Source: Pseudoalteromonas rubra (GTDB lineage: Bacteria; Pseudomonadota; Gammaproteobacteria; Enterobacterales; Alteromonadaceae). Taken from it: 64,000 nucleotides of DNA. Where the stretch lies: assembly GCF_001482385.1 (NCBI RefSeq), contig NZ_CP013611.1, positions 620,001 through 684,000 on the forward strand, read 5' to 3'. The notes beneath the pieces are model-generated. The model was not told the DNA's origin, did no database searches, and saw only the letters and a list, made by a program, of their open reading frames with translations. A program made the position numbers and the translations under genes. Of this stretch, positions 1-64,000 are shown piece by piece; within the stretch, counting starts at the first letter, position 1, and the number at the start of each line of letters is the position of its first letter.

Positions 1-417
1 GACGCGCGCATCTTCACAGCATTAAAGGCAATCAACACATCATTAGGGAGTAACGCACCAACCTATAGAGATATCTTCAGTACTCCGATTAAGCGCGAGC
101 CGGCGGTTTATATGAGACTGATGCGATCAGGCTTGGAAGAAAGAACTGATGAGGAAATAAAGCGCATTCTGAGTAACTTAGTGAGACTCCTTTATAAAGA
201 AACATATTTTGCTGAGTGCCGAGACAATAAGGATTACGAAGTTGAAATTGCACCAATTAAACATCAAGATATGTTAGTTAAAGAGATGGCTATAAGCATA
301 ATCCAGCTTGTTAAAAACTCAAAATACGAAGGTGAACTGTTCAATGAATATAGATTTCACTTCTCTTCATTGGAGTTCGCAGGGCTGCAGGAGCTTACTA
401 ACTTCAACTCTTTGTAA
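1..417 (+). CDS. Hypothetical protein, C-terminal part (5' end outside window)
   Basis: The reading frame is open from the first base to a TAA at 415-417, so this is the last 138 residues of a gene that begins upstream; the first ATG in the window (112) is probably internal. I recognise no family. The protein is charged, probably helical and has no membrane segment. It is visibly more AT-rich than the tail genes that follow, which fits a small cargo (moron-type) gene inserted in a tail operon. Its stop codon lies inside a perfect 16-bp palindrome (413-428). Confidence 0.6.
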   Translation, partial: DARIFTALKAINTSLGSNAPTYRDIFSTPIKREPAVYMRLMRSGLEERTDEEIKRILSNLVRLLYKETYFAECRDNKDYEVEIAPIKHQDMLVKEMAISIIQLVKNSKYEGELFNEYRFHFSSLEFAGLQELTNFNSL

Positions 418-428
418 AACGTTTTACA
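413..428. promoter_or_regulatory. 16-bp perfect palindrome TGTAAAACGTTTTACA
   Basis: The palindrome has a central CG and resembles LacI/GalR-family operators. It overlaps the stop codon of the first gene and lies 65 bp before the distal-tail-like gene. No regulator gene is in view, so binding is inference; it could also be a weak hairpin. Confidence 0.4.
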
Positions 429-492
429 CCTAAAACTCAGCTCCATAATTTTTACACTCGCTCCCACAGTAACCGACGAGCGATGAAAAACT

Positions 493-1098
493 ATGGAGCA
501 TTTGCCCCTACCAAAACCCCCAAAATCCTGCGTATTCCGGCTGGTTCCTAACAGCCAGGTGCATGTAAGTAAAGCGAATAACGCGTCAGAGGTCTATGAC
601 CTTGAAGGTGCATATTGGGAATTTGAACTCGAATTGGCCAACGTTCGCGAGGATGAAGCATTAGCGCTCGATGCGTTCCTGGCCAAACTCCGTGGCCGGG
701 TTGGCAAATTTCTGATGCATGACTACCGCCGACCACAAAATAGCCTGACTGCCGCTGGCTACGTAAATGGCAGTAACCAGGATGGCAATTTGTTTAACGT
801 CCGGGGCATGCCAGTTAATCAGACCTATGCCCCTGCTGGTACCCGCATCCAAATTGGACTGGGTGAGACTGCCGAACTCAAAGTGCTGACCGAGGATGTT
901 GTGGTTAACAGCCATGGCCATGCGCAACTGGTATTTGAGTCACCTGTTCGCTCTATTCCTGGCGATTCGACTCCTGTCTATTTCAACCGACCCTATGGCG
1001 TGTTTCGCCTCGCTGACAACAAGCAAGGCCTGGCAGACGCACAGGTCAAGGATGGCCTGGTCACATCTTGGAAAATCAAAGGTCGGGAGGCGTTTTAG
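493..1098 (+). CDS. Phage distal tail-like protein
   Basis: A 201-residue protein at the head of a tail-tip operon. Its position before a hub-like gene, a small DUF6950-like gene and a giant J-like gene matches the tail-tip order of siphophages and gene transfer agents (distal tail, hub, peptidase-like, central fibre). The N-terminal half (about 35-80, WEFELELANV then FLAKLRGRVGKFLMHDYRR) has the feel of distal-tail proteins that set the tail-tube end. The ribosome site before ATG 493 is weak. An alternative ATG at 483 is in another frame and closes after 22 codons. The assignment rests mainly on order and size. Confidence 0.6.
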   Translation: MEHLPLPKPPKSCVFRLVPNSQVHVSKANNASEVYDLEGAYWEFELELANVREDEALALDAFLAKLRGRVGKFLMHDYRRPQNSLTAAGYVNGSNQDGNLFNVRGMPVNQTYAPAGTRIQIGLGETAELKVLTEDVVVNSHGHAQLVFESPVRSIPGDSTPVYFNRPYGVFRLADNKQGLADAQVKDGLVTSWKIKGREAF

Positions 1099-1099
1099 T

Positions 1100-1690
1100 A
1101 TGGAGGCACTTAACGCTGGCCTGGTCCAGGACTTGGCATATGGCCGCCCCAGGTATTTTGTGCGCCTGGCGTTTGAAAGTGGTGATTTGCTACTGCATAC
1201 CGGTGTTGGTGAGCGCCGGTTTTTAAACCGCACCTGGCATGGCCTTGGGATGCTGGGCCAGGTGGGCGAACTCCCCGCCAGCGATAAAAACAACAGTGCG
1301 CGTATCAGTCTGACACTGCACACCCAAAGCGGCACCGTGCTTGGTGAGGTTGCTGTAAACGACCCGATTGGCGTTGGAGTGCAGATTTACCTGGTCACCG
1401 TAGATGGGCATTACCGCGTATCGCAATACCAGATGATTGAAAGTGGTTACATCGTCAGCTGTGACGTAGAGCGTGGCAGTGTCAGCAAAGTTCAACTGCA
1501 GGTGGCCGGTGAGGCCGAGCGCTGGAAACAGGCCCGCTTAAACCAGCGTTGGAATGACGCCACTCAAAAAGCGCTCCACCTCAATGACGAGTTTTTTAGC
1601 GAGATTGTTGCAGCAACCGCAACCTATCTGCCAGACACCCAGCCAGGACAAATAATCGGACCGAGACGCGACTATGAATATGAACCTTGA
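1100..1690 (+). CDS. Phage tail hub-like protein (DUF2163-like)
   Basis: A 196-residue protein. I chose ATG 1100 because GGGAGG lies 9-14 bases before it and the previous gene stops at 1098; the frame is open further upstream but would overlap that gene heavily. The repeated beta-type segments (SARISLTLHTQSG, YRVSQYQMIESGYIVSCDVERG) and the position second in the tail-tip cassette resemble DUF2163-type hub proteins of gene transfer agents and siphophages. It overlaps the next gene by 17 bp, a sign of one operon. The family call is moderate; I could not align it. Confidence 0.55.
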   Translation: MEALNAGLVQDLAYGRPRYFVRLAFESGDLLLHTGVGERRFLNRTWHGLGMLGQVGELPASDKNNSARISLTLHTQSGTVLGEVAVNDPIGVGVQIYLVTVDGHYRVSQYQMIESGYIVSCDVERGSVSKVQLQVAGEAERWKQARLNQRWNDATQKALHLNDEFFSEIVAATATYLPDTQPGQIIGPRRDYEYEP

Positions 1691-2081
1691 TTTACAGGAC
1701 TACCTGGACCAATGCGCTGAGCGCGAATTTGCCTGGGGTGAGTTTGATTGCTGTTTGTTTGTGGCCAACTGGATATTGCGCCGCACGGGTGTTGACCTGG
1801 CGCGCGATTTCAAAGGCCATTACAAAACCGAGCTGGGTGCTAAGCGGCGTTTAAAAGCACTGGGCTTTGATGGCATTGAAAGCGTGTTTAAAGCGCGTTT
1901 AAAGCCGGTTTTAAACTCGTATGCACGCCGTGGCGATTTGGCCCTGGTTAACTATGATGGCCAGCTGGTTGGCGGTATTGTGGGGCTGAACTGTGTGTAC
2001 TGCGTTACACAAAGTGGCACCACCGCACTTGACCTATCAATGGTCTACAGCTGCTACAGCCTGGAGAGTGCCAATGTCTAA
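1674..2081 (+). CDS. DUF6950-like phage tail-tip protein
   Basis: A 135-residue protein with the signature FAWGEFDCCLFVANWI near residue 18 and a following RDFKGHYKTELGAKRRLKALGF segment, as in DUF6950 proteins. These sit where NlpC/P60 peptidases sit in other tail operons. The D-C-C at about residues 24-26 could supply an NlpC-like cysteine, and H37 (in KGHYK) is a possible partner, but a working catalytic triad is not proven. It overlaps the upstream gene (17 bp) and the downstream hub gene (8 bp). Confidence 0.65.
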   Translation: MNMNLDLQDYLDQCAEREFAWGEFDCCLFVANWILRRTGVDLARDFKGHYKTELGAKRRLKALGFDGIESVFKARLKPVLNSYARRGDLALVNYDGQLVGGIVGLNCVYCVTQSGTTALDLSMVYSCYSLESANV

Positions 2082-3351
2082 AGTTGTAGATGTCGTTGTT
2101 GACCCAATATTGGACCTCGGCGAAAAAATCTGGGACGAAACCGTTGGTGTTCTGCTGGACAAGTTAGATCCCGATCTCCCTCAGGAAGACATGGCAACGC
2201 TGGCCAAGGGCCTGCAAAAAGGGATTGACCAGCCAAGGCGGATTACATTCGGACGCGACCGCGTTGGCGGTGTTATCGCGCACCAGGCAACCGTGGAGCG
2301 CGACGAAAAGAAGTGGGTGCAGCTGATTGTGCTCATTAATGGTGCGCCAATAGACGCCCTAGAAGATATTTACATTGCCAACAAGCTGCTAAGTGACTAC
2401 CCCGCCGATAGCTATAACTACTCCCTGAGTGATGGACGCCACACCACGGCTAATAGTATGGCAGTGTCTAAGATGGCAGGCTGGACCAGTAAACACGTTG
2501 GTTTCGGTCAGGCTCACGTTTTCATTGAGCTGGAAAACAACCGTGAGGTATTTCCGGACGGCATAAGTGATTGTGAGTTTTTAATACGCGGTATACGCGT
2601 ATGGGACCCGCGTGATGGCCTTCAGGACCCGGAAGACGAAAGCACGTGGACTTGGTCACAAAACGCGGTGCTGTGTGCCCTGCACTATGTACGGTTTTAT
2701 GGTGCGCATCAGGTGCCAATGCACACTATCCCACTCAACTGGTGGATTGCCGCTGCGAACGTAGCGGACGAGGACACCGAGTACACAGATACTGACGGTA
2801 ACACTGCTACAGAGCCGCGCTATACCTGTAATGGCACATTCCAGTTTACCAGTCGCCCGAGCGAGGTGCTGAGCCAGCTGGAGCGCACCTTTGCCGGTAA
2901 AATCTTCCGACAGATGGGTCAGTGGTTTGTCCGTGTAGGTGCCTGGTATGGCAACCCGACTTACACCATTGGCCCAGCAGACGTGATGGGCAATGTAAAA
3001 ATAAAATGGCATGCAGATTTGCGCGACCGCGCCAACACGGTACGCGCCCAGTTTGTTGACCCGGACCAGCATTACGAGCGAACAGATGCACCTCCGGTTG
3101 TGGCTGAGGGGTATATAGCTAAGGACAACCAGCCGCTTGAGACCTCGGTCAGTTTGCCCTTTGTCCGCAGTGTAACGACCGCGCAGCGCCTGGCTAAAAT
3201 CCATCTTGAGCAGACCCGCCTCGGAACCATTGAGCTGCCATTGCGCCACACCGCCCTGCGTGCCGCTGTTGGCCGTACAATCTACGTCGACCTGCCCGTG
3301 AACACATCAGTAAAAAAGTATACCGTGTTGTTGATCGTAAATTTAGATTAA
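2074..3351 (+). CDS. Central tail hub / J-like protein, N-terminal part in frame 0
   Basis: Start ATG 2074 overlaps the end of the previous gene; the frame is also open upstream but that region belongs to the DUF6950-like gene. The product is the hub portion of a host-specificity (J-like) tail-tip protein: residues about 50-120 (RITFGRDRVGGVIAHQATVE, VLINGAPIDALEDIYI) and a C-terminal segment with VGRTIYVDLPV. In homologues this last segment runs on into a RVVD-type strand. Here it instead ends after an aberrant tail (YTVLLIVNLD) at TAA 3349-3351, while the expected continuation is in the -1 frame. I therefore read it with 3318-9419 as one gene. Confidence 0.8.
   Translation: MSKVVDVVVDPILDLGEKIWDETVGVLLDKLDPDLPQEDMATLAKGLQKGIDQPRRITFGRDRVGGVIAHQATVERDEKKWVQLIVLINGAPIDALEDIYIANKLLSDYPADSYNYSLSDGRHTTANSMAVSKMAGWTSKHVGFGQAHVFIELENNREVFPDGISDCEFLIRGIRVWDPRDGLQDPEDESTWTWSQNAVLCALHYVRFYGAHQVPMHTIPLNWWIAAANVADEDTEYTDTDGNTATEPRYTCNGTFQFTSRPSEVLSQLERTFAGKIFRQMGQWFVRVGAWYGNPTYTIGPADVMGNVKIKWHADLRDRANTVRAQFVDPDQHYERTDAPPVVAEGYIAKDNQPLETSVSLPFVRSVTTAQRLAKIHLEQTRLGTIELPLRHTALRAAVGRTIYVDLPVNTSVKKYTVLLIVNLD
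3312..3318 (+). other. -1 frame-change point at slippery heptamer A_AAA_AAG
   Basis: Zero-frame codons are GTA AAA AAG, which is exactly the dnaX-type -1 slippery heptamer. After a one-base backward shift the reading becomes V-Y-R-V-V-D-R-K-F, the strand expected in J-like hub proteins, and stays open to 9419. A possible 5-bp stem TACCG (3321-3325) with CGGTG (3353-3357) lies just downstream. It has a long loop, and no Shine-Dalgarno-like stimulator is seen upstream. A one-base loss in the A run, biological or from sequencing, is equally compatible. Confidence 0.6.
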
Positions 3352-6300
3352 CCGGTGGCATTACCCTGGTATGCATTGAGGATGGGCCCCTGTTGTGGGC
3401 CGATGATCTAATCCCCGGGGCCGTGGATATTACGCCAAACAGCGATTATGTAGCCGGTAAACCGGGCGCTGTTTTTGATGTACGGGTAGCGGTGGATGGT
3501 GACGGCAATGGACTCATTAAATGGGCGCACCCTACTCCACTGGCTGTACATGAGTACGATGTTGAGTTTTATTTGGGCAGTACTCTGGTTTACCAGGACG
3601 CGGTCACCTATACACAAATGACTGTCCCAACACTGGCATTGGGTACGTATACCGCCCGGGTGTATGCCCGCAACATATTTGGCCAGCGGTCTACGTCTGT
3701 GGCTGTGCAGTTTAGTGTATTGCAACCCTATGCCCCGCAGGTGAGCGTTGAGGTAGATTATAACCAGGTAACGCTCACTGCCTCCCTGCCCGCGATTGGT
3801 ATTGGCACACGGTTTCAGTGGGAGTTTTTGGGCACCGCTGAGAGCCCGGCCAGCGGCCAGCGAGTATTTGCCCAGGTGTACAACCGCATTGGCCTGCAAC
3901 CGCTCACCACCTATCAGTTCAGGGTGCGTGCTGTTAATCACCTGGGTAACAGTGACTGGGTTAATGTGAGTGCCACCACAACCACCGTTGACCTAACCGA
4001 GTTTATTAATGAGATACCGCTACAAAAACTCAGCCAGGAGGCACAGGACCTGATAGCGGACATTAACCAGCAAGTTGACCGATTGCGCCCGGAGACCAAT
4101 AACAACCTCCCTTCACTGGTCGCAAAAAACATAGACCAAATTCAGGGGTTGCAGGATGTTACCGCTACCCTGGATGACTCGTTGGCCAATGGGCTGCCCA
4201 ATCAAGTGCGCCTGGCCAACATCAAACTGGATGAGACAGCGCTGGCGCTCACAGACATGCAGCGGTCGGTGTTTGACGTAACGGGTAACTATACGTCGTT
4301 CCGGCAGGAGTATGAACGCCGGGCATTGGCCAACGAGCGACTGATAGATGCGATTGTCTATGTGGACCCGGACAATGGCACCATTGTTAACCGGGCCTAT
4401 CAGTATACCGACAGTCAGTTTACTCTGGCCCAGGCGCATATCGATGGTGTAGATGCCCGGGTATCGTTTGAAGCCCGCCGTATTAAACAAACTCAGGACC
4501 AACTTACAGAGGCCACAGCACAGATAGTGGTGCAGGCGGGGTTAATCAATCAGCGTGCTACGTATACAGAGGTGGATGCTCAAATTGCCGGAGCCATTGC
4601 AGCGCTAACCCCGGCCTACAGCTGGCAGTTTAATACCAGCGATGAGGGGTTTACTGGCCATAGCAGCCATAATGCCCTGGGGTATGTGGTATGTGGTAAT
4701 ATCCTAACCAGCCCGGCCATTGGGTACAGCGGCAACCAAAACCCTGTTTTTAGGTTGCGCGTGCGCAAGCATGCAAACAGCACCTGGCTGGGACTGATCC
4801 ACTTTGGCGGGGCTCAGCCAATCCCATTGCCTGAGCCAACCAGTACCGACTGGGAGGTGGTCCAGGTAGATGCAACCGGCACAGCTGGGTATGCCGGTAC
4901 CATAACGGGGCTGACCTTTGAGCTGGGTGCCTGTGATGTGGATTACATCGAGGTGGGCAAGCGCGGTGCTAATGACCTGGCCCTGCGTGATGTGACGGCG
5001 CGAACCAGCACTATTGAGCAGGAGCTGGACGCCGGAACCGGCCGCATGGCCCAGTATGCAACGACGGCCTGGACCAATGCTCAGGGCTACCAGACACAAA
5101 GCAACGTGCAGGCTGCACTTGACTCGTTTAACACCACCTACGGCATTAGCGCCGTACTGCAACAGCTGGCCGACAACGATGTAATAGTAAAGGCCAACGC
5201 AGCACAGACCTGGATTGATGGCGCTAATGCCACAATAAAAAACCAGGTTACGCAGCTGCTCAACGAGGACGGTGGCGTTAATCAAAAGCTGGCAACGGCT
5301 GAGCAGCAGCTGGACGCGATAGCCGGTGAGATAAGCCAAACCGTAACGCAGGTGCAAGGCCTGCAGCTGGACCTGGCAGATAAAACCCTGAACGAGGTGC
5401 TGAGCGAGTACAACACCTTATTGCGTAACAATGAGTTGGCAGAGCTGGGTGTGACTCTGGCCCATGCTAACAGCAAGCTGAGCGCTGTAACCGACGACGT
5501 GCGCGCGGTTGCAGAGCAAACCACGCAGCTCATTGCCATGCAAAATCAAAGTGCTGCGGGGGTAACAGCTCTGGGCCGCGCCTACGCAAATGAGCGCCAG
5601 GCAAGTGCTGAGCGTGAGCAGCGCTTACGGGCTGAGATAACCACCGAGAGTGGTAAAGCCGTGGCGCAGGCGATTGATTTTACCCGAGCGGTAACCGGCT
5701 ACTGTGTTGACGCAAACGGCAATCAGGTAGACGAGCAGGATGCTGTGTCCTGTGAGGCCGCTGGCCACACCTGGATAGATGGCCCGGTTGTAGAGCGCAG
5801 TATGATGCTGGCCACCGTTATGGTAGATAACCGGGGCTACCAAACCAGTAACCAGGTAAGTACGGCAATTAATACATTTAATGGCGAATATGGCATTACT
5901 GCTGCCCTGCAGACCCTGACTGACAATAATACCTTGGTAAAGGCCAATCATGCGGCTAGCTGGATTGCGGCCGCTGATGGTTACATCCGTGACCAAATTA
6001 CCATTTATAACAATACTGACGGTGGTATCAATGACCAATTTGCCCATGTTGACCAAACCCTGGATGCGATTGCGGGTGAGATAAGCCGTAACATTGTACA
6101 AATCCACGGGGCCCAACTTGCAGACCAGGCGCAGAGCCTGAACGATGTAATAGCTGCCTATAACCAGCTGATGCAGGGTAATGACCTGGCACAGCAGGAT
6201 GTAAAACTGGCACTGGCCCAGGACAAACTAAGTGCCGTTACCGACGAACTGGAGTCAACTGCCAGCTATACCTTGGAGCTGGGTGCCCTGCACCATCAAA

Positions 6301-9300
6301 GCCAGGCGTACATTACGACCCTGGCTAGCGCCTTTGCCAGTGAGGTACGGGCGAGTGTGACACGTGACGAGCGGTTTGCTGCGTTTGTGGGTGATACACA
6401 GGCCGCGTTTAGTGATGTGACTGAGGCGTTTGCCGAGGTTGATGCGGCAAACATCATACGGGACCAGGCATTTAGCGCCTTTGCTGCCAATACCGAGGCG
6501 GCATTTCAGACTGTGACTGAGACGCTGGCGAGTCAGGAGCAGGCACTGGCCAGGCAGCGTACTGATCTGGTCGCCAAAATCGAACAAGACGATACCGCTA
6601 CACTGGCCAGTGCGATTACCTATACTCGCGTTGCAGTTGGGTACTGTATTGATGCAGCTGGCAACATTACCAATGAGACTGATGCCGTACAGTGCGTCAC
6701 TGATGGTCATAGTTGGGTAGATGGCCCGCTCGCTGAGTACATCCGTAATCTGGCGATCACAAATGCGGATGGTCAGGCTGTTAGCATTGCCGATATTCGG
6801 CAGGCCTTTGAGACCCAGGATGGCCAACTCGTGGCACGTGGCGGCTGGGTGATCAACAACCAGGGCCGCATAGTCTCAATTGCCGGTTACAACGACGGTG
6901 ACGTAGGCAGTATTGATCTGTCTGCAGACGTTATCCGCCAAGGGGTGATGATTGGTGACACGTTTGTGCCCACCTCATACGTTGATAATACAGATCCGGA
7001 CAACCCTGTGCATGTATTCAGAGGTCGCCTAGAGCTGGGTGATTACACCGTTAACTCCGTTGATGACATTCGGGCGCAGGACGGTGAGCGCGGTCCGCAA
7101 GGGGTGCCAGGTGAGCCAGGCGCTGATGGGCAGACCACTTATACATGGATCAAGTATGCTGAGGGGCCTACTGGTTCAGGTATGAGCGACTCCCCTGCTG
7201 GGCGCGACTATATTGGTTTTGCCTACAACAAAACAACGCCTGTGGAGTCAACTAACCCGGCAGACTATATCTGGTCAAAACTGCGTGGTGAGCCTGGAGC
7301 GGATGGCCAGGATGGTACAGATGGTGTGCCCGGTGAGCCAGGAGCCGATGGGCAGACGTTATACACCTGGATAGCGTACAGTGATTATCCCCATGGCGCT
7401 GATATGTATCAGACACCAAGTGCCGCAACGTTGTATATTGGCATTGCCGTCAACAAGACGACTGCGACAGAGTCAAACAACCCGTCGGACTACACCTGGT
7501 CGCGTTTCAGAGGTAATCAAGGCGTACCTGGTCAACCAGGTGCAGACGGCAAGACCACTTATACCTGGATTAAATACGCCCAGAGCATTACTGGCTCAGG
7601 CATGAGTGACTACCCCGGCGGGCTCGACTATATAGGGTTTGCCTACAATAAACTCACGCCTGTGGAGTCGTCCAACCCATCCGATTATACCTGGTCGAAA
7701 CTACGTGGAGAGCCCGGCACAGATGGCACAGACGGTATACCCGGTGAACCCGGCGCTGATGGGCAATCGTTATATACGTGGATTGCGTACTCGGACTATG
7801 CCGATGGGCGCAGTATGTATCAGATTCCCACAGACCAAACGCTATATATCGGTATTGCGGTAAATAAAACGACTTCAACAGAGTCAGCCAACCCTGCGGA
7901 CTATACCTGGTCACTGTTCAAGGGGCCACAGGGCGAGCCAGGATTGCCGGGCGTACCCGGAGAACCGGGAGCCGACGGTCGCACCACCTACACATGGATC
8001 AAATATGCGCAAAGCATGACTGGCTCAGGCATGAGTGACTACCCCGACGGGCGCGACTACATAGGCTTTGCCTACAACAAAACAACGCCTGTGGAGTCAA
8101 CTAACCCGGCAGACTATATCTGGTCAAAACTACGTGGTGAGCCTGGTGCGGATGGTCAGGATGGCACAGACGGTGTACCCGGTGAGCCTGGTGCTGACGG
8201 GCAGTCACTATACACCTGGATTGCGTACTCGGACTATTACGATGGCCGCAATATGTACCAGGTACCTAATAGCACCACTAATTACATTGGCATATCCGTA
8301 AATAAAACCACTGCTACTGAGTCGAGCAATCCGGCTGATTATACATGGTCACGGTTTAGAGGTGATCGGGGCCAAGACGGCCGCGATGGTCAGGATGGTG
8401 TCAGAGGACCTGCAGGATCAACGGGCTCTCGTGGTCCAGGTCAGTACACCATTGGCACTTTGTCTGGCGCATGGTCTGACGCGGTTGCCGTAGGTGTGTG
8501 TGATGGCAGCCCGGTACGCAATGACGTTGTAACCATCTACAAAGTCAGCGATCCAAAAACCCAAACCACCAAATACTGGTCGGGCGTATCATGGTTGTCG
8601 TTTACGCTGCACATACACGGCAGCGCGCTGGTTGACGGTACAGTGTTTGCCGATGGCCTAGTTGCGGCAACTGGCACCATCGACAGCATAACCGCTGTAT
8701 CGGGGTACGTTACAATCAACAATGATGGGATTTCTGCGCGTCGCATTAGTTCATATGCCCGCTTTGTCACCACCCCTGGTCAGACCGCAGCAGATAACCC
8801 TGCCACTGTAAGGATTAATGGCAACAGTGGCACGGTTGGAAATCTATTTATCTATAACCCCAGCAGCTCGGGTTACGGTGCAACCATTTATACCAATGGA
8901 ACCTATGCCCTGTACGCAAGTCGCGGACTGATAGGCCCGTTTACAGGCGGGCATGACGGGTTGGTTGCAAAATCTGTACATCTGGAGCCTGGCGACCTGG
9001 TCCGGGATATTGACCTGGTTAATATTGCTGATCTGTCTAATGCCATCTGCACTATGGGCCCGACTACAAAAGCCAATGACAGAGCGGTGCGCGGTGTGTT
9101 TATTACGCGTACTGCGTTAACCAGTCGGGTGGCTGCCCTACGCGGATATCGCGGGTTTGAGCGATTTATCGAGTACCGTGATACGCACGATGCGATCTCA
9201 TTTAATGCTCTTGGCGAGGGCGTGCTCAACGTTTGTGGCCAGGGCGGCGACATCGATACTGGCGATTACCTGTGTAGCAGTGCAATACGGGGCAAAGCAA

Positions 9301-9419
9301 TGCGCCAAGCCGACCAGGAATTCGAGCGCCCCTATACCATCGCGCAGGCGCGCCACCCTATCACATTTACACATCCCGACCAGGTCAAACAGGCTGCGGT
9401 CATCTATCTACGAGGATAA
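3318..9419 (+). CDS. Central tail hub / J-like protein, C-terminal part with collagen-like fibre (-1 frame)
   Basis: About 2030 residues, read from the frame-change point; no convincing start codon of its own (a TTG at 3393 is the first candidate). In order: end of the hub domain, two FN3-like domains (about 3430-3990), long coiled/helical alanine-glutamine-rich regions (4000-6900), and two copies of a Cys-paired GYC..GN...DAV.C...GH.W.DGP motif (about 5698-5800 and 6640-6740). Then come six WIKYA/WIAYS modules alternating A-B-A-B-A-B with Gly-X-Y collagen-like linkers (7083-8430), and a C-terminal tip with GDYLCSSAIRGKAMRQ and YTIAQAR near the end. Role: tail tip and receptor binding at the outside of the virion. 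Confidence 0.8.
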   Translation, partial: VYRVVDRKFRLTGGITLVCIEDGPLLWADDLIPGAVDITPNSDYVAGKPGAVFDVRVAVDGDGNGLIKWAHPTPLAVHEYDVEFYLGSTLVYQDAVTYTQMTVPTLALGTYTARVYARNIFGQRSTSVAVQFSVLQPYAPQVSVEVDYNQVTLTASLPAIGIGTRFQWEFLGTAESPASGQRVFAQVYNRIGLQPLTTYQFRVRAVNHLGNSDWVNVSATTTTVDLTEFINEIPLQKLSQEAQDLIADINQQVDRLRPETNNNLPSLVAKNIDQIQGLQDVTATLDDSLANGLPNQVRLANIKLDETALALTDMQRSVFDVTGNYTSFRQEYERRALANERLIDAIVYVDPDNGTIVNRAYQYTDSQFTLAQAHIDGVDARVSFEARRIKQTQDQLTEATAQIVVQAGLINQRATYTEVDAQIAGAIAALTPAYSWQFNTSDEGFTGHSSHNALGYVVCGNILTSPAIGYSGNQNPVFRLRVRKHANSTWLGLIHFGGAQPIPLPEPTSTDWEVVQVDATGTAGYAGTITGLTFELGACDVDYIEVGKRGANDLALRDVTARTSTIEQELDAGTGRMAQYATTAWTNAQGYQTQSNVQAALDSFNTTYGISAVLQQLADNDVIVKANAAQTWIDGANATIKNQVTQLLNEDGGVNQKLATAEQQLDAIAGEISQTVTQVQGLQLDLADKTLNEVLSEYNTLLRNNELAELGVTLAHANSKLSAVTDDVRAVAEQTTQLIAMQNQSAAGVTALGRAYANERQASAEREQRLRAEITTESGKAVAQAIDFTRAVTGYCVDANGNQVDEQDAVSCEAAGHTWIDGPVVERSMMLATVMVDNRGYQTSNQVSTAINTFNGEYGITAALQTLTDNNTLVKANHAASWIAAADGYIRDQITIYNNTDGGINDQFAHVDQTLDAIAGEISRNIVQIHGAQLADQAQSLNDVIAAYNQLMQGNDLAQQDVKLALAQDKLSAVTDELESTASYTLELGALHHQSQAYITTLASAFASEVRASVTRDERFAAFVGDTQAAFSDVTEAFAEVDAANIIRDQAFSAFAANTEAAFQTVTETLASQEQALARQRTDLVAKIEQDDTATLASAITYTRVAVGYCIDAAGNITNETDAVQCVTDGHSWVDGPLAEYIRNLAITNADGQAVSIADIRQAFETQDGQLVARGGWVINNQGRIVSIAGYNDGDVGSIDLSADVIRQGVMIGDTFVPTSYVDNTDPDNPVHVFRGRLELGDYTVNSVDDIRAQDGERGPQGVPGEPGADGQTTYTWIKYAEGPTGSGMSDSPAGRDYIGFAYNKTTPVESTNPADYIWSKLRGEPGADGQDGTDGVPGEPGADGQTLYTWIAYSDYPHGADMYQTPSAATLYIGIAVNKTTATESNNPSDYTWSRFRGNQGVPGQPGADGKTTYTWIKYAQSITGSGMSDYPGGLDYIGFAYNKLTPVESSNPSDYTWSKLRGEPGTDGTDGIPGEPGADGQSLYTWIAYSDYADGRSMYQIPTDQTLYIGIAVNKTTSTESANPADYTWSLFKGPQGEPGLPGVPGEPGADGRTTYTWIKYAQSMTGSGMSDYPDGRDYIGFAYNKTTPVESTNPADYIWSKLRGEPGADGQDGTDGVPGEPGADGQSLYTWIAYSDYYDGRNMYQVPNSTTNYIGISVNKTTATESSNPADYTWSRFRGDRGQDGRDGQDGVRGPAGSTGSRGPGQYTIGTLSGAWSDAVAVGVCDGSPVRNDVVTIYKVSDPKTQTTKYWSGVSWLSFTLHIHGSALVDGTVFADGLVAATGTIDSITAVSGYVTINNDGISARRISSYARFVTTPGQTAADNPATVRINGNSGTVGNLFIYNPSSSGYGATIYTNGTYALYASRGLIGPFTGGHDGLVAKSVHLEPGDLVRDIDLVNIADLSNAICTMGPTTKANDRAVRGVFITRTALTSRVAALRGYRGFERFIEYRDTHDAISFNALGEGVLNVCGQGGDIDTGDYLCSSAIRGKAMRQADQEFERPYTIAQARHPITFTHPDQVKQAAVIYLRG
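7083..8430 (+). repeat. Three tandem A-B module pairs with collagen-like linkers
   Basis: Type A modules (TYTWIKYA...MSD...DYIGFAYNK.TPVES.NP.DY.WSKLRG) begin near 7136, 7555 and 7984; type B modules (LYTWIAYSDY...MYQ..YIGI.VNKT..TES.NP.DYTWS) begin near 7357, 7767 and 8205. The period is about 420-430 bp. Linkers read GEPGADG, GTDGVPGEPG and similar. DNA identity between the first and third copies is very high over stretches such as 7240-7320 versus 8090-8165, so copy number could change by recombination. Confidence 0.85.
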
Positions 9420-9424
9420 ATACA

Positions 9425-12223
9425 ATGGCATGGTTTAATGCACTAAAAATTAGCGTGACCAACGGCTCCAATGTGGCACAGGTTGTCAGCGGCGAGAGTG
9501 TCGCAAACATACGCCCGGGGGATGGCCTTATTGTCGGTTCATTCAACCCGGTTGAGGTCAACCGGGCCTACGCCACCAATCAGGGCCAGTATATCGAGTT
9601 GCTGGCACCCTGGGGTAACGCCACCCAATCGCAAGTTCCAGCGCTCGTAATGCCGACCAGTGGCGACTTTAATAGCGCCGTAACTGCACTCAAAAATGCT
9701 AACACCATGGTTAACGACAACGTGCGTGCTATGGTCGACTGGCAAACAAAACTGGGCTCAGTTCAGTTTACAGATCTAGATGGTAACGTTCAGACAGTAA
9801 AAACCCTCCGGCAAATGCAGAGTGAATTGGACAATGTAAACCCCTACCCTGCTGCAATGACAAAGGCCGCGTTCGATATGATCTGCCAGGATAGGCAGCG
9901 ATTGTATGCAGGTTCAGGGTTTATCACTATGGGCCGCCATCCGGGGGGCAACACTCCCACGATAAACGATGGTATGTACATTCATGAGTCAAACGCGAGC
10001 TATAACACGTATTTGAATATTGGACGTGAGATTGATGGGATCGGTCCATCCGACACGGAAGCAGCGATTCTGCTTATTAACGGTGTAGTACACACGTTGA
10101 GAGGTCTACCTACCCAAAATCGTGCAAACTACGAATTGTTTTCCATCAGGCTGCCCGATCCGCCTGATGGTACAGAGACGTTTGACTCAGTTTCAGGCGC
10201 CTTGTTGAAGCACGCAAGCCCAGAAGTGGCGTTTGCAAGCGAAACTAGTACGACTACAGTTGTCGAAACACGGCAGGACTTTATTTTTATAGAGCAATTT
10301 CATGAGGCTATATCTACAACTGGCGAGATTTTCCCATACGGAAATGTCCATTATCAACACAGTAATTGGGCAGGCATCCAATTATCCAAAAGCTCAGCCG
10401 CTCAGAGCTATTTTGCTTTAGGGACCTGGGACACAGAAACGGACGCATACAGCGCAAAAATATCAGAGCTAACTATTAGTCAGTTGGACCAAATATTACA
10501 AGACAGCAGTAATAACATTTACCATGACGCCGCAAATGACGAATTGGTACAGGTTAGATATCGGGTGCATGTTATCCGTGGTAATAGTGGCCGCTGGGAT
10601 ACTCTATATGGTGCTGGGGGATTGCCGGTTTGGGGCTATTGTGGTGGCGTTAGTTGGATATCCGCGCAAGGCCAGCAGGCGTCTCCGAGTAACTCTGTTT
10701 TTGTAAAAAGCCAACATGACGATGCAACATTAGCTGACAGTGATTCTGTAGCTGTTGAAGGTGAGCAAAATACCGTAGGCGTTTTGTCCTATGGGCAAAC
10801 TAAGCCTATTGCTGTCCCAGTTGCACTAGTACAGCGTCTGAGTGCGTCTGCCTATCATCCTGTTTATAGCCCATTTGGTGCTGACAAATGTGCCCGTTTA
10901 AATGGAGCAGCTAGTGACTGGGATGATACGGATAATCCAATAGTTTCCAAGTCAGATGCGTATACAAAACGAGCCGCTGGCACGAGTCAGGCAAGTGGTC
11001 TGCATGCAGGGCAGGTAATAGATCTAAGGCTGAATGTTAAAAAAGTCGACAGTGCGATAGTGCACTCTGCGATGAGCAAACTCATAAATGGCACATTTCG
11101 AGGCAAGCAAAGTCCACTTTGGTTGCATACAAAGCACGGCGGCCAATTAGTACAGATAATTAAGACTGGCGAAGCCCATTATGACTCAGTTAATAACCAC
11201 ACAATCAGCTTCGATGTACAAAATGAAAATAGCTCTAAAGTATTTAGTAACATAACAGCAGAATACTGGTTATTTCAAGGTGATAATGGAGCAGCTATGA
11301 AGGTTAAGCGTGTCGACCTTACTGTGGACCATTTGCATGTGGGTGTAGGCTCAAGGGCTTATATATATGGATCTGGTGACATTACTAGTGAGTTCAATGC
11401 TAAGTTTCCAAATGGCACTACAATAACCATCATGGCTCAAAGTAATTGCGTGCCCGAACTAGACCGAGTCCCTTGTGTAGACATAGTTGGTAGTCTGGCT
11501 GATATCGCTCAGACATTTCCAGATGGCGTATGTGGTTCGTGGGTTGCTGCTGTCCCGCGCGGAGATGGACAGTTACAAAGTTTCGCGGCCAACTACAAAG
11601 CGATATCTGTGCCTAAACTTTGCTATACCCTAAACCATGGTACGTCATGGATATCGTCTGACAGCTCAATAGACAGTGTTACAAATAAGGTTACGCATTC
11701 GTCAACTAATGTGCCTGGCCTCGTTTCGATGTGGCTTTATGAGACTGTCGCCAAACTAACTACTCCATCTATTCAAACTCGCTTTTACGATAATCCAGAA
11801 AACGTTTATGTAAGTAGCGCTCACAGTATTGGCTTAGGCAATAGGTTGAATCAGTCTTTACTCGGCCAGCCAACAACAGATAGCAGCACTGCAAATGCTT
11901 ATCCTAAGATGTTCCCTCTCACTTCTTACAGTTTAAACCCAACTCTAGGAGTGTTAGCTACAAGCGGTAATATTCATTCCGAGCTTTCGCTAAGCTTGCC
12001 CACAAACAATTCAAAAGCAGTCAAGGCTTTATATTCAGTGGTAAGTACCAACGGCTTACTTTACTTACAGTTCAATGGATCAGAGCTACAGCATTCAGGT
12101 ACAAACTGGGGAGATAATCGTTCAATTGTTGGGGCTGATGGAGAGCATACTAAAACGGATTCTAACGGCAATACGGTTAAATCATTTTGCCACAAAACAG
12201 AGCTACCTATTGGGATCGCGTAA
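9425..12223 (+). CDS. Phage tail fibre / side-fibre-like protein
   Basis: A 932-residue protein starting at ATG 9425, six bases after the hub gene. The first 130 residues (SNVAQVVSGESVANIRPGDGLIVGSF; FTDLDGNVQTVKTL) look like the tail-attachment part of phage fibres. The remainder is large, Ser/Thr/Asn-rich and unrecognised, as expected of a variable receptor-binding tip (DGVCGSWVAAVPRGDGQLQSF around 11520). By eye the DNA becomes more AT-rich after about 9.9 kb than in the hub gene, a common sign of exchanged fibre tips. It is followed by a DUF4376-like gene. Confidence 0.65.
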   Translation: MAWFNALKISVTNGSNVAQVVSGESVANIRPGDGLIVGSFNPVEVNRAYATNQGQYIELLAPWGNATQSQVPALVMPTSGDFNSAVTALKNANTMVNDNVRAMVDWQTKLGSVQFTDLDGNVQTVKTLRQMQSELDNVNPYPAAMTKAAFDMICQDRQRLYAGSGFITMGRHPGGNTPTINDGMYIHESNASYNTYLNIGREIDGIGPSDTEAAILLINGVVHTLRGLPTQNRANYELFSIRLPDPPDGTETFDSVSGALLKHASPEVAFASETSTTTVVETRQDFIFIEQFHEAISTTGEIFPYGNVHYQHSNWAGIQLSKSSAAQSYFALGTWDTETDAYSAKISELTISQLDQILQDSSNNIYHDAANDELVQVRYRVHVIRGNSGRWDTLYGAGGLPVWGYCGGVSWISAQGQQASPSNSVFVKSQHDDATLADSDSVAVEGEQNTVGVLSYGQTKPIAVPVALVQRLSASAYHPVYSPFGADKCARLNGAASDWDDTDNPIVSKSDAYTKRAAGTSQASGLHAGQVIDLRLNVKKVDSAIVHSAMSKLINGTFRGKQSPLWLHTKHGGQLVQIIKTGEAHYDSVNNHTISFDVQNENSSKVFSNITAEYWLFQGDNGAAMKVKRVDLTVDHLHVGVGSRAYIYGSGDITSEFNAKFPNGTTITIMAQSNCVPELDRVPCVDIVGSLADIAQTFPDGVCGSWVAAVPRGDGQLQSFAANYKAISVPKLCYTLNHGTSWISSDSSIDSVTNKVTHSSTNVPGLVSMWLYETVAKLTTPSIQTRFYDNPENVYVSSAHSIGLGNRLNQSLLGQPTTDSSTANAYPKMFPLTSYSLNPTLGVLATSGNIHSELSLSLPTNNSKAVKALYSVVSTNGLLYLQFNGSELQHSGTNWGDNRSIVGADGEHTKTDSNGNTVKSFCHKTELPIGIA

Positions 12224-12233
12224 GGAGATTTAT

Positions 12234-12740
12234 ATGTCATCAGTTACCTTTAATGATGTATTACTCGCTATTGAACTCGGTAAAGACATACAAGATATCC
12301 AAACTCTGTTGCAAAAAGCGACTGAGGTTCAGTCTGATAGGCTTTGCGAGTGGAACAAACTACGCAATATTGCCGAAGAATATGCAATTGAACATAATAT
12401 AGATGTCAACAAGCATCTCTCGAACTTCGATATCAGTAACCCAAAGCCAGTACCAACTATAGCTGTTAGCTTTGATTACCTATCAGGTGCTATGAGAAAC
12501 CGAAGCAAAGAAAATCGCTCGCATGAAGTTGCGCGCATAGTCGTTGATTACAATAACATGAGATTTGACGGTGATGAGACAAGTCAAAACCGTATGGCGA
12601 GAGCATGTTTGTTTATGTCCGATACTGAACAAGTAGACTGGATATTGGCTGATAATACGGTTGTTAAAGTAGACAAAGCTACGTTAATGCATGTTGGTCG
12701 TTTGGCTGGGCAAAAGCAAGCTGCGCTTTGGATAAAATAG
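12234..12740 (+). CDS. DUF4376-like phage protein
   Basis: A 168-residue protein. ATG 12234 is preceded by AAGGAG at a good distance, so the longer open frame (from 12075, inside the fibre gene) is rejected. The C-terminal 75 residues (YNNMRFDGDETSQNRMARACLF, W-ILADNTVVKVDKATLMHVGRLAGQKQ) match the DUF4376 pattern found at the ends of phage fibre or fibre-assembly proteins. The job is probably fibre chaperone or tip. It is the last gene before a strong terminator and probably closes the tail operon. Confidence 0.65.
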   Translation: MSSVTFNDVLLAIELGKDIQDIQTLLQKATEVQSDRLCEWNKLRNIAEEYAIEHNIDVNKHLSNFDISNPKPVPTIAVSFDYLSGAMRNRSKENRSHEVARIVVDYNNMRFDGDETSQNRMARACLFMSDTEQVDWILADNTVVKVDKATLMHVGRLAGQKQAALWIK

Positions 12741-12745
12741 CTTTT

Positions 12746-12773
12746 ACAGAGGGTTTAAACGCCCTCTGTTTTT
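12746..12773 (+). terminator. Rho-independent terminator of the tail operon
   Basis: The stem ACAGAGGG / CCCTCTGT has an 8-base loop and is followed by a T run, 5 bases after the DUF4376-like stop codon. Confidence 0.85.
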
Positions 12774-12915
12774 AAATTCGGCAAATCTAAAAACAAATGT
12801 ATTTTTATCCAAAATCAAACGGCGCGTTACATTAAGAGCCTCAATGTCATAGTTAATTAGTGATTCAACACCGCACCATCTATCTCCGATCCCTAAATAA
12901 TAGTTAGCATCAGGG

Positions 12916-13287
12916 TTAGATGCTCAAATCACTGGTATTAAAAATCGCGACAGTAAACTTATGTGAGTCGTCTTGCTTTACTATTGTGATTTCTAGATCA
13001 TTCATTAATAGCGTGATATCTGTGACAGTTGTTGCCATCAAAGCATCATCAGCACTAGTTGCATCACTAATAAACCCCAATACCTCACTAAGTTTCAACG
13101 CGTTATTAAGCTCTAATCGAAACCCGCTAGGAACTTCTATTGGTTCTATAGTTAGCCTGTAAAAATATCCGTTATCTTCAATAACGAAATCAGCTTTGCT
13201 TATGTCAAAATCATAAGCTCCGAAAGCCATAGCCGTCCAAAGCTTTTTTTCTAATTCATGTAAGAAGTTTTGTTCTTCGTTGTTCAT
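12916..13287 (-). CDS. Hypothetical protein
   Basis: A 123-residue acidic soluble protein of unknown family. I chose ATG at 13287 because AAAGGG lies 7 bases upstream; the frame extends 11 codons further but without a better site. No signal or membrane segment. It is transcribed against the tail operon and lies between the prophage terminator and core genes. It may be a prophage-end orphan or an islet gene. Confidence 0.6.
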   Translation of the reverse strand: MNNEEQNFLHELEKKLWTAMAFGAYDFDISKADFVIEDNGYFYRLTIEPIEVPSGFRLELNNALKLSEVLGFISDATSADDALMATTVTDITLLMNDLEITIVKQDDSHKFTVAIFNTSDLSI

Positions 13288-13500
13288 AACAAACCCTTTT
13301 ACCTGTGCTTGCGAGCACAAAGTATTAATGCATGTGTTGGCAGGATAGAAAGATAATGGCTAAAAAGTGGAAATTTAGATGCGATGAGAGAGCGATAAAT
13401 TACAGCTTTTTAGCAAATAGAGTATGACATAGATAAAAGACACCGTGCGCCCTGCCTTTTACTTTTGTATACCTTGATTGTGCCTCAAGCTCTTAAATTT

Positions 13501-13704
13501 TCATATGATTTTTATCAAATATACGATCAGTTGGACGTTGTTTCCTAAACCATTTAACTAATGAATGGTCTGTGCTTTGCTGTTTCCAAACACAATAAGT
13601 ACAGCAAAATCCTGCTGTTTGAACTAAATCAAGCCATAGCCGAATTTAAAAAGTTCGGTATTCTGGAAGAGATAAAATACAATACCGCTAAGAGCTGCGA
13701 GTAA
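13501..13704 (+). pseudogene. Remnant of a family 3 solute-binding protein (C-terminal end)
   Basis: In one frame the sequence reads DFYQIYDQLDVV, then two stop codons (13546-13548 and 13555-13557). It continues with CFAVSKHNKYSKILLFELNQAIAEFKKFGILEEI to TAA 13702. That pattern (FAVSK, then N.A...FK..G....I) is typical of the C-terminus of SBP_bac_3-type periplasmic proteins. A short ATG ORF of 47 codons starts at 13561, but two nonsense codons in an otherwise homologous frame argue for decay. Confidence 0.45.
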
Positions 13705-13795
13705 CATTGGTTTTCAACCAACGTAAAAGGCACTGAAGTGTCCTGCTACTTACTCTTTTGGTCAAATTTGAACGATGTGAGCATGCTCAGACACA

Positions 13796-13826
13796 AAAAA
13801 GGGAGCATACTTGAACCACCCTTTTT
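13796..13826 (-). terminator. Terminator of miaE
   Basis: Inverted repeat AAAAAGGG / CCCTTTTT with a 15-base loop, ending in a T run on the reverse strand, about 60 bases past the miaE stop. A-rich on one side and T-rich on the other, so it could act both ways. Confidence 0.75.
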
Positions 13827-13887
13827 GATTCTACACGCAATTTAACATAATGAAAAATGGCGCTTTTTTAGTCTGAATTTTATCCAG

Positions 13888-14460
13888 TTAATGCAATGCA
13901 GCGGTAAATGGAATACTTTCGCAGATCTCGGCTTCAGCTATCAGTATTTCTTCCAGACGAGCGTCGATTATGGCCTTGTCAAAATACTCGTAACCTAGTT
14001 CGACAAACAGGTTTTTATGCTTTTCTTCTGACTTAGCAATGGTCACGTAAAAGTCTTTTTCTTTACCTTCAGGCAACGCTTCCGCTACCAGAGAAAAACG
14101 CTCATGCCCCCTCGCCTCAATTACCGCGGCAACTAACAGGCGATCAATTAAAAATTCATCTGACCCCTGGCGAAATAAGGCGCGCATTTTTTTAATGTAC
14201 GGGTCTGCCTTATCATTGCCTAAAGTCACGTTACGGTCGGTCAATAACTTAAGCACTTGCTTAAAGTGGATCATCTCTTCTATGGCCAGATCGGCCATCG
14301 CTTTTACCAGTTTGATGCGATCCGGATAATGGCTCAACATAGACATGGCCATGCCAGAGGCTTTTTTCTCAGCAGCAGCATGATCCTGTAAAAAGATATC
14401 AAAGTCGGCCATGACTTTATGTGTCCAGTCGAATGGCGTGTGGAATTTTAATTCAAACAT
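13888..14460 (-). CDS. miaE: tRNA-(ms2io6A37) hydroxylase MiaE
   Basis: A 190-residue ferritin-like di-iron monooxygenase that hydroxylates the isopentenyl side chain of ms2i6A at tRNA position 37. The family start LKFHTPFDWTHKVMADFD and DHAAAEKKASGMAMSM are present. Di-iron ligands are visible as E31, E61/E62 with H65 (EEMIH), E115 with H119 (EARGH) and E145/E146 with H148 (EEKH). Length is close to the family norm. It is monocistronic with a terminator downstream. Confidence 0.93.
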   Translation of the reverse strand: MFELKFHTPFDWTHKVMADFDIFLQDHAAAEKKASGMAMSMLSHYPDRIKLVKAMADLAIEEMIHFKQVLKLLTDRNVTLGNDKADPYIKKMRALFRQGSDEFLIDRLLVAAVIEARGHERFSLVAEALPEGKEKDFYVTIAKSEEKHKNLFVELGYEYFDKAIIDARLEEILIAEAEICESIPFTAALH

Positions 14461-14594
14461 CGTTTAATCTGTTCCGTTATCGGTTTTGGGGCATTTTACC
14501 CAACTCAAGCGTTAATTTCCAAAGCCAGCAAGCTATTTTCTAACCCCCTGCTCTTTATACACATTTAAAGCAGAGTGTTTAATATCGGACAATT

Positions 14595-15233
14595 TTATTG
14601 TTCACTGTATAACAGGCTGTCTCTGTCTGCCTTGCCATGACGAGTTGACTCGACTTTGAGCGGATGCTCAATTTGCTTCCAGGCTGTGACTTTACCACCC
14701 TTGTTAAGGTTTGGCATTTGCTTAGTTGAGTTTGTGTGAATACCCAGAAAGTCGCTCAGTTGTTGCAGACTGTGTCGGTGCGACACATCTAATATCAAGT
14801 ACTCAATCTGGTGTGTGTTCAAAAAGCACAGTAACTTTTTACGATGCTGTTGGTAGATATCTGTCAAGTAGTGATCGCACGCGATATTATCCGCACTCAA
14901 GTTGGCAAAAGTATCATAGTAGCAACGTTTTAGCGTGTCATTGAATCCACCTTGGTGAGTCTCTAGCCTAGGTAGCATGCGGGTGAGCAAGCGTCTGACT
15001 GATGGGACCCAGCTTTCCATAGATCTGTCCAGATATATAAAGCGGCTGTTCGGGTATAAAGCGGCGAGCTGTTCATAGTCATTAAAGACCGGTGTGTCTG
15101 CAATTACTTGCGCTTGCGCAAGCGCTTCACGTGTGTATGCCGTATGTGCTGTTTTAAACCCAAACTCGAGAAATGCAGCACATACGCTGGTAGTGCCGGT
15201 TCTTGGCAAGCCGACAATTAAGATTTTTTCCAT
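14595..15233 (-). CDS. Sulfotransferase-family protein
   Basis: A 212-residue protein with an N-terminal P-loop-like GLPRTGTTS (residues 8-16), the 5'-phosphosulfate-binding loop of sulfotransferases. It also has SRFIYLDRSMESWVPSVRRL, like the 3'-phosphate-binding region in which a Ser follows the strand. I took ATG 15233 rather than 15248 because it overlaps the TAA of the MAPEG gene (TAATG), indicating translational coupling. The substrate is unknown. It could alternatively be a nucleotide-binding relative with lost sulfotransfer activity. Confidence 0.75.
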   Translation of the reverse strand: MEKILIVGLPRTGTTSVCAAFLEFGFKTAHTAYTREALAQAQVIADTPVFNDYEQLAALYPNSRFIYLDRSMESWVPSVRRLLTRMLPRLETHQGGFNDTLKRCYYDTFANLSADNIACDHYLTDIYQQHRKKLLCFLNTHQIEYLILDVSHRHSLQQLSDFLGIHTNSTKQMPNLNKGGKVTAWKQIEHPLKVESTRHGKADRDSLLYSEQ

Positions 15234-15607
15234 TAAACAAAATAACAATAAAGATTAATAATAGATAGCGCCAGCAATGATAAAAAGCTCAGTGCCATTC
15301 CCATCACACGCAGCTTAAGGTTAGCCAGGTTCAGGGCGAATGAATGCAAAATACGGCCGACTAAATAGGTGCCGCCGGTGAGATACAACCAAATTGCCTG
15401 CCCACCTTGAAATTCCAGTGCGAACAAGAGAATTAGCAGCAGCGGCGTGTATTCCATGAAGTTGGCATGGGCACGGATCGCCCGCTCTAATGCGGGATGC
15501 CCTCCATCTCCGAGCGCAACCTGGTGTTTGTGGCGTAAACCTATGATATCAAAGCTGAGTTTGATATAGAAAAGGGTAAATATGGCAGCAAAAAATCCTG
15601 TTATCAT
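15233..15607 (-). CDS. MAPEG-family membrane protein
   Basis: A 124-residue protein with about four membrane helices. The hallmark segment RAIRAHANFMEYTPLLLILL and the following GRILHSFAL match MAPEG proteins (the membrane glutathione transferase / eicosanoid enzyme family). In bacteria the substrate is usually unknown. Its stop codon overlaps the sulfotransferase-like start, so the two are one transcription unit. Its promoter region holds a 9-bp inverted repeat. Confidence 0.85.
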   Translation of the reverse strand: MITGFFAAIFTLFYIKLSFDIIGLRHKHQVALGDGGHPALERAIRAHANFMEYTPLLLILLFALEFQGGQAIWLYLTGGTYLVGRILHSFALNLANLKLRVMGMALSFLSLLALSIINLYCYFV

Positions 15608-15613
15608 AATGCA

Positions 15614-15642
15614 GACCTACTTGTAAGTATTATAAGTAGGTC
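15614..15642 (-). promoter_or_regulatory. Inverted repeat around a TATAAT in the MAPEG promoter
   Basis: GACCTACTT and AAGTAGGTC (15614-15622 and 15634-15642) flank an 11-bp core that contains TATAAT on the reverse strand, directly before the MAPEG start at 15607. This arrangement suits a repressor operator covering the -10 box; no adjacent regulator gene is present. No T run follows, so a terminator for the SIMPL gene is less likely. Confidence 0.45.
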
Positions 15643-15655
15643 CAGTATAGGGGGT

Positions 15656-16354
15656 TTACTCAATAAAATATACCGCATAGACCTCAGCAGTTAATGTCGT
15701 ATCACCAGTATTGTAAGCTTGGCTGACGTCCATAGATTCAGCAGCCATCATTTTTCCTCGGGCGTAAGGTTGTACCGGCACATTCATCGGTGAAAATGAC
15801 ACAGAATACAAACGGCCCAAGTCAACATCGAAGTCATCGGCTAGTTCTCTGGCTGCCGCCTTTGCCTCTTCAATGGCTGATTTCTTAAGCTTTTTCATAT
15901 ATTCGGCTTTGTCTTCAACGACAAATTCAGTGTTATTAAACTGATTGATACCACTGTCTACAAAAGCCTGAAGCAAGTTTGGATATTCGGCGAGATCTTT
16001 TAATTTAACAGTCAGGCTGCGATTCACTCTGAAACCTTCGAACTCCTCTTCATTAGATTTGCGATTGTAACGTGTTTGACGATGAACATTGAGCTGTTGC
16101 GCATGGATATCCTTGCTCTTGATGCCAAATTCTTTCGCTATCTGGATCGCCTTTGCCATGATTTGGTCAACATTCGACTTGGCTTCAGGCAACGACTTGT
16201 GTTTTTCTGTTATCGCGACACGAATGATGGCGGCATCAGGCTGCACTTCCATAGACGACATCCCTTTAACATACAAATGTGGGCCTTCTGGTAAACTGCC
16301 TGCGTGTGCACAGGTACTGATCGCGAATGCAGCAGCGGCTAAAAGTGAGCGCAT
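15656..16354 (-). CDS. SIMPL (DUF541) domain periplasmic protein
   Basis: A 232-residue protein. ATG 16354 is preceded by AAGGAGG; the longer frame to 16417 lacks a site. A signal peptide (MRSLLAAAAFAISTCAHA) is followed by GMSSMEVQPDAAIIRVAITE, the DUF541/SIMPL start, and by KKSAIEEAKAAARELADDF. These periplasmic proteins are linked to oxidative-stress protection in some bacteria, but the function is not settled. Confidence 0.9.
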   Translation of the reverse strand: MRSLLAAAAFAISTCAHAGSLPEGPHLYVKGMSSMEVQPDAAIIRVAITEKHKSLPEAKSNVDQIMAKAIQIAKEFGIKSKDIHAQQLNVHRQTRYNRKSNEEEFEGFRVNRSLTVKLKDLAEYPNLLQAFVDSGINQFNNTEFVVEDKAEYMKKLKKSAIEEAKAAARELADDFDVDLGRLYSVSFSPMNVPVQPYARGKMMAAESMDVSQAYNTGDTTLTAEVYAVYFIE

Positions 16355-16437
16355 GAACGCCTCCTTACTTGGATTCAACAAAATGTGTGATTTATAAAAC
16401 CACATGCTTTGCGCCAATTAAAGCACAAGTTTGTTAA

Positions 16438-17253
16438 TCAATGCTGAATGTTATACGCTTTGTGTAAAGAGCGAAGAATAAAAGGTTCTTCCTGCTCAAA
16501 GAATAAGCCGGTATGCGCTGAAATAATTGCACGCTGTAAGTCTGGTCTTTCCAGCGCGGATTGTAAAAAGTTGACGGCACGTTTACCCTCATTCGATTTC
16601 GAACAAGCGATATAACCAAAAATGGTCAACCCGGCTTCTTCAATCGCATGAAAACTATAGCCGTTGAGCGCCTGCGCTGATGGATGTTCATTAATGAATA
16701 CAGAGCTATATTCAATAATGCCATCCAATTTCCCCTGACTTAACATAGTTCTTAGCCGAAAAGCGCTTTGATTCCCTTGTGATATCCAAAAAGTCCGTCG
16801 GTTTTCTAAAATAAAATTGTCGATATCCAAACCATAAGAGCGCCCTTCTGAGACACCTATATTAAGCCCCATTCTGACTATGGTACCTAGTGACACTGTA
16901 TCTGGAATGTTCGGTTGATCTTTTAATATGAGTCGGTTGGCAGGAAAAGACATCAGCGGATAAGGTGTAAACAGTGCCATGGCTTCTCTCTCTGGAGTTT
17001 TTACTTTGTTATACAGGCATGCTTTGGGGTTGCGTACCAGCTCACGCCATTCTCTTTTTCGGCTGGCCGGGATGAATGTCAGGATTAACTTGTCCTCAAG
17101 TGTTTCTTCAAGTTGAAGCAGCAGTTGTGTGGCTAGGTCGGCCGGGGCTTTGTTTGGATCAGGGGAATAATCCGACACAATGTCTATCTGAATAGGATCA
17201 CTGCGTAACCCAATAGAAAAAAACAACAGTGCTATCATGAAGGCATAGCGCAT
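16438..17253 (-). CDS. Periplasmic solute-binding-like protein (TIGR02285 type)
   Basis: A 271-residue protein with an N-terminal signal (MRYAFMIALLFFSIGLRS). It has an SBP_bac_3-like fold: FTPYPLMSFPANRLIL, GLNIGVSEGRSYG and GKLDGIIEYSSV correspond to the typical paired-lobe motifs. No transporter genes are next to it. Such orphan binding-protein-like genes are numerous in Pseudoalteromonas and may act as sensors or have lost transport. Ends 84 bp before the SIMPL gene, same strand. Confidence 0.75.
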   Translation of the reverse strand: MRYAFMIALLFFSIGLRSDPIQIDIVSDYSPDPNKAPADLATQLLLQLEETLEDKLILTFIPASRKREWRELVRNPKACLYNKVKTPEREAMALFTPYPLMSFPANRLILKDQPNIPDTVSLGTIVRMGLNIGVSEGRSYGLDIDNFILENRRTFWISQGNQSAFRLRTMLSQGKLDGIIEYSSVFINEHPSAQALNGYSFHAIEEAGLTIFGYIACSKSNEGKRAVNFLQSALERPDLQRAIISAHTGLFFEQEEPFILRSLHKAYNIQH

Positions 17254-17400
17254 TTAGTTCACCTACATCGAACATCAATGCAAAGCCGGTTTTGCTGAGA
17301 TCCTACAACGAAGCAAAATGGGGTCGGATTGCACAGACTCTCTATCAGTGCTCCATGCACAGCCCAACGCTATGTGTATAGCGTTTAATACTGATAATAA

Positions 17401-17431
17401 GTGTGGCGCAAAATGTGTAAATGCGCCACAC
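17401..17431 (-). terminator. Probable maeA terminator
   Basis: A perfect 10-bp stem GTGTGGCGCA / TGCGCCACAC with an 11-base loop, followed on the reverse strand by TTATTATC. It is 17 bases past the maeA stop. The T tract is imperfect. Confidence 0.65.
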
Positions 17432-17447
17432 CCTTTATATTGCTGGT

Positions 17448-19142
17448 TTAAACACTACAACGTTTGTAGTTACGGTAATCAGGCAACCAGTAGTTTTTCT
17501 CAATTGCAGCCCAAATAAGGTTTTCTGGCATTTCCAGCGCTACGGCCTCTTCCATCGCTTTCTTAGCTACGGCAAACGCAATGCGTTTACTGAGGGGTTC
17601 GATTTCAACAAGTGAAGGCAGTAAGCTCCCCTTACCTGTATTAGCCCAAGGAGAAGATTCAGCCAACATCTCACTGGCAATCATCAGCATAGATTCTGTG
17701 ATGCGAGATGCTTTCGCCGCCAATACACCCAGACCAATACCCGGGAAAATATAGCTGTTATTACATTGTGGGATAGTAAATGTTTCACCATTAAACTCCA
17801 CTGGCTCGAACGGACTACCTGTCGCAACTATCGCCTGGCCGTGGGTCCATTCAATCACATCTTTCGGATGGGCTTCTACCTGACGAGACGGATTACTCAG
17901 TGGGAAAATAATGGGCCGTTCGCACCCAGTGTGCATTGCTTTAACGACCTGTTCAGTGAACAGCCCCGGCTGACCTGATACACCGATCAGAATGTCAGGT
18001 TGCGCGCAATGCATAACATCCAGCAAAGAGGCATATTCACCACTGAAGCTCCAAGTCTCCAGTGCAGATTTCGACTGAACCAAAGCAGCCTGGAAGTCAC
18101 GTAACCCTTCCATGCCTTCCGTTAGCAGGCCAAAACGGTCAACCATAAATATCTGGCTACGCGCCTGTTCATCCGAAATGCCTTCGGACACCATCTGCGC
18201 AATGATCTGCTCTGCAATACCACAACCAGCAGAACCAGCACCGACAAAAACCACCTTCTGTTCAGATAATCTAGTGCCTTTAACACGACAAGCTGCCAAC
18301 AGCGAACCTACGGTAACAGAGGCTGTTCCTTGAATGTCATCGTTAAAGCAACAGATCTCATCACGATAACGGCTCAGTAATGGCATTGCATTGGGTTGTG
18401 CGAAATCTTCAAATTGCAGCAAAACATTAGGCCAACGGCGTTTTACAGCTTTGATAAACAAATCCAGGAACTCGTCGTACTCTTCCTGAGAAATACGTTT
18501 GTGACGCGCCCCCATGTACATTGGGTCATTAAGTAGCTTTTCGTTATTAGTACCTACATCAAGCATCACAGGCAAAGTGTAGGCCGGGCTGATCCCACCA
18601 CAGACGGTGTACAACGCGAGCTTACCAATCGGAATACCCATACCACCAATCCCCTGGTCTCCCAGGCCCAGAATACGCTCACCATCTGTTACAACAATGA
18701 CTTTTACCTTATTTTTAGTCGCATTGCGCAAGATATCATCGATTTGATGACGCTCTTCGTACGAAATAAACAAACCGCGAGAGCTACGATAGATGTCTGA
18801 AAACTTTTCACATGCATCCCCCACTGTCGGGGTGTAAATGATGGGCATCATTTCTTCAAGGTGATCGCGGACCAAACGGTAATATAAAGTTTCGTTGTTA
18901 TCCTGAATGGCACGCAGATAAATATGCTTGTTAAGGTTGTCACTGAAACTAGAGAACTGTTGGTAACAGCGTTCGACCTGCTCTTCAATGGTTTCAAAGC
19001 GTGGCGGTACGAGACCTGTGAGGTTAAAGTTTTCTCGTTCGCGCTGACTAAATGCACTGCCCTTATTTAATAGCGGAGTTTCTAAAAGCGTTGGGCCAGA
19101 GTATGGAATGTAGAGATAGTTGGGATCTGATTGTTTAGTCAT
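17448..19142 (-). CDS. maeA: NAD-dependent malic enzyme
   Basis: A 564-residue cytosolic enzyme that oxidatively decarboxylates malate to pyruvate. The family landmarks are present: [17 protein letters not shown], the [25 protein letters not shown] signature, [25 protein letters not shown] and the nucleotide-binding [15 protein letters not shown]. Length matches SfcA/MaeA. It is a single-gene unit with hairpins on both sides. Confidence 0.95.
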
Positions 19143-19235
19143 ATTTACAAGCTGTGACTCGGTAATTTAAGTACAAGGAATTATTATTGCGCAAATGCAT
19201 TAAAATTCAATGAATTTTAAGCATGTCAGACCAAT

Positions 19236-19281
19236 AAAAAACGGCTCTGCTTAGACATGGACAATGCGTAAACAGAGCCGT
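19236..19281 (-). terminator. ggt terminator
   Basis: On the reverse strand ACGGCTCTG pairs with CAGAGCCGT and is followed by a T run (forward AAAAA at 19236-19240), 35 bases past the ggt stop. Confidence 0.85.
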
Positions 19282-19315
19282 ACATTATACGATAAATCCC
19301 AAATAATCGCCAAGG

Positions 19316-21079
19316 TTACTCGCTGGATTCTCCCATAGCAGCTCCTTCTCTGCGAGGATCAGCTCCTCCCACTAACTGGCCATCAGTAACTTCTATGGCG
19401 TGAATACCAGAATTGAGGTCTCTGACGCGTACAACATGGCCTTTTTTCTCTAAAATTGGCTTCAACTTTGCCACGTCAGTGCCTTTTTCAAGTGTTGTGT
19501 ATCGGTTGCGATTGGTTACCCGAGGTAAGTCTATCGCCTGTTGCACAGACAAGCCCCAGTCGAGTACGCCAATCACCGTTTGCGCGACGTAATTAATAAT
19601 TCGACTGCCACCTGGAGAGCCAACTACCAATTTGAGTGAGCCATCTTTATTAAACACCATCACCGGCGACATCGAACTACGTGGCCGTTTATTCGCTTCT
19701 ACCCGGTTAGCAACCAATAAGTCGCCCACTTTAGGTGACAAAGAAAAATCTGTCAGCTGATTATTCAGCAGATAACCATTTACCATCACAGTTGAGCCAA
19801 AAGCCATCTCAATCGATGAAGTCATGGAAACAGCATTCCCCTGAGCGTCAACAATGGACAGGTGTGTGGTTGAAGGTAATTCGTAACTGTCGTCCTGAGC
19901 ATAAGCTAACGCGCCCATACTTGGGTCACCAATAGGAAAATCACTATTGTCTTTATCGCTAATTAATGAGGCACGTTGCTTAAGGTAAGCTGGGTTTAAC
20001 AAGCCTTGTGTTGGCACCTCAACAAAATCAGGATCTGCGATATAGTAGTTTCGATCGGCAAACGCCAGACGAGAGGCTTGAGTAAACAGGTGAATGGCCT
20101 CTGGGTCGTTTGGTTTATACTGGCTAAGCTTCTTACCCTCCAGTAGTTTTAGGATCTGTAACACAGCTATACCACCACTGCTGGGCGGTGCCATCGAACA
20201 AACCCGGTAGCTATGATAGTTAGAACAAATGGGCGCACGTTCCTTGCTATGATAGTTTTTTAGATCCGCCAACGACAAGGTACCCGGGGCAATTTCGGCT
20301 TTTTGCACAGCTCGTACGATGTCATCGGCATTTTTACCTTCATAGAAGCCTTTTAGGCCAAATTCAGCCACTTCCCGGTACAACTTTGCCAATTGAGGGT
20401 TACGTAATAATGTTCCTGTTTCAAGTGGTTTACCGTCAGGATAAAAATACTCTTTCGCAGGAGACAATTTAGTTAGTCCCGGGTTAAGTTCCTTCTTTAA
20501 TAGCATGTGTAACCGGGGTGATACCTTAAAGCCATTTTCAGCTAACGCGATTGCCGGCTTGAACAAGTGACGCCATTTGAGTTTTCCATACTTGTCATGT
20601 GCTTGTTTTAAAGCATACAAAATACCTGGCGTACCAACAGAGCGGCCACCCACAACGGCTTCCATCCACCGCACCGGTTTGCCTTCTTTGTCTAAAAATA
20701 ACGATGGTTTTGCCCCTTGCGGCGCCGTTTCACGACCATCAAAAGTTGTCAGGTATTCATTTTCTTTATCATAGTGAAGAATAAACGCCCCCCCGCCAAT
20801 ACCCGAAGACTGCGGTTCTACCAGTGTCAGCACCAGCTGAGCAGCAATAGCAGCATCAATAGCACTACCACCTTGTTGCAGCATTAACTGCCCCGCTTTA
20901 CTGGCATGTGCATTGGCTGCAACCACCATATACTTTTTGGCGATTTTTTCTTTTTTAAGCTGCAATCCGGTCGCAGCCTCGGGTTCTCTGACTTCTCTGG
21001 TGTTACTGTCTAATGCTGAACAAGTGAATGGCAATACGGCGCCAAGCGCCAGTGCGGCTAGTGATAGGCGATGTTTCAT
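19316..21079 (-). CDS. ggt: Gamma-glutamyltranspeptidase
   Basis: A periplasmic enzyme of 587 residues made as one chain and self-cleaved before a Thr. I took ATG 21079 (MKHRLSLAALALGAVLPFTCSA, a good signal peptide) instead of the longer frame to 21142. Visible motifs: GGSAIDAAIAAQLVLTLVEPQSSGIGGGAF, the TTHLSIVDAQGNAVSMT autoprocessing motif (nucleophile Thr of TTH), and SSMSPVMVFNKDGSLKLVVGSPGGSRI near the C-terminus. It cleaves glutathione and gamma-glutamyl peptides. Divergent from the rhombosortase gene. Confidence 0.94.
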   Translation of the reverse strand: MKHRLSLAALALGAVLPFTCSALDSNTREVREPEAATGLQLKKEKIAKKYMVVAANAHASKAGQLMLQQGGSAIDAAIAAQLVLTLVEPQSSGIGGGAFILHYDKENEYLTTFDGRETAPQGAKPSLFLDKEGKPVRWMEAVVGGRSVGTPGILYALKQAHDKYGKLKWRHLFKPAIALAENGFKVSPRLHMLLKKELNPGLTKLSPAKEYFYPDGKPLETGTLLRNPQLAKLYREVAEFGLKGFYEGKNADDIVRAVQKAEIAPGTLSLADLKNYHSKERAPICSNYHSYRVCSMAPPSSGGIAVLQILKLLEGKKLSQYKPNDPEAIHLFTQASRLAFADRNYYIADPDFVEVPTQGLLNPAYLKQRASLISDKDNSDFPIGDPSMGALAYAQDDSYELPSTTHLSIVDAQGNAVSMTSSIEMAFGSTVMVNGYLLNNQLTDFSLSPKVGDLLVANRVEANKRPRSSMSPVMVFNKDGSLKLVVGSPGGSRIINYVAQTVIGVLDWGLSVQQAIDLPRVTNRNRYTTLEKGTDVAKLKPILEKKGHVVRVRDLNSGIHAIEVTDGQLVGGADPRREGAAMGESSE

Positions 21080-21161
21080 AGAGTCTGGAAATTCTTCTGA
21101 TAGATGATTGGCATCATAAAAGTAAACAGGCACAATATGCAAAAAAATTCTAAGAAATATT

Positions 21162-21734
21162 ATGTTTGATCTGCCATTAGCGCCCCGTTACGTATTGCCG
21201 CCTGCGATTTTGATTGCCTTTTGTACTTTGCTTATGTTGCCGCCTGTTCAGGAGTTATTACTCTTTAACCGAGAGTTGATCGAGCAAGGCGAGTTGTGGC
21301 GGATCTGGACCAGCCAGTATGTTCACACCAATTGGATGCACTGGTTACTGAATGTCATTGGTATCGGGTTTATCTGGGTATTACATGCAGAATACCGCAC
21401 GCCCAAAACTTATGCGATACACCTGCTGCTACTCGGGCTTTGGACCGGAATTGGCATTTGGCTATTTTGTCCGGATATCCGTATTTATACCGGACTAAGC
21501 GGACTGCTTCACGGTGTGATCGTCTGGGGAGCGATAAAAGACATCAAAGTCGGTGAAAGAACCGGAATTCTGTTATTTTTAGGTATTCTGGGTAAGCTCG
21601 CCTGGGAACAGTACGCCGGACCCAGTGCTGAAGTTGGTGAGCTTATTTCGTCACGCGTTGCCATTGAGTCGCACTTGATTGGTGCTGTTGGCGGTATGGT
21701 GTTGGCCTTGCCTTTACTATGGCAAAAAAAATAG
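21162..21734 (+). CDS. rrtA: Rhombosortase (GlyGly-CTERM processing rhomboid protease)
   Basis: A 190-residue rhomboid-family intramembrane serine protease with about six helices. The small-rhombosortase pattern is visible: WRIWTSQYVHTNWMHWLLN with the conserved H/N, YTGLSGLLHG with the catalytic Ser in GLSG, and VAIESHLIGAVGG with the catalytic His. Rhombosortases process proteins carrying a GlyGly-CTERM tail. I saw no such tail in this window, so its substrates lie elsewhere. It stands alone between ggt (divergent) and the S9 peptidase (convergent). Confidence 0.88.
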   Translation: MFDLPLAPRYVLPPAILIAFCTLLMLPPVQELLLFNRELIEQGELWRIWTSQYVHTNWMHWLLNVIGIGFIWVLHAEYRTPKTYAIHLLLLGLWTGIGIWLFCPDIRIYTGLSGLLHGVIVWGAIKDIKVGERTGILLFLGILGKLAWEQYAGPSAEVGELISSRVAIESHLIGAVGGMVLALPLLWQKK

Positions 21735-21776
21735 CACGACGGTGGCGCAGCCCGAATGACCTGCGCCACGCATCAA

Positions 21777-24251
21777 CTATAAGTTTTCTTTAAACAACTT
21801 ATAGATACGACGATATTCGTCCAGCCAGCTCGAAGGCTGCACAAAGCCATGCGGTTCTACCGGGTAAATTGCCGTTTCATAGTTTTCTTTCTCCAGTTCA
21901 ATCAATCTCTGTACCAATCGAACTACATCCTGGAAAAACACATTGTCATCAATCATTGGGGCATTGATCAACATAGGCTTGTTGAGGCCTTCAGCAAAAT
22001 AAATGGGTGAACTACGACGATATGCAATTGGATCATCCGCCGGGCGATTCAGAATATTAGACGTGTAAGGGTCGTTATAATAAGCCCAATCTGTAACAGG
22101 TCTAAGCGCTGCCCCGGCCTGGAATAATTCAGGCTGCGTGAACAAAGCCATAAAGGTCATAAATCCACCATACGACCCGCCATAGGTGCCAACTGCGCCC
22201 TTATCAACATTGACGTTCTCAACCATCCAGTTTACGCCATCAGCCAAATCTTCGATCTCCGGCTTACCCATATGACGATAAATAGCCGTACGCCAGTCTC
22301 GTCCGTATCCCTTTGATGCCCGGTAGTCCATGTCCATTACCACATATCCTTCACTGGCAAGTAAAGAGTGAAACATAAACTCGCGGAAGTACACTGACCA
22401 GCCAAGATGAGAGTTTTGCAGATATCCCGCACCATGGTTAAAAATCACCGCTTTACGCGTATTGCCTTGCTCTCCTTCCTGATAATCTGCAGGATAGTAA
22501 ACTTTCGCATAAATAGGTTGGTCGGTATTGCTAGATGGTATCGCAACGACTTTAGGTGCAATGAGTTTTTTACTTAAAAACGCGTCTGATACTGTATTTG
22601 TAATTTGTTTTACTTCACTTCCAGGTTCAGCTTTTGCAATGTATAGCTCTGGAGGCATAACAATTTTTGAATGCGTCAACAAGAGTTTGCTTTCATCCGG
22701 GCTCAATACATAATCTGTCATACCATTGAGATTGGTTAATGCCTCCAAATTGCCAGATTGCACACCTACGCGGTATATTTCGTAAATACCTGGGTGCTTT
22801 TTATTCGCTTTAAAATAGATTGCAGCGTTGTCTTTGGTAAGCGTCAACTCTGAAACTTCGAACTTTCCTGATGTTAATTGGGTCGCTTTTTCATTCAGGG
22901 GCTTGGTGTACAAATGGCTGTAACCTGACTCTTCAGACAGATAGTACAGCGTGTCCTTGTTATTGAGCCAGCCAAAATCGTTGTGTGTATAGTTCACCCA
23001 GGCCTCATCGTGCAGACGATGCTGAGACACGAGTTTATTGTTACTAAAGTCTACTGTCGCTATCCAACGATCTTTGTTATCCCAGGATTCAAGCATCAGC
23101 GCAACTTCAGTTCCCTGCGTATTCCATTGGATGGGAGATTGGTCCCAACCCCAATCAAGTATCAGTGTGATATGACGTGGTGCTTTTTTGCTGCTATAGG
23201 TCTTACCCTGTGCCTCTGCATTTTCTCTTCTGACCTCAGCCAGCACATCTTCATCAAAACCTGGTAAAGTGTCGTATCTCAGTGATTGCTGCTGCTTGGT
23301 TTTCAGATCTATAACTATTAGTGTGTGTTCAACCGGTTTATTATCCGCAACGCGACTACGAGCCTTTACCGGGTCGATGTTGCCATCCTGTGTCACATAG
23401 TTTGGCATGATGTCCTGAGCACTACGTTCAGGCATGTCTTTGGTTGTAGCCACGATGAGTTTGTCGCCTGCCGGAGACAAACTGCTTTCTACGATGCGCT
23501 GGTCTTTGCCCAGGTAAAAGAGATTATTGTCTATGGTGCTATTTTGATCTACCAACGCTTTTTTCCGGCTTTGTGCGTCTTTGGCGTTCTTGTGCTGCAG
23601 TGCTACATAGCTAATCAATTGATGCTGTTCTTGTGCAATATAACTGGTTGGCTCAGTGACGCCCAACGGCGCATCTGTGACAATCAATTTAGCCAGCTCG
23701 GTTGTCAGGCCTGTGTTAAGGTCAATCGCATAAAACGTATTGTCAGCAAGATACGCAAGTTGCCCTGAGGTCAAAAACTGAAGTTGCTCAGCTTTTTGAC
23801 TTGATCTGGTTAACTGCCTTACTTGGTTATTGCTGATATCTTTAACGAACACATTTCCTGCAAAAACATAAGCCTGTAGCTTACCATCACTTGAATAAAC
23901 AGCATCATCAGCACCTACTTGGTGTTTGTCAGATAAGTCGACCTGCTCAATTCCTTGTCCATCGTACTTAAACGTATCTCTTAATTCGCTCCCTGATTGT
24001 TTTTGCTTAAACAAAACAGATTGACTATTTGCACTCCAAAAGCCACCTTCAGGCTTTCTGCCAAGCCAGTCTGGATCAGCCATTGCCTGTTCGAGGGTAA
24101 TCGCCTGAGAGCCAGTTGTCTCGACAGTGGTCGCTATAGTTATTGGGGACGTGACTTGGGAGTTTTGATTATTGTTACTGTTTTGTGTGACCTGACAACC
24201 AGCTAAAAATAACGCGGATGCCACGGCGAGAGAAGTAAGAGATTGTTTCAT
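21777..24251 (-). CDS. S9-family prolyl oligopeptidase, lipoprotein
   Basis: An 824-residue protein with a lipoprotein signal (LFLAGC, Cys19). A beta-propeller region (SDGKLQAYVFAGNVFV, SPDESKLLLTHSK) precedes a C-terminal alpha/beta hydrolase with GTYGGSYGGFM (catalytic Ser), an Asp in MIDDNVFFQDV and the His in EPHGF. It is most like DPP-IV / S9C-type peptidases and should sit on the periplasmic membrane side and trim peptides. Convergent with the rhombosortase gene. Confidence 0.9.
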   Translation of the reverse strand: MKQSLTSLAVASALFLAGCQVTQNSNNNQNSQVTSPITIATTVETTGSQAITLEQAMADPDWLGRKPEGGFWSANSQSVLFKQKQSGSELRDTFKYDGQGIEQVDLSDKHQVGADDAVYSSDGKLQAYVFAGNVFVKDISNNQVRQLTRSSQKAEQLQFLTSGQLAYLADNTFYAIDLNTGLTTELAKLIVTDAPLGVTEPTSYIAQEQHQLISYVALQHKNAKDAQSRKKALVDQNSTIDNNLFYLGKDQRIVESSLSPAGDKLIVATTKDMPERSAQDIMPNYVTQDGNIDPVKARSRVADNKPVEHTLIVIDLKTKQQQSLRYDTLPGFDEDVLAEVRRENAEAQGKTYSSKKAPRHITLILDWGWDQSPIQWNTQGTEVALMLESWDNKDRWIATVDFSNNKLVSQHRLHDEAWVNYTHNDFGWLNNKDTLYYLSEESGYSHLYTKPLNEKATQLTSGKFEVSELTLTKDNAAIYFKANKKHPGIYEIYRVGVQSGNLEALTNLNGMTDYVLSPDESKLLLTHSKIVMPPELYIAKAEPGSEVKQITNTVSDAFLSKKLIAPKVVAIPSSNTDQPIYAKVYYPADYQEGEQGNTRKAVIFNHGAGYLQNSHLGWSVYFREFMFHSLLASEGYVVMDMDYRASKGYGRDWRTAIYRHMGKPEIEDLADGVNWMVENVNVDKGAVGTYGGSYGGFMTFMALFTQPELFQAGAALRPVTDWAYYNDPYTSNILNRPADDPIAYRRSSPIYFAEGLNKPMLINAPMIDDNVFFQDVVRLVQRLIELEKENYETAIYPVEPHGFVQPSSWLDEYRRIYKLFKENL

Positions 24252-24574
24252 TTTATGAATTATCTAAAATTGCAATTGAAACCTAATTTAAGCAAATGAA
24301 ACCAGATAATTCGAACAATTTTAGACAAACAACCAGACAGAGCGTTTATTGCAAAAAAAAGGCCAGTAAAACTACTGGCCAAATACTCTCTGCGCTCACA
24401 TAGTCGTTGATGGACAACGAGTATGAAATGAGGCCTATCCACGCCTCATAAAAGTAGACCTGCGATTGACAGAATAAGTTCCAAAAAAATTCATTTTTTT
24501 TATTTTTTTTGTAATGCCCTGATCTGCTTTGCGGTATTAATCCTTAAGTTCTTCTTTCGCAAGGCCTGTGCCCT
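24252..24574. other. Intergenic region with hairpin and A/T tracts
   Basis: No gene is supported. It contains the terminator at 24353-24380, a second hairpin ATGAGGC / GCCTCAT (24428-24449), and long A and T tracts near 24482-24510. A short reverse ORF (24260-24442) lacks a ribosome site and spans the terminator, so it is not called. Confidence 0.5.
24353..24380 (-). terminator. Strong reverse-strand terminator
   Basis: A perfect GGCCAGTA / TACTGGCC stem with a 4-base loop, followed on the reverse strand by eight T. It lies about 195 bases past the YeiH-like stop, leaving a long 3' UTR or room for a small RNA. Confidence 0.8.
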
Positions 24575-25516
24575 TTAAAGTGTGATCAGCCCATCCAAAA
24601 TCAGTAACAGCATAACGCCACTGACGATAAACCATAGTATCGATGCCATAGCGAACGGCCGCCAGCCACTTTGACGCAACATTGCCATGGACACACCACT
24701 GCCTATCAGAAACAAGCTCGCAACCAACACTGATTTAGCACCACTATAAAGTAGTGACCACACAGGTTGGTAGTTTGGCAACCAGGTATTGATCATCGCC
24801 GCGGCAATGAAGCCGATGATGAACAAAGGAATACTGGCTTTTTCAGAAGAGCGCCAGAACACACCTGCCATAGCAGCATAGGGCACGATCCACATCGCCC
24901 TGGTAAGTTTAATCGTTGTTGCCATCGTAAGAGCAACGGGCCCATATACTGAGGCTGCTGCTACGACACTGCTGGTGTCGTGAATTGCCAGTGCACTCCA
25001 TAAAGCAAATTGACTTTCTGAAAGCGAGAAGTAATGCCCAAGCCAGGGAAAAATGAGCAGGCCAAGCGCATTTAAAGCGAAAATGACACTCAGCGAAATG
25101 GCGATTTCATCCTGCCTTGCTTTGATCACTGGGGCCATCGCTGCAATCGCACTACCACCGCAAATTGCTGTGCCAAATGAGATCAGCGTGCCTGTATTAC
25201 GATTAAGTCGAAATACCTGGCTAAGAAGTTCGCCCAAACCTATGATTGCGGTGATGCTGATGATGGTTAAAACCAGGGAGCTACGACCGACAGCGAGTAC
25301 TTCTTCGATATTGACGTTAAATCCCAAGCCAATGACGGCCAACTTTAGTAACCATTTTGATGCGTTGTTGGATAAATCAGGTAACGGATTACCCAATATG
25401 AGCGCAAAGCCAAGTCCGATGAACAGTGCTGAAGAGGCGCTGGCAAATGGCGATAGGGCAAATAAGAAGGCTAATAAAAATAAAGTTTTGTGGAAGCCAG
25501 GTCGTTCTAATAACAT
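24575..25516 (-). CDS. YeiH/UPF0324-family putative sulfate exporter
   Basis: A 313-residue inner-membrane protein with about ten helices. Family motifs are visible: GLGFALILGNPLP, LKLAVIGLGFNVNIEE, SFGTAICGGSAIAAMAPV and ALAIHDTSSVVAAASVYG. The family is annotated as putative sulfate exporter from indirect evidence. It starts at ATG 25516, 69 bp past the end of purK and beyond that gene's hairpin, so it probably has its own promoter. Confidence 0.88.
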   Translation of the reverse strand: MLLERPGFHKTLFLLAFLFALSPFASASSALFIGLGFALILGNPLPDLSNNASKWLLKLAVIGLGFNVNIEEVLAVGRSSLVLTIISITAIIGLGELLSQVFRLNRNTGTLISFGTAICGGSAIAAMAPVIKARQDEIAISLSVIFALNALGLLIFPWLGHYFSLSESQFALWSALAIHDTSSVVAAASVYGPVALTMATTIKLTRAMWIVPYAAMAGVFWRSSEKASIPLFIIGFIAAAMINTWLPNYQPVWSLLYSGAKSVLVASLFLIGSGVSMAMLRQSGWRPFAMASILWFIVSGVMLLLILDGLITL

Positions 25517-25542
25517 ATGTACGCTCGCACGCAGTCACCAGA

Positions 25543-25576
25543 TAAAATTGCGCCGGATAATGATAATCACGGCGCA
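25543..25576 (-). terminator. purK terminator
   Basis: On the reverse strand TGCGCCG pairs with CGGCGCA (25549-25555 and 25570-25576), followed by ATTTTAT. Its loop holds GATAATGATAATC, which resembles half a Fur box. Confidence 0.6.
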
Positions 25577-25584
25577 CTTATACC

Positions 25585-26733
25585 CTAGTTAAGGATTAGG
25601 GCATGGCTTGTCTCGGCGATCCCTGGGTAAGCTGATTCCGGGAGTATTTCAGCCAGGTCAGCAAGGCGCTCGCCAAGCTCGTGCAGACTATTAGCTGACA
25701 CGTTAATATGACCCATTTTTCTGCCTGGTTTTGCGGCTTTTCCGTACCAGTGGCTGGTTACACCTGGTATCTGCAATACGTCAGTTGGAATGTTTTCCTG
25801 TCCCAAAACGTTGACCATGGCTGTTGGCCTGATCAGAGTGGTATCGCCTACAGGTAAGCCCGCGATGGCACGAATATGATTTTCAAACTGACTAACGTGA
25901 CTACCTTGTTGTGTCCAATGTCCGGAATTGTGCACCCGAGGTGCTATTTCATTTACCAATAACGTGCCGTTGACGTCAAAAAACTCAATCGCCAGGACAC
26001 CAACATAGTCAAGTTCACTTGCCAATGCTGAGAATGCCGATTCTGCCTGAGCCTGAATTGCCGACTTTTCTTTACCTGCGATAGACAGTGTTAGCACGCC
26101 ATTGGTATGTTGATTTTCCGTCAAAGGATAGATTCGGCACTGACCATTGCGATCTCGCACACCAATGATTGACACTTCACGGTCGAATGGGATCATTTGT
26201 TCAGCGATAATGGCGTGAGGTGCCGCTTCGGTACCGGCTGCTAAAAATTCAGACATTTCCTGCCAGATAGTCTCAATTTCATCATCATGCTTTACGCGCC
26301 ATTGGCCTTTGCCGTCATAGCCGGCCTGACATGTTTTAACGACAAGCGGCTTACCCAGTTTTTCAACTGCAGCCACAAAGTGTGCTTTTTCAGTGATTAA
26401 CGCATATGGGGCACAGGCTACCTGCGCTTTTTCAAGCAGTGCTTTTTCTTTAGCCCGGTCACCACCGGTCAGTATGGCTTCGGCTCCTGGGTAAAATTTC
26501 CCCGTTTGCTGGCATACCGACAAAACATCCGCCGGAATATGTTCAAACTCTGCGGTAATAGCGTCGACATCCGCTATTGCTTGCTCCAGTGTTGCGCTGT
26601 GTGCTTCGAACGTTACCGGGTTAATAATTTGCTGAGTCGCGACATCGTATGCAGAGACCTGAATATTTAAATGCGTAGCAGACAAGCTCATCATTTGAGC
26701 TAACTGGCCTGCGCCTAAAACTAATACTTTCAT
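25585..26733 (-). CDS. purK: N5-carboxyaminoimidazole ribonucleotide synthase
   Basis: A 382-residue ATP-grasp enzyme converting AIR to N5-CAIR in purine synthesis. Motifs: the start MKVLVLGAGQLAQMMSLSA, KTCQAGYDGKGQ, EQMIPFDREVSIIGVRD and NEIAPRVHNSGHWT. The start lies 2 bp after the purE stop, so purE and purK are one operon in the usual order. Confidence 0.96.
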   Translation of the reverse strand: MKVLVLGAGQLAQMMSLSATHLNIQVSAYDVATQQIINPVTFEAHSATLEQAIADVDAITAEFEHIPADVLSVCQQTGKFYPGAEAILTGGDRAKEKALLEKAQVACAPYALITEKAHFVAAVEKLGKPLVVKTCQAGYDGKGQWRVKHDDEIETIWQEMSEFLAAGTEAAPHAIIAEQMIPFDREVSIIGVRDRNGQCRIYPLTENQHTNGVLTLSIAGKEKSAIQAQAESAFSALASELDYVGVLAIEFFDVNGTLLVNEIAPRVHNSGHWTQQGSHVSQFENHIRAIAGLPVGDTTLIRPTAMVNVLGQENIPTDVLQIPGVTSHWYGKAAKPGRKMGHINVSANSLHELGERLADLAEILPESAYPGIAETSHALILN

Positions 26734-26735
26734 TA

Positions 26736-27218
26736 CTACTCTGCTGGGTTAGGGTTAGCCAGAATGGTTTCAGTTTGTGCCTTTCGGAACGCCTCGACCT
26801 TGTCGAAAATCTCTGGCTGTTGACAACCCAGAATTTGAGCCGCGAGCAGCCCTGCATTTGCGGCCCCAGCGTCACCAATTGCAAGCGTGCCGACAGCGAC
26901 ACCTTTTGGCATTTGGCAGATCGACAACAATGAATCAACACCATTCAGCGTTTTCGATTTCACAGGCACACCTAACACAGGCAGGCTGGTAAATGCAGCA
27001 GCCATTCCTGGCAAATGTGCAGCCCCACCGGCGCCTGCAATAATAACTTTGATGCCCCGCTCTGCCGCTGAGGAAGCGTAATCAGCTAGCAACTGCGGTG
27101 TACGGTGCGCAGAAACAACTTTTGTTTCGTATTCAATACCGAACTTATCCAGCATGTCTGCTGCATGTTGCATTGTAGGCCAATCGGACTTAGAGCCCAT
27201 AATGATGCCAACCGTCAT
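26736..27218 (-). CDS. purE: N5-carboxyaminoimidazole ribonucleotide mutase
   Basis: A 160-residue class I PurE that converts N5-CAIR to CAIR. It shows [17 protein letters not shown] and [14 protein letters not shown], the substrate-binding signature. First gene of purEK. I did not find a clear PurR operator upstream; a TATAAT at 27286-27291 on the reverse strand is the best -10 candidate. Confidence 0.96.
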
Positions 27219-27285
27219 AATTATTCCTCAGTTTAAATTGAACGATTTAGGCGCAGTTTTAGGGGTATGCGCCAACTTCAGGCGT

Positions 27286-27314
27286 ATTATACCCAAGTGG
27301 CGCGGCAAAGCGAA
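27286..27314 (-). promoter_or_regulatory. Possible purEK promoter
   Basis: TATAAT on the reverse strand at 27286-27291, with TTCGCT 17 bp upstream as a poor -35. It is about 70 bp before the purE start. Support is only the -10 match. Confidence 0.35.
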
Positions 27315-27328
27315 TCGACATTTCCATA

Positions 27329-27547
27329 CTAAATAGATTCGCCAGACTGACCCTCCTGTATTTCAATCTCAGATTGCCCAACTTGCGCTTTTCGCCAATG
27401 GTAGAAAAATGCATCAGGGCCTAAAATCAAAAAGAGTAAAGCTATTCCGCCGGGTACCAGTACGGCTCTAAGCACCGGGCCAAGGACATAGCTGTAAAAC
27501 AGAATAAAAGGGATAAACAAAACATAACCTATCATTCGCTGCAACAT
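27329..27547 (-). CDS. Small inner-membrane protein of unknown function
   Basis: A 72-residue protein with two hydrophobic segments (MIGYVLFIPFILFYSYVLGPVL; GGIALLFLILG) and a charged acidic tail. The start at 27547 has AAGGAGG just upstream. Its promoter carries a twin palindrome, and a TetR gene is divergent to it, so it is probably the target of that regulator. I recognise no family. Confidence 0.7.
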   Translation of the reverse strand: MLQRMIGYVLFIPFILFYSYVLGPVLRAVLVPGGIALLFLILGPDAFFYHWRKAQVGQSEIEIQEGQSGESI

Positions 27548-27565
27548 ATAGCCTCCTTAACATTT

Positions 27566-27609
27566 ATTGAGCGCGCTCATATTTTTAAATGAGCACGCTC
27601 AATTGTCAA
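27566..27609 (-). promoter_or_regulatory. Promoter with twin 12-bp palindromic operators
   Basis: TGAGCGCGCTCA (27568-27579, perfect palindrome) and TGAGCACGCTCA (27590-27601) are 22 bp centre to centre, about two helical turns, and together make a 38-bp inverted repeat (27566-27603). On the reverse strand TTGACA (27609-27604) lies just before them with a weak AT-rich -10 between the two. A repressor there would block transcription of the small membrane protein. The divergent TetR gene is the obvious candidate. Confidence 0.7.
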
Positions 27610-27745
27610 TATGAAGTGGCCAACATGGATTGCCAATACACAAAAAAGATCTGCTATATCGCGCCCAAATGATTACCTTCTTAGTTACTGGAAAGTCAGC
27701 TAAGATGCTGATTAAACGTTTATTGTTTATATTTGGGTGGTCGTT

Positions 27746-27775
27746 TATCATGGTATAATGGTGAAAAACATGATA
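27746..27775 (+). promoter_or_regulatory. TetR gene promoter with inverted repeat
   Basis: TATAAT at 27754-27759 is flanked by TATCATG (27746-27752) and CATGATA (27769-27775), an inverted repeat with a 16-bp spacer. This would allow autorepression. It differs from the twin palindromes at 27568-27601. Confidence 0.45.
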
Positions 27776-27785
27776 CTAAACCGCA

Positions 27786-28307
27786 ATGAAAAAAAGCGAA
27801 AAAACAAAACAGCTAATCTTGGATGAAAGCTGGCAACTGTTTATTGCAGATGGCTACCAGGAGACCTCTACCCGTCAAATAGCCAAAGCAGCGGGTATCG
27901 CAGTCGGAACTGTTTTCAGCCACTTCCCATGTAAAGTGGATATTCTCAAAACTGCAATGCACCAGCGTATCGATGCGGTTATCGACAATGCCATCAGCAC
28001 AGATCAACATCACTCTGCCAGGCTAAAGTTACGCCACTATGCCAGCCACCTGTTCGCTTTTTATTTGCAGCACCGTGAATTCAGTCAGGCACTACTAAGC
28101 GATTTGCTATGGCATCAAGCCTACTTTGCCGATCAAATATCGGCCTTTAAAACACTCCTTTTTGCAGAGCAAGAGTACGACGAAATAAAAGCAACCGTGA
28201 TGATGGACTGTTACTTTATGACCCTGATCCAGGGCTTGTCCGACCCCGCCTCCTGTAAAGACAGTATGCTGCGACTTCTTACTAATAAGCTGACCTTGCT
28301 TTATTAG
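27786..28307 (+). CDS. TetR/AcrR-family regulator
   Basis: A 173-residue repressor-type protein. The N-terminal helix-turn-helix is clear (LFIADGYQETSTRQIAKAAGIAVGTVFSHFPCKVDIL, residues about 18-54); the C-terminal ligand domain is unassigned. It is divergent from the small membrane protein gene, with two kinds of palindrome in the intergenic region. The ligand is unknown. Confidence 0.88.
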   Translation: MKKSEKTKQLILDESWQLFIADGYQETSTRQIAKAAGIAVGTVFSHFPCKVDILKTAMHQRIDAVIDNAISTDQHHSARLKLRHYASHLFAFYLQHREFSQALLSDLLWHQAYFADQISAFKTLLFAEQEYDEIKATVMMDCYFMTLIQGLSDPASCKDSMLRLLTNKLTLLY

Positions 28308-28337
28308 TGAATATGTATGATGTGTTCTTTATATGGC

Positions 28338-28370
28338 AGGGTGAATGTGTAAAGTACATCCACCCTTTAT
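28338..28370 (+). terminator. TetR gene terminator
   Basis: AGGGTG pairs with CACCCT, with an inner ATGT/ACAT extension, followed by TTTATT. It lies 30 bases past the TetR stop and abuts the end of the convergent PepSY gene. Confidence 0.65.
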
Positions 28371-28371
28371 T

Positions 28372-29985
28372 CTATTGTACCTTGGCTTGATTCCCAAAAT
28401 CAGTAGGTATTTGCTTAGGAATATACCAAATACTACCGGGTTCGTTCTTACTAACGCGAACACGAGTTTTACGCGCTATCCCCAAAAAAATCATAGAGAA
28501 CATGAGCGCTATAATTTCAACACACAGAGTTCCAAAATTGGCTGGGCTCCATAAGCCAATTGACGGAAATATCAAGGCAATAACAGAGCTGAGCGGCACA
28601 GCCAAACACAATAAAGATAAGCACTTCAAACCATATACAGCCGTTTTGGCAGGCCCTAACGAAAATGAACAGCCCATCACTAAGAAGAAAGTAGTGTAAT
28701 ACACAAGCATATAGGCATAATTAATATTAAAGGCACCCAGCGATAGCCATTTGTTAGCAGCAAACACCGATGCAATACCAATCAAAGCTCCTAGACTGAC
28801 ACCGACGGTGAGAGCTCCCATAATGTGATATGACCTACTCTGCTCTGTTCCGGAATTACGCCGTTTTTCGAGCCAAAGTATATTACCTGAATAAAACAGG
28901 CATGCACCAGCCATACCCATTAAAAAGTATACCCAACGAACAACATCGCCCCCATAACTACCAAAATGTAAGCCAAAGAATGTAGACACAATTCTTGCCC
29001 ATATCGTTTGCTCAGAGTGGGCGGCACTTGAAGAGCTAATTTCAAAGGTATAAGGGTTCATGAACACAAAGTCATTTAATGCACCACGCATCAATTGACT
29101 TTCATTAACGACACTTACACTAGCCGATGCTGATGGTTTATCCAGATTGTTAAATCGTATCTGAGAGACTGTGTAGCCTGGTGCATGGGCTTCAACCTTG
29201 GCCACTATCTCAGAGACTTTTGGTAAATCCGTAATATGTCGCTCAATTTTAGATGGCGACGAGCGAGGAAATAAAGGCTTATCTCCATACAGTTGTGACA
29301 AGCCACCATAAAACACATCGTGGAAGGCAAAAACAGTGACTGTAACAGCGATGACAATATGAAAAGGCAGGCTCGCAACACCCAATAAATTGTGCCCATC
29401 CAACCAAAGCCTCTTCCGTTCTCCATCCCGACGCAAGGCCTGAAAACGTTTGGTCAGTGTAGGGAGTAAAAACACGAGACCAGATACTAAAGCCAGAAAA
29501 TACAAAAACGCAGCAACACCTAACACAAACACGCCGGCCTGTGTATGGTCGACCTCTCCAATTATTCCCGCTGTGCGGTGCAACATGTCAAGCATAGTCG
29601 ATAAAGAATTCACAGGAACCAGTTGCGTTATCAACTCTCCTTGGGAGTTCAAAGACCCATGCCATTTAACATCTTCAAGCCCAAGTCCTCGGCCTGTTCC
29701 CTGCTCATACCAACTTACAGGCGACATAGACTTGTCAAAATGCAAAGTGATGTTTTGCGCAGCTTCTGGGTGCTTGGACAGTATCTGGGGTAATAATTTA
29801 TCGTATTGGGTATCGCCTATTGCGGGCATACTTTTTTCAGGTGATGTTGCCCAGTTATCAATTTCCGGCGCAAACATCACTAACGCTCCGGCGAAGAACC
29901 CTATAAACAGCAATAGACTTGTCGTTATGCCTGTCCATGTGTGCAGTATTTGATAGGTTCTCAGAATATCAGCTCTGACTTTCAT
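28372..29985 (-). CDS. PepSY-associated membrane protein (FpvG-like)
   Basis: A 537-residue inner-membrane protein starting at ATG 29985 (AAGGAG upstream; overlaps the previous gene as ATGA). The N-terminal segment RTYQILHTWTGITTSLLLFIGFFAGALVMFAPEID is the PepSY-TM signature, with a His in the first helix as in haem-linked ferric reductases. A periplasmic PepSY part, WLDGHNLLGVASLPFHIVIA and later helices follow. The family includes FpvG, which reduces iron from siderophores. Third gene of a probable Fur-controlled operon. Confidence 0.85.
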   Translation of the reverse strand: MKVRADILRTYQILHTWTGITTSLLLFIGFFAGALVMFAPEIDNWATSPEKSMPAIGDTQYDKLLPQILSKHPEAAQNITLHFDKSMSPVSWYEQGTGRGLGLEDVKWHGSLNSQGELITQLVPVNSLSTMLDMLHRTAGIIGEVDHTQAGVFVLGVAAFLYFLALVSGLVFLLPTLTKRFQALRRDGERKRLWLDGHNLLGVASLPFHIVIAVTVTVFAFHDVFYGGLSQLYGDKPLFPRSSPSKIERHITDLPKVSEIVAKVEAHAPGYTVSQIRFNNLDKPSASASVSVVNESQLMRGALNDFVFMNPYTFEISSSSAAHSEQTIWARIVSTFFGLHFGSYGGDVVRWVYFLMGMAGACLFYSGNILWLEKRRNSGTEQSRSYHIMGALTVGVSLGALIGIASVFAANKWLSLGAFNINYAYMLVYYTTFFLVMGCSFSLGPAKTAVYGLKCLSLLCLAVPLSSVIALIFPSIGLWSPANFGTLCVEIIALMFSMIFLGIARKTRVRVSKNEPGSIWYIPKQIPTDFGNQAKVQ

Positions 29986-30290
29986 AAAAAACTCCTTAAG
30001 CCAGCTTGCAGTGCAAAAAGCATAATGGTGGTTAGTAGCAAATAAATCCAAGCTTGCCTACCTGTTTTAAACAGGTAGGTCATACTTAAGATAACCAACC
30101 AAATAGGCGCGGTTATCCACATATTAAACTGAGTCTTCCATAAAAGTTGAGTGTTTGATAATGGTCCGCTAATTCCATCGGGACCAAACCAGGCAACTAA
30201 CCCAACAATAGAAAAGCTAAGTAGGCCACCTGCGATAACCCCAGCCAGAGATTTACTCAACCAATCAGGTTGAATTTTGTTATTTTTCAT
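29982..30290 (-). CDS. Small membrane protein of the PepSY operon
   Basis: A 102-residue protein with three membrane helices (KSLAGVIAGGLLSFSIVGLVAWF; WITAPIWLVILSMTYLF; WIYLLLTTIMLFALQAG). It overlaps both neighbours by ATGA, so all three are translationally coupled. Position and size match the small partners of FpvG-like proteins (FpvH/DUF3649-like), but I cannot fix the family from sequence alone. Confidence 0.7.
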   Translation of the reverse strand: MKNNKIQPDWLSKSLAGVIAGGLLSFSIVGLVAWFGPDGISGPLSNTQLLWKTQFNMWITAPIWLVILSMTYLFKTGRQAWIYLLLTTIMLFALQAGLRSFL

Positions 30291-30556
30291 AGTGACTTAG
30301 GCCTTATTTTACGTAAAAACAAAGCTAAAAAAGGAAAGATGATCAACCCCAACATGGACAATACGATACTCTGAAATATCATGGCTGGACCATTCATATC
30401 AACATATATCACAATGTTTGCTAGAAGTAGGCTTAAATATGACGTAAAGCGCCACCGCCTGCCAAGCGGACGTACTAAAAACTGTTGATTTTTATTGCTA
30501 AGATAGAATAACAAGGTACCTATAAATATGAGCAGTACCTGAAAAATTGTAAGCAC
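30287..30556 (-). CDS. DUF3325-like membrane protein
   Basis: An 89-residue protein with about three helices. It starts at GTG 30556 with GGGAG 7 bases upstream. The layout (LSNKNQQFLVRPLGRRWRF.. then two helices) resembles DUF3325 proteins found in front of PepSY iron-reduction genes. First gene of the operon; a Fur-box-like site precedes it. Confidence 0.65.
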   Translation of the reverse strand: MLTIFQVLLIFIGTLLFYLSNKNQQFLVRPLGRRWRFTSYLSLLLANIVIYVDMNGPAMIFQSIVLSMLGLIIFPFLALFLRKIRPKSL

Positions 30557-30594
30557 TTTTCACTCCCTGTATTTGTATGATAATGAAGACAAAC

Positions 30595-30626
30595 ATTATA
30601 CATAAAGAGTATTGATAATCACTACC
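30595..30626 (-). promoter_or_regulatory. Fur-box-like promoter of the PepSY operon
   Basis: On the reverse strand the 19-mer at 30626-30608 (core GTGATTATCAATA) agrees with the E. coli Fur consensus at 14 of 19 positions by my count. TATAAT follows at 30600-30595. The site would cover the -35 region, so iron repression is the natural reading. Confidence 0.65.
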
Positions 30627-31119
30627 ATTTACTTTTACCGTAAGTTCTATGGTTACGTTTTTTGAAGGGTGGTTTTGACCAACGCGCACATATTAAATGG
30701 TAACTACGAGCAAGTATGACCAAACAGACAGCACCCGTTAAAACCGGAAATAGCAAAAATGTCCAGCCCTGCCCGCTCAGCATAATAAACAACGGATTGG
30801 CGCCGGCTGGCGGGTGCAGCGTTTTAGTCAACACCATGAGAGATACAGCGAGGCCCGTTGCCAGCCCCAGCGTAACCGCATTAACGGGTAGAAAAGCAAA
30901 AAACATAACCCCGACCAAAGCTGTCAGGCAATGACCAGCGATCACATTACGCGTTTTAGCAAGCGGACTATCTGGCAGAGCAAAAATTAACACACAAGAT
31001 GCACCAAAAGCAGCCATCAACAGCCAATATTCATGCTCGTCAGGACCAAGCAACCCGAGTATTGTAATGGCCAACATAGAGCCCAATCCCGCTGATAAAG
31101 AAACTGTCCAGTTAGACAC
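30622..31119 (-). CDS. HPP-family membrane protein
   Basis: A 165-residue integral membrane protein with four to five helices and the naming motif LHPPAGANPL. I chose GTG 31119 because AAAGGAG is correctly placed before it; a TTG at 31167 would lie inside the operator. HPP proteins have been linked to nitrite transport in chloroplasts and cyanobacteria; the bacterial role is unclear. Divergent from a NemR-like TetR gene with two shared operators, so expression is probably inducible. Confidence 0.85.
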   Translation of the reverse strand: MSNWTVSLSAGLGSMLAITILGLLGPDEHEYWLLMAAFGASCVLIFALPDSPLAKTRNVIAGHCLTALVGVMFFAFLPVNAVTLGLATGLAVSLMVLTKTLHPPAGANPLFIMLSGQGWTFLLFPVLTGAVCLVILARSYHLICARWSKPPFKKRNHRTYGKSKW

Positions 31120-31134
31120 ACCCTCTCCTTTAAG

Positions 31135-31176
31135 TAGACAATTTGTTCTACCTGGTGATGTAGACAAAGTTGTCTA
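31135..31176. promoter_or_regulatory. Two TetR operators between HPP and NemR-like genes
   Basis: TAGACAAAGTTGTCTA (31161-31176, perfect outer 7-bp arms) and the near-copy TAGACAATTTGTTCTA (31135-31150) are 26 bp apart. The TAGAC....GTCTA form is that of NemR/AcuR-type TetR operators. Confidence 0.75.
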
Positions 31177-31214
31177 CTCATGTCAAGATAAGCTAAAACG
31201 TAAGGAGGCAAGGT

Positions 31215-31781
31215 ATGTCAGACAAGCGAGTGTTGTTACTAAACAGTGCATTAAAGTTATTTTATGAAAAAGGCACAGGGGCGGTTGGGATCAATGAGAT
31301 CATTGCATATAGCGGGGTTGCTAAAAAAACCCTCTATCATCACTTCAGTTCAAAAGACGATCTGATCCTTGCAGCTTTAACACTTCACGATCAGAAATAT
31401 TTACAGTGGCTCGAAGTAAAACTGGCTGATGTGCAAACCAATGAAGAACTGGTCAAGCACCTATTCCACGCACTTAATGATTGGTTCAATGATCGTGTTA
31501 CTGAACTTGGCGGCTTCAGAGGTTGCTTTTTTATTAATACAGCCAGTGAGTCGGTGACGCTGGACCGGCAAATTCAGGATCGTTGTGCCAGACATAAAGT
31601 AGCCGTCAGACAGCTCATCACAAATAGCCTGCCCCAACCAAACGACCGGCTCGTCGACGCGCTGTGTTTACTCAAAGAAGGTGCTACGGTAGCTGCGTTT
31701 GTACAGGGCGATAGGCAAGCCGCGCTGCGCTGCATAGACATTGCGCTGGCACACGATACACAAGCGCCGTTTCCGGTGTAA
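31215..31781 (+). CDS. TetR-family regulator, NemR/AefR-like
   Basis: A 188-residue regulator. AAGGAGG precedes ATG 31215. HTH at about residues 22-48 (GINEIIAYSGVAKKTLYHHFSSKDDLI); the C-terminal half holds RGCFFINTASE, typical of the NemR/AefR group. NemR senses reactive electrophiles via Cys; here a Cys is present in GCFF but its role is not shown. It probably represses itself and the HPP gene. Confidence 0.85.
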   Translation: MSDKRVLLLNSALKLFYEKGTGAVGINEIIAYSGVAKKTLYHHFSSKDDLILAALTLHDQKYLQWLEVKLADVQTNEELVKHLFHALNDWFNDRVTELGGFRGCFFINTASESVTLDRQIQDRCARHKVAVRQLITNSLPQPNDRLVDALCLLKEGATVAAFVQGDRQAALRCIDIALAHDTQAPFPV

Positions 31782-31857
31782 TGTCGTGAAATTTAACCAG
31801 GTAACTCGGTACACTATAATTACAGAAGTGCAATTAAAATCAGTGACGGCGTAAATC

Positions 31858-33165
31858 GTGCAGCAAGACAAATACCTAAAACAGGGTGCTCTGACGCTCT
31901 GTGCATCCGTTATCATCGGCTTTTTGGCTGATTATGCCTTTAACCTGAGCCTGAGTCGTACACTAAGCGCACACGAATATGGTGATTATAAAGTAGCTTA
32001 TGCCTATGCCACTATCTGCGGTGTATTGGCCCTGCTTGGCGGCGACCGCGTTGCCCCTAAATTCTTGGCCAAACCTCTGGCCAACAAAGCAACGAGTGAA
32101 GTCGGTGGGTTCGTCATTTTCTTCTGCAAAATATCAGCCGGTATTTCTTTACTGCTCTTTTCACTCGCTTATTTGAGCGGCTACCTGCATTTAGGGAGTT
32201 GGTCGCCAGATGAGCATCATGCGCTACTTTGGATCTCGGCTGCGATCCCCCTTATCGCGGTGGGTGCGATATTGAGCAGAGTGTTACAAAGCGCAAAATT
32301 ACTGGTATACGCTAACTTGCCATGGCGTATCGTGCTACCCGCCGGGAAAACACTGGCAGTCATAGTATTAGCCTCTTTATTAAACCAGGTTTACCTCTGG
32401 CAGGTGATTATTGCCGGCATTGTGATCTTAGCGCTCATTACAACATGGCAGTTATTCATCCTTTACAGAAAAAGTCTCCTTACTTTGTCTCCTGCCATAC
32501 CGGTTCGCAATCAGTCGCAACTTTTAGCAACCTCTATCCCGATGATGCTGGCCATGTTGGTTACAGTTGCCATATCCCAATTGGACTTATATATGCTTGA
32601 ATTATTGGCGCTGGAGCATGAAGTTGGACATTATGCTGGTGCTGTTACAACCTCACATATGATCCCTGTTGCAAAAGTCAGTGTGATTGCACTTGTTGTA
32701 CCTTTACTTGGGCAAGCGTTAGAGAAAGGCGAAGAGTACGCCGAACGTGTGCTATGGCAAGGCCAGAAGGTTATGCTTATCATCATTTTAACACTGACAG
32801 TTGGATTATTGTTCTCAGGCGCACATCTATTACAACTATTTGGGAAAGATTTCTTTTCCGCCCATGACGCACTCAAATACCTGATTTTGGGGTCATGCTT
32901 TTGGGCGGTCACAGCATTTGTTTCTACCTGGTTGCAATACACTGGTAGAGGGAAGTACGTAGTCATCATTGGGCTGTTAACACTTGTTACGGATGCAGTG
33001 CTAAATTGGCTGCTTATTCCCATACATGGTATTACTGGTGCCGCAATTGCAACCTGCACTGCGCTCTCTGTAGCTTCATTACTTACCTGGAGTACATTCA
33101 TACTATGTAGAAAACGATCTTATTCTAGTGCGACTGTTCAATCAACCCAGTCAGGTCATCGTTAA
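31858..33165 (+). CDS. Oligosaccharide flippase-family protein
   Basis: A 435-residue membrane protein with 12 or so helices, starting at GTG 31858. It has the Polysacc_synt/MATE-like layout: SLSRTLSAHEYGDYKVAYAYATICGVLALLG at the N-terminus, ISQLDLYMLELLALEHEVGHYAGA in the middle. It lacks an adjacent glycan cluster, so it may translocate a lipid-linked sugar made elsewhere. A weak ribosome site makes the start uncertain. Confidence 0.8.
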   Translation: MQQDKYLKQGALTLCASVIIGFLADYAFNLSLSRTLSAHEYGDYKVAYAYATICGVLALLGGDRVAPKFLAKPLANKATSEVGGFVIFFCKISAGISLLLFSLAYLSGYLHLGSWSPDEHHALLWISAAIPLIAVGAILSRVLQSAKLLVYANLPWRIVLPAGKTLAVIVLASLLNQVYLWQVIIAGIVILALITTWQLFILYRKSLLTLSPAIPVRNQSQLLATSIPMMLAMLVTVAISQLDLYMLELLALEHEVGHYAGAVTTSHMIPVAKVSVIALVVPLLGQALEKGEEYAERVLWQGQKVMLIIILTLTVGLLFSGAHLLQLFGKDFFSAHDALKYLILGSCFWAVTAFVSTWLQYTGRGKYVVIIGLLTLVTDAVLNWLLIPIHGITGAAIATCTALSVASLLTWSTFILCRKRSYSSATVQSTQSGHR

Positions 33166-33284
33166 TTTATCGGCTGTCGTCGATTATTTATTAAAATAAT
33201 TGACACAATCTGTACCCTTTTGTAACTTTAACCTGCCTGCTAGTTTGCAGACTGGATCAAATAAAAACAATAATAAGGAAAATT

Positions 33285-33680
33285 ATGGAGCAACGAGCTA
33301 AACGAAGTGCGGTGTTTATTTTGATGTTATTACTTGGTTTAAGCCTGGGCGTCATGCTCAAATATGGCTATCTAAAACTGCTTCATCATCCGAATATAAT
33401 CACGCAAGATACATCTGCCCATTACGAGGGAACTGACAAGCGTGTAATTTTATACACCACACACTGGTGCCAATACTGTAAACAGGTCCAAGATTACTTT
33501 AAAAAGCATAATATTGATTACCTGAGCAGAGACATAGAATCCAATGATCAAAAGATAAACTTTCTGTTTGACAGCCTTAAACGCGCTGACATCCCACAGA
33601 TCATTATTGGTAACAAAGTCATTACTGGTACAAACCTGAGTGTGGTGGAAAAAACGCTACGAGAACACGCTTTTCTCTAA
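33285..33680 (+). CDS. Membrane-anchored glutaredoxin-like protein
   Basis: A 131-residue protein with one N-terminal helix (residues 10-30) and a glutaredoxin domain with CQYC in HWCQYCKQV and the cis-Pro region DIPQIIIGNKVITG. The domain should face the periplasm if the helix is a signal anchor. AAGGAAA precedes ATG 33285. Confidence 0.85.
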   Translation: MEQRAKRSAVFILMLLLGLSLGVMLKYGYLKLLHHPNIITQDTSAHYEGTDKRVILYTTHWCQYCKQVQDYFKKHNIDYLSRDIESNDQKINFLFDSLKRADIPQIIIGNKVITGTNLSVVEKTLREHAFL

Positions 33681-33693
33681 TGCAGACCTTTTC

Positions 33694-33722
33694 AAGGCGT
33701 ATACCTAATACGTAGACGCCTT
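33694..33722 (+). terminator. Weak terminator after glutaredoxin gene
   Basis: AAGGCGT / ACGCCTT stem with a 15-base loop and a short, broken T tract. Confidence 0.35.
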
Positions 33723-33782
33723 TCCCTTATTGCGCTATCTTAAAAAGTGTTTCGTCGTTCACTCACTTTTCTGGAGTATGCG

Positions 33783-34838
33783 TTGCACTATAAGTTGTTA
33801 CTACTATTCATCAGTATACTAAATGGCTTACCTGCTTCAGCCACACCTCAAACACATTTGGGCCAACGATCCTCCGCGGATATCCTGAGAGAAGCAGAAG
33901 ACTATATTATTGTTGAGCCTTCACACTCTTTTCAGCTGCTCAGGCAAGTTAAATCAATCAGTAACCTCACTCCCTCACAGCAGATCCGCTGGCATTTAAT
34001 CAAGGTACGTTCCGCTATTGCCACAAATATTTTGAGCGAAATAGAACCAGAGCTGGCTGCCCTGATTAAGTTACAGCGACACGCGTATTTTAAAAATCGG
34101 CTTCCGAGTATGCTCAGTGCACTGGGCATCGCGCTAAGGCGCCTCGGCTATCTGGAAGAAGCCAAATCTTTATATACCTGCGCGCTGGCCCTTGATGTGA
34201 CCGACAAAAAAAGAATGGCGCTACTTATCAACCTTGCCGTTTTATCTCGCCATATGAATGACTACCCACTTGCCAAACGATCCTACAAATCTGCAAAAAG
34301 CATCGCACTCAGGCTTCATCATGAACGTGCACTGGCTAACGTCAATAATAACTTGGGCACATTGGCACTGGACGAAGGCAAAATCGACTTGGCAGAAGTT
34401 TACTTCCGGGAAGCCCTGGTTGGCTATCAGTCTAGTGACAAACGCTCAGGCAATATTACAGCGGGCACAAATCTGCTACTTGTATTTGCAATTCAGGGCC
34501 ATACGCTTAATTTTCAGCGTCTTATCAGCCCGATTTCAGCCTTGATAGATGCTTATCCAGATGCGACCAAAAAAGCGCTGTTACTGTGGCTAATAAGCGC
34601 GAATGATGCAAACCTTGGCGTTACACTCCCGCAAAACACGAAAGACAACCTGATTTCGGCGTTTGAGCAACTTGAGAGCGTCAAATTGCAGCAGCTGATT
34701 CAACGCCACCTCGCACCCAAAGTACAAGTTGCTGTGACGCCAGACAAGCGCCCAGCCCGCACCAAAAAAACAACACCAACCTGGTTTCAGGAGCGCTCTT
34801 TTTGTACTGGTAACAAGCCGGGGCTTAAGGTTCAATAA
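33783..34838 (+). CDS. Secreted TPR protein
   Basis: 351 residues if started at TTG 33783, which has CTGGAG 7 bases upstream and gives a clean signal peptide (HYKLLLLFISILNGLPASA). The open frame begins at GTG 33747 without a good site. TPR-like helical repeats lie about residues 80-230 (ALGIALRRLGYLEEAKSLYTCALAL; VNNNLGTLALDEGKIDLAEVYFREAL). The basic C-terminal tail is odd. It overlaps the convergent next gene by 14 bp. Partner unknown. Confidence 0.75.
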   Translation: MHYKLLLLFISILNGLPASATPQTHLGQRSSADILREAEDYIIVEPSHSFQLLRQVKSISNLTPSQQIRWHLIKVRSAIATNILSEIEPELAALIKLQRHAYFKNRLPSMLSALGIALRRLGYLEEAKSLYTCALALDVTDKKRMALLINLAVLSRHMNDYPLAKRSYKSAKSIALRLHHERALANVNNNLGTLALDEGKIDLAEVYFREALVGYQSSDKRSGNITAGTNLLLVFAIQGHTLNFQRLISPISALIDAYPDATKKALLLWLISANDANLGVTLPQNTKDNLISAFEQLESVKLQQLIQRHLAPKVQVAVTPDKRPARTKKTTPTWFQERSFCTGNKPGLKVQ

Positions 34839-35475
34839 AGTCCTGTATTTCAAGGTATAAAGAACGAACAAATTCTAATTTCAAGGGGAGAGTTTTAGCC
34901 AAAGGTTTATCGGTCATGCTATCCAGCAAACGCGATAAGGTTGCATGGTCACGACATCTCGCTTGAATAAGCTGATCGAAGCTGGGTAAATGGCCGATTT
35001 TATGCACCAACAAACAATCATTCGTTGTGAGTGGTATGATGTAATACTGGCCGTTGTCAACCTCTGCCACAGGCTCATCGAGCAATATCTTTTTTACTTT
35101 GAGTGTTAATCCGGTTAGCGTCTGAATACCACCTCGTTCAAAATGCCCCTGATAAACATGACCGTTCACCCGAACCAAATCCCCACTGCGTAACTTGTCA
35201 AGTTCGAAGGCTCCAGGCGCAAACGTCACTAATGGGTGTGAGTTAATTAACTGCACCAAAGATTTTTGTTGTTGCTCTTGGGCTTGCACTTCAAAGATGA
35301 GTTGTCGAGCATGCATCCCCCTCGGCAGTGGCAAATGAGAAGCGATAATTTTGTGTTCAACGTTTACCAACGCCAGTCCATGCACGCCAAAGCTATTGTG
35401 CTGATGAGCGAAAACAATTGGCGTAAACAATACCAATAACCACTTAAGCAAAGAAAGGTCCCCTATTTTTATCAA
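34825..35475 (-). CDS. Secreted protein of unknown function
   Basis: A 216-residue protein with a signal peptide (LLKWLLVLFTPIVFA). The body contains a possible beta-domain (SGDLVRVNGHVYQGHFERGGIQTLTGLTLKVKKI) that looks like an OB-fold strand pattern. I recognise no family. It is divergent from a LysR gene. Confidence 0.6.
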   Translation of the reverse strand: MIKIGDLSLLKWLLVLFTPIVFAHQHNSFGVHGLALVNVEHKIIASHLPLPRGMHARQLIFEVQAQEQQQKSLVQLINSHPLVTFAPGAFELDKLRSGDLVRVNGHVYQGHFERGGIQTLTGLTLKVKKILLDEPVAEVDNGQYYIIPLTTNDCLLVHKIGHLPSFDQLIQARCRDHATLSRLLDSMTDKPLAKTLPLKLEFVRSLYLEIQDFIEP

Positions 35476-35541
35476 GTTCCTGACAAGTTTAAGGTATATT
35501 TAGTTCCACATCGTTACCAAATTTTAGATTATGATTCCAAA

Positions 35542-36411
35542 ATGGAAATATTAGAGTTAATTCGATTTGTCGAGATTGCGAATGCAAAGACGCTTCAGAG
35601 CGCAGCGACCAACCTACACACAACACCAGGCGCATTATCCAAATCATTGAAAAAACTAGAGTCTTCGCTGGGTATATTGCTATTCGACCGAGTCGGAAAG
35701 CAGCTGGTCCTTAACGAAAATGGTAAACGCCTTTTGCCTCAGGCGATTAAGATTTTGGACCTCAAAGATAACGTAAAAGCCATGTTGACCCCCACAAGCC
35801 CTGTTTTTAATTGCCGAATCTCCGCGCCGGCTATCCTCCAATATCGCTGGATAGGCATTATCGGTGCTACGGCTCGTGATATCCAAATAGAATATGAAAC
35901 CGACTTCGAACTTACTGCACTCGAAAAAGTTAAAAAAGGCGTAATTGACATAGCACTGACAACTCAACTGATCCAGCCCCATTTGAATGAGGATCTCGAA
36001 ATGGTCACAATTGGAGAGCTAACGTTAAACTTAGCGGTTGGTAAAACCCACCCATTAGCTGGCAAACGCTCAGTGACCTCAGCAGAGCTTGTGAACTACC
36101 CATTCGCCGTACCAAATACGTCTCCATTCTGTGGTGAATTACGTGGGCTAAGTTGTGATGGCTGGTCAAGTAGCAGTCTAAAAAGAGAAACAAAATGGAT
36201 TGTTAACGATTACGCAGCGCTTTGTGAACTGGTCAAATGCGGCCTGGCCGTTGCTTATTTGCCTGATTACATGATTGAGGCCTGGCAGCTCATTCAACTT
36301 AAAGTGGCTTTAAACCTCAAGAACAATACTGAACAGGTGTGTTTGATTTACCGACGACATGCACCTGCCTGGATAAAAGCGCTGGCTAGAGAGGTAAAAC
36401 CAATTAGTTGA
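35542..36411 (+). CDS. LysR-family regulator
   Basis: A 289-residue LysR protein: N-terminal wHTH (LIRFVEIANAKTLQSAATNLHTTPGALSKSLKKLESSLGILLFDR), then a substrate domain. Divergent from the secreted unknown gene at 34825-35475, which LysR convention makes a candidate target. The RiPP-like gene lies 150 bp downstream on the same strand. Confidence 0.88.
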   Translation: MEILELIRFVEIANAKTLQSAATNLHTTPGALSKSLKKLESSLGILLFDRVGKQLVLNENGKRLLPQAIKILDLKDNVKAMLTPTSPVFNCRISAPAILQYRWIGIIGATARDIQIEYETDFELTALEKVKKGVIDIALTTQLIQPHLNEDLEMVTIGELTLNLAVGKTHPLAGKRSVTSAELVNYPFAVPNTSPFCGELRGLSCDGWSSSSLKRETKWIVNDYAALCELVKCGLAVAYLPDYMIEAWQLIQLKVALNLKNNTEQVCLIYRRHAPAWIKALAREVKPIS

Positions 36412-36561
36412 TGAATAGCAGTATGCATCTACCCCTGTTCAGATACTCATATTCTAATTGATATTCTATAAGCAACTGATTTTTATATATTTATTACTTG
36501 AATAGTGCAAACTATGCTGTTGCTGTCATTGAGCTTTGTAAACAAAAAAAGAAATTTAGAA

Positions 36562-36741
36562 ATGAAATTCAAAGCAAAGAAAATCAAGCAACTTTCCAAG
36601 TCACCTCAGTCACTTAATCCTGTAATGACACCTCAGATAGGCGGCGGTTCTGCAAGCTGTCACACAGATGGCGTCACGTGTGCTTCAGAGTTTTGTTATT
36701 CTCGCGAAGCCCACACAGACTGTAGTGACCTGCTTAAATAA
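36562..36741 (+). CDS. Cys-rich small peptide, RiPP-precursor-like
   Basis: A 59-residue peptide. A Lys-rich leader (MKFKAKKIKQLSKSPQSLNP) is followed by VMTPQIGGG (glycines 27-29), then a core SASCHTDGVTCASEFCYSRE with four Cys in all at 33, 40, 45 and 54. A leader ending in TPQ[IV]xGG with a short Cys-rich core is the look of orphan lanthipeptide-type precursors of Pseudoalteromonas, from memory. ATG 36562 is preferred over GTG 36505, which has no site and prepends an unrelated stretch. No modifying enzyme or exporter is adjacent. A terminator follows. Confidence 0.65.
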   Translation: MKFKAKKIKQLSKSPQSLNPVMTPQIGGGSASCHTDGVTCASEFCYSREAHTDCSDLLK

Positions 36742-36804
36742 TTGCCAGGGTTTGTTAGTTTGCCTAGCCAGACACAAACCAAATTCACTTGATTTATAAA
36801 CTAG

Positions 36805-36829
36805 AAAAGCCAGCAATGTGCTGGCTTTT
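36805..36829. terminator. Bidirectional terminator between the small peptide and trhO
   Basis: AGCCAGCA / TGCTGGCT stem with a 3-base loop, flanked by AAA and TTT, placed between two convergent genes. Confidence 0.8.
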
Positions 36830-36848
36830 ATGATCTTATTAAACAGTT

Positions 36849-37835
36849 TTAAGCTGATTTAGCGCGCTGCGCGTCTTTCTTTGCTTGTTTTTGCTCTTTA
36901 CGAGCACGTAAAGTTTCCTGCGCTTCATGGCCGATATGGCCCTCACCACGCTGCTTTGCCAGTTCCATTTGTCTTTGGCGCTCTGCAAAACGGGCTTTTT
37001 GCTCTTCGGTCACATTATCATGACAGTGATGGCAGGATACACCTTCCATATATTCCGGACGCTGCATTTCTTCTGCGGTGATCGGCATACGACAAGCGTG
37101 GCACTGATCATATGAGCCCTTGTTCAAATCATGATCAACGGCAACGCGGTTATCAAATACAAAGCACTCGCCTTCCCACATCGTTTCTTCTTTGGGCACA
37201 TCTTCCAGATATTTAAGAATACCGCCCTCAAGGTGGTAAACTTCATCAAATCCCTGCTCCTTCATATAGGCAGTCGACTTTTCGCAGCGTATGCCACCAG
37301 TACAGAACATCGCGACTTTTTTATGCTTAGCTGGGTCCAGATTCTTCTCGGCCCACTCTGGGAACTCGCGAAACGTCTTTGTATTCGGGTCGATGGCATT
37401 TTTGAACGTACCGATTTCAATCTCATAATCATTACGCGTATCAACCAAAACAACGTCAGGATCAGAAATCAATGCGTTCCAGTCTTGTGGCTTAACATAG
37501 GTACCAACCACTTCTTTAGGATCGATGCCCTGAACACCCATTGTCACGATTTCTTTTTTCAGCTTAACCTTAGTGCGATAAAATGGGCAGGTTTCGTCAT
37601 ATGATTCTTTGAAAACGATATTATCCAGGCCTGGTTGTTTATCAAGCCACGCCAGTAAAGCATCAATACCTTCGCGCTTTGCGGCAACCGTACCGTTGAT
37701 CCCCTCTTCTGCCAGTAACAAAGTGCCACGCACTTCATTGGCTTCCATAACGTCCAGCAAAGGCTGACGGATCGCCTGGTAATTAGGCAAAGACACAAAC
37801 TTGTACAAGGCACATACAACAAAATGGTTATTCAT
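36849..37835 (-). CDS. trhO: tRNA uridine 5-hydroxylase TrhO (rhodanese domain)
   Basis: A 328-residue protein of the YceA/TrhO family that makes 5-hydroxyuridine at the tRNA wobble base. N-terminal domain [21 protein letters not shown]; rhodanese domain with [16 protein letters not shown] (catalytic Cys); then a Cys-rich C-terminal part ([14 protein letters not shown]). Length fits the family. The Lys-rich tail is species-specific. Confidence 0.94.
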
Positions 37836-38072
37836 AACTTTCTCTTCAATAAGCTTTATAACAGCCTACACTTAAGCACGACGTGTAAGCACTTAACCGG
37901 ATCGCAAATCCGGCGCCAGGCGCGATATTTTACGGATTTTAAGGATAATTGCAAAACCGTTTGCCCCTGGTGCCCGAAGAACTCACATAAAGCGCTGTAA
38001 AGTTATGGTGGTAGTGGAAGTTAGTTTGTTATAATGCTGCGTTTTAGAAAATAATTACTGGAGAAAAGTACC

Positions 38073-39404
38073 TTGAGATTTTCCGAACTGGGTCTTGACC
38101 TGCGCTTTGAAAAACAATTAGAACACCAGGGGATCACAACCCCGACCGAGATCCAGGCTCAGGCCATCCCTACAGCCCTTGCCGGGCATGACACCTTTGC
38201 TCAGTCGAAAACGGGCTCCGGAAAAACTCTGGCATTTTTACTTCCTGCCGTACAACGTGTGATGAAACAAAAAGCGCTCAGTAAACGAGACCCACGAGTG
38301 CTTATCGTTGCTCCAACCCGAGAGCTGGCCACACAGGTATTCAACCAATGTCGTTTGTTAATTGCGGGTACCGCCATGTCTTGTACTAAAGTACTCGGCG
38401 GTGAGAACTTTAACGACCAGGTAAAAGCGCTTCGCAAAGACCCGCACTTTGTTATTGGTACGCCTGGTCGTATAACCGATCATATCGAGCAACGCAGTTT
38501 ACAGCTTCACGGCCTTGAATTGTTAATCTTTGATGAAGCCGATCGGATGCTAGACTTAGGCTTTGAAAAGCAGCTTTCTACAATTAACAATGCGGCTGAT
38601 CACCGCCTGCGTCAGACTTTGTTATTCTCTGCAACGCTTGAGCATGCTCAGATCGAGATCACATCAAGAGATTTACTTAAGTCGCCAAAACGTATCCTGC
38701 TCAGTGGCAGTAACGAAAAGCATGACGATATCCGCCAGGCAATGTACTTTGCTGACCACTTGGATCATAAAGAAGCCCTGCTTAAACATTTTGTACAACA
38801 AAGCGATGTAAAACAGTGCATTATTTTTACTGCGACTCGACAAGATACTAATCGCTTCAGCGACATGCTCAATGAACTGGGAATAAAGGCCGTTGCGCTC
38901 GCAGGCGACCTGGCACAGAGCAAGCGTCTGGATATTATGGATGCATTTAGCCGTGGCTTATTTAAAGTGCTGGTTACCACAGATGTGGCATCGCGAGGCC
39001 TGGATCTGCTAAATGTATCGCACGTCATCAACTTTGATTTACCCAAGCAGGCAGAAGAATACGTTCACCGAATTGGTCGTACCGGGCGTGCTGGTTTCAA
39101 GGGAGACGCGATTTCCTTTGTCGGCCCTAAAGATTGGAAAAGTTACGAAGCCATTGCTGCTTATCTCAAAGAAACAGTCCAATTTCAGTCTGTCGAAGGG
39201 TTAGAAGCCAAGTTTAAAGGCTTTAAGCCTAAGATAAATAAGCCTAAACAGAATACCGAGCGTAAACCAGCGGACACCAAAGCTAAGGCAAAGCGCGTCC
39301 TTAAGCGTAAACCACAACAACCGAAAAAGGCGATCCCGGCACCGTTTGATGTCGATGGACACGCACCACTAAGAAGAAAGCCTAAGAAGCCAACCGAGGA
39401 ATAA
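38073..39404 (+). CDS. DEAD-box RNA helicase
   Basis: A 443-residue helicase starting at TTG 38073 (GGAG 9 bases upstream). Motifs: Q motif near GITTPTEIQ, Walker A SKTGSGKT (45-52), PTREL, TPGR, DEAD (155-158), SAT and HRIGRTGRAG. The basic C-terminal tail (after about 380) is a likely RNA contact. It is coupled to the CvfB-like gene two bases downstream. Subfamily (SrmB- or RhlE-like) is uncertain. Confidence 0.92.
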   Translation: MRFSELGLDLRFEKQLEHQGITTPTEIQAQAIPTALAGHDTFAQSKTGSGKTLAFLLPAVQRVMKQKALSKRDPRVLIVAPTRELATQVFNQCRLLIAGTAMSCTKVLGGENFNDQVKALRKDPHFVIGTPGRITDHIEQRSLQLHGLELLIFDEADRMLDLGFEKQLSTINNAADHRLRQTLLFSATLEHAQIEITSRDLLKSPKRILLSGSNEKHDDIRQAMYFADHLDHKEALLKHFVQQSDVKQCIIFTATRQDTNRFSDMLNELGIKAVALAGDLAQSKRLDIMDAFSRGLFKVLVTTDVASRGLDLLNVSHVINFDLPKQAEEYVHRIGRTGRAGFKGDAISFVGPKDWKSYEAIAAYLKETVQFQSVEGLEAKFKGFKPKINKPKQNTERKPADTKAKAKRVLKRKPQQPKKAIPAPFDVDGHAPLRRKPKKPTEE

Positions 39405-39406
39405 AG

Positions 39407-40243
39407 ATGCTAGGTACTACACAGTTTTTAATGATCGAAGAGATCTGTGCCGAAGGCGCATACCTGGACGGCAGAGAACAGGGCGACGTTTTCTTGCCTC
39501 TCAAAGAGCTACCGGACCACCTCGAAGCGGGTGACAACGTTGAAGTATTTGTGTTCAGTGATAACCAGGGACATCCCTGTGCCACCACACAAAAGCCGCT
39601 TGCACAACTGGGCGAGTTCGCCCTGCTGCGCGCCAAGCAGATTAATAAAGTAGGTGCCTTCTTAGATCTTGGGATCAGTAAAGATGTATTAGCGCCATAC
39701 AACGAACAAAAACCTAAAATGCGCGAGGGATACAGCTACCTGGTAAAACTCTATTTGGATAACGCCAGTAAACGTCTGTGTGCTTCAAGTAACCTTGGGA
39801 AATTTTTAAATAAAACGCCTGCGCAATACAAAAAATTTGAGCAAGTTGACTTAATTGTCGCCGCAAAAACCGACCTCGGCTATAAAGTTATTGTCAATGA
39901 ACAACACTTTGGCATGGTATTTTTCAATACCGTATTTAAGCGTATGTATATAGGTCAGCGCATGACGGGTTATGTCAAACAAGTTCAGGAAGATGATAAG
40001 ATTGATATCTTACTCGAAAAACCGGGCATGGATAAAATCTCAGAGCTGGGCGAACAGATCCTTAAAAAGCTCGAAGATAATAATGGGTTCCTGCCACTTG
40101 GTGACAAATCAGACCCAGAGCTGATTAAGAAAACTTTCTCCACCAGCAAAGCCAACTTTAAAAAAGCCATCGGTGGTCTGTTCAAACAGGAAAAAATCCA
40201 AATAGAAGCGACATCCATCTCTTTGACTAAATCAAAAAAATAA
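39407..40243 (+). CDS. CvfB/YitL-like S1 RNA-binding protein
   Basis: A 278-residue protein with consecutive S1-type domains: GAYLDGREQGDVFLPLKELP, INKVGAFLDLGISKDVLAPYNEQ, GYKVIVNEQHFGMVFFNTVFKRMYIGQRMTGYVKQV, and a C-terminal winged helix-like part (NGFLPLGDKSDPELI). This is the CvfB pattern. ATG is two bases after the helicase stop, so RNA metabolism genes are paired. Confidence 0.88.
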   Translation: MLGTTQFLMIEEICAEGAYLDGREQGDVFLPLKELPDHLEAGDNVEVFVFSDNQGHPCATTQKPLAQLGEFALLRAKQINKVGAFLDLGISKDVLAPYNEQKPKMREGYSYLVKLYLDNASKRLCASSNLGKFLNKTPAQYKKFEQVDLIVAAKTDLGYKVIVNEQHFGMVFFNTVFKRMYIGQRMTGYVKQVQEDDKIDILLEKPGMDKISELGEQILKKLEDNNGFLPLGDKSDPELIKKTFSTSKANFKKAIGGLFKQEKIQIEATSISLTKSKK

Positions 40244-40264
40244 TCTCGCTTTTAACTTGCCGCG

Positions 40265-40294
40265 AAAATGGCGCCCATCTAGTGCGCCATTTTT
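40265..40294. terminator. Bidirectional terminator
   Basis: AAAATGGCGC / GCGCCATTTT stem with a 9-base loop and flanking T, between convergent genes. Confidence 0.85.
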
Positions 40295-40301
40295 GATGTA
40301 T

Positions 40302-41153
40302 TTACCCTATCTCAAAGGACGTTACACCAAATGTTCTTTCAATTTCAATATCAGGGATCGTTTGCGTATACATGCGCGCAGTGTCAAATACCGGTATCAT
40401 ATTGAGCTTTTCAGCAAGGTTAACAGCCTCTGCATTGCACACTGGCACATCCAGGAAAACAGGCATCCCCTGTGCAACCCTTGAACACAAAGCCCCAATC
40501 ATAATATGAGCTTGCGCCTGTTCATTGGTAAATAATGGGCCTATTTTGTAGCCTTCCCGGCATTGTCTGATCACCCCTATTCCATGAAGTGTGCCGTCTA
40601 TCAACACCCCAACCGATGATGCGTCTTTCTGCGCTAACCATGCACGCCAAAATTCAGCTCTTTGCACAGGAAAAAATGGCATTAGAAAGTGCTCTATGGT
40701 TTCGATAGATAAGAAACTAAGATCTACGAGGTACTTTGATCCTTGATTTGCCAGCATATGGCTCATGCCCTGGTAGCGACGATTAGCATACGCCAACGCA
40801 AAGCCAGATTTTTTGTAATTTTCTTGCTGCTCAACCACACCATCCAGACCAATATTACACCCTTCCAGTCTGGCTATGGCCGCCTGCCATATTTTTAGCC
40901 CAAGCCCCTGGCCCCGGTATTCAGGTTTAACAATATAAAACCCGATAAAGCCAAACGAACTGCCATATCTTACGGCAGAAATCACAGCGACCGGCTCATC
41001 ATTCAGCAGCCCAATGAGAAACCCCTGAGGATCAGCCTGATAGTAACAATTTGCATCTTCAAGCCCCGGGTTCCAGCCTTCTTGTGCCGCCCAGTCGATT
41101 GCTAAATTCACCTCATCACGGGTCATAGTACGGATTGTGTAACTGTCGTTCAT
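40302..41153 (-). CDS. GNAT acetyltransferase with C-terminal Acetyltransf_18-like domain
   Basis: A 283-residue protein. ATG 41153 has AAGGAG upstream, so the longer frame to 41204 is not used. The acetyl-CoA loop is VKPEYRGQGLGLKIW. The second half (SSVGVLIDGTLHGIGVIRQCREGYKIGPLFTNEQAQAHIMIGAL) fits the YitH-type double-GNAT layout. Substrate unknown. Confidence 0.85.
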   Translation of the reverse strand: MNDSYTIRTMTRDEVNLAIDWAAQEGWNPGLEDANCYYQADPQGFLIGLLNDEPVAVISAVRYGSSFGFIGFYIVKPEYRGQGLGLKIWQAAIARLEGCNIGLDGVVEQQENYKKSGFALAYANRRYQGMSHMLANQGSKYLVDLSFLSIETIEHFLMPFFPVQRAEFWRAWLAQKDASSVGVLIDGTLHGIGVIRQCREGYKIGPLFTNEQAQAHIMIGALCSRVAQGMPVFLDVPVCNAEAVNLAEKLNMIPVFDTARMYTQTIPDIEIERTFGVTSFEIG

Positions 41154-41509
41154 AGAAATGCTCCTTGATGCACGATCATTATTGAGTTGGCTATATACCT
41201 GCACTATAACGGGGGTAACGAGAAAAGGAAGTCCGATTAGCTGTGTTATTAAAGCAATCGATATGTCAAATAGGCTTTTCCAATTACAAACATTTATTTT
41301 GCGCGTTTTTGCAACTAAGGTGCGAACCAGAGCTTGCTCATCTTAAGCTAATTCAATCATTAGAATCGCCTATCCGCAGCACCAAAGCTGAATTTGGCCA
41401 GTAACCGTGATGACCTTAGCGCTTAAATTTAATAGTTTCGCAAAAAACGTAAATACCAATCTAAAACTCTAAGCGACTTCAGTGGCCGCTTAGAATCGGA
41501 TAACAAAAG

Positions 41510-41851
41510 CTAGAGTAAGCGCCAAGACTCTTCTTCTCCAACGGGTTCTTTGGAAGTAGAAATATTATTCCAAAGTGGCTTATCACTGTTCAAATATGCA
41601 TAAATTGGCTTTTCGTTACGGACTAAATCTACATAATGTTGCATTTCTGAGATAGAAACATTGATAGCACCAAATTTGCTATGCGGGGAATAGTGCGGTG
41701 GTGACATTTCACTGCCAGGGCTTGAAAAGTAAACATTGAAACGATGTCCGTCCTCTCCTAAGCATGCCAATACTGCTCTGCTGCCCCCTCCACTCAATTC
41801 GAACCCAATTTTTATCTGGTAGCTTGTTACTTCAAAAGTTTTTGTTGCCAT
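41510..41851 (-). CDS. Hypothetical protein
   Basis: A 113-residue protein; ATG 41851 has AGGAG upstream and replaces a longer frame to 41902. No signal, no membrane segment and no recognised domain. Aromatic-rich C-terminal half (HYVDLVRNEKPIYAYLNSDKPLW). Single gene with long flanking non-coding DNA, typical of an accessory gene. Confidence 0.6.
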   Translation of the reverse strand: MATKTFEVTSYQIKIGFELSGGGSRAVLACLGEDGHRFNVYFSSPGSEMSPPHYSPHSKFGAINVSISEMQHYVDLVRNEKPIYAYLNSDKPLWNNISTSKEPVGEEESWRLL

Positions 41852-41995
41852 GGCAAAATCTCCTGTTTTTAGCATGGTGTGTCTTGGCGTTTTGCGCTCC
41901 ATAAAGAGTATGGTTTAAAATATAGCCACCCGCCAAAAACTCACTAAAGACTGCCGTCCATGGTTGGCGCAGCTTATATTTTCTCTGTTGATTGA

Positions 41996-42220
41996 CGGTA
42001 TTTCGATCACGCTTTATTTAGTTTCACCAAAAATGGTAATGAGAGTAGCATAACCCTCTACAGCGTGATTGAAACTTTCAGAACAAACACCCCTATTCGA
42101 CTCTATGATGCATTGTTTGAAAGCATTGGTCCTGCGACAGTTCGATATCGACAGTTAACTGCGCTAGCATGTGAGTCTCTAGGTTTAGTTCGCTGCACGC
42201 TTACAAGGAAACAATCATAA
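41996..42220 (+). pseudogene. Possible remnant of an IS4-type transposase N-terminus
   Basis: The frame is open for 74 codons from a TGA to a TAA but has no ATG. It contains RLYDALFESIGPATVRYRQL, which resembles the N-terminal IS4 transposase motif (ALE.TGTATVR.R.LP). What follows does not continue the family. Support is one short motif read by eye. Confidence 0.3.
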
Positions 42221-42283
42221 AGCTGGATGTTTTTAACACATTGGTGTTGATTTGAGAGTGACCCGGTGGCACAGTCCACCGGA

Positions 42284-42336
42284 CACGCCAATCTGGATGT
42301 TAAAGGCTTCGTAAATTGTGAGGCTTTATTGGCGTG
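42284..42336. repeat. 9-bp inverted repeat next to a 7-bp hairpin
   Basis: CACGCCAAT (42284-42292) and ATTGGCGTG (42328-42336) enclose 35 bp; immediately before is CCGGTGG-CACAGT-CCACCGG (42263-42282). No T run follows, so this is not an obvious terminator. It could be a structured leader or the end of a lost element. Confidence 0.4.
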
Positions 42337-42472
42337 ATGTATCAATGAAAAATGCTATGCCGCGGATAGTTTCTGCTATTTCAGGAAATTGAGATTTTGA
42401 AACCTACCGCCCATAAATGCGCACAACACAAAAATACACGCAAGTGTTGAATAACAACAAAAGGAATTATAA

Positions 42473-44722
42473 ATGAACTTCCTAAGCGTACTCTCTATGA
42501 GGGGAAAGCAGTTCAATACCATAAGCTCGTTGGCTCTCGTGACAGGTTTAGTCGCCAGCCCAGCTTTTGCAAATTCTGTAGTGGGTAAAGTAACACACTC
42601 ACTATCAGTATCTGGTTCTGGCAGCGTATATGAAAACAGTACCGTTAGCTGGTCACCTTTGACAGACTACTCAAACCTGAATTTTTCATATGTAAAGTTA
42701 GGTATAAAAGCGCCTGGATCGGGTTACAGCTATAGCAACCTGTCCTCCAGTAGCTACTCATTTAGACCAAGCAAAGCAGGTAAATGGTGTTTTATGGTAA
42801 GGGGCTGGCATGAAGGCGAATTTGGTCTTTTCAACTCCGAACAATGTATGAACGTGAGCGAATCCATTTCGGGTTTAGTTACACATTCCATGTCCGTCCC
42901 CTCTACAGGTAACACCTATAAGAACACTACCATTACCTGGTCTCCATTGCCGGCATTTTCAACAACCGATTTCTCATATGTAAAGTTGGGGATCCGCTCA
43001 CCGAATGGCAGCTGGCGCTATCCGAATTTTGGCGGAAGTAGCTATACATTCACACCCGATCAAAAGGGTACTTGGTGTTTTAAAGTCCGCGGTGTTTCGG
43101 GAGGTACATTTGGCTTGTACAACACTCAAAAGTGTATGACGGCGAATGACTCTGTATCACAGTTTGTCACTCACTCCCTGAATGTCCCTACCAGTGCGGC
43201 CTTAAACAATCCGATGAAGATAAGCTGGGCACCTTTACCTGCTTTTTCTGACCGTAACTTCTCTTATGTAAAGCTCGGGACTAAAGCACCAGGGGCGACG
43301 TGGAGCTTCAAGAATGTGTCCGCTTCAGATATAAACATTACGCCTAATACAGCAGGTCAATGGTGCTTCCAAATGAGAGGTGTTGCTGACGGCGTATTCA
43401 GCTTGTTTACAGCGCAACAATGCGTGAATGTACAAACTTCTGTCAATGGCTTGGTTACTCATGAGGTAACACCCATTCCTGTTGGTGTAGAAGGGGATCC
43501 GATGGCTGTTAAATGGTCTGCATTACCTGACTTTGAACACCTTGATTTCTCCTATGTAAAACTATACGTCACACGCCCGAACGGAACAGCTTACCATGAC
43601 AATTACCCCGAGCATGGCGAGTATCAGTTTAACCCAAATCAACCGGGTAGCTGGTGCTTTAGAGTTCGCGGAAAATATGATGTACTTGGACTATATAGCA
43701 ATGATGTGTGTACCAAAGTAAAACATCGAAATATGCTGTTTGACGGAGAATTCACACATGCTACCAGTACAGATTTGTCGCCTTTTAACAGCCACCAGAC
43801 TTATCACATCGGAGACTGGAATATTGTTGATGTAAATGGTGACAAAAAAATTCGTTTTACAACCCCGGTATTGAGCGAGCAATTGAATGATCCGGTTACC
43901 TACGAGCTTGACTCATATCAGCAGTTTTATGACTACTGCACGGGTGCTCAAACCCCGTACGCTAACTTTAAGTCTTTCCGGTGTATAAAGTCAGAAATTA
44001 CGTTTGGCCGTGACAATTATGAAGACGGCGCTGATGTAAGTGCAGGTGCCACAAGCTGGTATGCATATGAGTTTACGATTGACAAAATGCTCTCCAAAGA
44101 AGAGTGTATATCGAAAAAATCTAATCATTGCTATGTATTTATATCTCAGTTTCATACGACCAGCGCACACCCCCATTTATCTCCCAATAATGCGGTCTTG
44201 TTGAGATATACTGACGATAGTTTTAGCGACATCAGTCTGAACATCAATACAAAGGTTGACTGCGATAATCCAGCTTTAACCGGCACTTCTTATTGTAACG
44301 ATCCAAAACCTTATTGCGCTGAAAGAGATGAAGACGAAAATTGTATTTTAGTCAGGAAATACCAGCAGCACAAAATGGGCAGTCTGTCCGGTTTAAGAGA
44401 AGGCGAAACGTATTTAATCAAAATGAAAATTAAATGGGATACGGGGCTGAATGGCCGAGTAACGTCTTATATTAAACGACCGGAAGAAGCCGACTTTGTA
44501 CAGTTTGGTGATCAACAAAACATCCAGACTTTGCCCGAAAACATACCTCTGGTAGTACAAACCGGGATGTACTGGGGCGGATTAGACCCAAGGATTCTAT
44601 TTCCGAATGGAGATAATGGTTCTCCAATGACGGTAACCTTAGATAAAATCCAGATGGTGAGAGATGCATGCCATCTCCCTGACATTTTCAAAAGCCAGTC
44701 TGAGTTAAGCAGCTGTCATTAA
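42473..44722 (+). CDS. Large secreted protein with four Cys-paired repeats and a lyase-like C-terminal domain
   Basis: A 749-residue protein. Signal peptide to about residue 34 (ALVTGLVASPAFA). Four repeats of about 95 residues (39-125, 135-221, 231-317, 328-413), each with VTH at the start, W[SA]PLP.FS..(N/D)FSYVKLG, G.WCF.(V/M)RG and a closing Cys. The Cys pairs are C106/C125, C202/C221, C298/C317 and C395/C413. The C-terminal 330 residues contain GATSWYAYEFTIDK, LIKMKIKWDTGLNGRVTSYIKRP and VVQTGMYWGG, a beta-sandwich pattern like heparin-lyase-I-type polysaccharide lyases. Enzymatic function is inference. Confidence 0.7.
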   Translation: MNFLSVLSMRGKQFNTISSLALVTGLVASPAFANSVVGKVTHSLSVSGSGSVYENSTVSWSPLTDYSNLNFSYVKLGIKAPGSGYSYSNLSSSSYSFRPSKAGKWCFMVRGWHEGEFGLFNSEQCMNVSESISGLVTHSMSVPSTGNTYKNTTITWSPLPAFSTTDFSYVKLGIRSPNGSWRYPNFGGSSYTFTPDQKGTWCFKVRGVSGGTFGLYNTQKCMTANDSVSQFVTHSLNVPTSAALNNPMKISWAPLPAFSDRNFSYVKLGTKAPGATWSFKNVSASDINITPNTAGQWCFQMRGVADGVFSLFTAQQCVNVQTSVNGLVTHEVTPIPVGVEGDPMAVKWSALPDFEHLDFSYVKLYVTRPNGTAYHDNYPEHGEYQFNPNQPGSWCFRVRGKYDVLGLYSNDVCTKVKHRNMLFDGEFTHATSTDLSPFNSHQTYHIGDWNIVDVNGDKKIRFTTPVLSEQLNDPVTYELDSYQQFYDYCTGAQTPYANFKSFRCIKSEITFGRDNYEDGADVSAGATSWYAYEFTIDKMLSKEECISKKSNHCYVFISQFHTTSAHPHLSPNNAVLLRYTDDSFSDISLNINTKVDCDNPALTGTSYCNDPKPYCAERDEDENCILVRKYQQHKMGSLSGLREGETYLIKMKIKWDTGLNGRVTSYIKRPEEADFVQFGDQQNIQTLPENIPLVVQTGMYWGGLDPRILFPNGDNGSPMTVTLDKIQMVRDACHLPDIFKSQSELSSCH

Positions 44723-45334
44723 TAGGTGTGTTTGTCATCATTAAAAAAATAGTGAGTCAGAAAAGCACAAAGGCATAAGCCATTGTGCTTTTCATTGTCT
44801 TGGTCAAAGTAAGGAGTACATTTGAATGAATCACTCCAACAGCAAATATTTGTCCAAGCAGCCGTAAGCTCACTATACTTCGCACAATTGCCCTGATACA
44901 GGCCCGCATGGGCTGCTCTTTAGGTGATAACCAGTTACAGTTATCCTGCGCTGAATTTCGTGATATCGCTTAGTACAGGCGATACGGGTAACTAACGATG
45001 CCTGCCACTCATTAAACGCATTGAGTTTTCCCTGCGGGATACTTTGCTTATAGCCCAAAAACGCGCGGTGTGTTTTTCCAGCTACACTATCAAAATGTAC
45101 CAACAGGCTTTGCTATTTGACCAACCGATTGTCACCCAGCCACAATAGTGCTTGCTTGTGATTTGTGTATATCGCCAATCAGGTTTCAATTCCAGTGCTA
45201 AATTTTCAGCATACCAGAGCCAATCAAGCCCAAAGCGGCATACAAAAACCATCAGCTGTAATGTCCGGTAATGGTAAGTTTTTTAAACTTCTCTAGAGTA
45301 AAGAGATACCGTCTCGATATTGAAAGGAATAGTT
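44723..45334. other. 612-bp region holding a terminator and a decayed gene
   Basis: After the terminator (44761-44792) an AAGGAG (44811-44816) precedes a 24-codon frame from TTG 44821 to TGA. Further fragments occur in shifting frames (for example YQQALLFDQPIVTQPQ near 45100). This looks like a decayed forward gene, but I cannot name it. A 76-codon reverse frame (44873-45103) has no ribosome site. Confidence 0.4.
44761..44792 (+). terminator. Terminator of the secreted repeat protein
   Basis: AAAAGCACAA / TTGTGCTTTT stem with a nested GGC/GCC, ending in TTTT, 39 bases past the stop. Confidence 0.8.
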
Positions 45335-46642
45335 ATGTCCCCCTTTAAGCTTTCGCTGATAACAGCAGCCCTAACAACCCTCTTGGCCTGCTCTGCTGAG
45401 CCTACTGGCTCAATCTCTGAGTCAGGCAGTAATGCAGGTCAGGCATCTAGTCAGGATCCCTTATTTTGTCCGGCCAATATAAACTGGGTAACCAACCCCA
45501 ATAATCCACCCAGTGAAATTCCGGGTGGTGGAGAAAACTTGTGTCAATTTTATCAGTTCTCCTGGCAGTGGTTTATTTCCTTGGTGAATGCGCCAGATGG
45601 CAATGAGCGTACCTTTTTAAATGAGGAGCGTTATCGCATATTCCTCGGTGGTGGTCAGGATTCCTGTGCGCCCAATACATTGCAATCAAAATTGTTTGTC
45701 AGGGGTGACAAGGACCCCCATACCACAAGCGAAGACTTTAATGCGCCCCATGAGATGAACCAGGCGTTAAACAATGCCGTATTATACGACCAAAATGGCA
45801 ACGTTGTATTATACGAAACCCGGTTTGATAGTGGTATGTGTGATGTAGCTCAGGGCTCATCAACGCTGCCAGCAGGTACAACTGAGATTAAAACTTCCTG
45901 GCGTAAGATCAGTGAAAAAGACATACCTAATTATGTTTGGATCAGATCAGACACCAACAACAATGGAGAGCTGGATGCCGATGAACTATATGGCATGGTA
46001 GGCTTTCACTTAGTAATTAGCACCCCAGAACACCCTGAATTTATCTGGGCTACCTTTGAGCACAAATACAATGCGCCAGATTGTCAAAAGGCCAACCAGC
46101 CCATCTCAGGCTGGAGCTTTGCCAGCGAGCAATGTACCGCCTCATTGCCTACGCCAGATGCTAACTGTGAATTCAACAAAACCTTAGATCCTGACAAGAA
46201 AGGTGATTCACCACTAACGGGCACGCCTACTGAAGTCTGTCAGGTTTACGCACAAGGTACGGCTGAGGGCGACAACCAGGCCGAGCATAACAGAGCTAAT
46301 ATCATCTCACTCAATGAGCAACTGAGTAAAGTGTTTAAGCGCATGCCTACCTACAATTCGCTGCGTGTGCTCGCAAAGTATGAACTGGTGGGTGGGCTCT
46401 GGTTGAACGATGTCACTCAACCCTCAAGCAACCGCGACAATCAGCGCGGCTCCATTCAGCTAGCCAACACCACCATGGAAACCAACGCACAACAGGGACG
46501 TAAGTTCAATGAAGTGATCTATACGGGTCCACACAACTTGACTCCTGCGACAAACTGCTTTGATTGCCACGCTTATTCAGGCCCCACCAAAAACGCTGGT
46601 GTTAGCCATATTTTTACTTCTATACATGGCTCAACCAAATAA
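45335..46642 (+). CDS. Lipoprotein with C-terminal CxxCH haem motif
   Basis: A 435-residue protein; ATG 45335 has AAAGGAA upstream. Lipobox LLAC (16-19). The body has WQWFISLVNAP, a Ca-binding-like DTNNNGELDADEL (about 205-217) and several Cys. The motif CFDCH lies at 408-412, the c-type haem attachment signature, near the very C-terminus. It could be a mono-haem outer-membrane or periplasmic lipoprotein. Family not recognised. Flanked by decayed DNA upstream and a peroxiredoxin downstream. Confidence 0.7.
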   Translation: MSPFKLSLITAALTTLLACSAEPTGSISESGSNAGQASSQDPLFCPANINWVTNPNNPPSEIPGGGENLCQFYQFSWQWFISLVNAPDGNERTFLNEERYRIFLGGGQDSCAPNTLQSKLFVRGDKDPHTTSEDFNAPHEMNQALNNAVLYDQNGNVVLYETRFDSGMCDVAQGSSTLPAGTTEIKTSWRKISEKDIPNYVWIRSDTNNNGELDADELYGMVGFHLVISTPEHPEFIWATFEHKYNAPDCQKANQPISGWSFASEQCTASLPTPDANCEFNKTLDPDKKGDSPLTGTPTEVCQVYAQGTAEGDNQAEHNRANIISLNEQLSKVFKRMPTYNSLRVLAKYELVGGLWLNDVTQPSSNRDNQRGSIQLANTTMETNAQQGRKFNEVIYTGPHNLTPATNCFDCHAYSGPTKNAGVSHIFTSIHGSTK

Positions 46643-46653
46643 CGCCCAAAGTC

Positions 46654-46684
46654 AGTGATAACCTGAGTCGTTCAGGTTATCACT
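46654..46684 (+). terminator. Perfect 13-bp hairpin after the lipoprotein gene
   Basis: AGTGATAACCTGA / TCAGGTTATCACT with a 5-base loop, 12 bases past the stop. No T run follows, so it may stabilise the 3' end rather than terminate. Confidence 0.5.
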
Positions 46685-46798
46685 ATGAAGCCAAAATAAT
46701 TGCAAAAATATGTATTAACCCTGCGTTTTATCTGTGTTTAAGCTGCGATTTTAAGTCTAAAATAAGTGTAATATTAGTAATATCCGATGAGGAAAATC

Positions 46799-47272
46799 AT
46801 GATTGAACAAGGGCAAGCTTTACCAAAGGCGACATTAAGTGAATTGACTTCAGATGGCATGGTCACACATCACAGCGACGTGTTATTTGCAGATAAAAAA
46901 GTTGTCTTGTTTGCACTACCTGGCGCATTTACACCGACCTGCTCTGCAGCCCATTTACCTGGTTACGTCGCTCTGGCCGACAAAATCAAAGCCAAAGGTG
47001 TCGATATCATAGCGTGTGTGTCTGTAAATGATGCATTTGTAATGAAAGCCTGGGGAGAGGCGCATAATGCCAGCGAAATTATGATGCTCGGTGACGGCGA
47101 TGCCAGCTTTACCAAAGCTCTGGGGCTTGAAATGAACACTGAAGGGTTTGGTGGGATCCGCTCACAGCGCTATGCCATGATAATCGACAATGGTTTAGTG
47201 ACAGAGCTTCTGGTTGAAGCACCGAAAACCTTTGAGATTAGTAAAGCAGAAGTGCTCCTTGAAAAATTGTAA
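46799..47272 (+). CDS. Peroxiredoxin (Prx5-type)
   Basis: A 157-residue atypical peroxiredoxin: LFALPGAFTPTCSAAHLPGY contains the peroxidatic Cys in PGAFTPTCS; a later conserved Arg is in GGIRSQRYAMI. ATG 46799 is favoured by a GAGG upstream; ATG 46787 is possible. It detoxifies hydroperoxides, probably with glutathione or a thioredoxin partner. Confidence 0.9.
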   Translation: MIEQGQALPKATLSELTSDGMVTHHSDVLFADKKVVLFALPGAFTPTCSAAHLPGYVALADKIKAKGVDIIACVSVNDAFVMKAWGEAHNASEIMMLGDGDASFTKALGLEMNTEGFGGIRSQRYAMIIDNGLVTELLVEAPKTFEISKAEVLLEKL

Positions 47273-47290
47273 TTTACAATGACAAGTCCT

Positions 47291-47312
47291 GAGGGAGTGC
47301 CGACACTCTCTC
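47291..47312 (+). terminator. Probable terminator of the peroxiredoxin gene
   Basis: GAGGGAGTG / CACTCTCTC with a 4-base loop and one wobble pair; T-poor tail. Confidence 0.4.
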
Positions 47313-47527
47313 TGTATTCCCACCTGTTATCCTTTTTTACTTTCCCACCATATTAAAACACAATAAGCTTATTCAAAAAGCTAGGAAAATAACTACGTGT
47401 CACAACTGTGTGGATCATTGATGACAGTCATGCTCTCTACTTTCGATAAATGGCGCGCATTTCAGCACGCTTCACTCACAAGTCTGGCAGCGTAATAATC
47501 AAAGTCCAGACTCTACAGGCTTACCTA

Positions 47528-48112
47528 ATGCAAATTAACATTGAACACGGTTGGGATATCATACACAATCAAACCATTGCGCAAATTTACGACAATGCGT
47601 TTGGTGCAAAGCTTACCCGTGCAATCCCAGACAAAGCAAAACGGCTCAACTTGCTCGAACATTGTTTTATGCCAGAATATTCCTTTGTTGCTTTCGATAA
47701 TGGCCAGCCAGTCGGAGTCGCAGGCTTTAGTGACCAAAATGGCGCGCTCACAGCGGGCATCGAATTTACAGGATTATTCCGTCACCTTGGCATTCTTGGG
47801 GGAATGCGTGCTTGCGCTATTCTTAGTTTATACGAGCGCAAGCCACAATCACGAGAGTTAGTGATGGACGGCATCGCGATTAACGAATCACATCGCAGCA
47901 GAGGCATCGGCACTCAGTTACTGGACAGTATTATCAGTTATGCACAGGCACATCACTATTCATCAGTCCGTCTGGATGTGATCAACAGTAACCCCAGAGC
48001 GAAAAAATTGTATGAAACGAAAGGTTTTATTGCAGTTAAAACAGACTACTTTCCATATCTGAACTGGTTACTCGGCTTTTCAGGGTCAACCACCATGCAG
48101 TTAACCCTGTAG
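47528..48112 (+). CDS. GNAT acetyltransferase
   Basis: A 194-residue protein from ATG 47528; the frame is open to 47450 but the extra residues look non-native. The acetyl-CoA loop INESHRSRGIGTQLL and the closing SVRLDVINSNPRAKKLYETKGF are typical. A hydrophobic C-terminus. Substrate unknown. Confidence 0.8.
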   Translation: MQINIEHGWDIIHNQTIAQIYDNAFGAKLTRAIPDKAKRLNLLEHCFMPEYSFVAFDNGQPVGVAGFSDQNGALTAGIEFTGLFRHLGILGGMRACAILSLYERKPQSRELVMDGIAINESHRSRGIGTQLLDSIISYAQAHHYSSVRLDVINSNPRAKKLYETKGFIAVKTDYFPYLNWLLGFSGSTTMQLTL

Positions 48113-48172
48113 CTAAGTACAGAAACGACCCGCCTTTTTAATAACTGCGAGCTCATCTTATTTCAAACAACC

Positions 48173-48460
48173 TCAGAGGCCAACTATCTCCCGTAATGCA
48201 GCAACATGCCCTCTATAAGCGGCTTCTCCCTGTACAGTCAAAGCAAGCCAAGTGCGCTGACGTGCAAAGTTGGTCCTTTTATTGACTCTGAGATAGCCAG
48301 CCTGCTCAAGGGCTTTGACGTGCTTAGATAAAACCGAATCGCTGACCTCCAGCTGTGCCTTTACTAAAGAAAACTCCATTTCCGCTATGCTTTCGAGTAA
48401 TGCGCAGATCTGCAAACGGTTATGTGCATGGATCAGTGGATCAAAACAAATATCAGCCAT
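48173..48460 (-). CDS. Winged-helix regulator
   Basis: A 95-residue single-domain regulator: ICALLESIAEMEFSLVKAQLEVSDSVLSKHVKALEQAGYLRVNK with a C-terminal wing, of the MarR/ArsR-like HTH_27 type. It overlaps the upstream membrane protein gene by 8 bp and so is co-transcribed. The long palindrome at the head of the operon is its likely operator. Confidence 0.88.
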   Translation of the reverse strand: MADICFDPLIHAHNRLQICALLESIAEMEFSLVKAQLEVSDSVLSKHVKALEQAGYLRVNKRTNFARQRTWLALTVQGEAAYRGHVAALREIVGL

Positions 48461-48937
48461 TGCCTTTATCCTGTGATATCCACTCCCCCGTGGGAAGCTT
48501 ATGCAACACAGCAGAGCTCAGCATACCAATCACAAACCCAGCGACGTACGCAAAATGCCAGTAACCCTGTTGAGTAAAATAGTGGCTCAGTAACACGATA
48601 AGTGCACTCGTAAAAGCCAGCGCAATATTGTGAGCTCTAGCTTGAGAGTTAGAAGTCATGATTTTTGCTTTTATCCCCACGCCTTTAAGATAAAAAGACC
48701 AACTCATTACCAGTATAATTATTGTACTTACAGAAACGAAAGTTACGAAAGTCCACATACTACTCTGACTTGCCTGGGCACTCGCCGCAGTTGCAAGTGC
48801 AGCTAACACACTTATTAACCCATTGAGCCAAACAGGTGGACTGAATTTCAACAGAGAAAACCTTTTGCCTTCGCAGACATCGCCAACAGAGCTTCAGCTG
48901 ATTCTACCCCTACCTTGCTTTCTTTATTCATTGTCAT
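48453..48937 (-). pseudogene. Four-helix membrane protein gene, apparently frameshifted near its start
   Basis: The long frame (to TTG 48851) encodes about 132 residues with four helices but has a poor start. Directly upstream, ATG 48937 (also ATG 48931) behind AAAGG opens a frame reading MNKESKVGVESAEALLAMSAKAKG that ends at TGA overlapping the TTG. Joining the two by one base in AAAA gives a continuous protein with a short soluble N-terminus. So either a one-base indel inactivates it, or translation is coupled through TGTTGA. The partner regulator is intact. Confidence 0.5.
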
Positions 48938-48970
48938 GCCTTTACTTTCCAATATGGAAAGTAAAGGCAT
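48936..48970. promoter_or_regulatory. 15-bp-arm palindrome at the operon start
   Basis: Two perfect arms (48936-48950 and 48956-48970, core ACTTTCC / GGAAAGT) around AATAT. On the reverse strand the second arm includes the AAAGG ribosome site and ends at the ATG. Position suits an operator for the winged-helix protein or a translational hairpin. Confidence 0.7.
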
Positions 48971-49079
48971 GCAGCAGGAAAGTGAACAAATATCACTCTG
49001 CTTTATTCAAAATCGCAGTGCGGCGCGTCGAATGGTAAATATCAGTAGTTGGATAGTATTTTGATACCTGAATGGAAAA

Positions 49080-50207
49080 TTATTGAACGCCGATAAGGGA
49101 TAACAGCTGCTCACCCGCCATAATGGCATTACTCTCCCCGGCAAATACATTATCCGTTTTACGCTCAATGAACACCTCATTCAGCCAGCTACTGATGTCC
49201 TTGTTAAACATCAGTAAAAATTCAATGGGAAAAGACGGATCTGTTGCCTGGATGTCCAAACGCTCTGCGACCTCATCAATCATCAAAGCACCATCATTAA
49301 ACTCAATGCAAAAGTACAGTGTGTTTGCCAGCTCTTTATATAGCCGCGCCACATTTTTAAACCGGACTTCAGAGTATCCATTGAGCTCTATAAGTCCCGT
49401 TTCTGATTCCAGCTCATTGAGGGCTCCGACAATAGACTCCACATCTTCTTCTTCAATTGGGCTGTCCGCCCAAAAGTCTACAGCAGTCAGCGCTTGCTTG
49501 TTCAACCGCTTATCAGCGCCACTTTCTGCTGGTTCATCTAGATCAAAAAACAACTCATCAAAACTGTTCTCATCAGGCTCCTGATAAGGAAAGGCTTCGT
49601 GAAATAGCTCAACATTGTCTTTCAAGTGCAATCTGCCATTTAACAACTTAGCACTTCTTTTTAGCGCTTTGAGCACTGAATCGGAGTCTTGTCCAAAGTG
49701 ATTGCCCTGACGCGCTGAATCCAGATAAAACTGTTTGAACACGTCAGTTGATTCACGTATTTGCCTGACCAGACGGCGCATGTTCGTCAGGTCTTTTTGC
49801 AAAGAGATATAATGAGTGACCTCTCCTGCCTCATTGGTTATTGCCGAGATATTCCATTCTACCGGATACATTGAGCCGTCTTTTCGATAGTTGACCGAAG
49901 ACCCATAGAAATAGCCGTTTTCCTCCAGGGCCGGGCTCAACCTGGCCAGGACTCTGCGATTACTTTTTGGCCCCTGCAAAATGGCCGTTGACTTGCCTAT
50001 CAGCTCAGCCAGGTCATAGCCTGTATGGCGGCAAAACACCCGGTTTGCATACACAATTCGATACCCGTGGTTACGATCCGCATCTGTGACAACTATGGCG
50101 TGCTGTGAGCGCATCAATATTTGTTTGAGTAATTCAATTGGCGAAGAATTCTCAAGCAACTGACCAAAAAACAAGGTTTCTTCCATCGAGGGATCATTGG
50201 TATTCAT
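49080..50207 (-). CDS. PAS-domain protein
   Basis: A 375-residue protein starting at ATG 50207. The PAS domain (about 32-145) shows NRVFCRHTGYDLAELIGKSTAILQGP and a PAC-like VNYRKDGSMYPVEWNISAITNEAGEVTHYISLQKDLT. The photoactive Cys of LOV domains is absent (ILQGP without NCRFLQ). The rest (145-375) is acidic and helical with no kinase, GGDEF or HTH seen. The output is unknown. Confidence 0.8.
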   Translation of the reverse strand: MNTNDPSMEETLFFGQLLENSSPIELLKQILMRSQHAIVVTDADRNHGYRIVYANRVFCRHTGYDLAELIGKSTAILQGPKSNRRVLARLSPALEENGYFYGSSVNYRKDGSMYPVEWNISAITNEAGEVTHYISLQKDLTNMRRLVRQIRESTDVFKQFYLDSARQGNHFGQDSDSVLKALKRSAKLLNGRLHLKDNVELFHEAFPYQEPDENSFDELFFDLDEPAESGADKRLNKQALTAVDFWADSPIEEEDVESIVGALNELESETGLIELNGYSEVRFKNVARLYKELANTLYFCIEFNDGALMIDEVAERLDIQATDPSFPIEFLLMFNKDISSWLNEVFIERKTDNVFAGESNAIMAGEQLLSLIGVQ

Positions 50208-50394
50208 TGGCAACTCAACTCATATTCGACCATAACGACGCTCTGCCCGACTGATAACAGCAAGGGGTATACGCATCAAACTGTGTGAGTTTAACTATAG
50301 TGCAAATTACCGAATACCATGATTTTTCTGTTCTGCATCAAATTAATTTTTCTGGGGCAACACGCCTCTCGTCGCTAAGCCACCCCAGTTGTCA

Positions 50395-51666
50395 TCAGTC
50401 ACTGCGTTTTGCAAAACTGAATGCCCGCTCGGCCTCGAGCTTACCGCTTTGGTCATGGGGAGTGGTGTAAAAAGACACATTCAGCTTATCCTGGTCATTA
50501 TCCAGTTCAATGTGTGCAAATCCCCAAATAAAGCTTTTAGACCACACCAAATCATATTCCGGATAGCGCTTTTCCTGTTGCTGGGCAAACGGTGTATGGG
50601 TGCCGCGCATTTTTGCAGCGGCCCCGCTGATTATCAGGGGCAGTTTAGGTTTGGAATTGCCGGGCATAACGCGACTACAATCATCCGTTAACAGCTCCAG
50701 ATCATGTTCGTGACCCGCAATGTAGGCATCTGCATATTGACATAACTCTGGCAAAATCAGCCGTCTCAACACATGGCCTTCATCATATTTAGTGCCACCT
50801 ATCGACCATAATATGTGATGCCCGTACACCAGTTTCCACTTTGCTTTGGAGTTTTTAAGGCCATTGGCCAGCCAAGCTAATTGCCGGTGATCTTCACCAT
50901 TAACTGGCTCTTCATGACGCTCAATATCTTCTACCTCAGCCTGTCCAGCAGCCAGAGCACTTGCCAACCCCTGTTCGCTGCCGTCCGGTCGTAACGGGAT
51001 CTCGTAGTAGTGTTGGCCCGAAAGCAGCATATTGGTATCGAGTACAAACAGTTCGACATCATTACCCGGCTCACCTATGGTGTAGCTGTAGTAACCTCGC
51101 TCAGACATAGTAAAGTTTGGTTGACTTGCCATCCATTCAGTTTGCAGCTTGACCCCTTTACGTGAAGTTTTCCAGTCGTGGTTGCCCAGAGCAGAATACA
51201 CAACTAACTCTGGTTGCTGCGCAAATAACGGCTGCAACGGTTTTAGGATCAGATCGTTCATGCGTTGTTGATCGTCTTTACCATCATTTGCGCCGGCACC
51301 ATCAGGGTAAATATTATCGCCCAGTTGAATGGCAAAATCGCACTGTTTTAGCTGGCACAAGGTCGCCATCGCCTTACCCGTTGCTATCGCGCCGGTCTGC
51401 TCGGTGGCAATGTCCGTGTCAGGGTAAACATAAACGGGGGCATGATTAAACTCACTCATCGGACGATGCTCTTCGAGCCAATCCGCTTTTTCAGCAGCGA
51501 TAAATTGCGCCTTATTTTTAGGCTTCTGAATATGTTTTACTTTGGGATAATCAGGGTGATAACCCCCATCACCAAACGCCAGGAAAGAAATATTGGCCGA
51601 CATCACAGGGCTCGATATTAATAAAGAAGTGCTGAGGTAGGAAAATACAATTCGTTTTAAAGTCAT
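50395..51666 (-). CDS. Secreted metallophosphoesterase
   Basis: A 423-residue protein with a signal peptide (LSTSLLISSPVMSA). Purple-acid-phosphatase-like metal motifs: AFGDGGYH, QLGDNIYPDG, ALGNHDW, YGHHILWS and AGHEHDLE. Should release phosphate from organic esters in the periplasm or outside. It follows the TonB receptor gene by 41 bp on the same strand, so the two are probably co-transcribed. Confidence 0.9.
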   Translation of the reverse strand: MTLKRIVFSYLSTSLLISSPVMSANISFLAFGDGGYHPDYPKVKHIQKPKNKAQFIAAEKADWLEEHRPMSEFNHAPVYVYPDTDIATEQTGAIATGKAMATLCQLKQCDFAIQLGDNIYPDGAGANDGKDDQQRMNDLILKPLQPLFAQQPELVVYSALGNHDWKTSRKGVKLQTEWMASQPNFTMSERGYYSYTIGEPGNDVELFVLDTNMLLSGQHYYEIPLRPDGSEQGLASALAAGQAEVEDIERHEEPVNGEDHRQLAWLANGLKNSKAKWKLVYGHHILWSIGGTKYDEGHVLRRLILPELCQYADAYIAGHEHDLELLTDDCSRVMPGNSKPKLPLIISGAAAKMRGTHTPFAQQQEKRYPEYDLVWSKSFIWGFAHIELDNDQDKLNVSFYTTPHDQSGKLEAERAFSFAKRSD

Positions 51667-51707
51667 AATTTAAATGTGCCGGGCAACCCGGCACGCTCCA
51701 ACAAGGA

Positions 51708-54497
51708 TTAGAATGAGGTGTAGGTAAAGCCCAATTCGAATGAACGACCATATTGTTCATACTGGAAGTTATATTTTTGCTCACCGTGATAAATGTAGAG
51801 TGGTTCATCCGTCAGATTGACGGCGTTAAAGTACATCTGCATTTGCTCATTGAAGTAGTATTTAACGCTCAAATCTAACTGCATGTGGTCATCCTGGTAC
51901 ACACGTGCATCATTCTCGGTGCTCAGATAAGCTTTGCTTTTGTAGTTACCACTCAGGCGCGCACTTAAGGTGTCGTCTTCATATCCAAGCATCAGGTTTG
52001 CCACGGTATCCGACTGGCGAGTCAACTTGTCATCTGCGTCAATTAAGGTGGTATTAGCTGAAAACATCAGGCCATTTTTGAAGTTTTTGCTGTAAGCCAG
52101 TTCAATACCTGTTAAGTCTGCCTCACCACCGTTTACGAATTGCATGACCTTTTTATAGCCCGTCCACTGTGCCTGATCCTGCACTTCCTGCTCAGTGATA
52201 AAGTTATCGATTTGCTTGTGGAATAAACCAGCAGACATAACGCCAATACTGCCTGTGTAGTATTCAATGGATAAATCCAGGTTCTTAGACTCATACGGGT
52301 CCAAGTTCGGATTACCAACTTCACCTTCTCGCTCTGTCACCACCTGACCATCGTCTTCGTCCGTTTCACTTTCGAGTAGTTGGTAGGCTGCTGCCTCTTC
52401 GAATCCCGGGCGTGCAATGGTTTGGGTATAAGCAAATCGTGAAATCAGATCGTCGTCCAGCTCGTAGCGCAGAGTCAGATTTGGTAGAAGATGATCGTAG
52501 GATTTCTCAACTTCCCAGGGGGTGATATTGACTTGCTCAGTGTCTGCTAATTTATCTTTTTCCAGTGACACCTGATAACCCCGCGTGGTGTATTCAGTAT
52601 CTTCGTACCGTACACCGGTGATCAGGTTTAGTTTACCAAAATCAATGTTGACCATGGCATACAACGCACTGACTGTTTCTTCGGAGCGATAGCTGCGGCC
52701 CTTTGACTCGATATCGGTTTCCTGATCGTTTCGCTCAAATGCTGCCTTATTTTGCGTAAAGTAGGCTTGCAATCCGGACTCAGATAAACCCGGACCAAAG
52801 TCGCCCAGGTCATACTCTGGTGCACCCGCTTTAAATTGCTCTGCCGTCACATCATCAAACCCTCCGTCGTATACCACAGCGTTGACTGAGTTCAGCTTCT
52901 CACGGTCGCGGTATTTAGCGCCAAACTTAAGTTCAGCGTTATGTCCAGCGATAACCAGATCTTTACTCAGATCCAATTTAAAGCTGGTTGCTTCGTCTTC
53001 GCTCAGGTTATTTTCATGAACGATTTCGTCGAGTTCAAAGTGGCTTGGTTGATGCGCAGCACCACTACGGGACAAAATCGGGGTGTCCCCCAGGCTGGCA
53101 TAACCCAGGGTCAAATCTTCCCCGGTAAACGCAATATCCAATCGATCAGGCTCTTGCTCATCTGATTTTGAATAAACCAGACTGTATTCTACAAACCAGT
53201 CTTTGATCAGGTGCTCACCACCAGCGACCACTGACAAAATACTTTGTTCCTCGTAGCGATCTTTGCTGTCCCGGTCCATTTCAGCACCGCTAAAGTACGC
53301 CATTGCATTACCTGATTGCTCGCTTAAATAATTGCCTTTATCGAACTTGTATTCATTGCGCAGACGGAACTCATCGTCCGAGAATTCACTGTACATGGTT
53401 CTCAGATAGTACTTATTGAACAATCCCTGATGCAGATCCAAATTCAGGGCCGCCCCAAGGCGCTCTCGGGTGATGGTATAGTGGCGCTGTTCAATTTCCT
53501 CAGCACCAAAAAAAGTTACTTCTTCGCCAGAATTGGCATCTTCCATTTCCAGCTCCATCCAGCCGCCATCGGTTTCCATATTATGTGAGCCAAACTTACG
53601 TTCAAACCAGGATACCGCCGTCGCTACGCCCAGCTGAGTCTGACTGCTGATGTCATAAATATCACTGTAGCTTACGGACAGTTTGGGACTGCTTTTTTCA
53701 ACTTGTTCATTGTAAGCACCCTGAACATTAAAACTGTAGCTTTCCCCTTCACGGTCAAATGCGCTCAGGCTTTTCACTTCGATACTGCCACCAATCGCAT
53801 TAGCATCCATATCTGGGGTGACTGTTTTGCTCACCTCCAGACTCTGAATAATTTCACTTGGCAACACGTCCATTGCTACGCTACGCACACCCCCTTCAGG
53901 AGACGGTACAGCCGCCCCATTGATAGTTACATTGTTGAGATTAGGATCAATTCCCCGGATCCCAACAAAACGCCCTTCACCCTGATCTCGGTCGATGAAC
54001 AAACCCGGCAGACGTTGCAATGCCTCGGCCGCGTTCTGATCTGGTAACTGTCCTATGCTGTCTGCACTGACGATGGACTTGATACCATCCGCATTTTTCT
54101 GCCGGTTCAATGCGCCTGCTTGCCCGGCGCGTTGTCCTTTAACGATTATGTTATCCATTTCCCCTTGGTAGGCGCTAAGCTGAACCCGGGTTTTGGTCAC
54201 TTCATTGTCTTTGATCACCACTTGTTTAGTGACAGATTGCGCGCCGATATAGCGCACTTCAAGCGTATAGGTTCCGGCTGGCAGATTGATGAATCTGAAC
54301 TCACCATTGCGCTCAGAGCTGACTTCACGTCCCAGCTCCTTAATCATAATTTTAGCCCCTTCAAAGCGGGCTTTGTTTTGCTGATCTGTCAGTTCACCTT
54401 GCAACGTATTAGCGAGTGCTGGTGCACTCATCGCGCCAAGTGCTAAAGCAACGCCTGCACAGGCCTTGGAAATCACGGAAGGTAGATTATTTTTCAT
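51708..54497 (-). CDS. TonB-dependent receptor
   Basis: A 929-residue outer-membrane receptor from ATG 54497. Signal peptide (ALALGAMSAPALA), an N-terminal carboxypeptidase-regulatory-like domain (EGAKIMIKELGREVSSERNGEFRFINLPAGTYTLEV), plug (GQLPDQNAAEALQRLPGLFIDRDQGEGRFVGIRGIDPN) and a beta-barrel ending in aromatic F (LGFTYTSF). The co-transcribed phosphoesterase suggests uptake of an organophosphate. No convincing Pho box was seen upstream. Confidence 0.92.
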   Translation of the reverse strand: MKNNLPSVISKACAGVALALGAMSAPALANTLQGELTDQQNKARFEGAKIMIKELGREVSSERNGEFRFINLPAGTYTLEVRYIGAQSVTKQVVIKDNEVTKTRVQLSAYQGEMDNIIVKGQRAGQAGALNRQKNADGIKSIVSADSIGQLPDQNAAEALQRLPGLFIDRDQGEGRFVGIRGIDPNLNNVTINGAAVPSPEGGVRSVAMDVLPSEIIQSLEVSKTVTPDMDANAIGGSIEVKSLSAFDREGESYSFNVQGAYNEQVEKSSPKLSVSYSDIYDISSQTQLGVATAVSWFERKFGSHNMETDGGWMELEMEDANSGEEVTFFGAEEIEQRHYTITRERLGAALNLDLHQGLFNKYYLRTMYSEFSDDEFRLRNEYKFDKGNYLSEQSGNAMAYFSGAEMDRDSKDRYEEQSILSVVAGGEHLIKDWFVEYSLVYSKSDEQEPDRLDIAFTGEDLTLGYASLGDTPILSRSGAAHQPSHFELDEIVHENNLSEDEATSFKLDLSKDLVIAGHNAELKFGAKYRDREKLNSVNAVVYDGGFDDVTAEQFKAGAPEYDLGDFGPGLSESGLQAYFTQNKAAFERNDQETDIESKGRSYRSEETVSALYAMVNIDFGKLNLITGVRYEDTEYTTRGYQVSLEKDKLADTEQVNITPWEVEKSYDHLLPNLTLRYELDDDLISRFAYTQTIARPGFEEAAAYQLLESETDEDDGQVVTEREGEVGNPNLDPYESKNLDLSIEYYTGSIGVMSAGLFHKQIDNFITEQEVQDQAQWTGYKKVMQFVNGGEADLTGIELAYSKNFKNGLMFSANTTLIDADDKLTRQSDTVANLMLGYEDDTLSARLSGNYKSKAYLSTENDARVYQDDHMQLDLSVKYYFNEQMQMYFNAVNLTDEPLYIYHGEQKYNFQYEQYGRSFELGFTYTSF

Positions 54498-55020
54498 ATT
54501 TTTTCTCGCACAGGAAGAGTCGTTTATAAAATCCGCGAAGACCTTAACCGTGCTCAATGACCGAATTATTGCAATCCCTGTGGGTACAGCCTCTATTCAA
54601 TCGCAAAGTGGGCCCTTGGAAGCTATTTTGAGCTAAAATGTCCCCTCCTCAGGCTTTAACCTGCTGCCATTTATGAAAAAAGCTAAATTCTTCTGCGCGC
54701 CAAAACACTTCCATGAGCTATTTTAACCCGGTAAGAAAATTGCCCAGTTATTCGCTATGCTGCAACCATGGTTCGCTTACTACATGATCGCTGTCAATTT
54801 TGCTTAGAGTAACTGACTAATGGTAAGCAGTGCGCAGCACCTCATCATTGCGATTTGATAAATACCGCAGGGTTCCGAAAATAAAGTGAAAGCTAATAAC
54901 TGCTAGATTTATTTTGCTTCTATTGCGTGTTAAGGATGGGCAATCAGGTTTGATGAACAGTAAATATGAAAAAAGCCGCGGCACTATCGTACTCACGGCT
55001 TTAACAACCAGAATTTGTTT
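54498..55020. other. Intergenic region between TonB receptor and etfA
   Basis: It holds the receptor promoter region and the etf terminator. No gene longer than about 25 codons with a ribosome site was seen. Confidence 0.5.
54969..55002 (-). terminator. etfBA terminator
   Basis: On the reverse strand AAAGCCG pairs with CGGCTTT and runs into TTTTTT, 18 bases past the etfA stop. Confidence 0.8.
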
Positions 55021-55947
55021 TTACAAAGCTTGTTCGAGCTGAGGTAAGACGTCGAACAGATCCGCGACCAGGCCGTAATCAGCCACCTGGAAGATAGGTG
55101 CTTCCGCATCTTTATTGATGGCAACGATGACTTTTGAATCTTTCATGCCTGCAAGGTGCTGAATTGCTCCGCTAATACCAACAGCAATGTACAGGTCTGG
55201 TGCAACAATTTTACCTGTCTGACCTACCTGCATATCATTAGGTACGAATCCGGCGTCAACAGCCGCACGAGATGCACCAATAGCTGCACCTAATTTGTCG
55301 GCAATTCCGTTAAGCAATGAGAAGTTTTCACCATTTTGCATACCACGACCTCCGGAGATAACCACAGGGGCCGCCGTCAGCTCAGGACGCTCTGATTCTG
55401 TTTGTTCAACACCGACAAAACTACTTTGGGTATTTTCAACCGAAGTGGTCAATGTCTCGACAGCGACAGGCGCTTGCTCACCAGCTACATCAAACGCGCT
55501 GGCACGAACCGTAATAATCTTCTGCGCTTCCAGTGATTTAACTGTCGCAATAGCGTTACCCGCGTAGATCGGGCGCATAAAGGTGTCGGCATCAACGACC
55601 CCAACGATCTCAGAAATCTGCGATTTGTCCAGTAAAGCAGCGACGCGCGGCATGATGTTTTTCCCTGTGGTTGAAGCCGCAGCCAGAATATGACTGTAAC
55701 CATCTACCAGGGTGATCACCAGATCAGCGGTACTTTCTGCTAGTTGATGATCCAGTACACTGTCATCAGCCAACTTTACCGCCGTTACACCGGCAATTTG
55801 TGCAGCAGCCTCTGCAACAGGACCCACATTATTACCCGCAACCAGAACATGAATTTCAGCGCCAAGCTGGCTAGCTGCATGAACTACTTTTGCCGTTTCA
55901 GGCTTTAATACACCATTTTCGTGTTCAGCAATGACAAGTACGCTCAT
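55021..55947 (-). CDS. etfA: Electron transfer flavoprotein alpha subunit
   Basis: A 308-residue protein; the C-terminal FAD domain shows [57 protein letters not shown] and [20 protein letters not shown]. With EtfB it carries electrons from acyl-CoA dehydrogenases to ETF-QO. Starts within the etfB stop (ATGA overlap). Confidence 0.97.
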
Positions 55948-56696
55948 GAGATCACCTTAGCTTCAGTTTTTAATTTATTGACCAGTTCTTCTACGCTCTC
56001 AACAATGATGCCCGCTTCACGCTTGGCAGGCTCTTCCACCCGTACAAGTTCAATACGTGGCGCAAGGTCAACACCCAGCGTGTCTGCTGCGATAACATCA
56101 AGCGGTTTGCGTTTTGCTTTCATGATATTTGGCAAAGAGGCGTAGCGAGGCTCATTCAAACGCAGATCAGTGGTTACAACCGCAGGTAAGTTCAAGGCCA
56201 CTGTTTGCAGACCACCATCTACTTCTCGGGTCACAACGGCTTTACCATCTGCAATCTCAACATTAGATGCAAAGGTTCCCTGAGGACGCTTCGTTAATGC
56301 TGCTAACATCTGACCAGTTTGATTGTTGTCAGAATCGATAGACTGCTTACCCAAAATAACCAATTCAGGGCTTTCCTGCTCTACCAGCTTTGCCAGAAGT
56401 TTAGCTATATGAAGGGATTCAAGTTTTGCATCCGTTTCAATATGAATTGCTTTGTCAGCACCCAAAGCCAGCGCAGTGCGTAGCTGTTCCTGACAGGCTT
56501 TGTCACCGATTGAAACAGCGATCACTTCGTTTGCTTTACCTGCTTCTTTTAAGCGAATGGCTTCTTCTACCGCGATCTCACAGAACGGGTTCATTGCCAT
56601 TTTTACATTGGTCAGATCAACATCGCTGTTGTCGGCCTTGACTCTTGCCTTGACATTGTAGTCAATCACGCGTTTGATTGGCACAAGTACTTTCAT
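55944..56696 (-). CDS. etfB: Electron transfer flavoprotein beta subunit
   Basis: A 250-residue protein starting [16 protein letters not shown], with the ETF-beta signature region [54 protein letters not shown]. First gene of etfBA. The upstream 175 bp shared with ETF-QO contain two LiuR-like palindromes. Confidence 0.97.
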
Positions 56697-56727
56697 GGTT
56701 ACTCCATCATCTGGTTATTCTATGGGC

Positions 56728-56791
56728 TGACGTATACGTCAACAAAACAATTTAATGAATCCAGACTACTTCCTGTTGACGTAAACGTCAA
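56728..56791. promoter_or_regulatory. Two LiuR-like operators between etfBA and ETF-QO
   Basis: TGACGTATACGTCA (56728-56741) and TTGACGTAAACGTCAA (56776-56791) are perfect or near-perfect palindromes, 49 bp centre to centre. From memory this form matches the motif proposed for LiuR (MerR family) in gammaproteobacterial branched-chain amino acid and fatty-acid catabolism. One site lies near each divergent promoter. Confidence 0.75.
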
Positions 56792-56871
56792 CCTAAAATA
56801 ACCTTAGCTTAACCTTAACAAAACTAAAGCCTCGTTTTAGTTAAACTACCGTCAATCTATGTGAGGTAAAA

Positions 56872-58521
56872 ATGGTCGAACGCGAAACCATGGAATTTGA
56901 TGTCGTGATTGTTGGCGCGGGCCCTGCGGGCCTGTCGTGTGCGATCCGACTTGCGCAACAGGCACAGGAAAAACAACAAGAACTGATGATCTGTGTCGTT
57001 GAGAAAGGCTCTGAGGTCGGAGCACATATATTGTCTGGTGCTGTCTTTGAAACTAAAGCGCTGGATGAATTAATCCCGGATTGGGCCGAAAAGAACGCCC
57101 CTGTCACCACAAAAGTTACCGAGGACGAAATCTACCTATTTAAAGATCAGGACAAAGCCACCAACATCCCGCACTTTGCGGTCCCTAAAACGTTTAAAAA
57201 CGACGGCAATTATATTGTCTCTATGGGTAATGTCTGCCGCTGGCTGGCAGAACAGGCTGAACAACTGGGCGTGGAGGTATTCCCCGGATTCAGCGCTCAC
57301 TCGCTGATAGTCGAGGGTGATGAGGTGAAAGGTATCATCACCGGTGATATGGGTGTTGGCAAAGATGGCGAGCCAAAAGACAGTTACATGCCCGGTATGG
57401 AACTGAGAGCCAAATACACCGTCTTTGCAGAGGGTTGTCGTGGCCACCTGGGCAAACAGCTGAGCAGTCAGTTTGCACTGGATAAAGACGCCACCCCTCA
57501 GCACTACGGTATTGGCTTTAAAGAGATCTGGCAAATTGACCCAGCAAAACATCAGGAAGGTAAAGTTGTTCATGGTACGGGCTGGCCACTCGATAACGAA
57601 ACCCACGGTGGTTCGTTTATGTATCATGCTGAGAATAATCAAGTCGTGATCGGGTTGATCATTGATCTGAACTACAAAAATCCATATCTGAGCCCGTTTG
57701 ACGAGTTTCAGCGCATGAAACATCAGCAAGTCTTTAAAGACACGCTGGAAGGTGGCGAGCGCGTTGCATACGGTGCCCGCGCCATTGCCAAGGGTGGCCT
57801 TCATGCGTTACCTAAGATGCACTTTCCGGGGGGTCTGCTAATAGGGTGTGATGCGGGTACGCTGAACTTCGCTAAAATCAAAGGCAACCATACGGCGATG
57901 AAATCGGGCATCATTGCCGCAGATACCATTGTGGCGGCACTGGGAGAAGATGCTCATCGTGCTGAGTTAAACGAATTTGCTGATAACTTCAAAAGCAGCT
58001 GGCTATATGACGAGCTATATCAATCACGTAACTTTGGCCCGGCCATGCACAAGTTTGGCCGTATCTTAGGCGGTGCTTACAATATGGTTGATCAAAACCT
58101 GTTTTCAGGTTCATTGCCATTTACACTCAAAGATACCACGCTGGACCACGCATCTCTTCGACTGGCAAAAGATTCGCATGAAATTAGCTACCCCAAGCCT
58201 GACGGCAAGCTGAGTTTTGACAAACTTTCATCGGTGTTTTTATCCAACACCAACCACGAGGAAGAGCAGCCATGCCATCTGCAGCTCAAAGATGTCACCA
58301 TTCCGATCCAGGTTAATCTTGAGCAGTATGCAGAGCCCGCGCAACGCTATTGCCCGGCTGGCGTCTACGAAGTCAGCGAGACTGAAAGCGGAGATAAGCA
58401 ATTTGTGATCAATGCACAAAACTGTGTCCACTGTAAGACCTGTGACATCAAAGATCCAAGTCAGAACATCACCTGGATTACTCCAGAAGGTGCCGGCGGC
58501 CCCAACTACCCAAATATGTAA
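56872..58521 (+). CDS. ETF-ubiquinone oxidoreductase
   Basis: A 549-residue membrane-associated iron-sulfur flavoprotein passing electrons from ETF to quinone. FAD site VIVGAGPAGLSCAIRL; EVGAHILSGAVFE; FPGGLLIGCDAGTLNFAKIKG; and the 4Fe-4S Cys set CPAGVYE .. NCVHCKTCDIKDPSQNI near the C-terminus. ATG 56872 follows GTGAGGT. Divergent from etfBA, probably co-regulated. Confidence 0.96.
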   Translation: MVERETMEFDVVIVGAGPAGLSCAIRLAQQAQEKQQELMICVVEKGSEVGAHILSGAVFETKALDELIPDWAEKNAPVTTKVTEDEIYLFKDQDKATNIPHFAVPKTFKNDGNYIVSMGNVCRWLAEQAEQLGVEVFPGFSAHSLIVEGDEVKGIITGDMGVGKDGEPKDSYMPGMELRAKYTVFAEGCRGHLGKQLSSQFALDKDATPQHYGIGFKEIWQIDPAKHQEGKVVHGTGWPLDNETHGGSFMYHAENNQVVIGLIIDLNYKNPYLSPFDEFQRMKHQQVFKDTLEGGERVAYGARAIAKGGLHALPKMHFPGGLLIGCDAGTLNFAKIKGNHTAMKSGIIAADTIVAALGEDAHRAELNEFADNFKSSWLYDELYQSRNFGPAMHKFGRILGGAYNMVDQNLFSGSLPFTLKDTTLDHASLRLAKDSHEISYPKPDGKLSFDKLSSVFLSNTNHEEEQPCHLQLKDVTIPIQVNLEQYAEPAQRYCPAGVYEVSETESGDKQFVINAQNCVHCKTCDIKDPSQNITWITPEGAGGPNYPNM

Positions 58522-58576
58522 TCCTACCTGGCAGGTACCACCTACCTGCCTGACACACTCTTTATCCTAAATTGCC

Positions 58577-58598
58577 GGGGCGAAATGCCCCTTTTTTT
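58577..58598 (+). terminator. ETF-QO terminator
   Basis: GGGGC / GCCCC stem with a 5-base loop and seven T. Confidence 0.9.
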
Positions 58599-58635
58599 CT
58601 ATACTTAAGCAAACGTTGAGTTAATGAGGTGCCCC

Positions 58636-59118
58636 ATGGCGCAGCAATCGGAAGTCGTGTTTCGCTTTTTAGCAGAGCCAACAGATGTGAACTTTGGTGG
58701 AAAAGTGCATGGTGGTGTGGTGATGAAGTGGATAGATCAAGCGGGCTATGCCTGTGCAGCAGGCTGGAGTGGTGCCTACTGTGTTACTGTATCTGTCGCG
58801 GGGGTGCGTTTTCACCGCCCTATTCTGGTTGGTCAGATTGTGGAGGTTTCAGCGCGGATTGCACACACCGGCAAAACCAGTATGCAGATATTCATCCAGG
58901 TACGCTGCGGCGATCCACAAAAGCAACACATGGTAGAAACCAATCACTGCATAATCAGCTTTATCGCAATGGATCAGGCTGGGTACCCCATTCCGGTTGC
59001 CAAGTTTGAAGCAAAAACGAAAGAACAAAAAGCGCTGGAGCAATATGCCATTCAGATGAAGGAAATTGCGATTCAAACAGAGTCTTTATTACAAAACACG
59101 CTGGATCAGGGTGACTGA
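58636..59118 (+). CDS. Acyl-CoA thioesterase (hotdog, YciA-like)
   Basis: A 160-residue hotdog protein: DVNFGGKVHGGVVMKWIDQAGYACA, with the helix after FGG, and VRFHRPILVGQIVEVSARIAHTGKTSMQI. ATG 58636 is favoured by GAGGT at 58627-58631; ATG 58624 would start four codons earlier. Hydrolyses acyl-CoA; next to ETF-QO, consistent with fatty-acid metabolism. Confidence 0.9.
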   Translation: MAQQSEVVFRFLAEPTDVNFGGKVHGGVVMKWIDQAGYACAAGWSGAYCVTVSVAGVRFHRPILVGQIVEVSARIAHTGKTSMQIFIQVRCGDPQKQHMVETNHCIISFIAMDQAGYPIPVAKFEAKTKEQKALEQYAIQMKEIAIQTESLLQNTLDQGD

Positions 59119-59125
59119 TCCAGCG
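59099..59125 (+). terminator. 11-bp perfect hairpin across the thioesterase stop codon
   Basis: CGCTGGATCAG / CTGATCCAGCG with a 5-base loop contains the TGA at 59116-59118. T-poor, so termination is uncertain; it may protect the 3' end. Confidence 0.5.
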
Positions 59126-59146
59126 CTTACACAAGCCCTTTAAGGA

Positions 59147-59941
59147 CTAAAACTGATACATTGCACCGATGAAGGCTACGTCCATAGTATCATCGCCAAC
59201 GAGGGGGCTCTTGCTGATAACATCATCCAGCTCCGTTCTGCTGACACTGCCAATCAGTGTTATCTCAGGCGTGATTTGATAATACGCATTGAGTCCAAAG
59301 GTGACGTTTATCGCATTGTCATCAGTCTGATAGGCTGTCCGGCCAACTGATGCGTTGATGTTCTTACCACTTATCCCGTAAACAGTGTTCACATAGTCCG
59401 AATCAAGCCAACGTACCTGTGCCTGTGCGGAAATGCCAAACCCGTGGCTGCTCTCATATAATGGAACTTCTGCACTCAGAGCAAAGTTGGTGGCATCTGA
59501 TTCATCAGACAAATCAGTGTGGCCGGATAAACCAAACCATAAAAACTTTGCCCCGTAATTCAGTACCAGCTCGCCGTCAGGCGCATCGTAGCCTTCAAAC
59601 ACTTTGCTATCAGAGCTGTTGTCTCCAAACAGACTATCATACCCTTCGTTACGGTAGCCCAGACCCGCATAGGCACTGAACACGTCATTAATGTTCAAAA
59701 ACTGATAGCCAATGGTACTGTCTTCATTAGAAAACCAGTTGCCTTTTTTAATGTCTGCCATCGGGACCAGAGCAAATTCACTCTTACCGCCCTGCCAAGG
59801 CAGATCTGCAACCAGCACACCTGCCCCCATTTTTACGTCCCAATCGTCGTTGGCTGGCTCTTCTGCGTGGCTGCATACGCTTGTCATTGCCAGGCACAGG
59901 CCAAGCGCTCGTACCACGTTGTGTTTAGTAATCCCGTTCAT
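59147..59941 (-). CDS. MipA/OmpV-family outer-membrane protein
   Basis: A 264-residue beta-barrel protein: signal peptide (ALGLCLAMTSVCSHA), WDVKMGAGVLVADLPWQGGKSEFALVPMADIKKG, repeated amphipathic strands and a terminal F (AFIGAMYQF). MipA/OmpV proteins are outer-membrane porin-like or scaffold proteins. Convergent with the thioesterase gene. Confidence 0.9.
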   Translation of the reverse strand: MNGITKHNVVRALGLCLAMTSVCSHAEEPANDDWDVKMGAGVLVADLPWQGGKSEFALVPMADIKKGNWFSNEDSTIGYQFLNINDVFSAYAGLGYRNEGYDSLFGDNSSDSKVFEGYDAPDGELVLNYGAKFLWFGLSGHTDLSDESDATNFALSAEVPLYESSHGFGISAQAQVRWLDSDYVNTVYGISGKNINASVGRTAYQTDDNAINVTFGLNAYYQITPEITLIGSVSRTELDDVISKSPLVGDDTMDVAFIGAMYQF

Positions 59942-60286
59942 AATGAGTTCCTTTGTCTCTATAAGTTTGCATTAGCGCTGAGGTATTAATCATCTGAGGG
60001 CTTTGGAGGCCTAAGCGGGATGCCTGGCCAACTGCCCCTGAACTTCACGGCTTCATAATGTGCTGAAATAATGCAAAACTCAGTGAGGACCTTGTGAGCA
60101 ACTGTTACTTTGTACGACATTTCAAAACAATTATTCACATAACCAGCTTTTAATGACTCGACCTTGTGGGTAAGTCACTCATTTTGGAACGGTTTAAAAT
60201 TATCTATTCCAACCCTTATCAGCTGGTAAGAGCTGTGCTATGATTGCCGCCGGCTTAAAGAGTGGTCAAATATAGAGCAAACAGTA
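59942..60286. other. Intergenic region, nothing recognised
   Basis: 345 bp between divergent genes. It should contain both promoters, but I see no strong -35/-10 pair, palindrome or structured element. Confidence 0.4.
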
Positions 60287-61048
60287 GTGAGAAATGTCCG
60301 ATTTTTGGTGGTCGATGATTGTACCACTGTACGCAATGTTGTGCGTAACATCATTAAGACGCGTCTGGGTTCTGAACAGGTGATGATGGCCGCTGATGGT
60401 AAGCAGGCACTCCAGATCCTAAAATCAAAGCCAGTCGACATTATTATCTCTGACTGGCAGATGCCTGAAATAAACGGCGAAGAGTTGCTTTATGAGGTCC
60501 GCAACAGCGCAAAGTTTAAGGACATCCCTTTTATCATGATGACCTCTAACGGTGAACGCGATTTTGTGATTACCGCAATACAAAATGGAGTGAGTCATTT
60601 TGTCGTTAAGCCTTTCAGAGCAGACAAACTAGAAGCCGCAGTCAATAAATCATGGAACAGTGCCAGTAAACGAGACTCAGTCAGGCACTCTGCTCTGCCA
60701 TCACATGCAATGCGGATCATTGCCTCTGATGCCTTATTGGAAGCCAAAGTACATAACATCAGTCATACCGGTATGCAGGTTTATACCAATTATGTTGATG
60801 CCCTGAAGCTATACAAACTTACTGAATTTAACCTCAGCTTTGACAATTTTGACGGGACTCATGCACTGAGCCTCTCCCCGCTCTATGGCACCATAGTGCG
60901 AATAGAAGCAAATGACGGACCTGAACAGGATTGTTTGCTTGGAGTACGCTTTGAGTTAGAAAAGTGCAGTGAACAGGTTCAGAGGAACCTGAACAAACTG
61001 ATGAAGCGCCTCAGCAACGTGGTGCCGGATATCGTTGATAATAGCTAG
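60287..61048 (+). CDS. Response regulator with C-terminal PilZ-like domain
   Basis: A 253-residue protein from GTG 60287. Receiver domain 1-125 with D10/D11, phosphoacceptor D56, T86 and K108 (VKPF). The C-terminal part (140-245; AKVHNISHTGMQVYT, LGVRFELE) looks like PilZ. The RxxxR motif is not evident and the D/NxSxxG is NISHTG, so c-di-GMP binding may be lost. No cognate kinase nearby. Confidence 0.8.
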   Translation: MRNVRFLVVDDCTTVRNVVRNIIKTRLGSEQVMMAADGKQALQILKSKPVDIIISDWQMPEINGEELLYEVRNSAKFKDIPFIMMTSNGERDFVITAIQNGVSHFVVKPFRADKLEAAVNKSWNSASKRDSVRHSALPSHAMRIIASDALLEAKVHNISHTGMQVYTNYVDALKLYKLTEFNLSFDNFDGTHALSLSPLYGTIVRIEANDGPEQDCLLGVRFELEKCSEQVQRNLNKLMKRLSNVVPDIVDNS

Positions 61049-61398
61049 ATGACCTGCCTGGCGAGTTCAAATACCGTTTTATTGGTGTGTTTAATCAGCT
61101 CATGACGCGGCATTTCGCATTGTGACATCACCTTGTTGACGACTAACTCTATTTCACATTGTAATGCCGTATTAAACTGAGTGGCGCGCACACTGCCGTC
61201 GCTCACACCAGCGAATAAGGGCTGCAAGAATGCCCGACGCTTACGCAACTGCTCAACCACCAGAGGCGTCACCGGCGATTGCTCCGAAAACACTTTACGA
61301 CAAATATTGCTGACCAGGCGGCTGTATGTCGGCTCCATCATATTTGAGATTAACCCCGTGTGTTGCCCACCTGCCTGACTACTTTCCAAACTAAACAT
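61045..61398 (-). CDS. Hypothetical protein
   Basis: A 117-residue helical protein with no recognised domain. It is convergent with the receiver/PilZ gene and overlaps its end by 4 bp. No signal peptide or membrane segment. ATG 61398 has no strong ribosome site. Confidence 0.55.
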   Translation of the reverse strand: MFSLESSQAGGQHTGLISNMMEPTYSRLVSNICRKVFSEQSPVTPLVVEQLRKRRAFLQPLFAGVSDGSVRATQFNTALQCEIELVVNKVMSQCEMPRHELIKHTNKTVFELARQVI

Positions 61399-61548
61399 TT
61401 AACAAACCAATACATAATGTAATAACCCGATCCTAGCTACAAACCTAAGTCTATGGAATTACACTCGATTACAGCGCCCGGCAGTTACATTTGTTCGATG
61501 AGCATTACATCGTTACAATACGCGCAAATTTACTAGCCGGAATAAAGC

Positions 61549-62259
61549 GTGCAATTCGATATACAGCCAATCGGTGTGATCCGCTCACCATACAAACAAA
61601 AGTTTGCCATTCCCAGACAACCTCGCTTAGTGCCAGAAGCAAAGGCCAAGCTGATATTTTGCGACGCATTCAACCGCGAGGAATTTGTACGAGGGATAGA
61701 AGAGTTCAGTCACCTTTGGTTGTTATTTCGCTTTCATGAAACCGCTGACAAAGGCTACTCAGCGTTAGTACGGCCACCGCGGCTGGGGGGCAACGAGCGT
61801 AAAGGCGTATTCGCAACTCGCGCCACCTTTAGGCCTAATGGCATTGGTATGAGCGCAGTGAAACTCGAAGGCGTTGAGTACAAGAATGGTCAGTTAGCAC
61901 TCTTACTATCTGGCATTGATTTGCTGGACGGCACACCCATTGTTGATATAAAGCCTTATCTGCCCTACTCTGACGCGCTTGCAGACGCTGCTGCCGGATT
62001 TGCAGATACCCGCCCTGAAACGGCGATGACCGTCAGTTTCACTGAACAAGCCGAAGCTTTTATTAGCACCCAGAGTGATTACCCTGAGCTCAAAGCCTTT
62101 ATAACCAATGTGCTCAAGCAGGACCCACGCCCGGCGTATAAGAAAAAGAAAGCAGAAACACAGAGTTATGGTATGAACCTGTATGACTTCAACATTCGCT
62201 GGATGGTCGACGGGGAGCACAACCAGGTGCTGGAAGTGACTCATTTCCAGCCGGATTGA
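61549..62259 (+). CDS. trmO: tRNA (N6-threonylcarbamoyladenosine37-N6)-methyltransferase TrmO
   Basis: A 236-residue SAM-dependent enzyme (formerly YaeB/TsaA). Motifs: the start PIGVIRSPYKQKFAIPRQP, FSHLWLLFRFH, RPPRLGGNERKGVFATRATFRPNGIGMSAVKLEGV and DLLDGTPIVDIKPYLPYSD. Start GTG 61549. Length fits the full enzyme with its C-terminal domain. Methylates t6A37 in tRNA. Confidence 0.95.
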   Translation: MQFDIQPIGVIRSPYKQKFAIPRQPRLVPEAKAKLIFCDAFNREEFVRGIEEFSHLWLLFRFHETADKGYSALVRPPRLGGNERKGVFATRATFRPNGIGMSAVKLEGVEYKNGQLALLLSGIDLLDGTPIVDIKPYLPYSDALADAAAGFADTRPETAMTVSFTEQAEAFISTQSDYPELKAFITNVLKQDPRPAYKKKKAETQSYGMNLYDFNIRWMVDGEHNQVLEVTHFQPD

Positions 62260-62417
62260 GCAAAAACTCCTCAGCCATTGGAACAGTCGCTTTTTCACGA
62301 TAAATAAAGCTTTTTAAGCGGTTTTAGCGCTGTTAAACTAACCCGACAAGAATACTACAACAACGTAGGGTTGCGTGGTCGATTGGCCGCAGCAATCTTC
62401 ATTTGAACGGAACAAGT

Positions 62418-64000
62418 ATGCGTACCAGTCAATATATTTTAGCGACTCAAAAAGAGACGCCTGCAGATGCAGAAGTGATCAGCCACCAGCTGATGTTACG
62501 TGCGGGCATGATCCGCAAGTTAGCCTCAGGTTTGTACACCTGGTTACCCTCCGGCCTGAAAGTGCTTCGTAAAGTAGAGAACATCGTACGCGAAGAGATG
62601 GATAAAGCCGGTGCCATCGAAATGCTGATGCCCATCATCCAGCCTGCGGATCTGTGGCAGGAGTCTGGCCGCTGGGAACAATTCGGTCCAGAACTGCTGC
62701 GCATCAATGACAGACATAACCGTCCATTTGCGCTGGGTCCGACACACGAAGAAGTGATCACTGATCTGGTACGTCGTGAAGTCAGCAGCTATAAACAGCT
62801 ACCCCTGACTTTGTACCAGGTTCAGACTAAAGTACGCGATGAAGTGCGCCCTCGTTTTGGTGTGATGCGCGCGCGTGAATTTACGATGAAAGATGCCTAC
62901 TCCTTCCATCTGGATGAAGCATGTCTGGAAAAAACCTATCAAGTAATGCACCAAGCTTATTGTAACATCTTCGAGCGCCTGGGACTGGATTACCGCCCGG
63001 TTATCGCAGATACCGGCTCTATTGGTGGCAGCGTATCTCATGAATTCCATGTGCTTGCTGAATCTGGCGAAGATGCCATTGCGTTCAGCACAGACAGTGA
63101 TTATGCCGCTAACATCGAAAAGGCCGAAGCCATTGCGCCTTCTGAGTCTCGCCCTGAGCCTTCGAAAGAACTGAATACTTTCGATACGCCTGAAGCAAAC
63201 ACCATTGCCGAACTGAAAGAAAAGCACGGTGTTAAACCACACCGCGGTGTTAAAACACTGATCGTCTACGGTGCACCTGACGAAGAAGGCCAGCGTGGTC
63301 TGGTTGCTCTGATCTTGCGTGGCGACCATGAGCTGAATGAGCTCAAAGCAGAAAAACTGCCACTGATAGACGCTCCGCTGGAAATGGCCAAAGAAGAAGA
63401 CATAGTTGCAGCCATTGGCGCTAAGCCTGGTTCACTGGGCCCGGTTGGTCTGAACATGCCGGTTATCGTTGATCGCAGCGCTGCGGTTATGGCCGATTTC
63501 GTCGCAGGTGCAAACCAAAATGGCGTGCACTACAGCGGCATCAACTGGGATCGTGATGTCTCAGATTACACAGTTGCTGACCTTCGCAATGTGGTTGAAG
63601 GCGATCCAAGCCCGTGTGGTAAAGGCACGCTGCAAATCAAACGCGGCATTGAAGTGGGTCACATTTTCCAGCTGGGAACTAAGTACTCAGAAGCCATGAG
63701 CGCCGGTGTATTAGGTGAAAGCGGTAAAAACCAAGTGATGACCATGGGTTGCTACGGGATTGGTGTATCACGTATTGTCGCTGCTGCGATTGAGCAGAAC
63801 AATGACGATTACGGGATCAAGTGGCCTCAGGCTATTGCTCCATTCGAGCTTGCTATCGTACCGATGAACATGCACAAATCTCATCGTATTCCGGATATTG
63901 CTCAGAAGTTCTATACCGAGCTGCAAGCGGCTGGCGTTGAAGTGTTATTCGATGACCGCAAAGAGCGTCCGGGTGTGATGTTTAATGACATGGAATTACT
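62418..64000 (+). CDS. proS: Prolyl-tRNA synthetase, 5' part (cut by window end)
   Basis: The frame is open from ATG 62418 to the last base: 527 residues of a bacterial-type enzyme of about 570. Class II motifs: [40 protein letters not shown] (motif 1 region), [51 protein letters not shown] (motif 2) and the INS editing domain (about 224-410), then [17 protein letters not shown] (motif 3). Attaches proline to tRNA. Confidence 0.97.

Follow-up and report, generated by a model that had tools for sequence, protein, structure and literature searches.

A probable class I lanthipeptide precursor encoded alone in Pseudoalteromonas rubra, one of a scattered family of about 40

Class I lanthipeptides are known from Pseudoalteromonas itself. 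The available text of PMC12819058 names pseudorosins A-C as characterised members of the class and cites Pseudoalteromonas flavipulchra S16 as the origin of these peptides and the PsfB system, and PciA of P. citrea is another class I lanthipeptide of the genus (PMC9993889). Among other marine gammaproteobacteria, the class includes the thalassomonasins and viridisins, whose precursor genes are described in the accessible part of PMC11433236 as lying inside one gene cluster. A class I cluster with a C39 component is reported for P. viridis in PMC11015633, the available portion of which names no scattered precursors for it, and the available portions of PMC10456417 and PMC9576775 add nothing further on scattered class I precursors. 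In Bacteroidota, class I LanA peptides have an LxLxKx5L leader motif, a GG site and a C39 protease (Walker et al. 2020; PMC7268733, in part). A scattered repertoire is known for the prochlorosins, class II lanthipeptides of marine cyanobacteria in which one tolerant machine, ProcM, serves scattered precursors with kept leaders, divergent cores and GG cleavage; in the accessible text of the same source, scattered precursors are tied to class II CCC synthetases (PMC11251773). The prochlorosin precursors number 29 according to the part of PMC12328550 available. In the literature searched, no class I precursors of Pseudoalteromonas were described as scattered; the pseudorosin paper, which lay outside that search, may describe some.

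The window analysed here is the whole 64,000-nucleotide stretch C1:620001-684000 of P. rubra. On its forward strand, a gene for a 59-residue peptide (36562..36741, +) starts with the ATG at 36562 and stops with the TAA at 36741; in-frame starts further upstream exist (GTG 36505) and are supported by no family copy. Residues 1-29 form the leader (36562..36648, +), which ends in TPQIGGG. The family alignment places the double-glycine site at residues 28-29 (36643..36648, +), where column G28 is invariant in 27 of 27 aligned family leaders, and a C39 peptidase would cut after residue 29. The 30-residue core (36649..36738, +) carries Cys 33, 40, 45 and 54 together with eight Ser/Thr. The peptide is preceded by an ORF which we take to be of the LysR type (35542-36411, +) and followed by one that is presumably of the rhodanese/TrhO type (36849-37835, -), both named from their sequences. 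When the DNA was reread, the ORF, its four cysteines, its GG site and its neighbours, the preceding LysR gene included, were just as the sequence-only reading had described them. That reading saw no LanB or LanC nearby, and all listed matches in the source genome do fall outside the window. No Pfam or NCBIfam model matches the peptide, a curated lanthipeptide precursor match not being required of the class, and Rfam yields no RNA element match. The gene was also considered as mobile cargo, an idea rejected on 0 plasmid matches, the phage matches being three weak ones at E 0.7-0.9.

The peptide had been called an orphan, and a genome search for paralogues had been proposed; that search removes the label. 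With the peptide as query, its own genome (G000, 5.91 Mb, three contigs) returns 22 matches at E <= 10, whereas a single-peptide scan of the genome_contigs collection finds no relative, because the cores vary too much. A leader profile was built from 27 leaders, 19 from the source genome and 8 from three other genomes of the genus, with L017 (spurious, with stops), L025 (opening with a stop) and L026 (lacking an ATG) left out of A1 and A2. It gives 41 matches in the source genome at E <= 0.01 and 43 at E <= 10, of which 42 were kept and C1:677454 was dropped for lying within a 558-aa frame. The window leader scores 55.3 bits (E 5.9e-14) against this profile, of which it is itself a part. At 39 of the 42 leader places there is an intact short ORF with a hypervariable core (33 on contig 1 and 6 on contig 2, including one weak row, C1:2742369, E 1.11). 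The other three, C1:4179600-4179683, 1370933-1371001 and 4310523-4310579, are broken by a shifted frame, a missing start or truncation, a sign of turnover. The window gene is thus one of about 40 paralogues that share its leader. Mean pairwise identity is 0.445 for leaders and 0.166 for cores (shuffled cores, 0.152), and Cys is found 108 times in 1032 core residues against once in 1180 leader residues. Cys occurs in 37 of the 39 intact cores, and in each of these the Ser/Thr count is at least the Cys count. A GGA-type ribosome site is present at 37 of the 42 places; the five misses are two copies for which an upstream ATG was picked, two broken copies and the window gene. Two leader motifs are known for class I, FxLD and LxLxKx5L. 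The LxLxKx5L motif of Bacteroidota LanA is found in relaxed form in 34 of 39 leaders and in strict form in 17, the window copy and its orthologue fitting neither form, although the window leader fits the family profile. No 6-, 7- or 8-mer upstream of the 39 copies rises above shuffles, so a shared promoter box was not detected.

The same reading suggested looking for LanBC enzymes with a C39-type exporter, and all of these are encoded about 2 Mb away. The genome contains one complete class I lanthipeptide set, in one run on the minus strand of contig 1: LanB (C1:2732138-2735287, -), with both dehydratase domains (PF04738 and PF14028); LanC (C1:2735295-2736515, -), with PF05147; a C39-ABC exporter (C1:2736693-2738837, -), with PF03412 and ABC; and an HlyD protein (C1:2738868-2740112, -). 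Among the closest solved relatives of LanB are NisB and MibB-type dehydratases. The zinc site of LanC is of the CCH type, with its CYG and CHG motifs, and solved bacteriocin transporters that contain a peptidase align with the exporter over its whole length. The window gene is about 2.1 Mb from this machinery. The precursors nearest to HlyD are 2.3 and 3.6 kb off, one of the two matching weakly. Another follows at 71 kb, and 37 of the 39 intact precursors are more than 10 kb from LanBC. Paralogues and RiPP enzymes, whose joint absence was to have counted against the sequence-only reading, are therefore both found, and they support its proposal of a leader-GG-core RiPP precursor that would be processed in trans. 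A class I precursor is recognised by LanB and LanC in the same genome and by a leader followed by a core that holds Cys and Ser/Thr, and both are present. Very probably the 36562 ORF is a LanA, the precursor of a class I lanthipeptide, which stands alone, is modified in trans and belongs to a scattered repertoire like that of the prochlorosins. In the predicted sequence of events, the single LanB would bind the leader and dehydrate core Ser/Thr using glutamyl-tRNA. LanC would then add the Cys thiols, giving up to four (methyl)lanthionine rings, and the C39-ABC exporter would cleave after Gly29, the core being exported together with the HlyD protein. The same LanBC/C39 set would serve the whole family, some 40 precursors spread across the two large replicons, and one set of enzymes would in this way make a repertoire of different peptides.

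The distribution of the leader follows that of LanB. In a set of 60 genomes of the genus, LanB is above the cut-off in 30 and LanC in 29, G040 being without LanC. The leader is found in 30 as well, which are the very genomes that have LanB, with 0 discordant, and the 30 LanB-free genomes have no leader match at E <= 0.01. Each LanB-bearing genome has from 1 to 77 leader matches, the most being in G026. In a set of 295 genomes of the order, leader and LanB are each found in the same four, again with 0 discordant. Two of these four, G000 and G058, also belong to the genus set, and the leader counts per genome in the order set are lower bounds (26 of 56 candidates were scored in G000). When the LanB label is placed on a tree built from trhO for the 60 genomes, 4 changes are needed, and well-supported branches force at least 2 of these, so that few independent events underlie the co-occurrence. 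In this tree a long branch leads to G003, G025 and G042, and four rows have an odd composition. An independent-pairs test finds 2 pairs on supported branches, too few for significance, the leader and LanB labels being identical and thus one label entered twice.

This distribution bears on two other readings of the peptide. It could be an unmodified double-glycine bacteriocin or signal, cut by C39 and exported with disulfides in place of lanthionines, as its GG leader, the C39 exporter and the even Cys number of the window copy would allow. However, leader and LanB coincide genome by genome, the Cys number is odd in 20 of the 39 copies (4 with one, 11 with three and 5 with five), and G040 retains LanB without a LanC match, all of which makes such a peptide highly improbable. 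A substrate of another RiPP enzyme, whether radical SAM/SPASM, YcaO or a class III LanKC on the second replicon, is slightly less credible still. The genome does encode 2 SPASM proteins, 2 YcaO proteins and one LanKC-like protein, and TIGR04149, a model for radical-SAM precursors, has weak matches in 3 of 27 family members (best E 0.006). SPASM, however, occurs in 21 of the 60 genus genomes, namely 18 of the 30 that bear precursors and 3 others, and is absent (E <= 0.001) from the remaining 12 of those 30, while YcaO is in 60 of 60. Radical SAM and YcaO enzymes were rejected as modifiers since neither tracks the leader as LanB does. The class III-type synthetase of the source genome (C2:465151-467871, or L057:7151-9871) is a 907-aa protein with RamC_N, kinase and LANC_like parts. 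Downstream of it are ORFs that we take, from their sequences, to be an S9-peptidase-like protein and an ABC transporter, and together they probably make up a second, separate lanthipeptide cluster.

The class I precursor reading also draws on an orthologue at the same site. In G052, LysR, peptide and TrhO occur in the same order as in the window, together with a 464-aa ORF. The two peptides are identical at 41 of 59 aligned residues and all four Cys are kept. Between them, dN is 0.176 and dS 0.793 for the whole peptide, and 0.215 and 0.958 for the core. A neutral simulation (20000 runs, with the same base number substituted) gives P values of 0.00095 for the whole peptide, 0.0097 for the core and 0.05 for the leader, and the pair is under purifying selection. 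The ORF is therefore beyond chance, given this selection, the 42 leader places and the lack of leaders in the LanB-free genomes. Ser30/Thr and Thr35/Ser are swapped between the two peptides, as against a change of Ser32 to Asn in G052, which suggests positions 30 and 35 as dehydrated ring partners. From spacing and from the Ser/Thr kept in the orthologue, our guess at the rings would be Ser30-Cys33, Thr35-Cys40, Ser42-Cys45 and Ser47-Cys54.

The window gene might instead be a decaying copy, a member of the same precursor family that is no longer usefully expressed and is left over from fast turnover, as the three broken members elsewhere in the genome could illustrate. Its ribosome-binding region (36545..36561, +) is weak, with AAAGAAA where the G052 orthologue has AAAGGAAA, and no other copy among the 39 intact ones lacks a GGA-type site. 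At its N-terminus the leader falls two residues short of the orthologue's, and 0 sigma-70-like sites were found in 36400-36860, against 1.5 expected in shuffles. Of five close relatives compared at the site, only G052 keeps the peptide: G044 has a 3' remnant, and none was seen in G041, G067 or G049. On the other side, the frame, the four Cys and the core are kept against neutral expectation, as the core value of 0.0097 shows, but the test covers all of the branch that separates the two species and is thus blind to recent decay. On balance we think decay unlikely, well behind a working precursor yet far ahead of the other two alternatives. With its weak ribosome site, the 36562 copy may be poorly expressed; taken singly, this gene makes a modest case and shows signs of weak expression, and the family is the finding. 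The LysR gene was rejected as a dedicated regulator: in three relatives LysR persists at the site in the absence of the peptide, so the two are not coupled. Four relatives (L148, L149, L151 and L152) have a 464-aa ORF in the interval from LysR, or the site of LysR, to trhO; the window has none.

The arrangement can now be set beside the systems described above. The pseudorosin system is, like this one, class I and of the same genus. In P. flavipulchra ATCC BAA-314, a LanBC locus (LanB 63% identical) is flanked by leader-family ORFs, which we infer to be the pseudorosin precursors, whereas in the source genome nearly all of the precursors (37 of 39) lie outside 10 kb of LanBC. The thalassomonasins and viridisins also combine class I enzymes with several precursors per machine, although in their case the precursors sit in one cluster. 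GG sites and C39 processing are shared with the Bacteroidota LanA peptides, as is, for most leaders of the family, the leader motif in a relaxed form; unlike those peptides, represented by NF038153 and NF038158, the present family is gammaproteobacterial and scattered, and these two models match only 1 and 2 of the 27 family members, weakly (E about 0.003). With the prochlorosins it has in common many scattered precursors, a kept leader, variable cores and one machine. The prochlorosins, in contrast, use a class II LanM with CCC zinc ligands, while here LanB and LanC are separate and LanC is of the CCH type, and their 29 precursors compare with leader matches that reach 77 in a single genome. 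The window gene thus looks like a new addition to a known class, and its arrangement resembles a class I counterpart of the prochlorosins.

We consider it somewhat more likely than not that this is a class I diversity-generating system, in which one LanB-LanC (CCH)-C39 set serves dozens of singly scattered precursors and which is derived from an ancestral local cluster. If so, a repertoire can be scattered without a class II synthetase or a CCC cyclase. Genome mining based on clusters would also miss most lanthipeptides of these marine bacteria, since so few intact precursors are found within 10 kb of the enzymes. As a class I counterpart of the prochlorosins, found in a bacterium closely related to existing laboratory strains, the system would make it possible to test how tolerant LanB and a CCH LanC are of different substrates, along with the purpose of such a repertoire. 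Relatives of LanB were found in 37 named loci, 34 from Pseudoalteromonas, 2 from Colwellia and 1 from Psychrobium. At least one leader-family ORF lies within the fetched stretch at 26 of the 37, and at none of the five loci with a LanB at least 91% identical to the source's (three of them P. rubra). LanC has CCH in 40 of 40 recovered cases, from 43 stretches (three without LanC) that count some genomes twice (L182 and L223; L195 and L222). In G312, G155 and G009 precursors adjoin LanC; the precursors of an ancestral cluster would have spread later. G040 (L224) is perhaps a dying system: its fetched stretch has LanB, no LanC match, no exporter and a single adjacent precursor with a decayed-looking core. 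Mostly without Cys, and thus unable to form lanthionines by themselves, Thr/Ser-rich cores that repeat, for example, NTDTVTQ or SSDTSVT are encoded by tandem leader-family ORFs near LanBC in L168, L169, L170, L174, L176, L192, L199 and L200.
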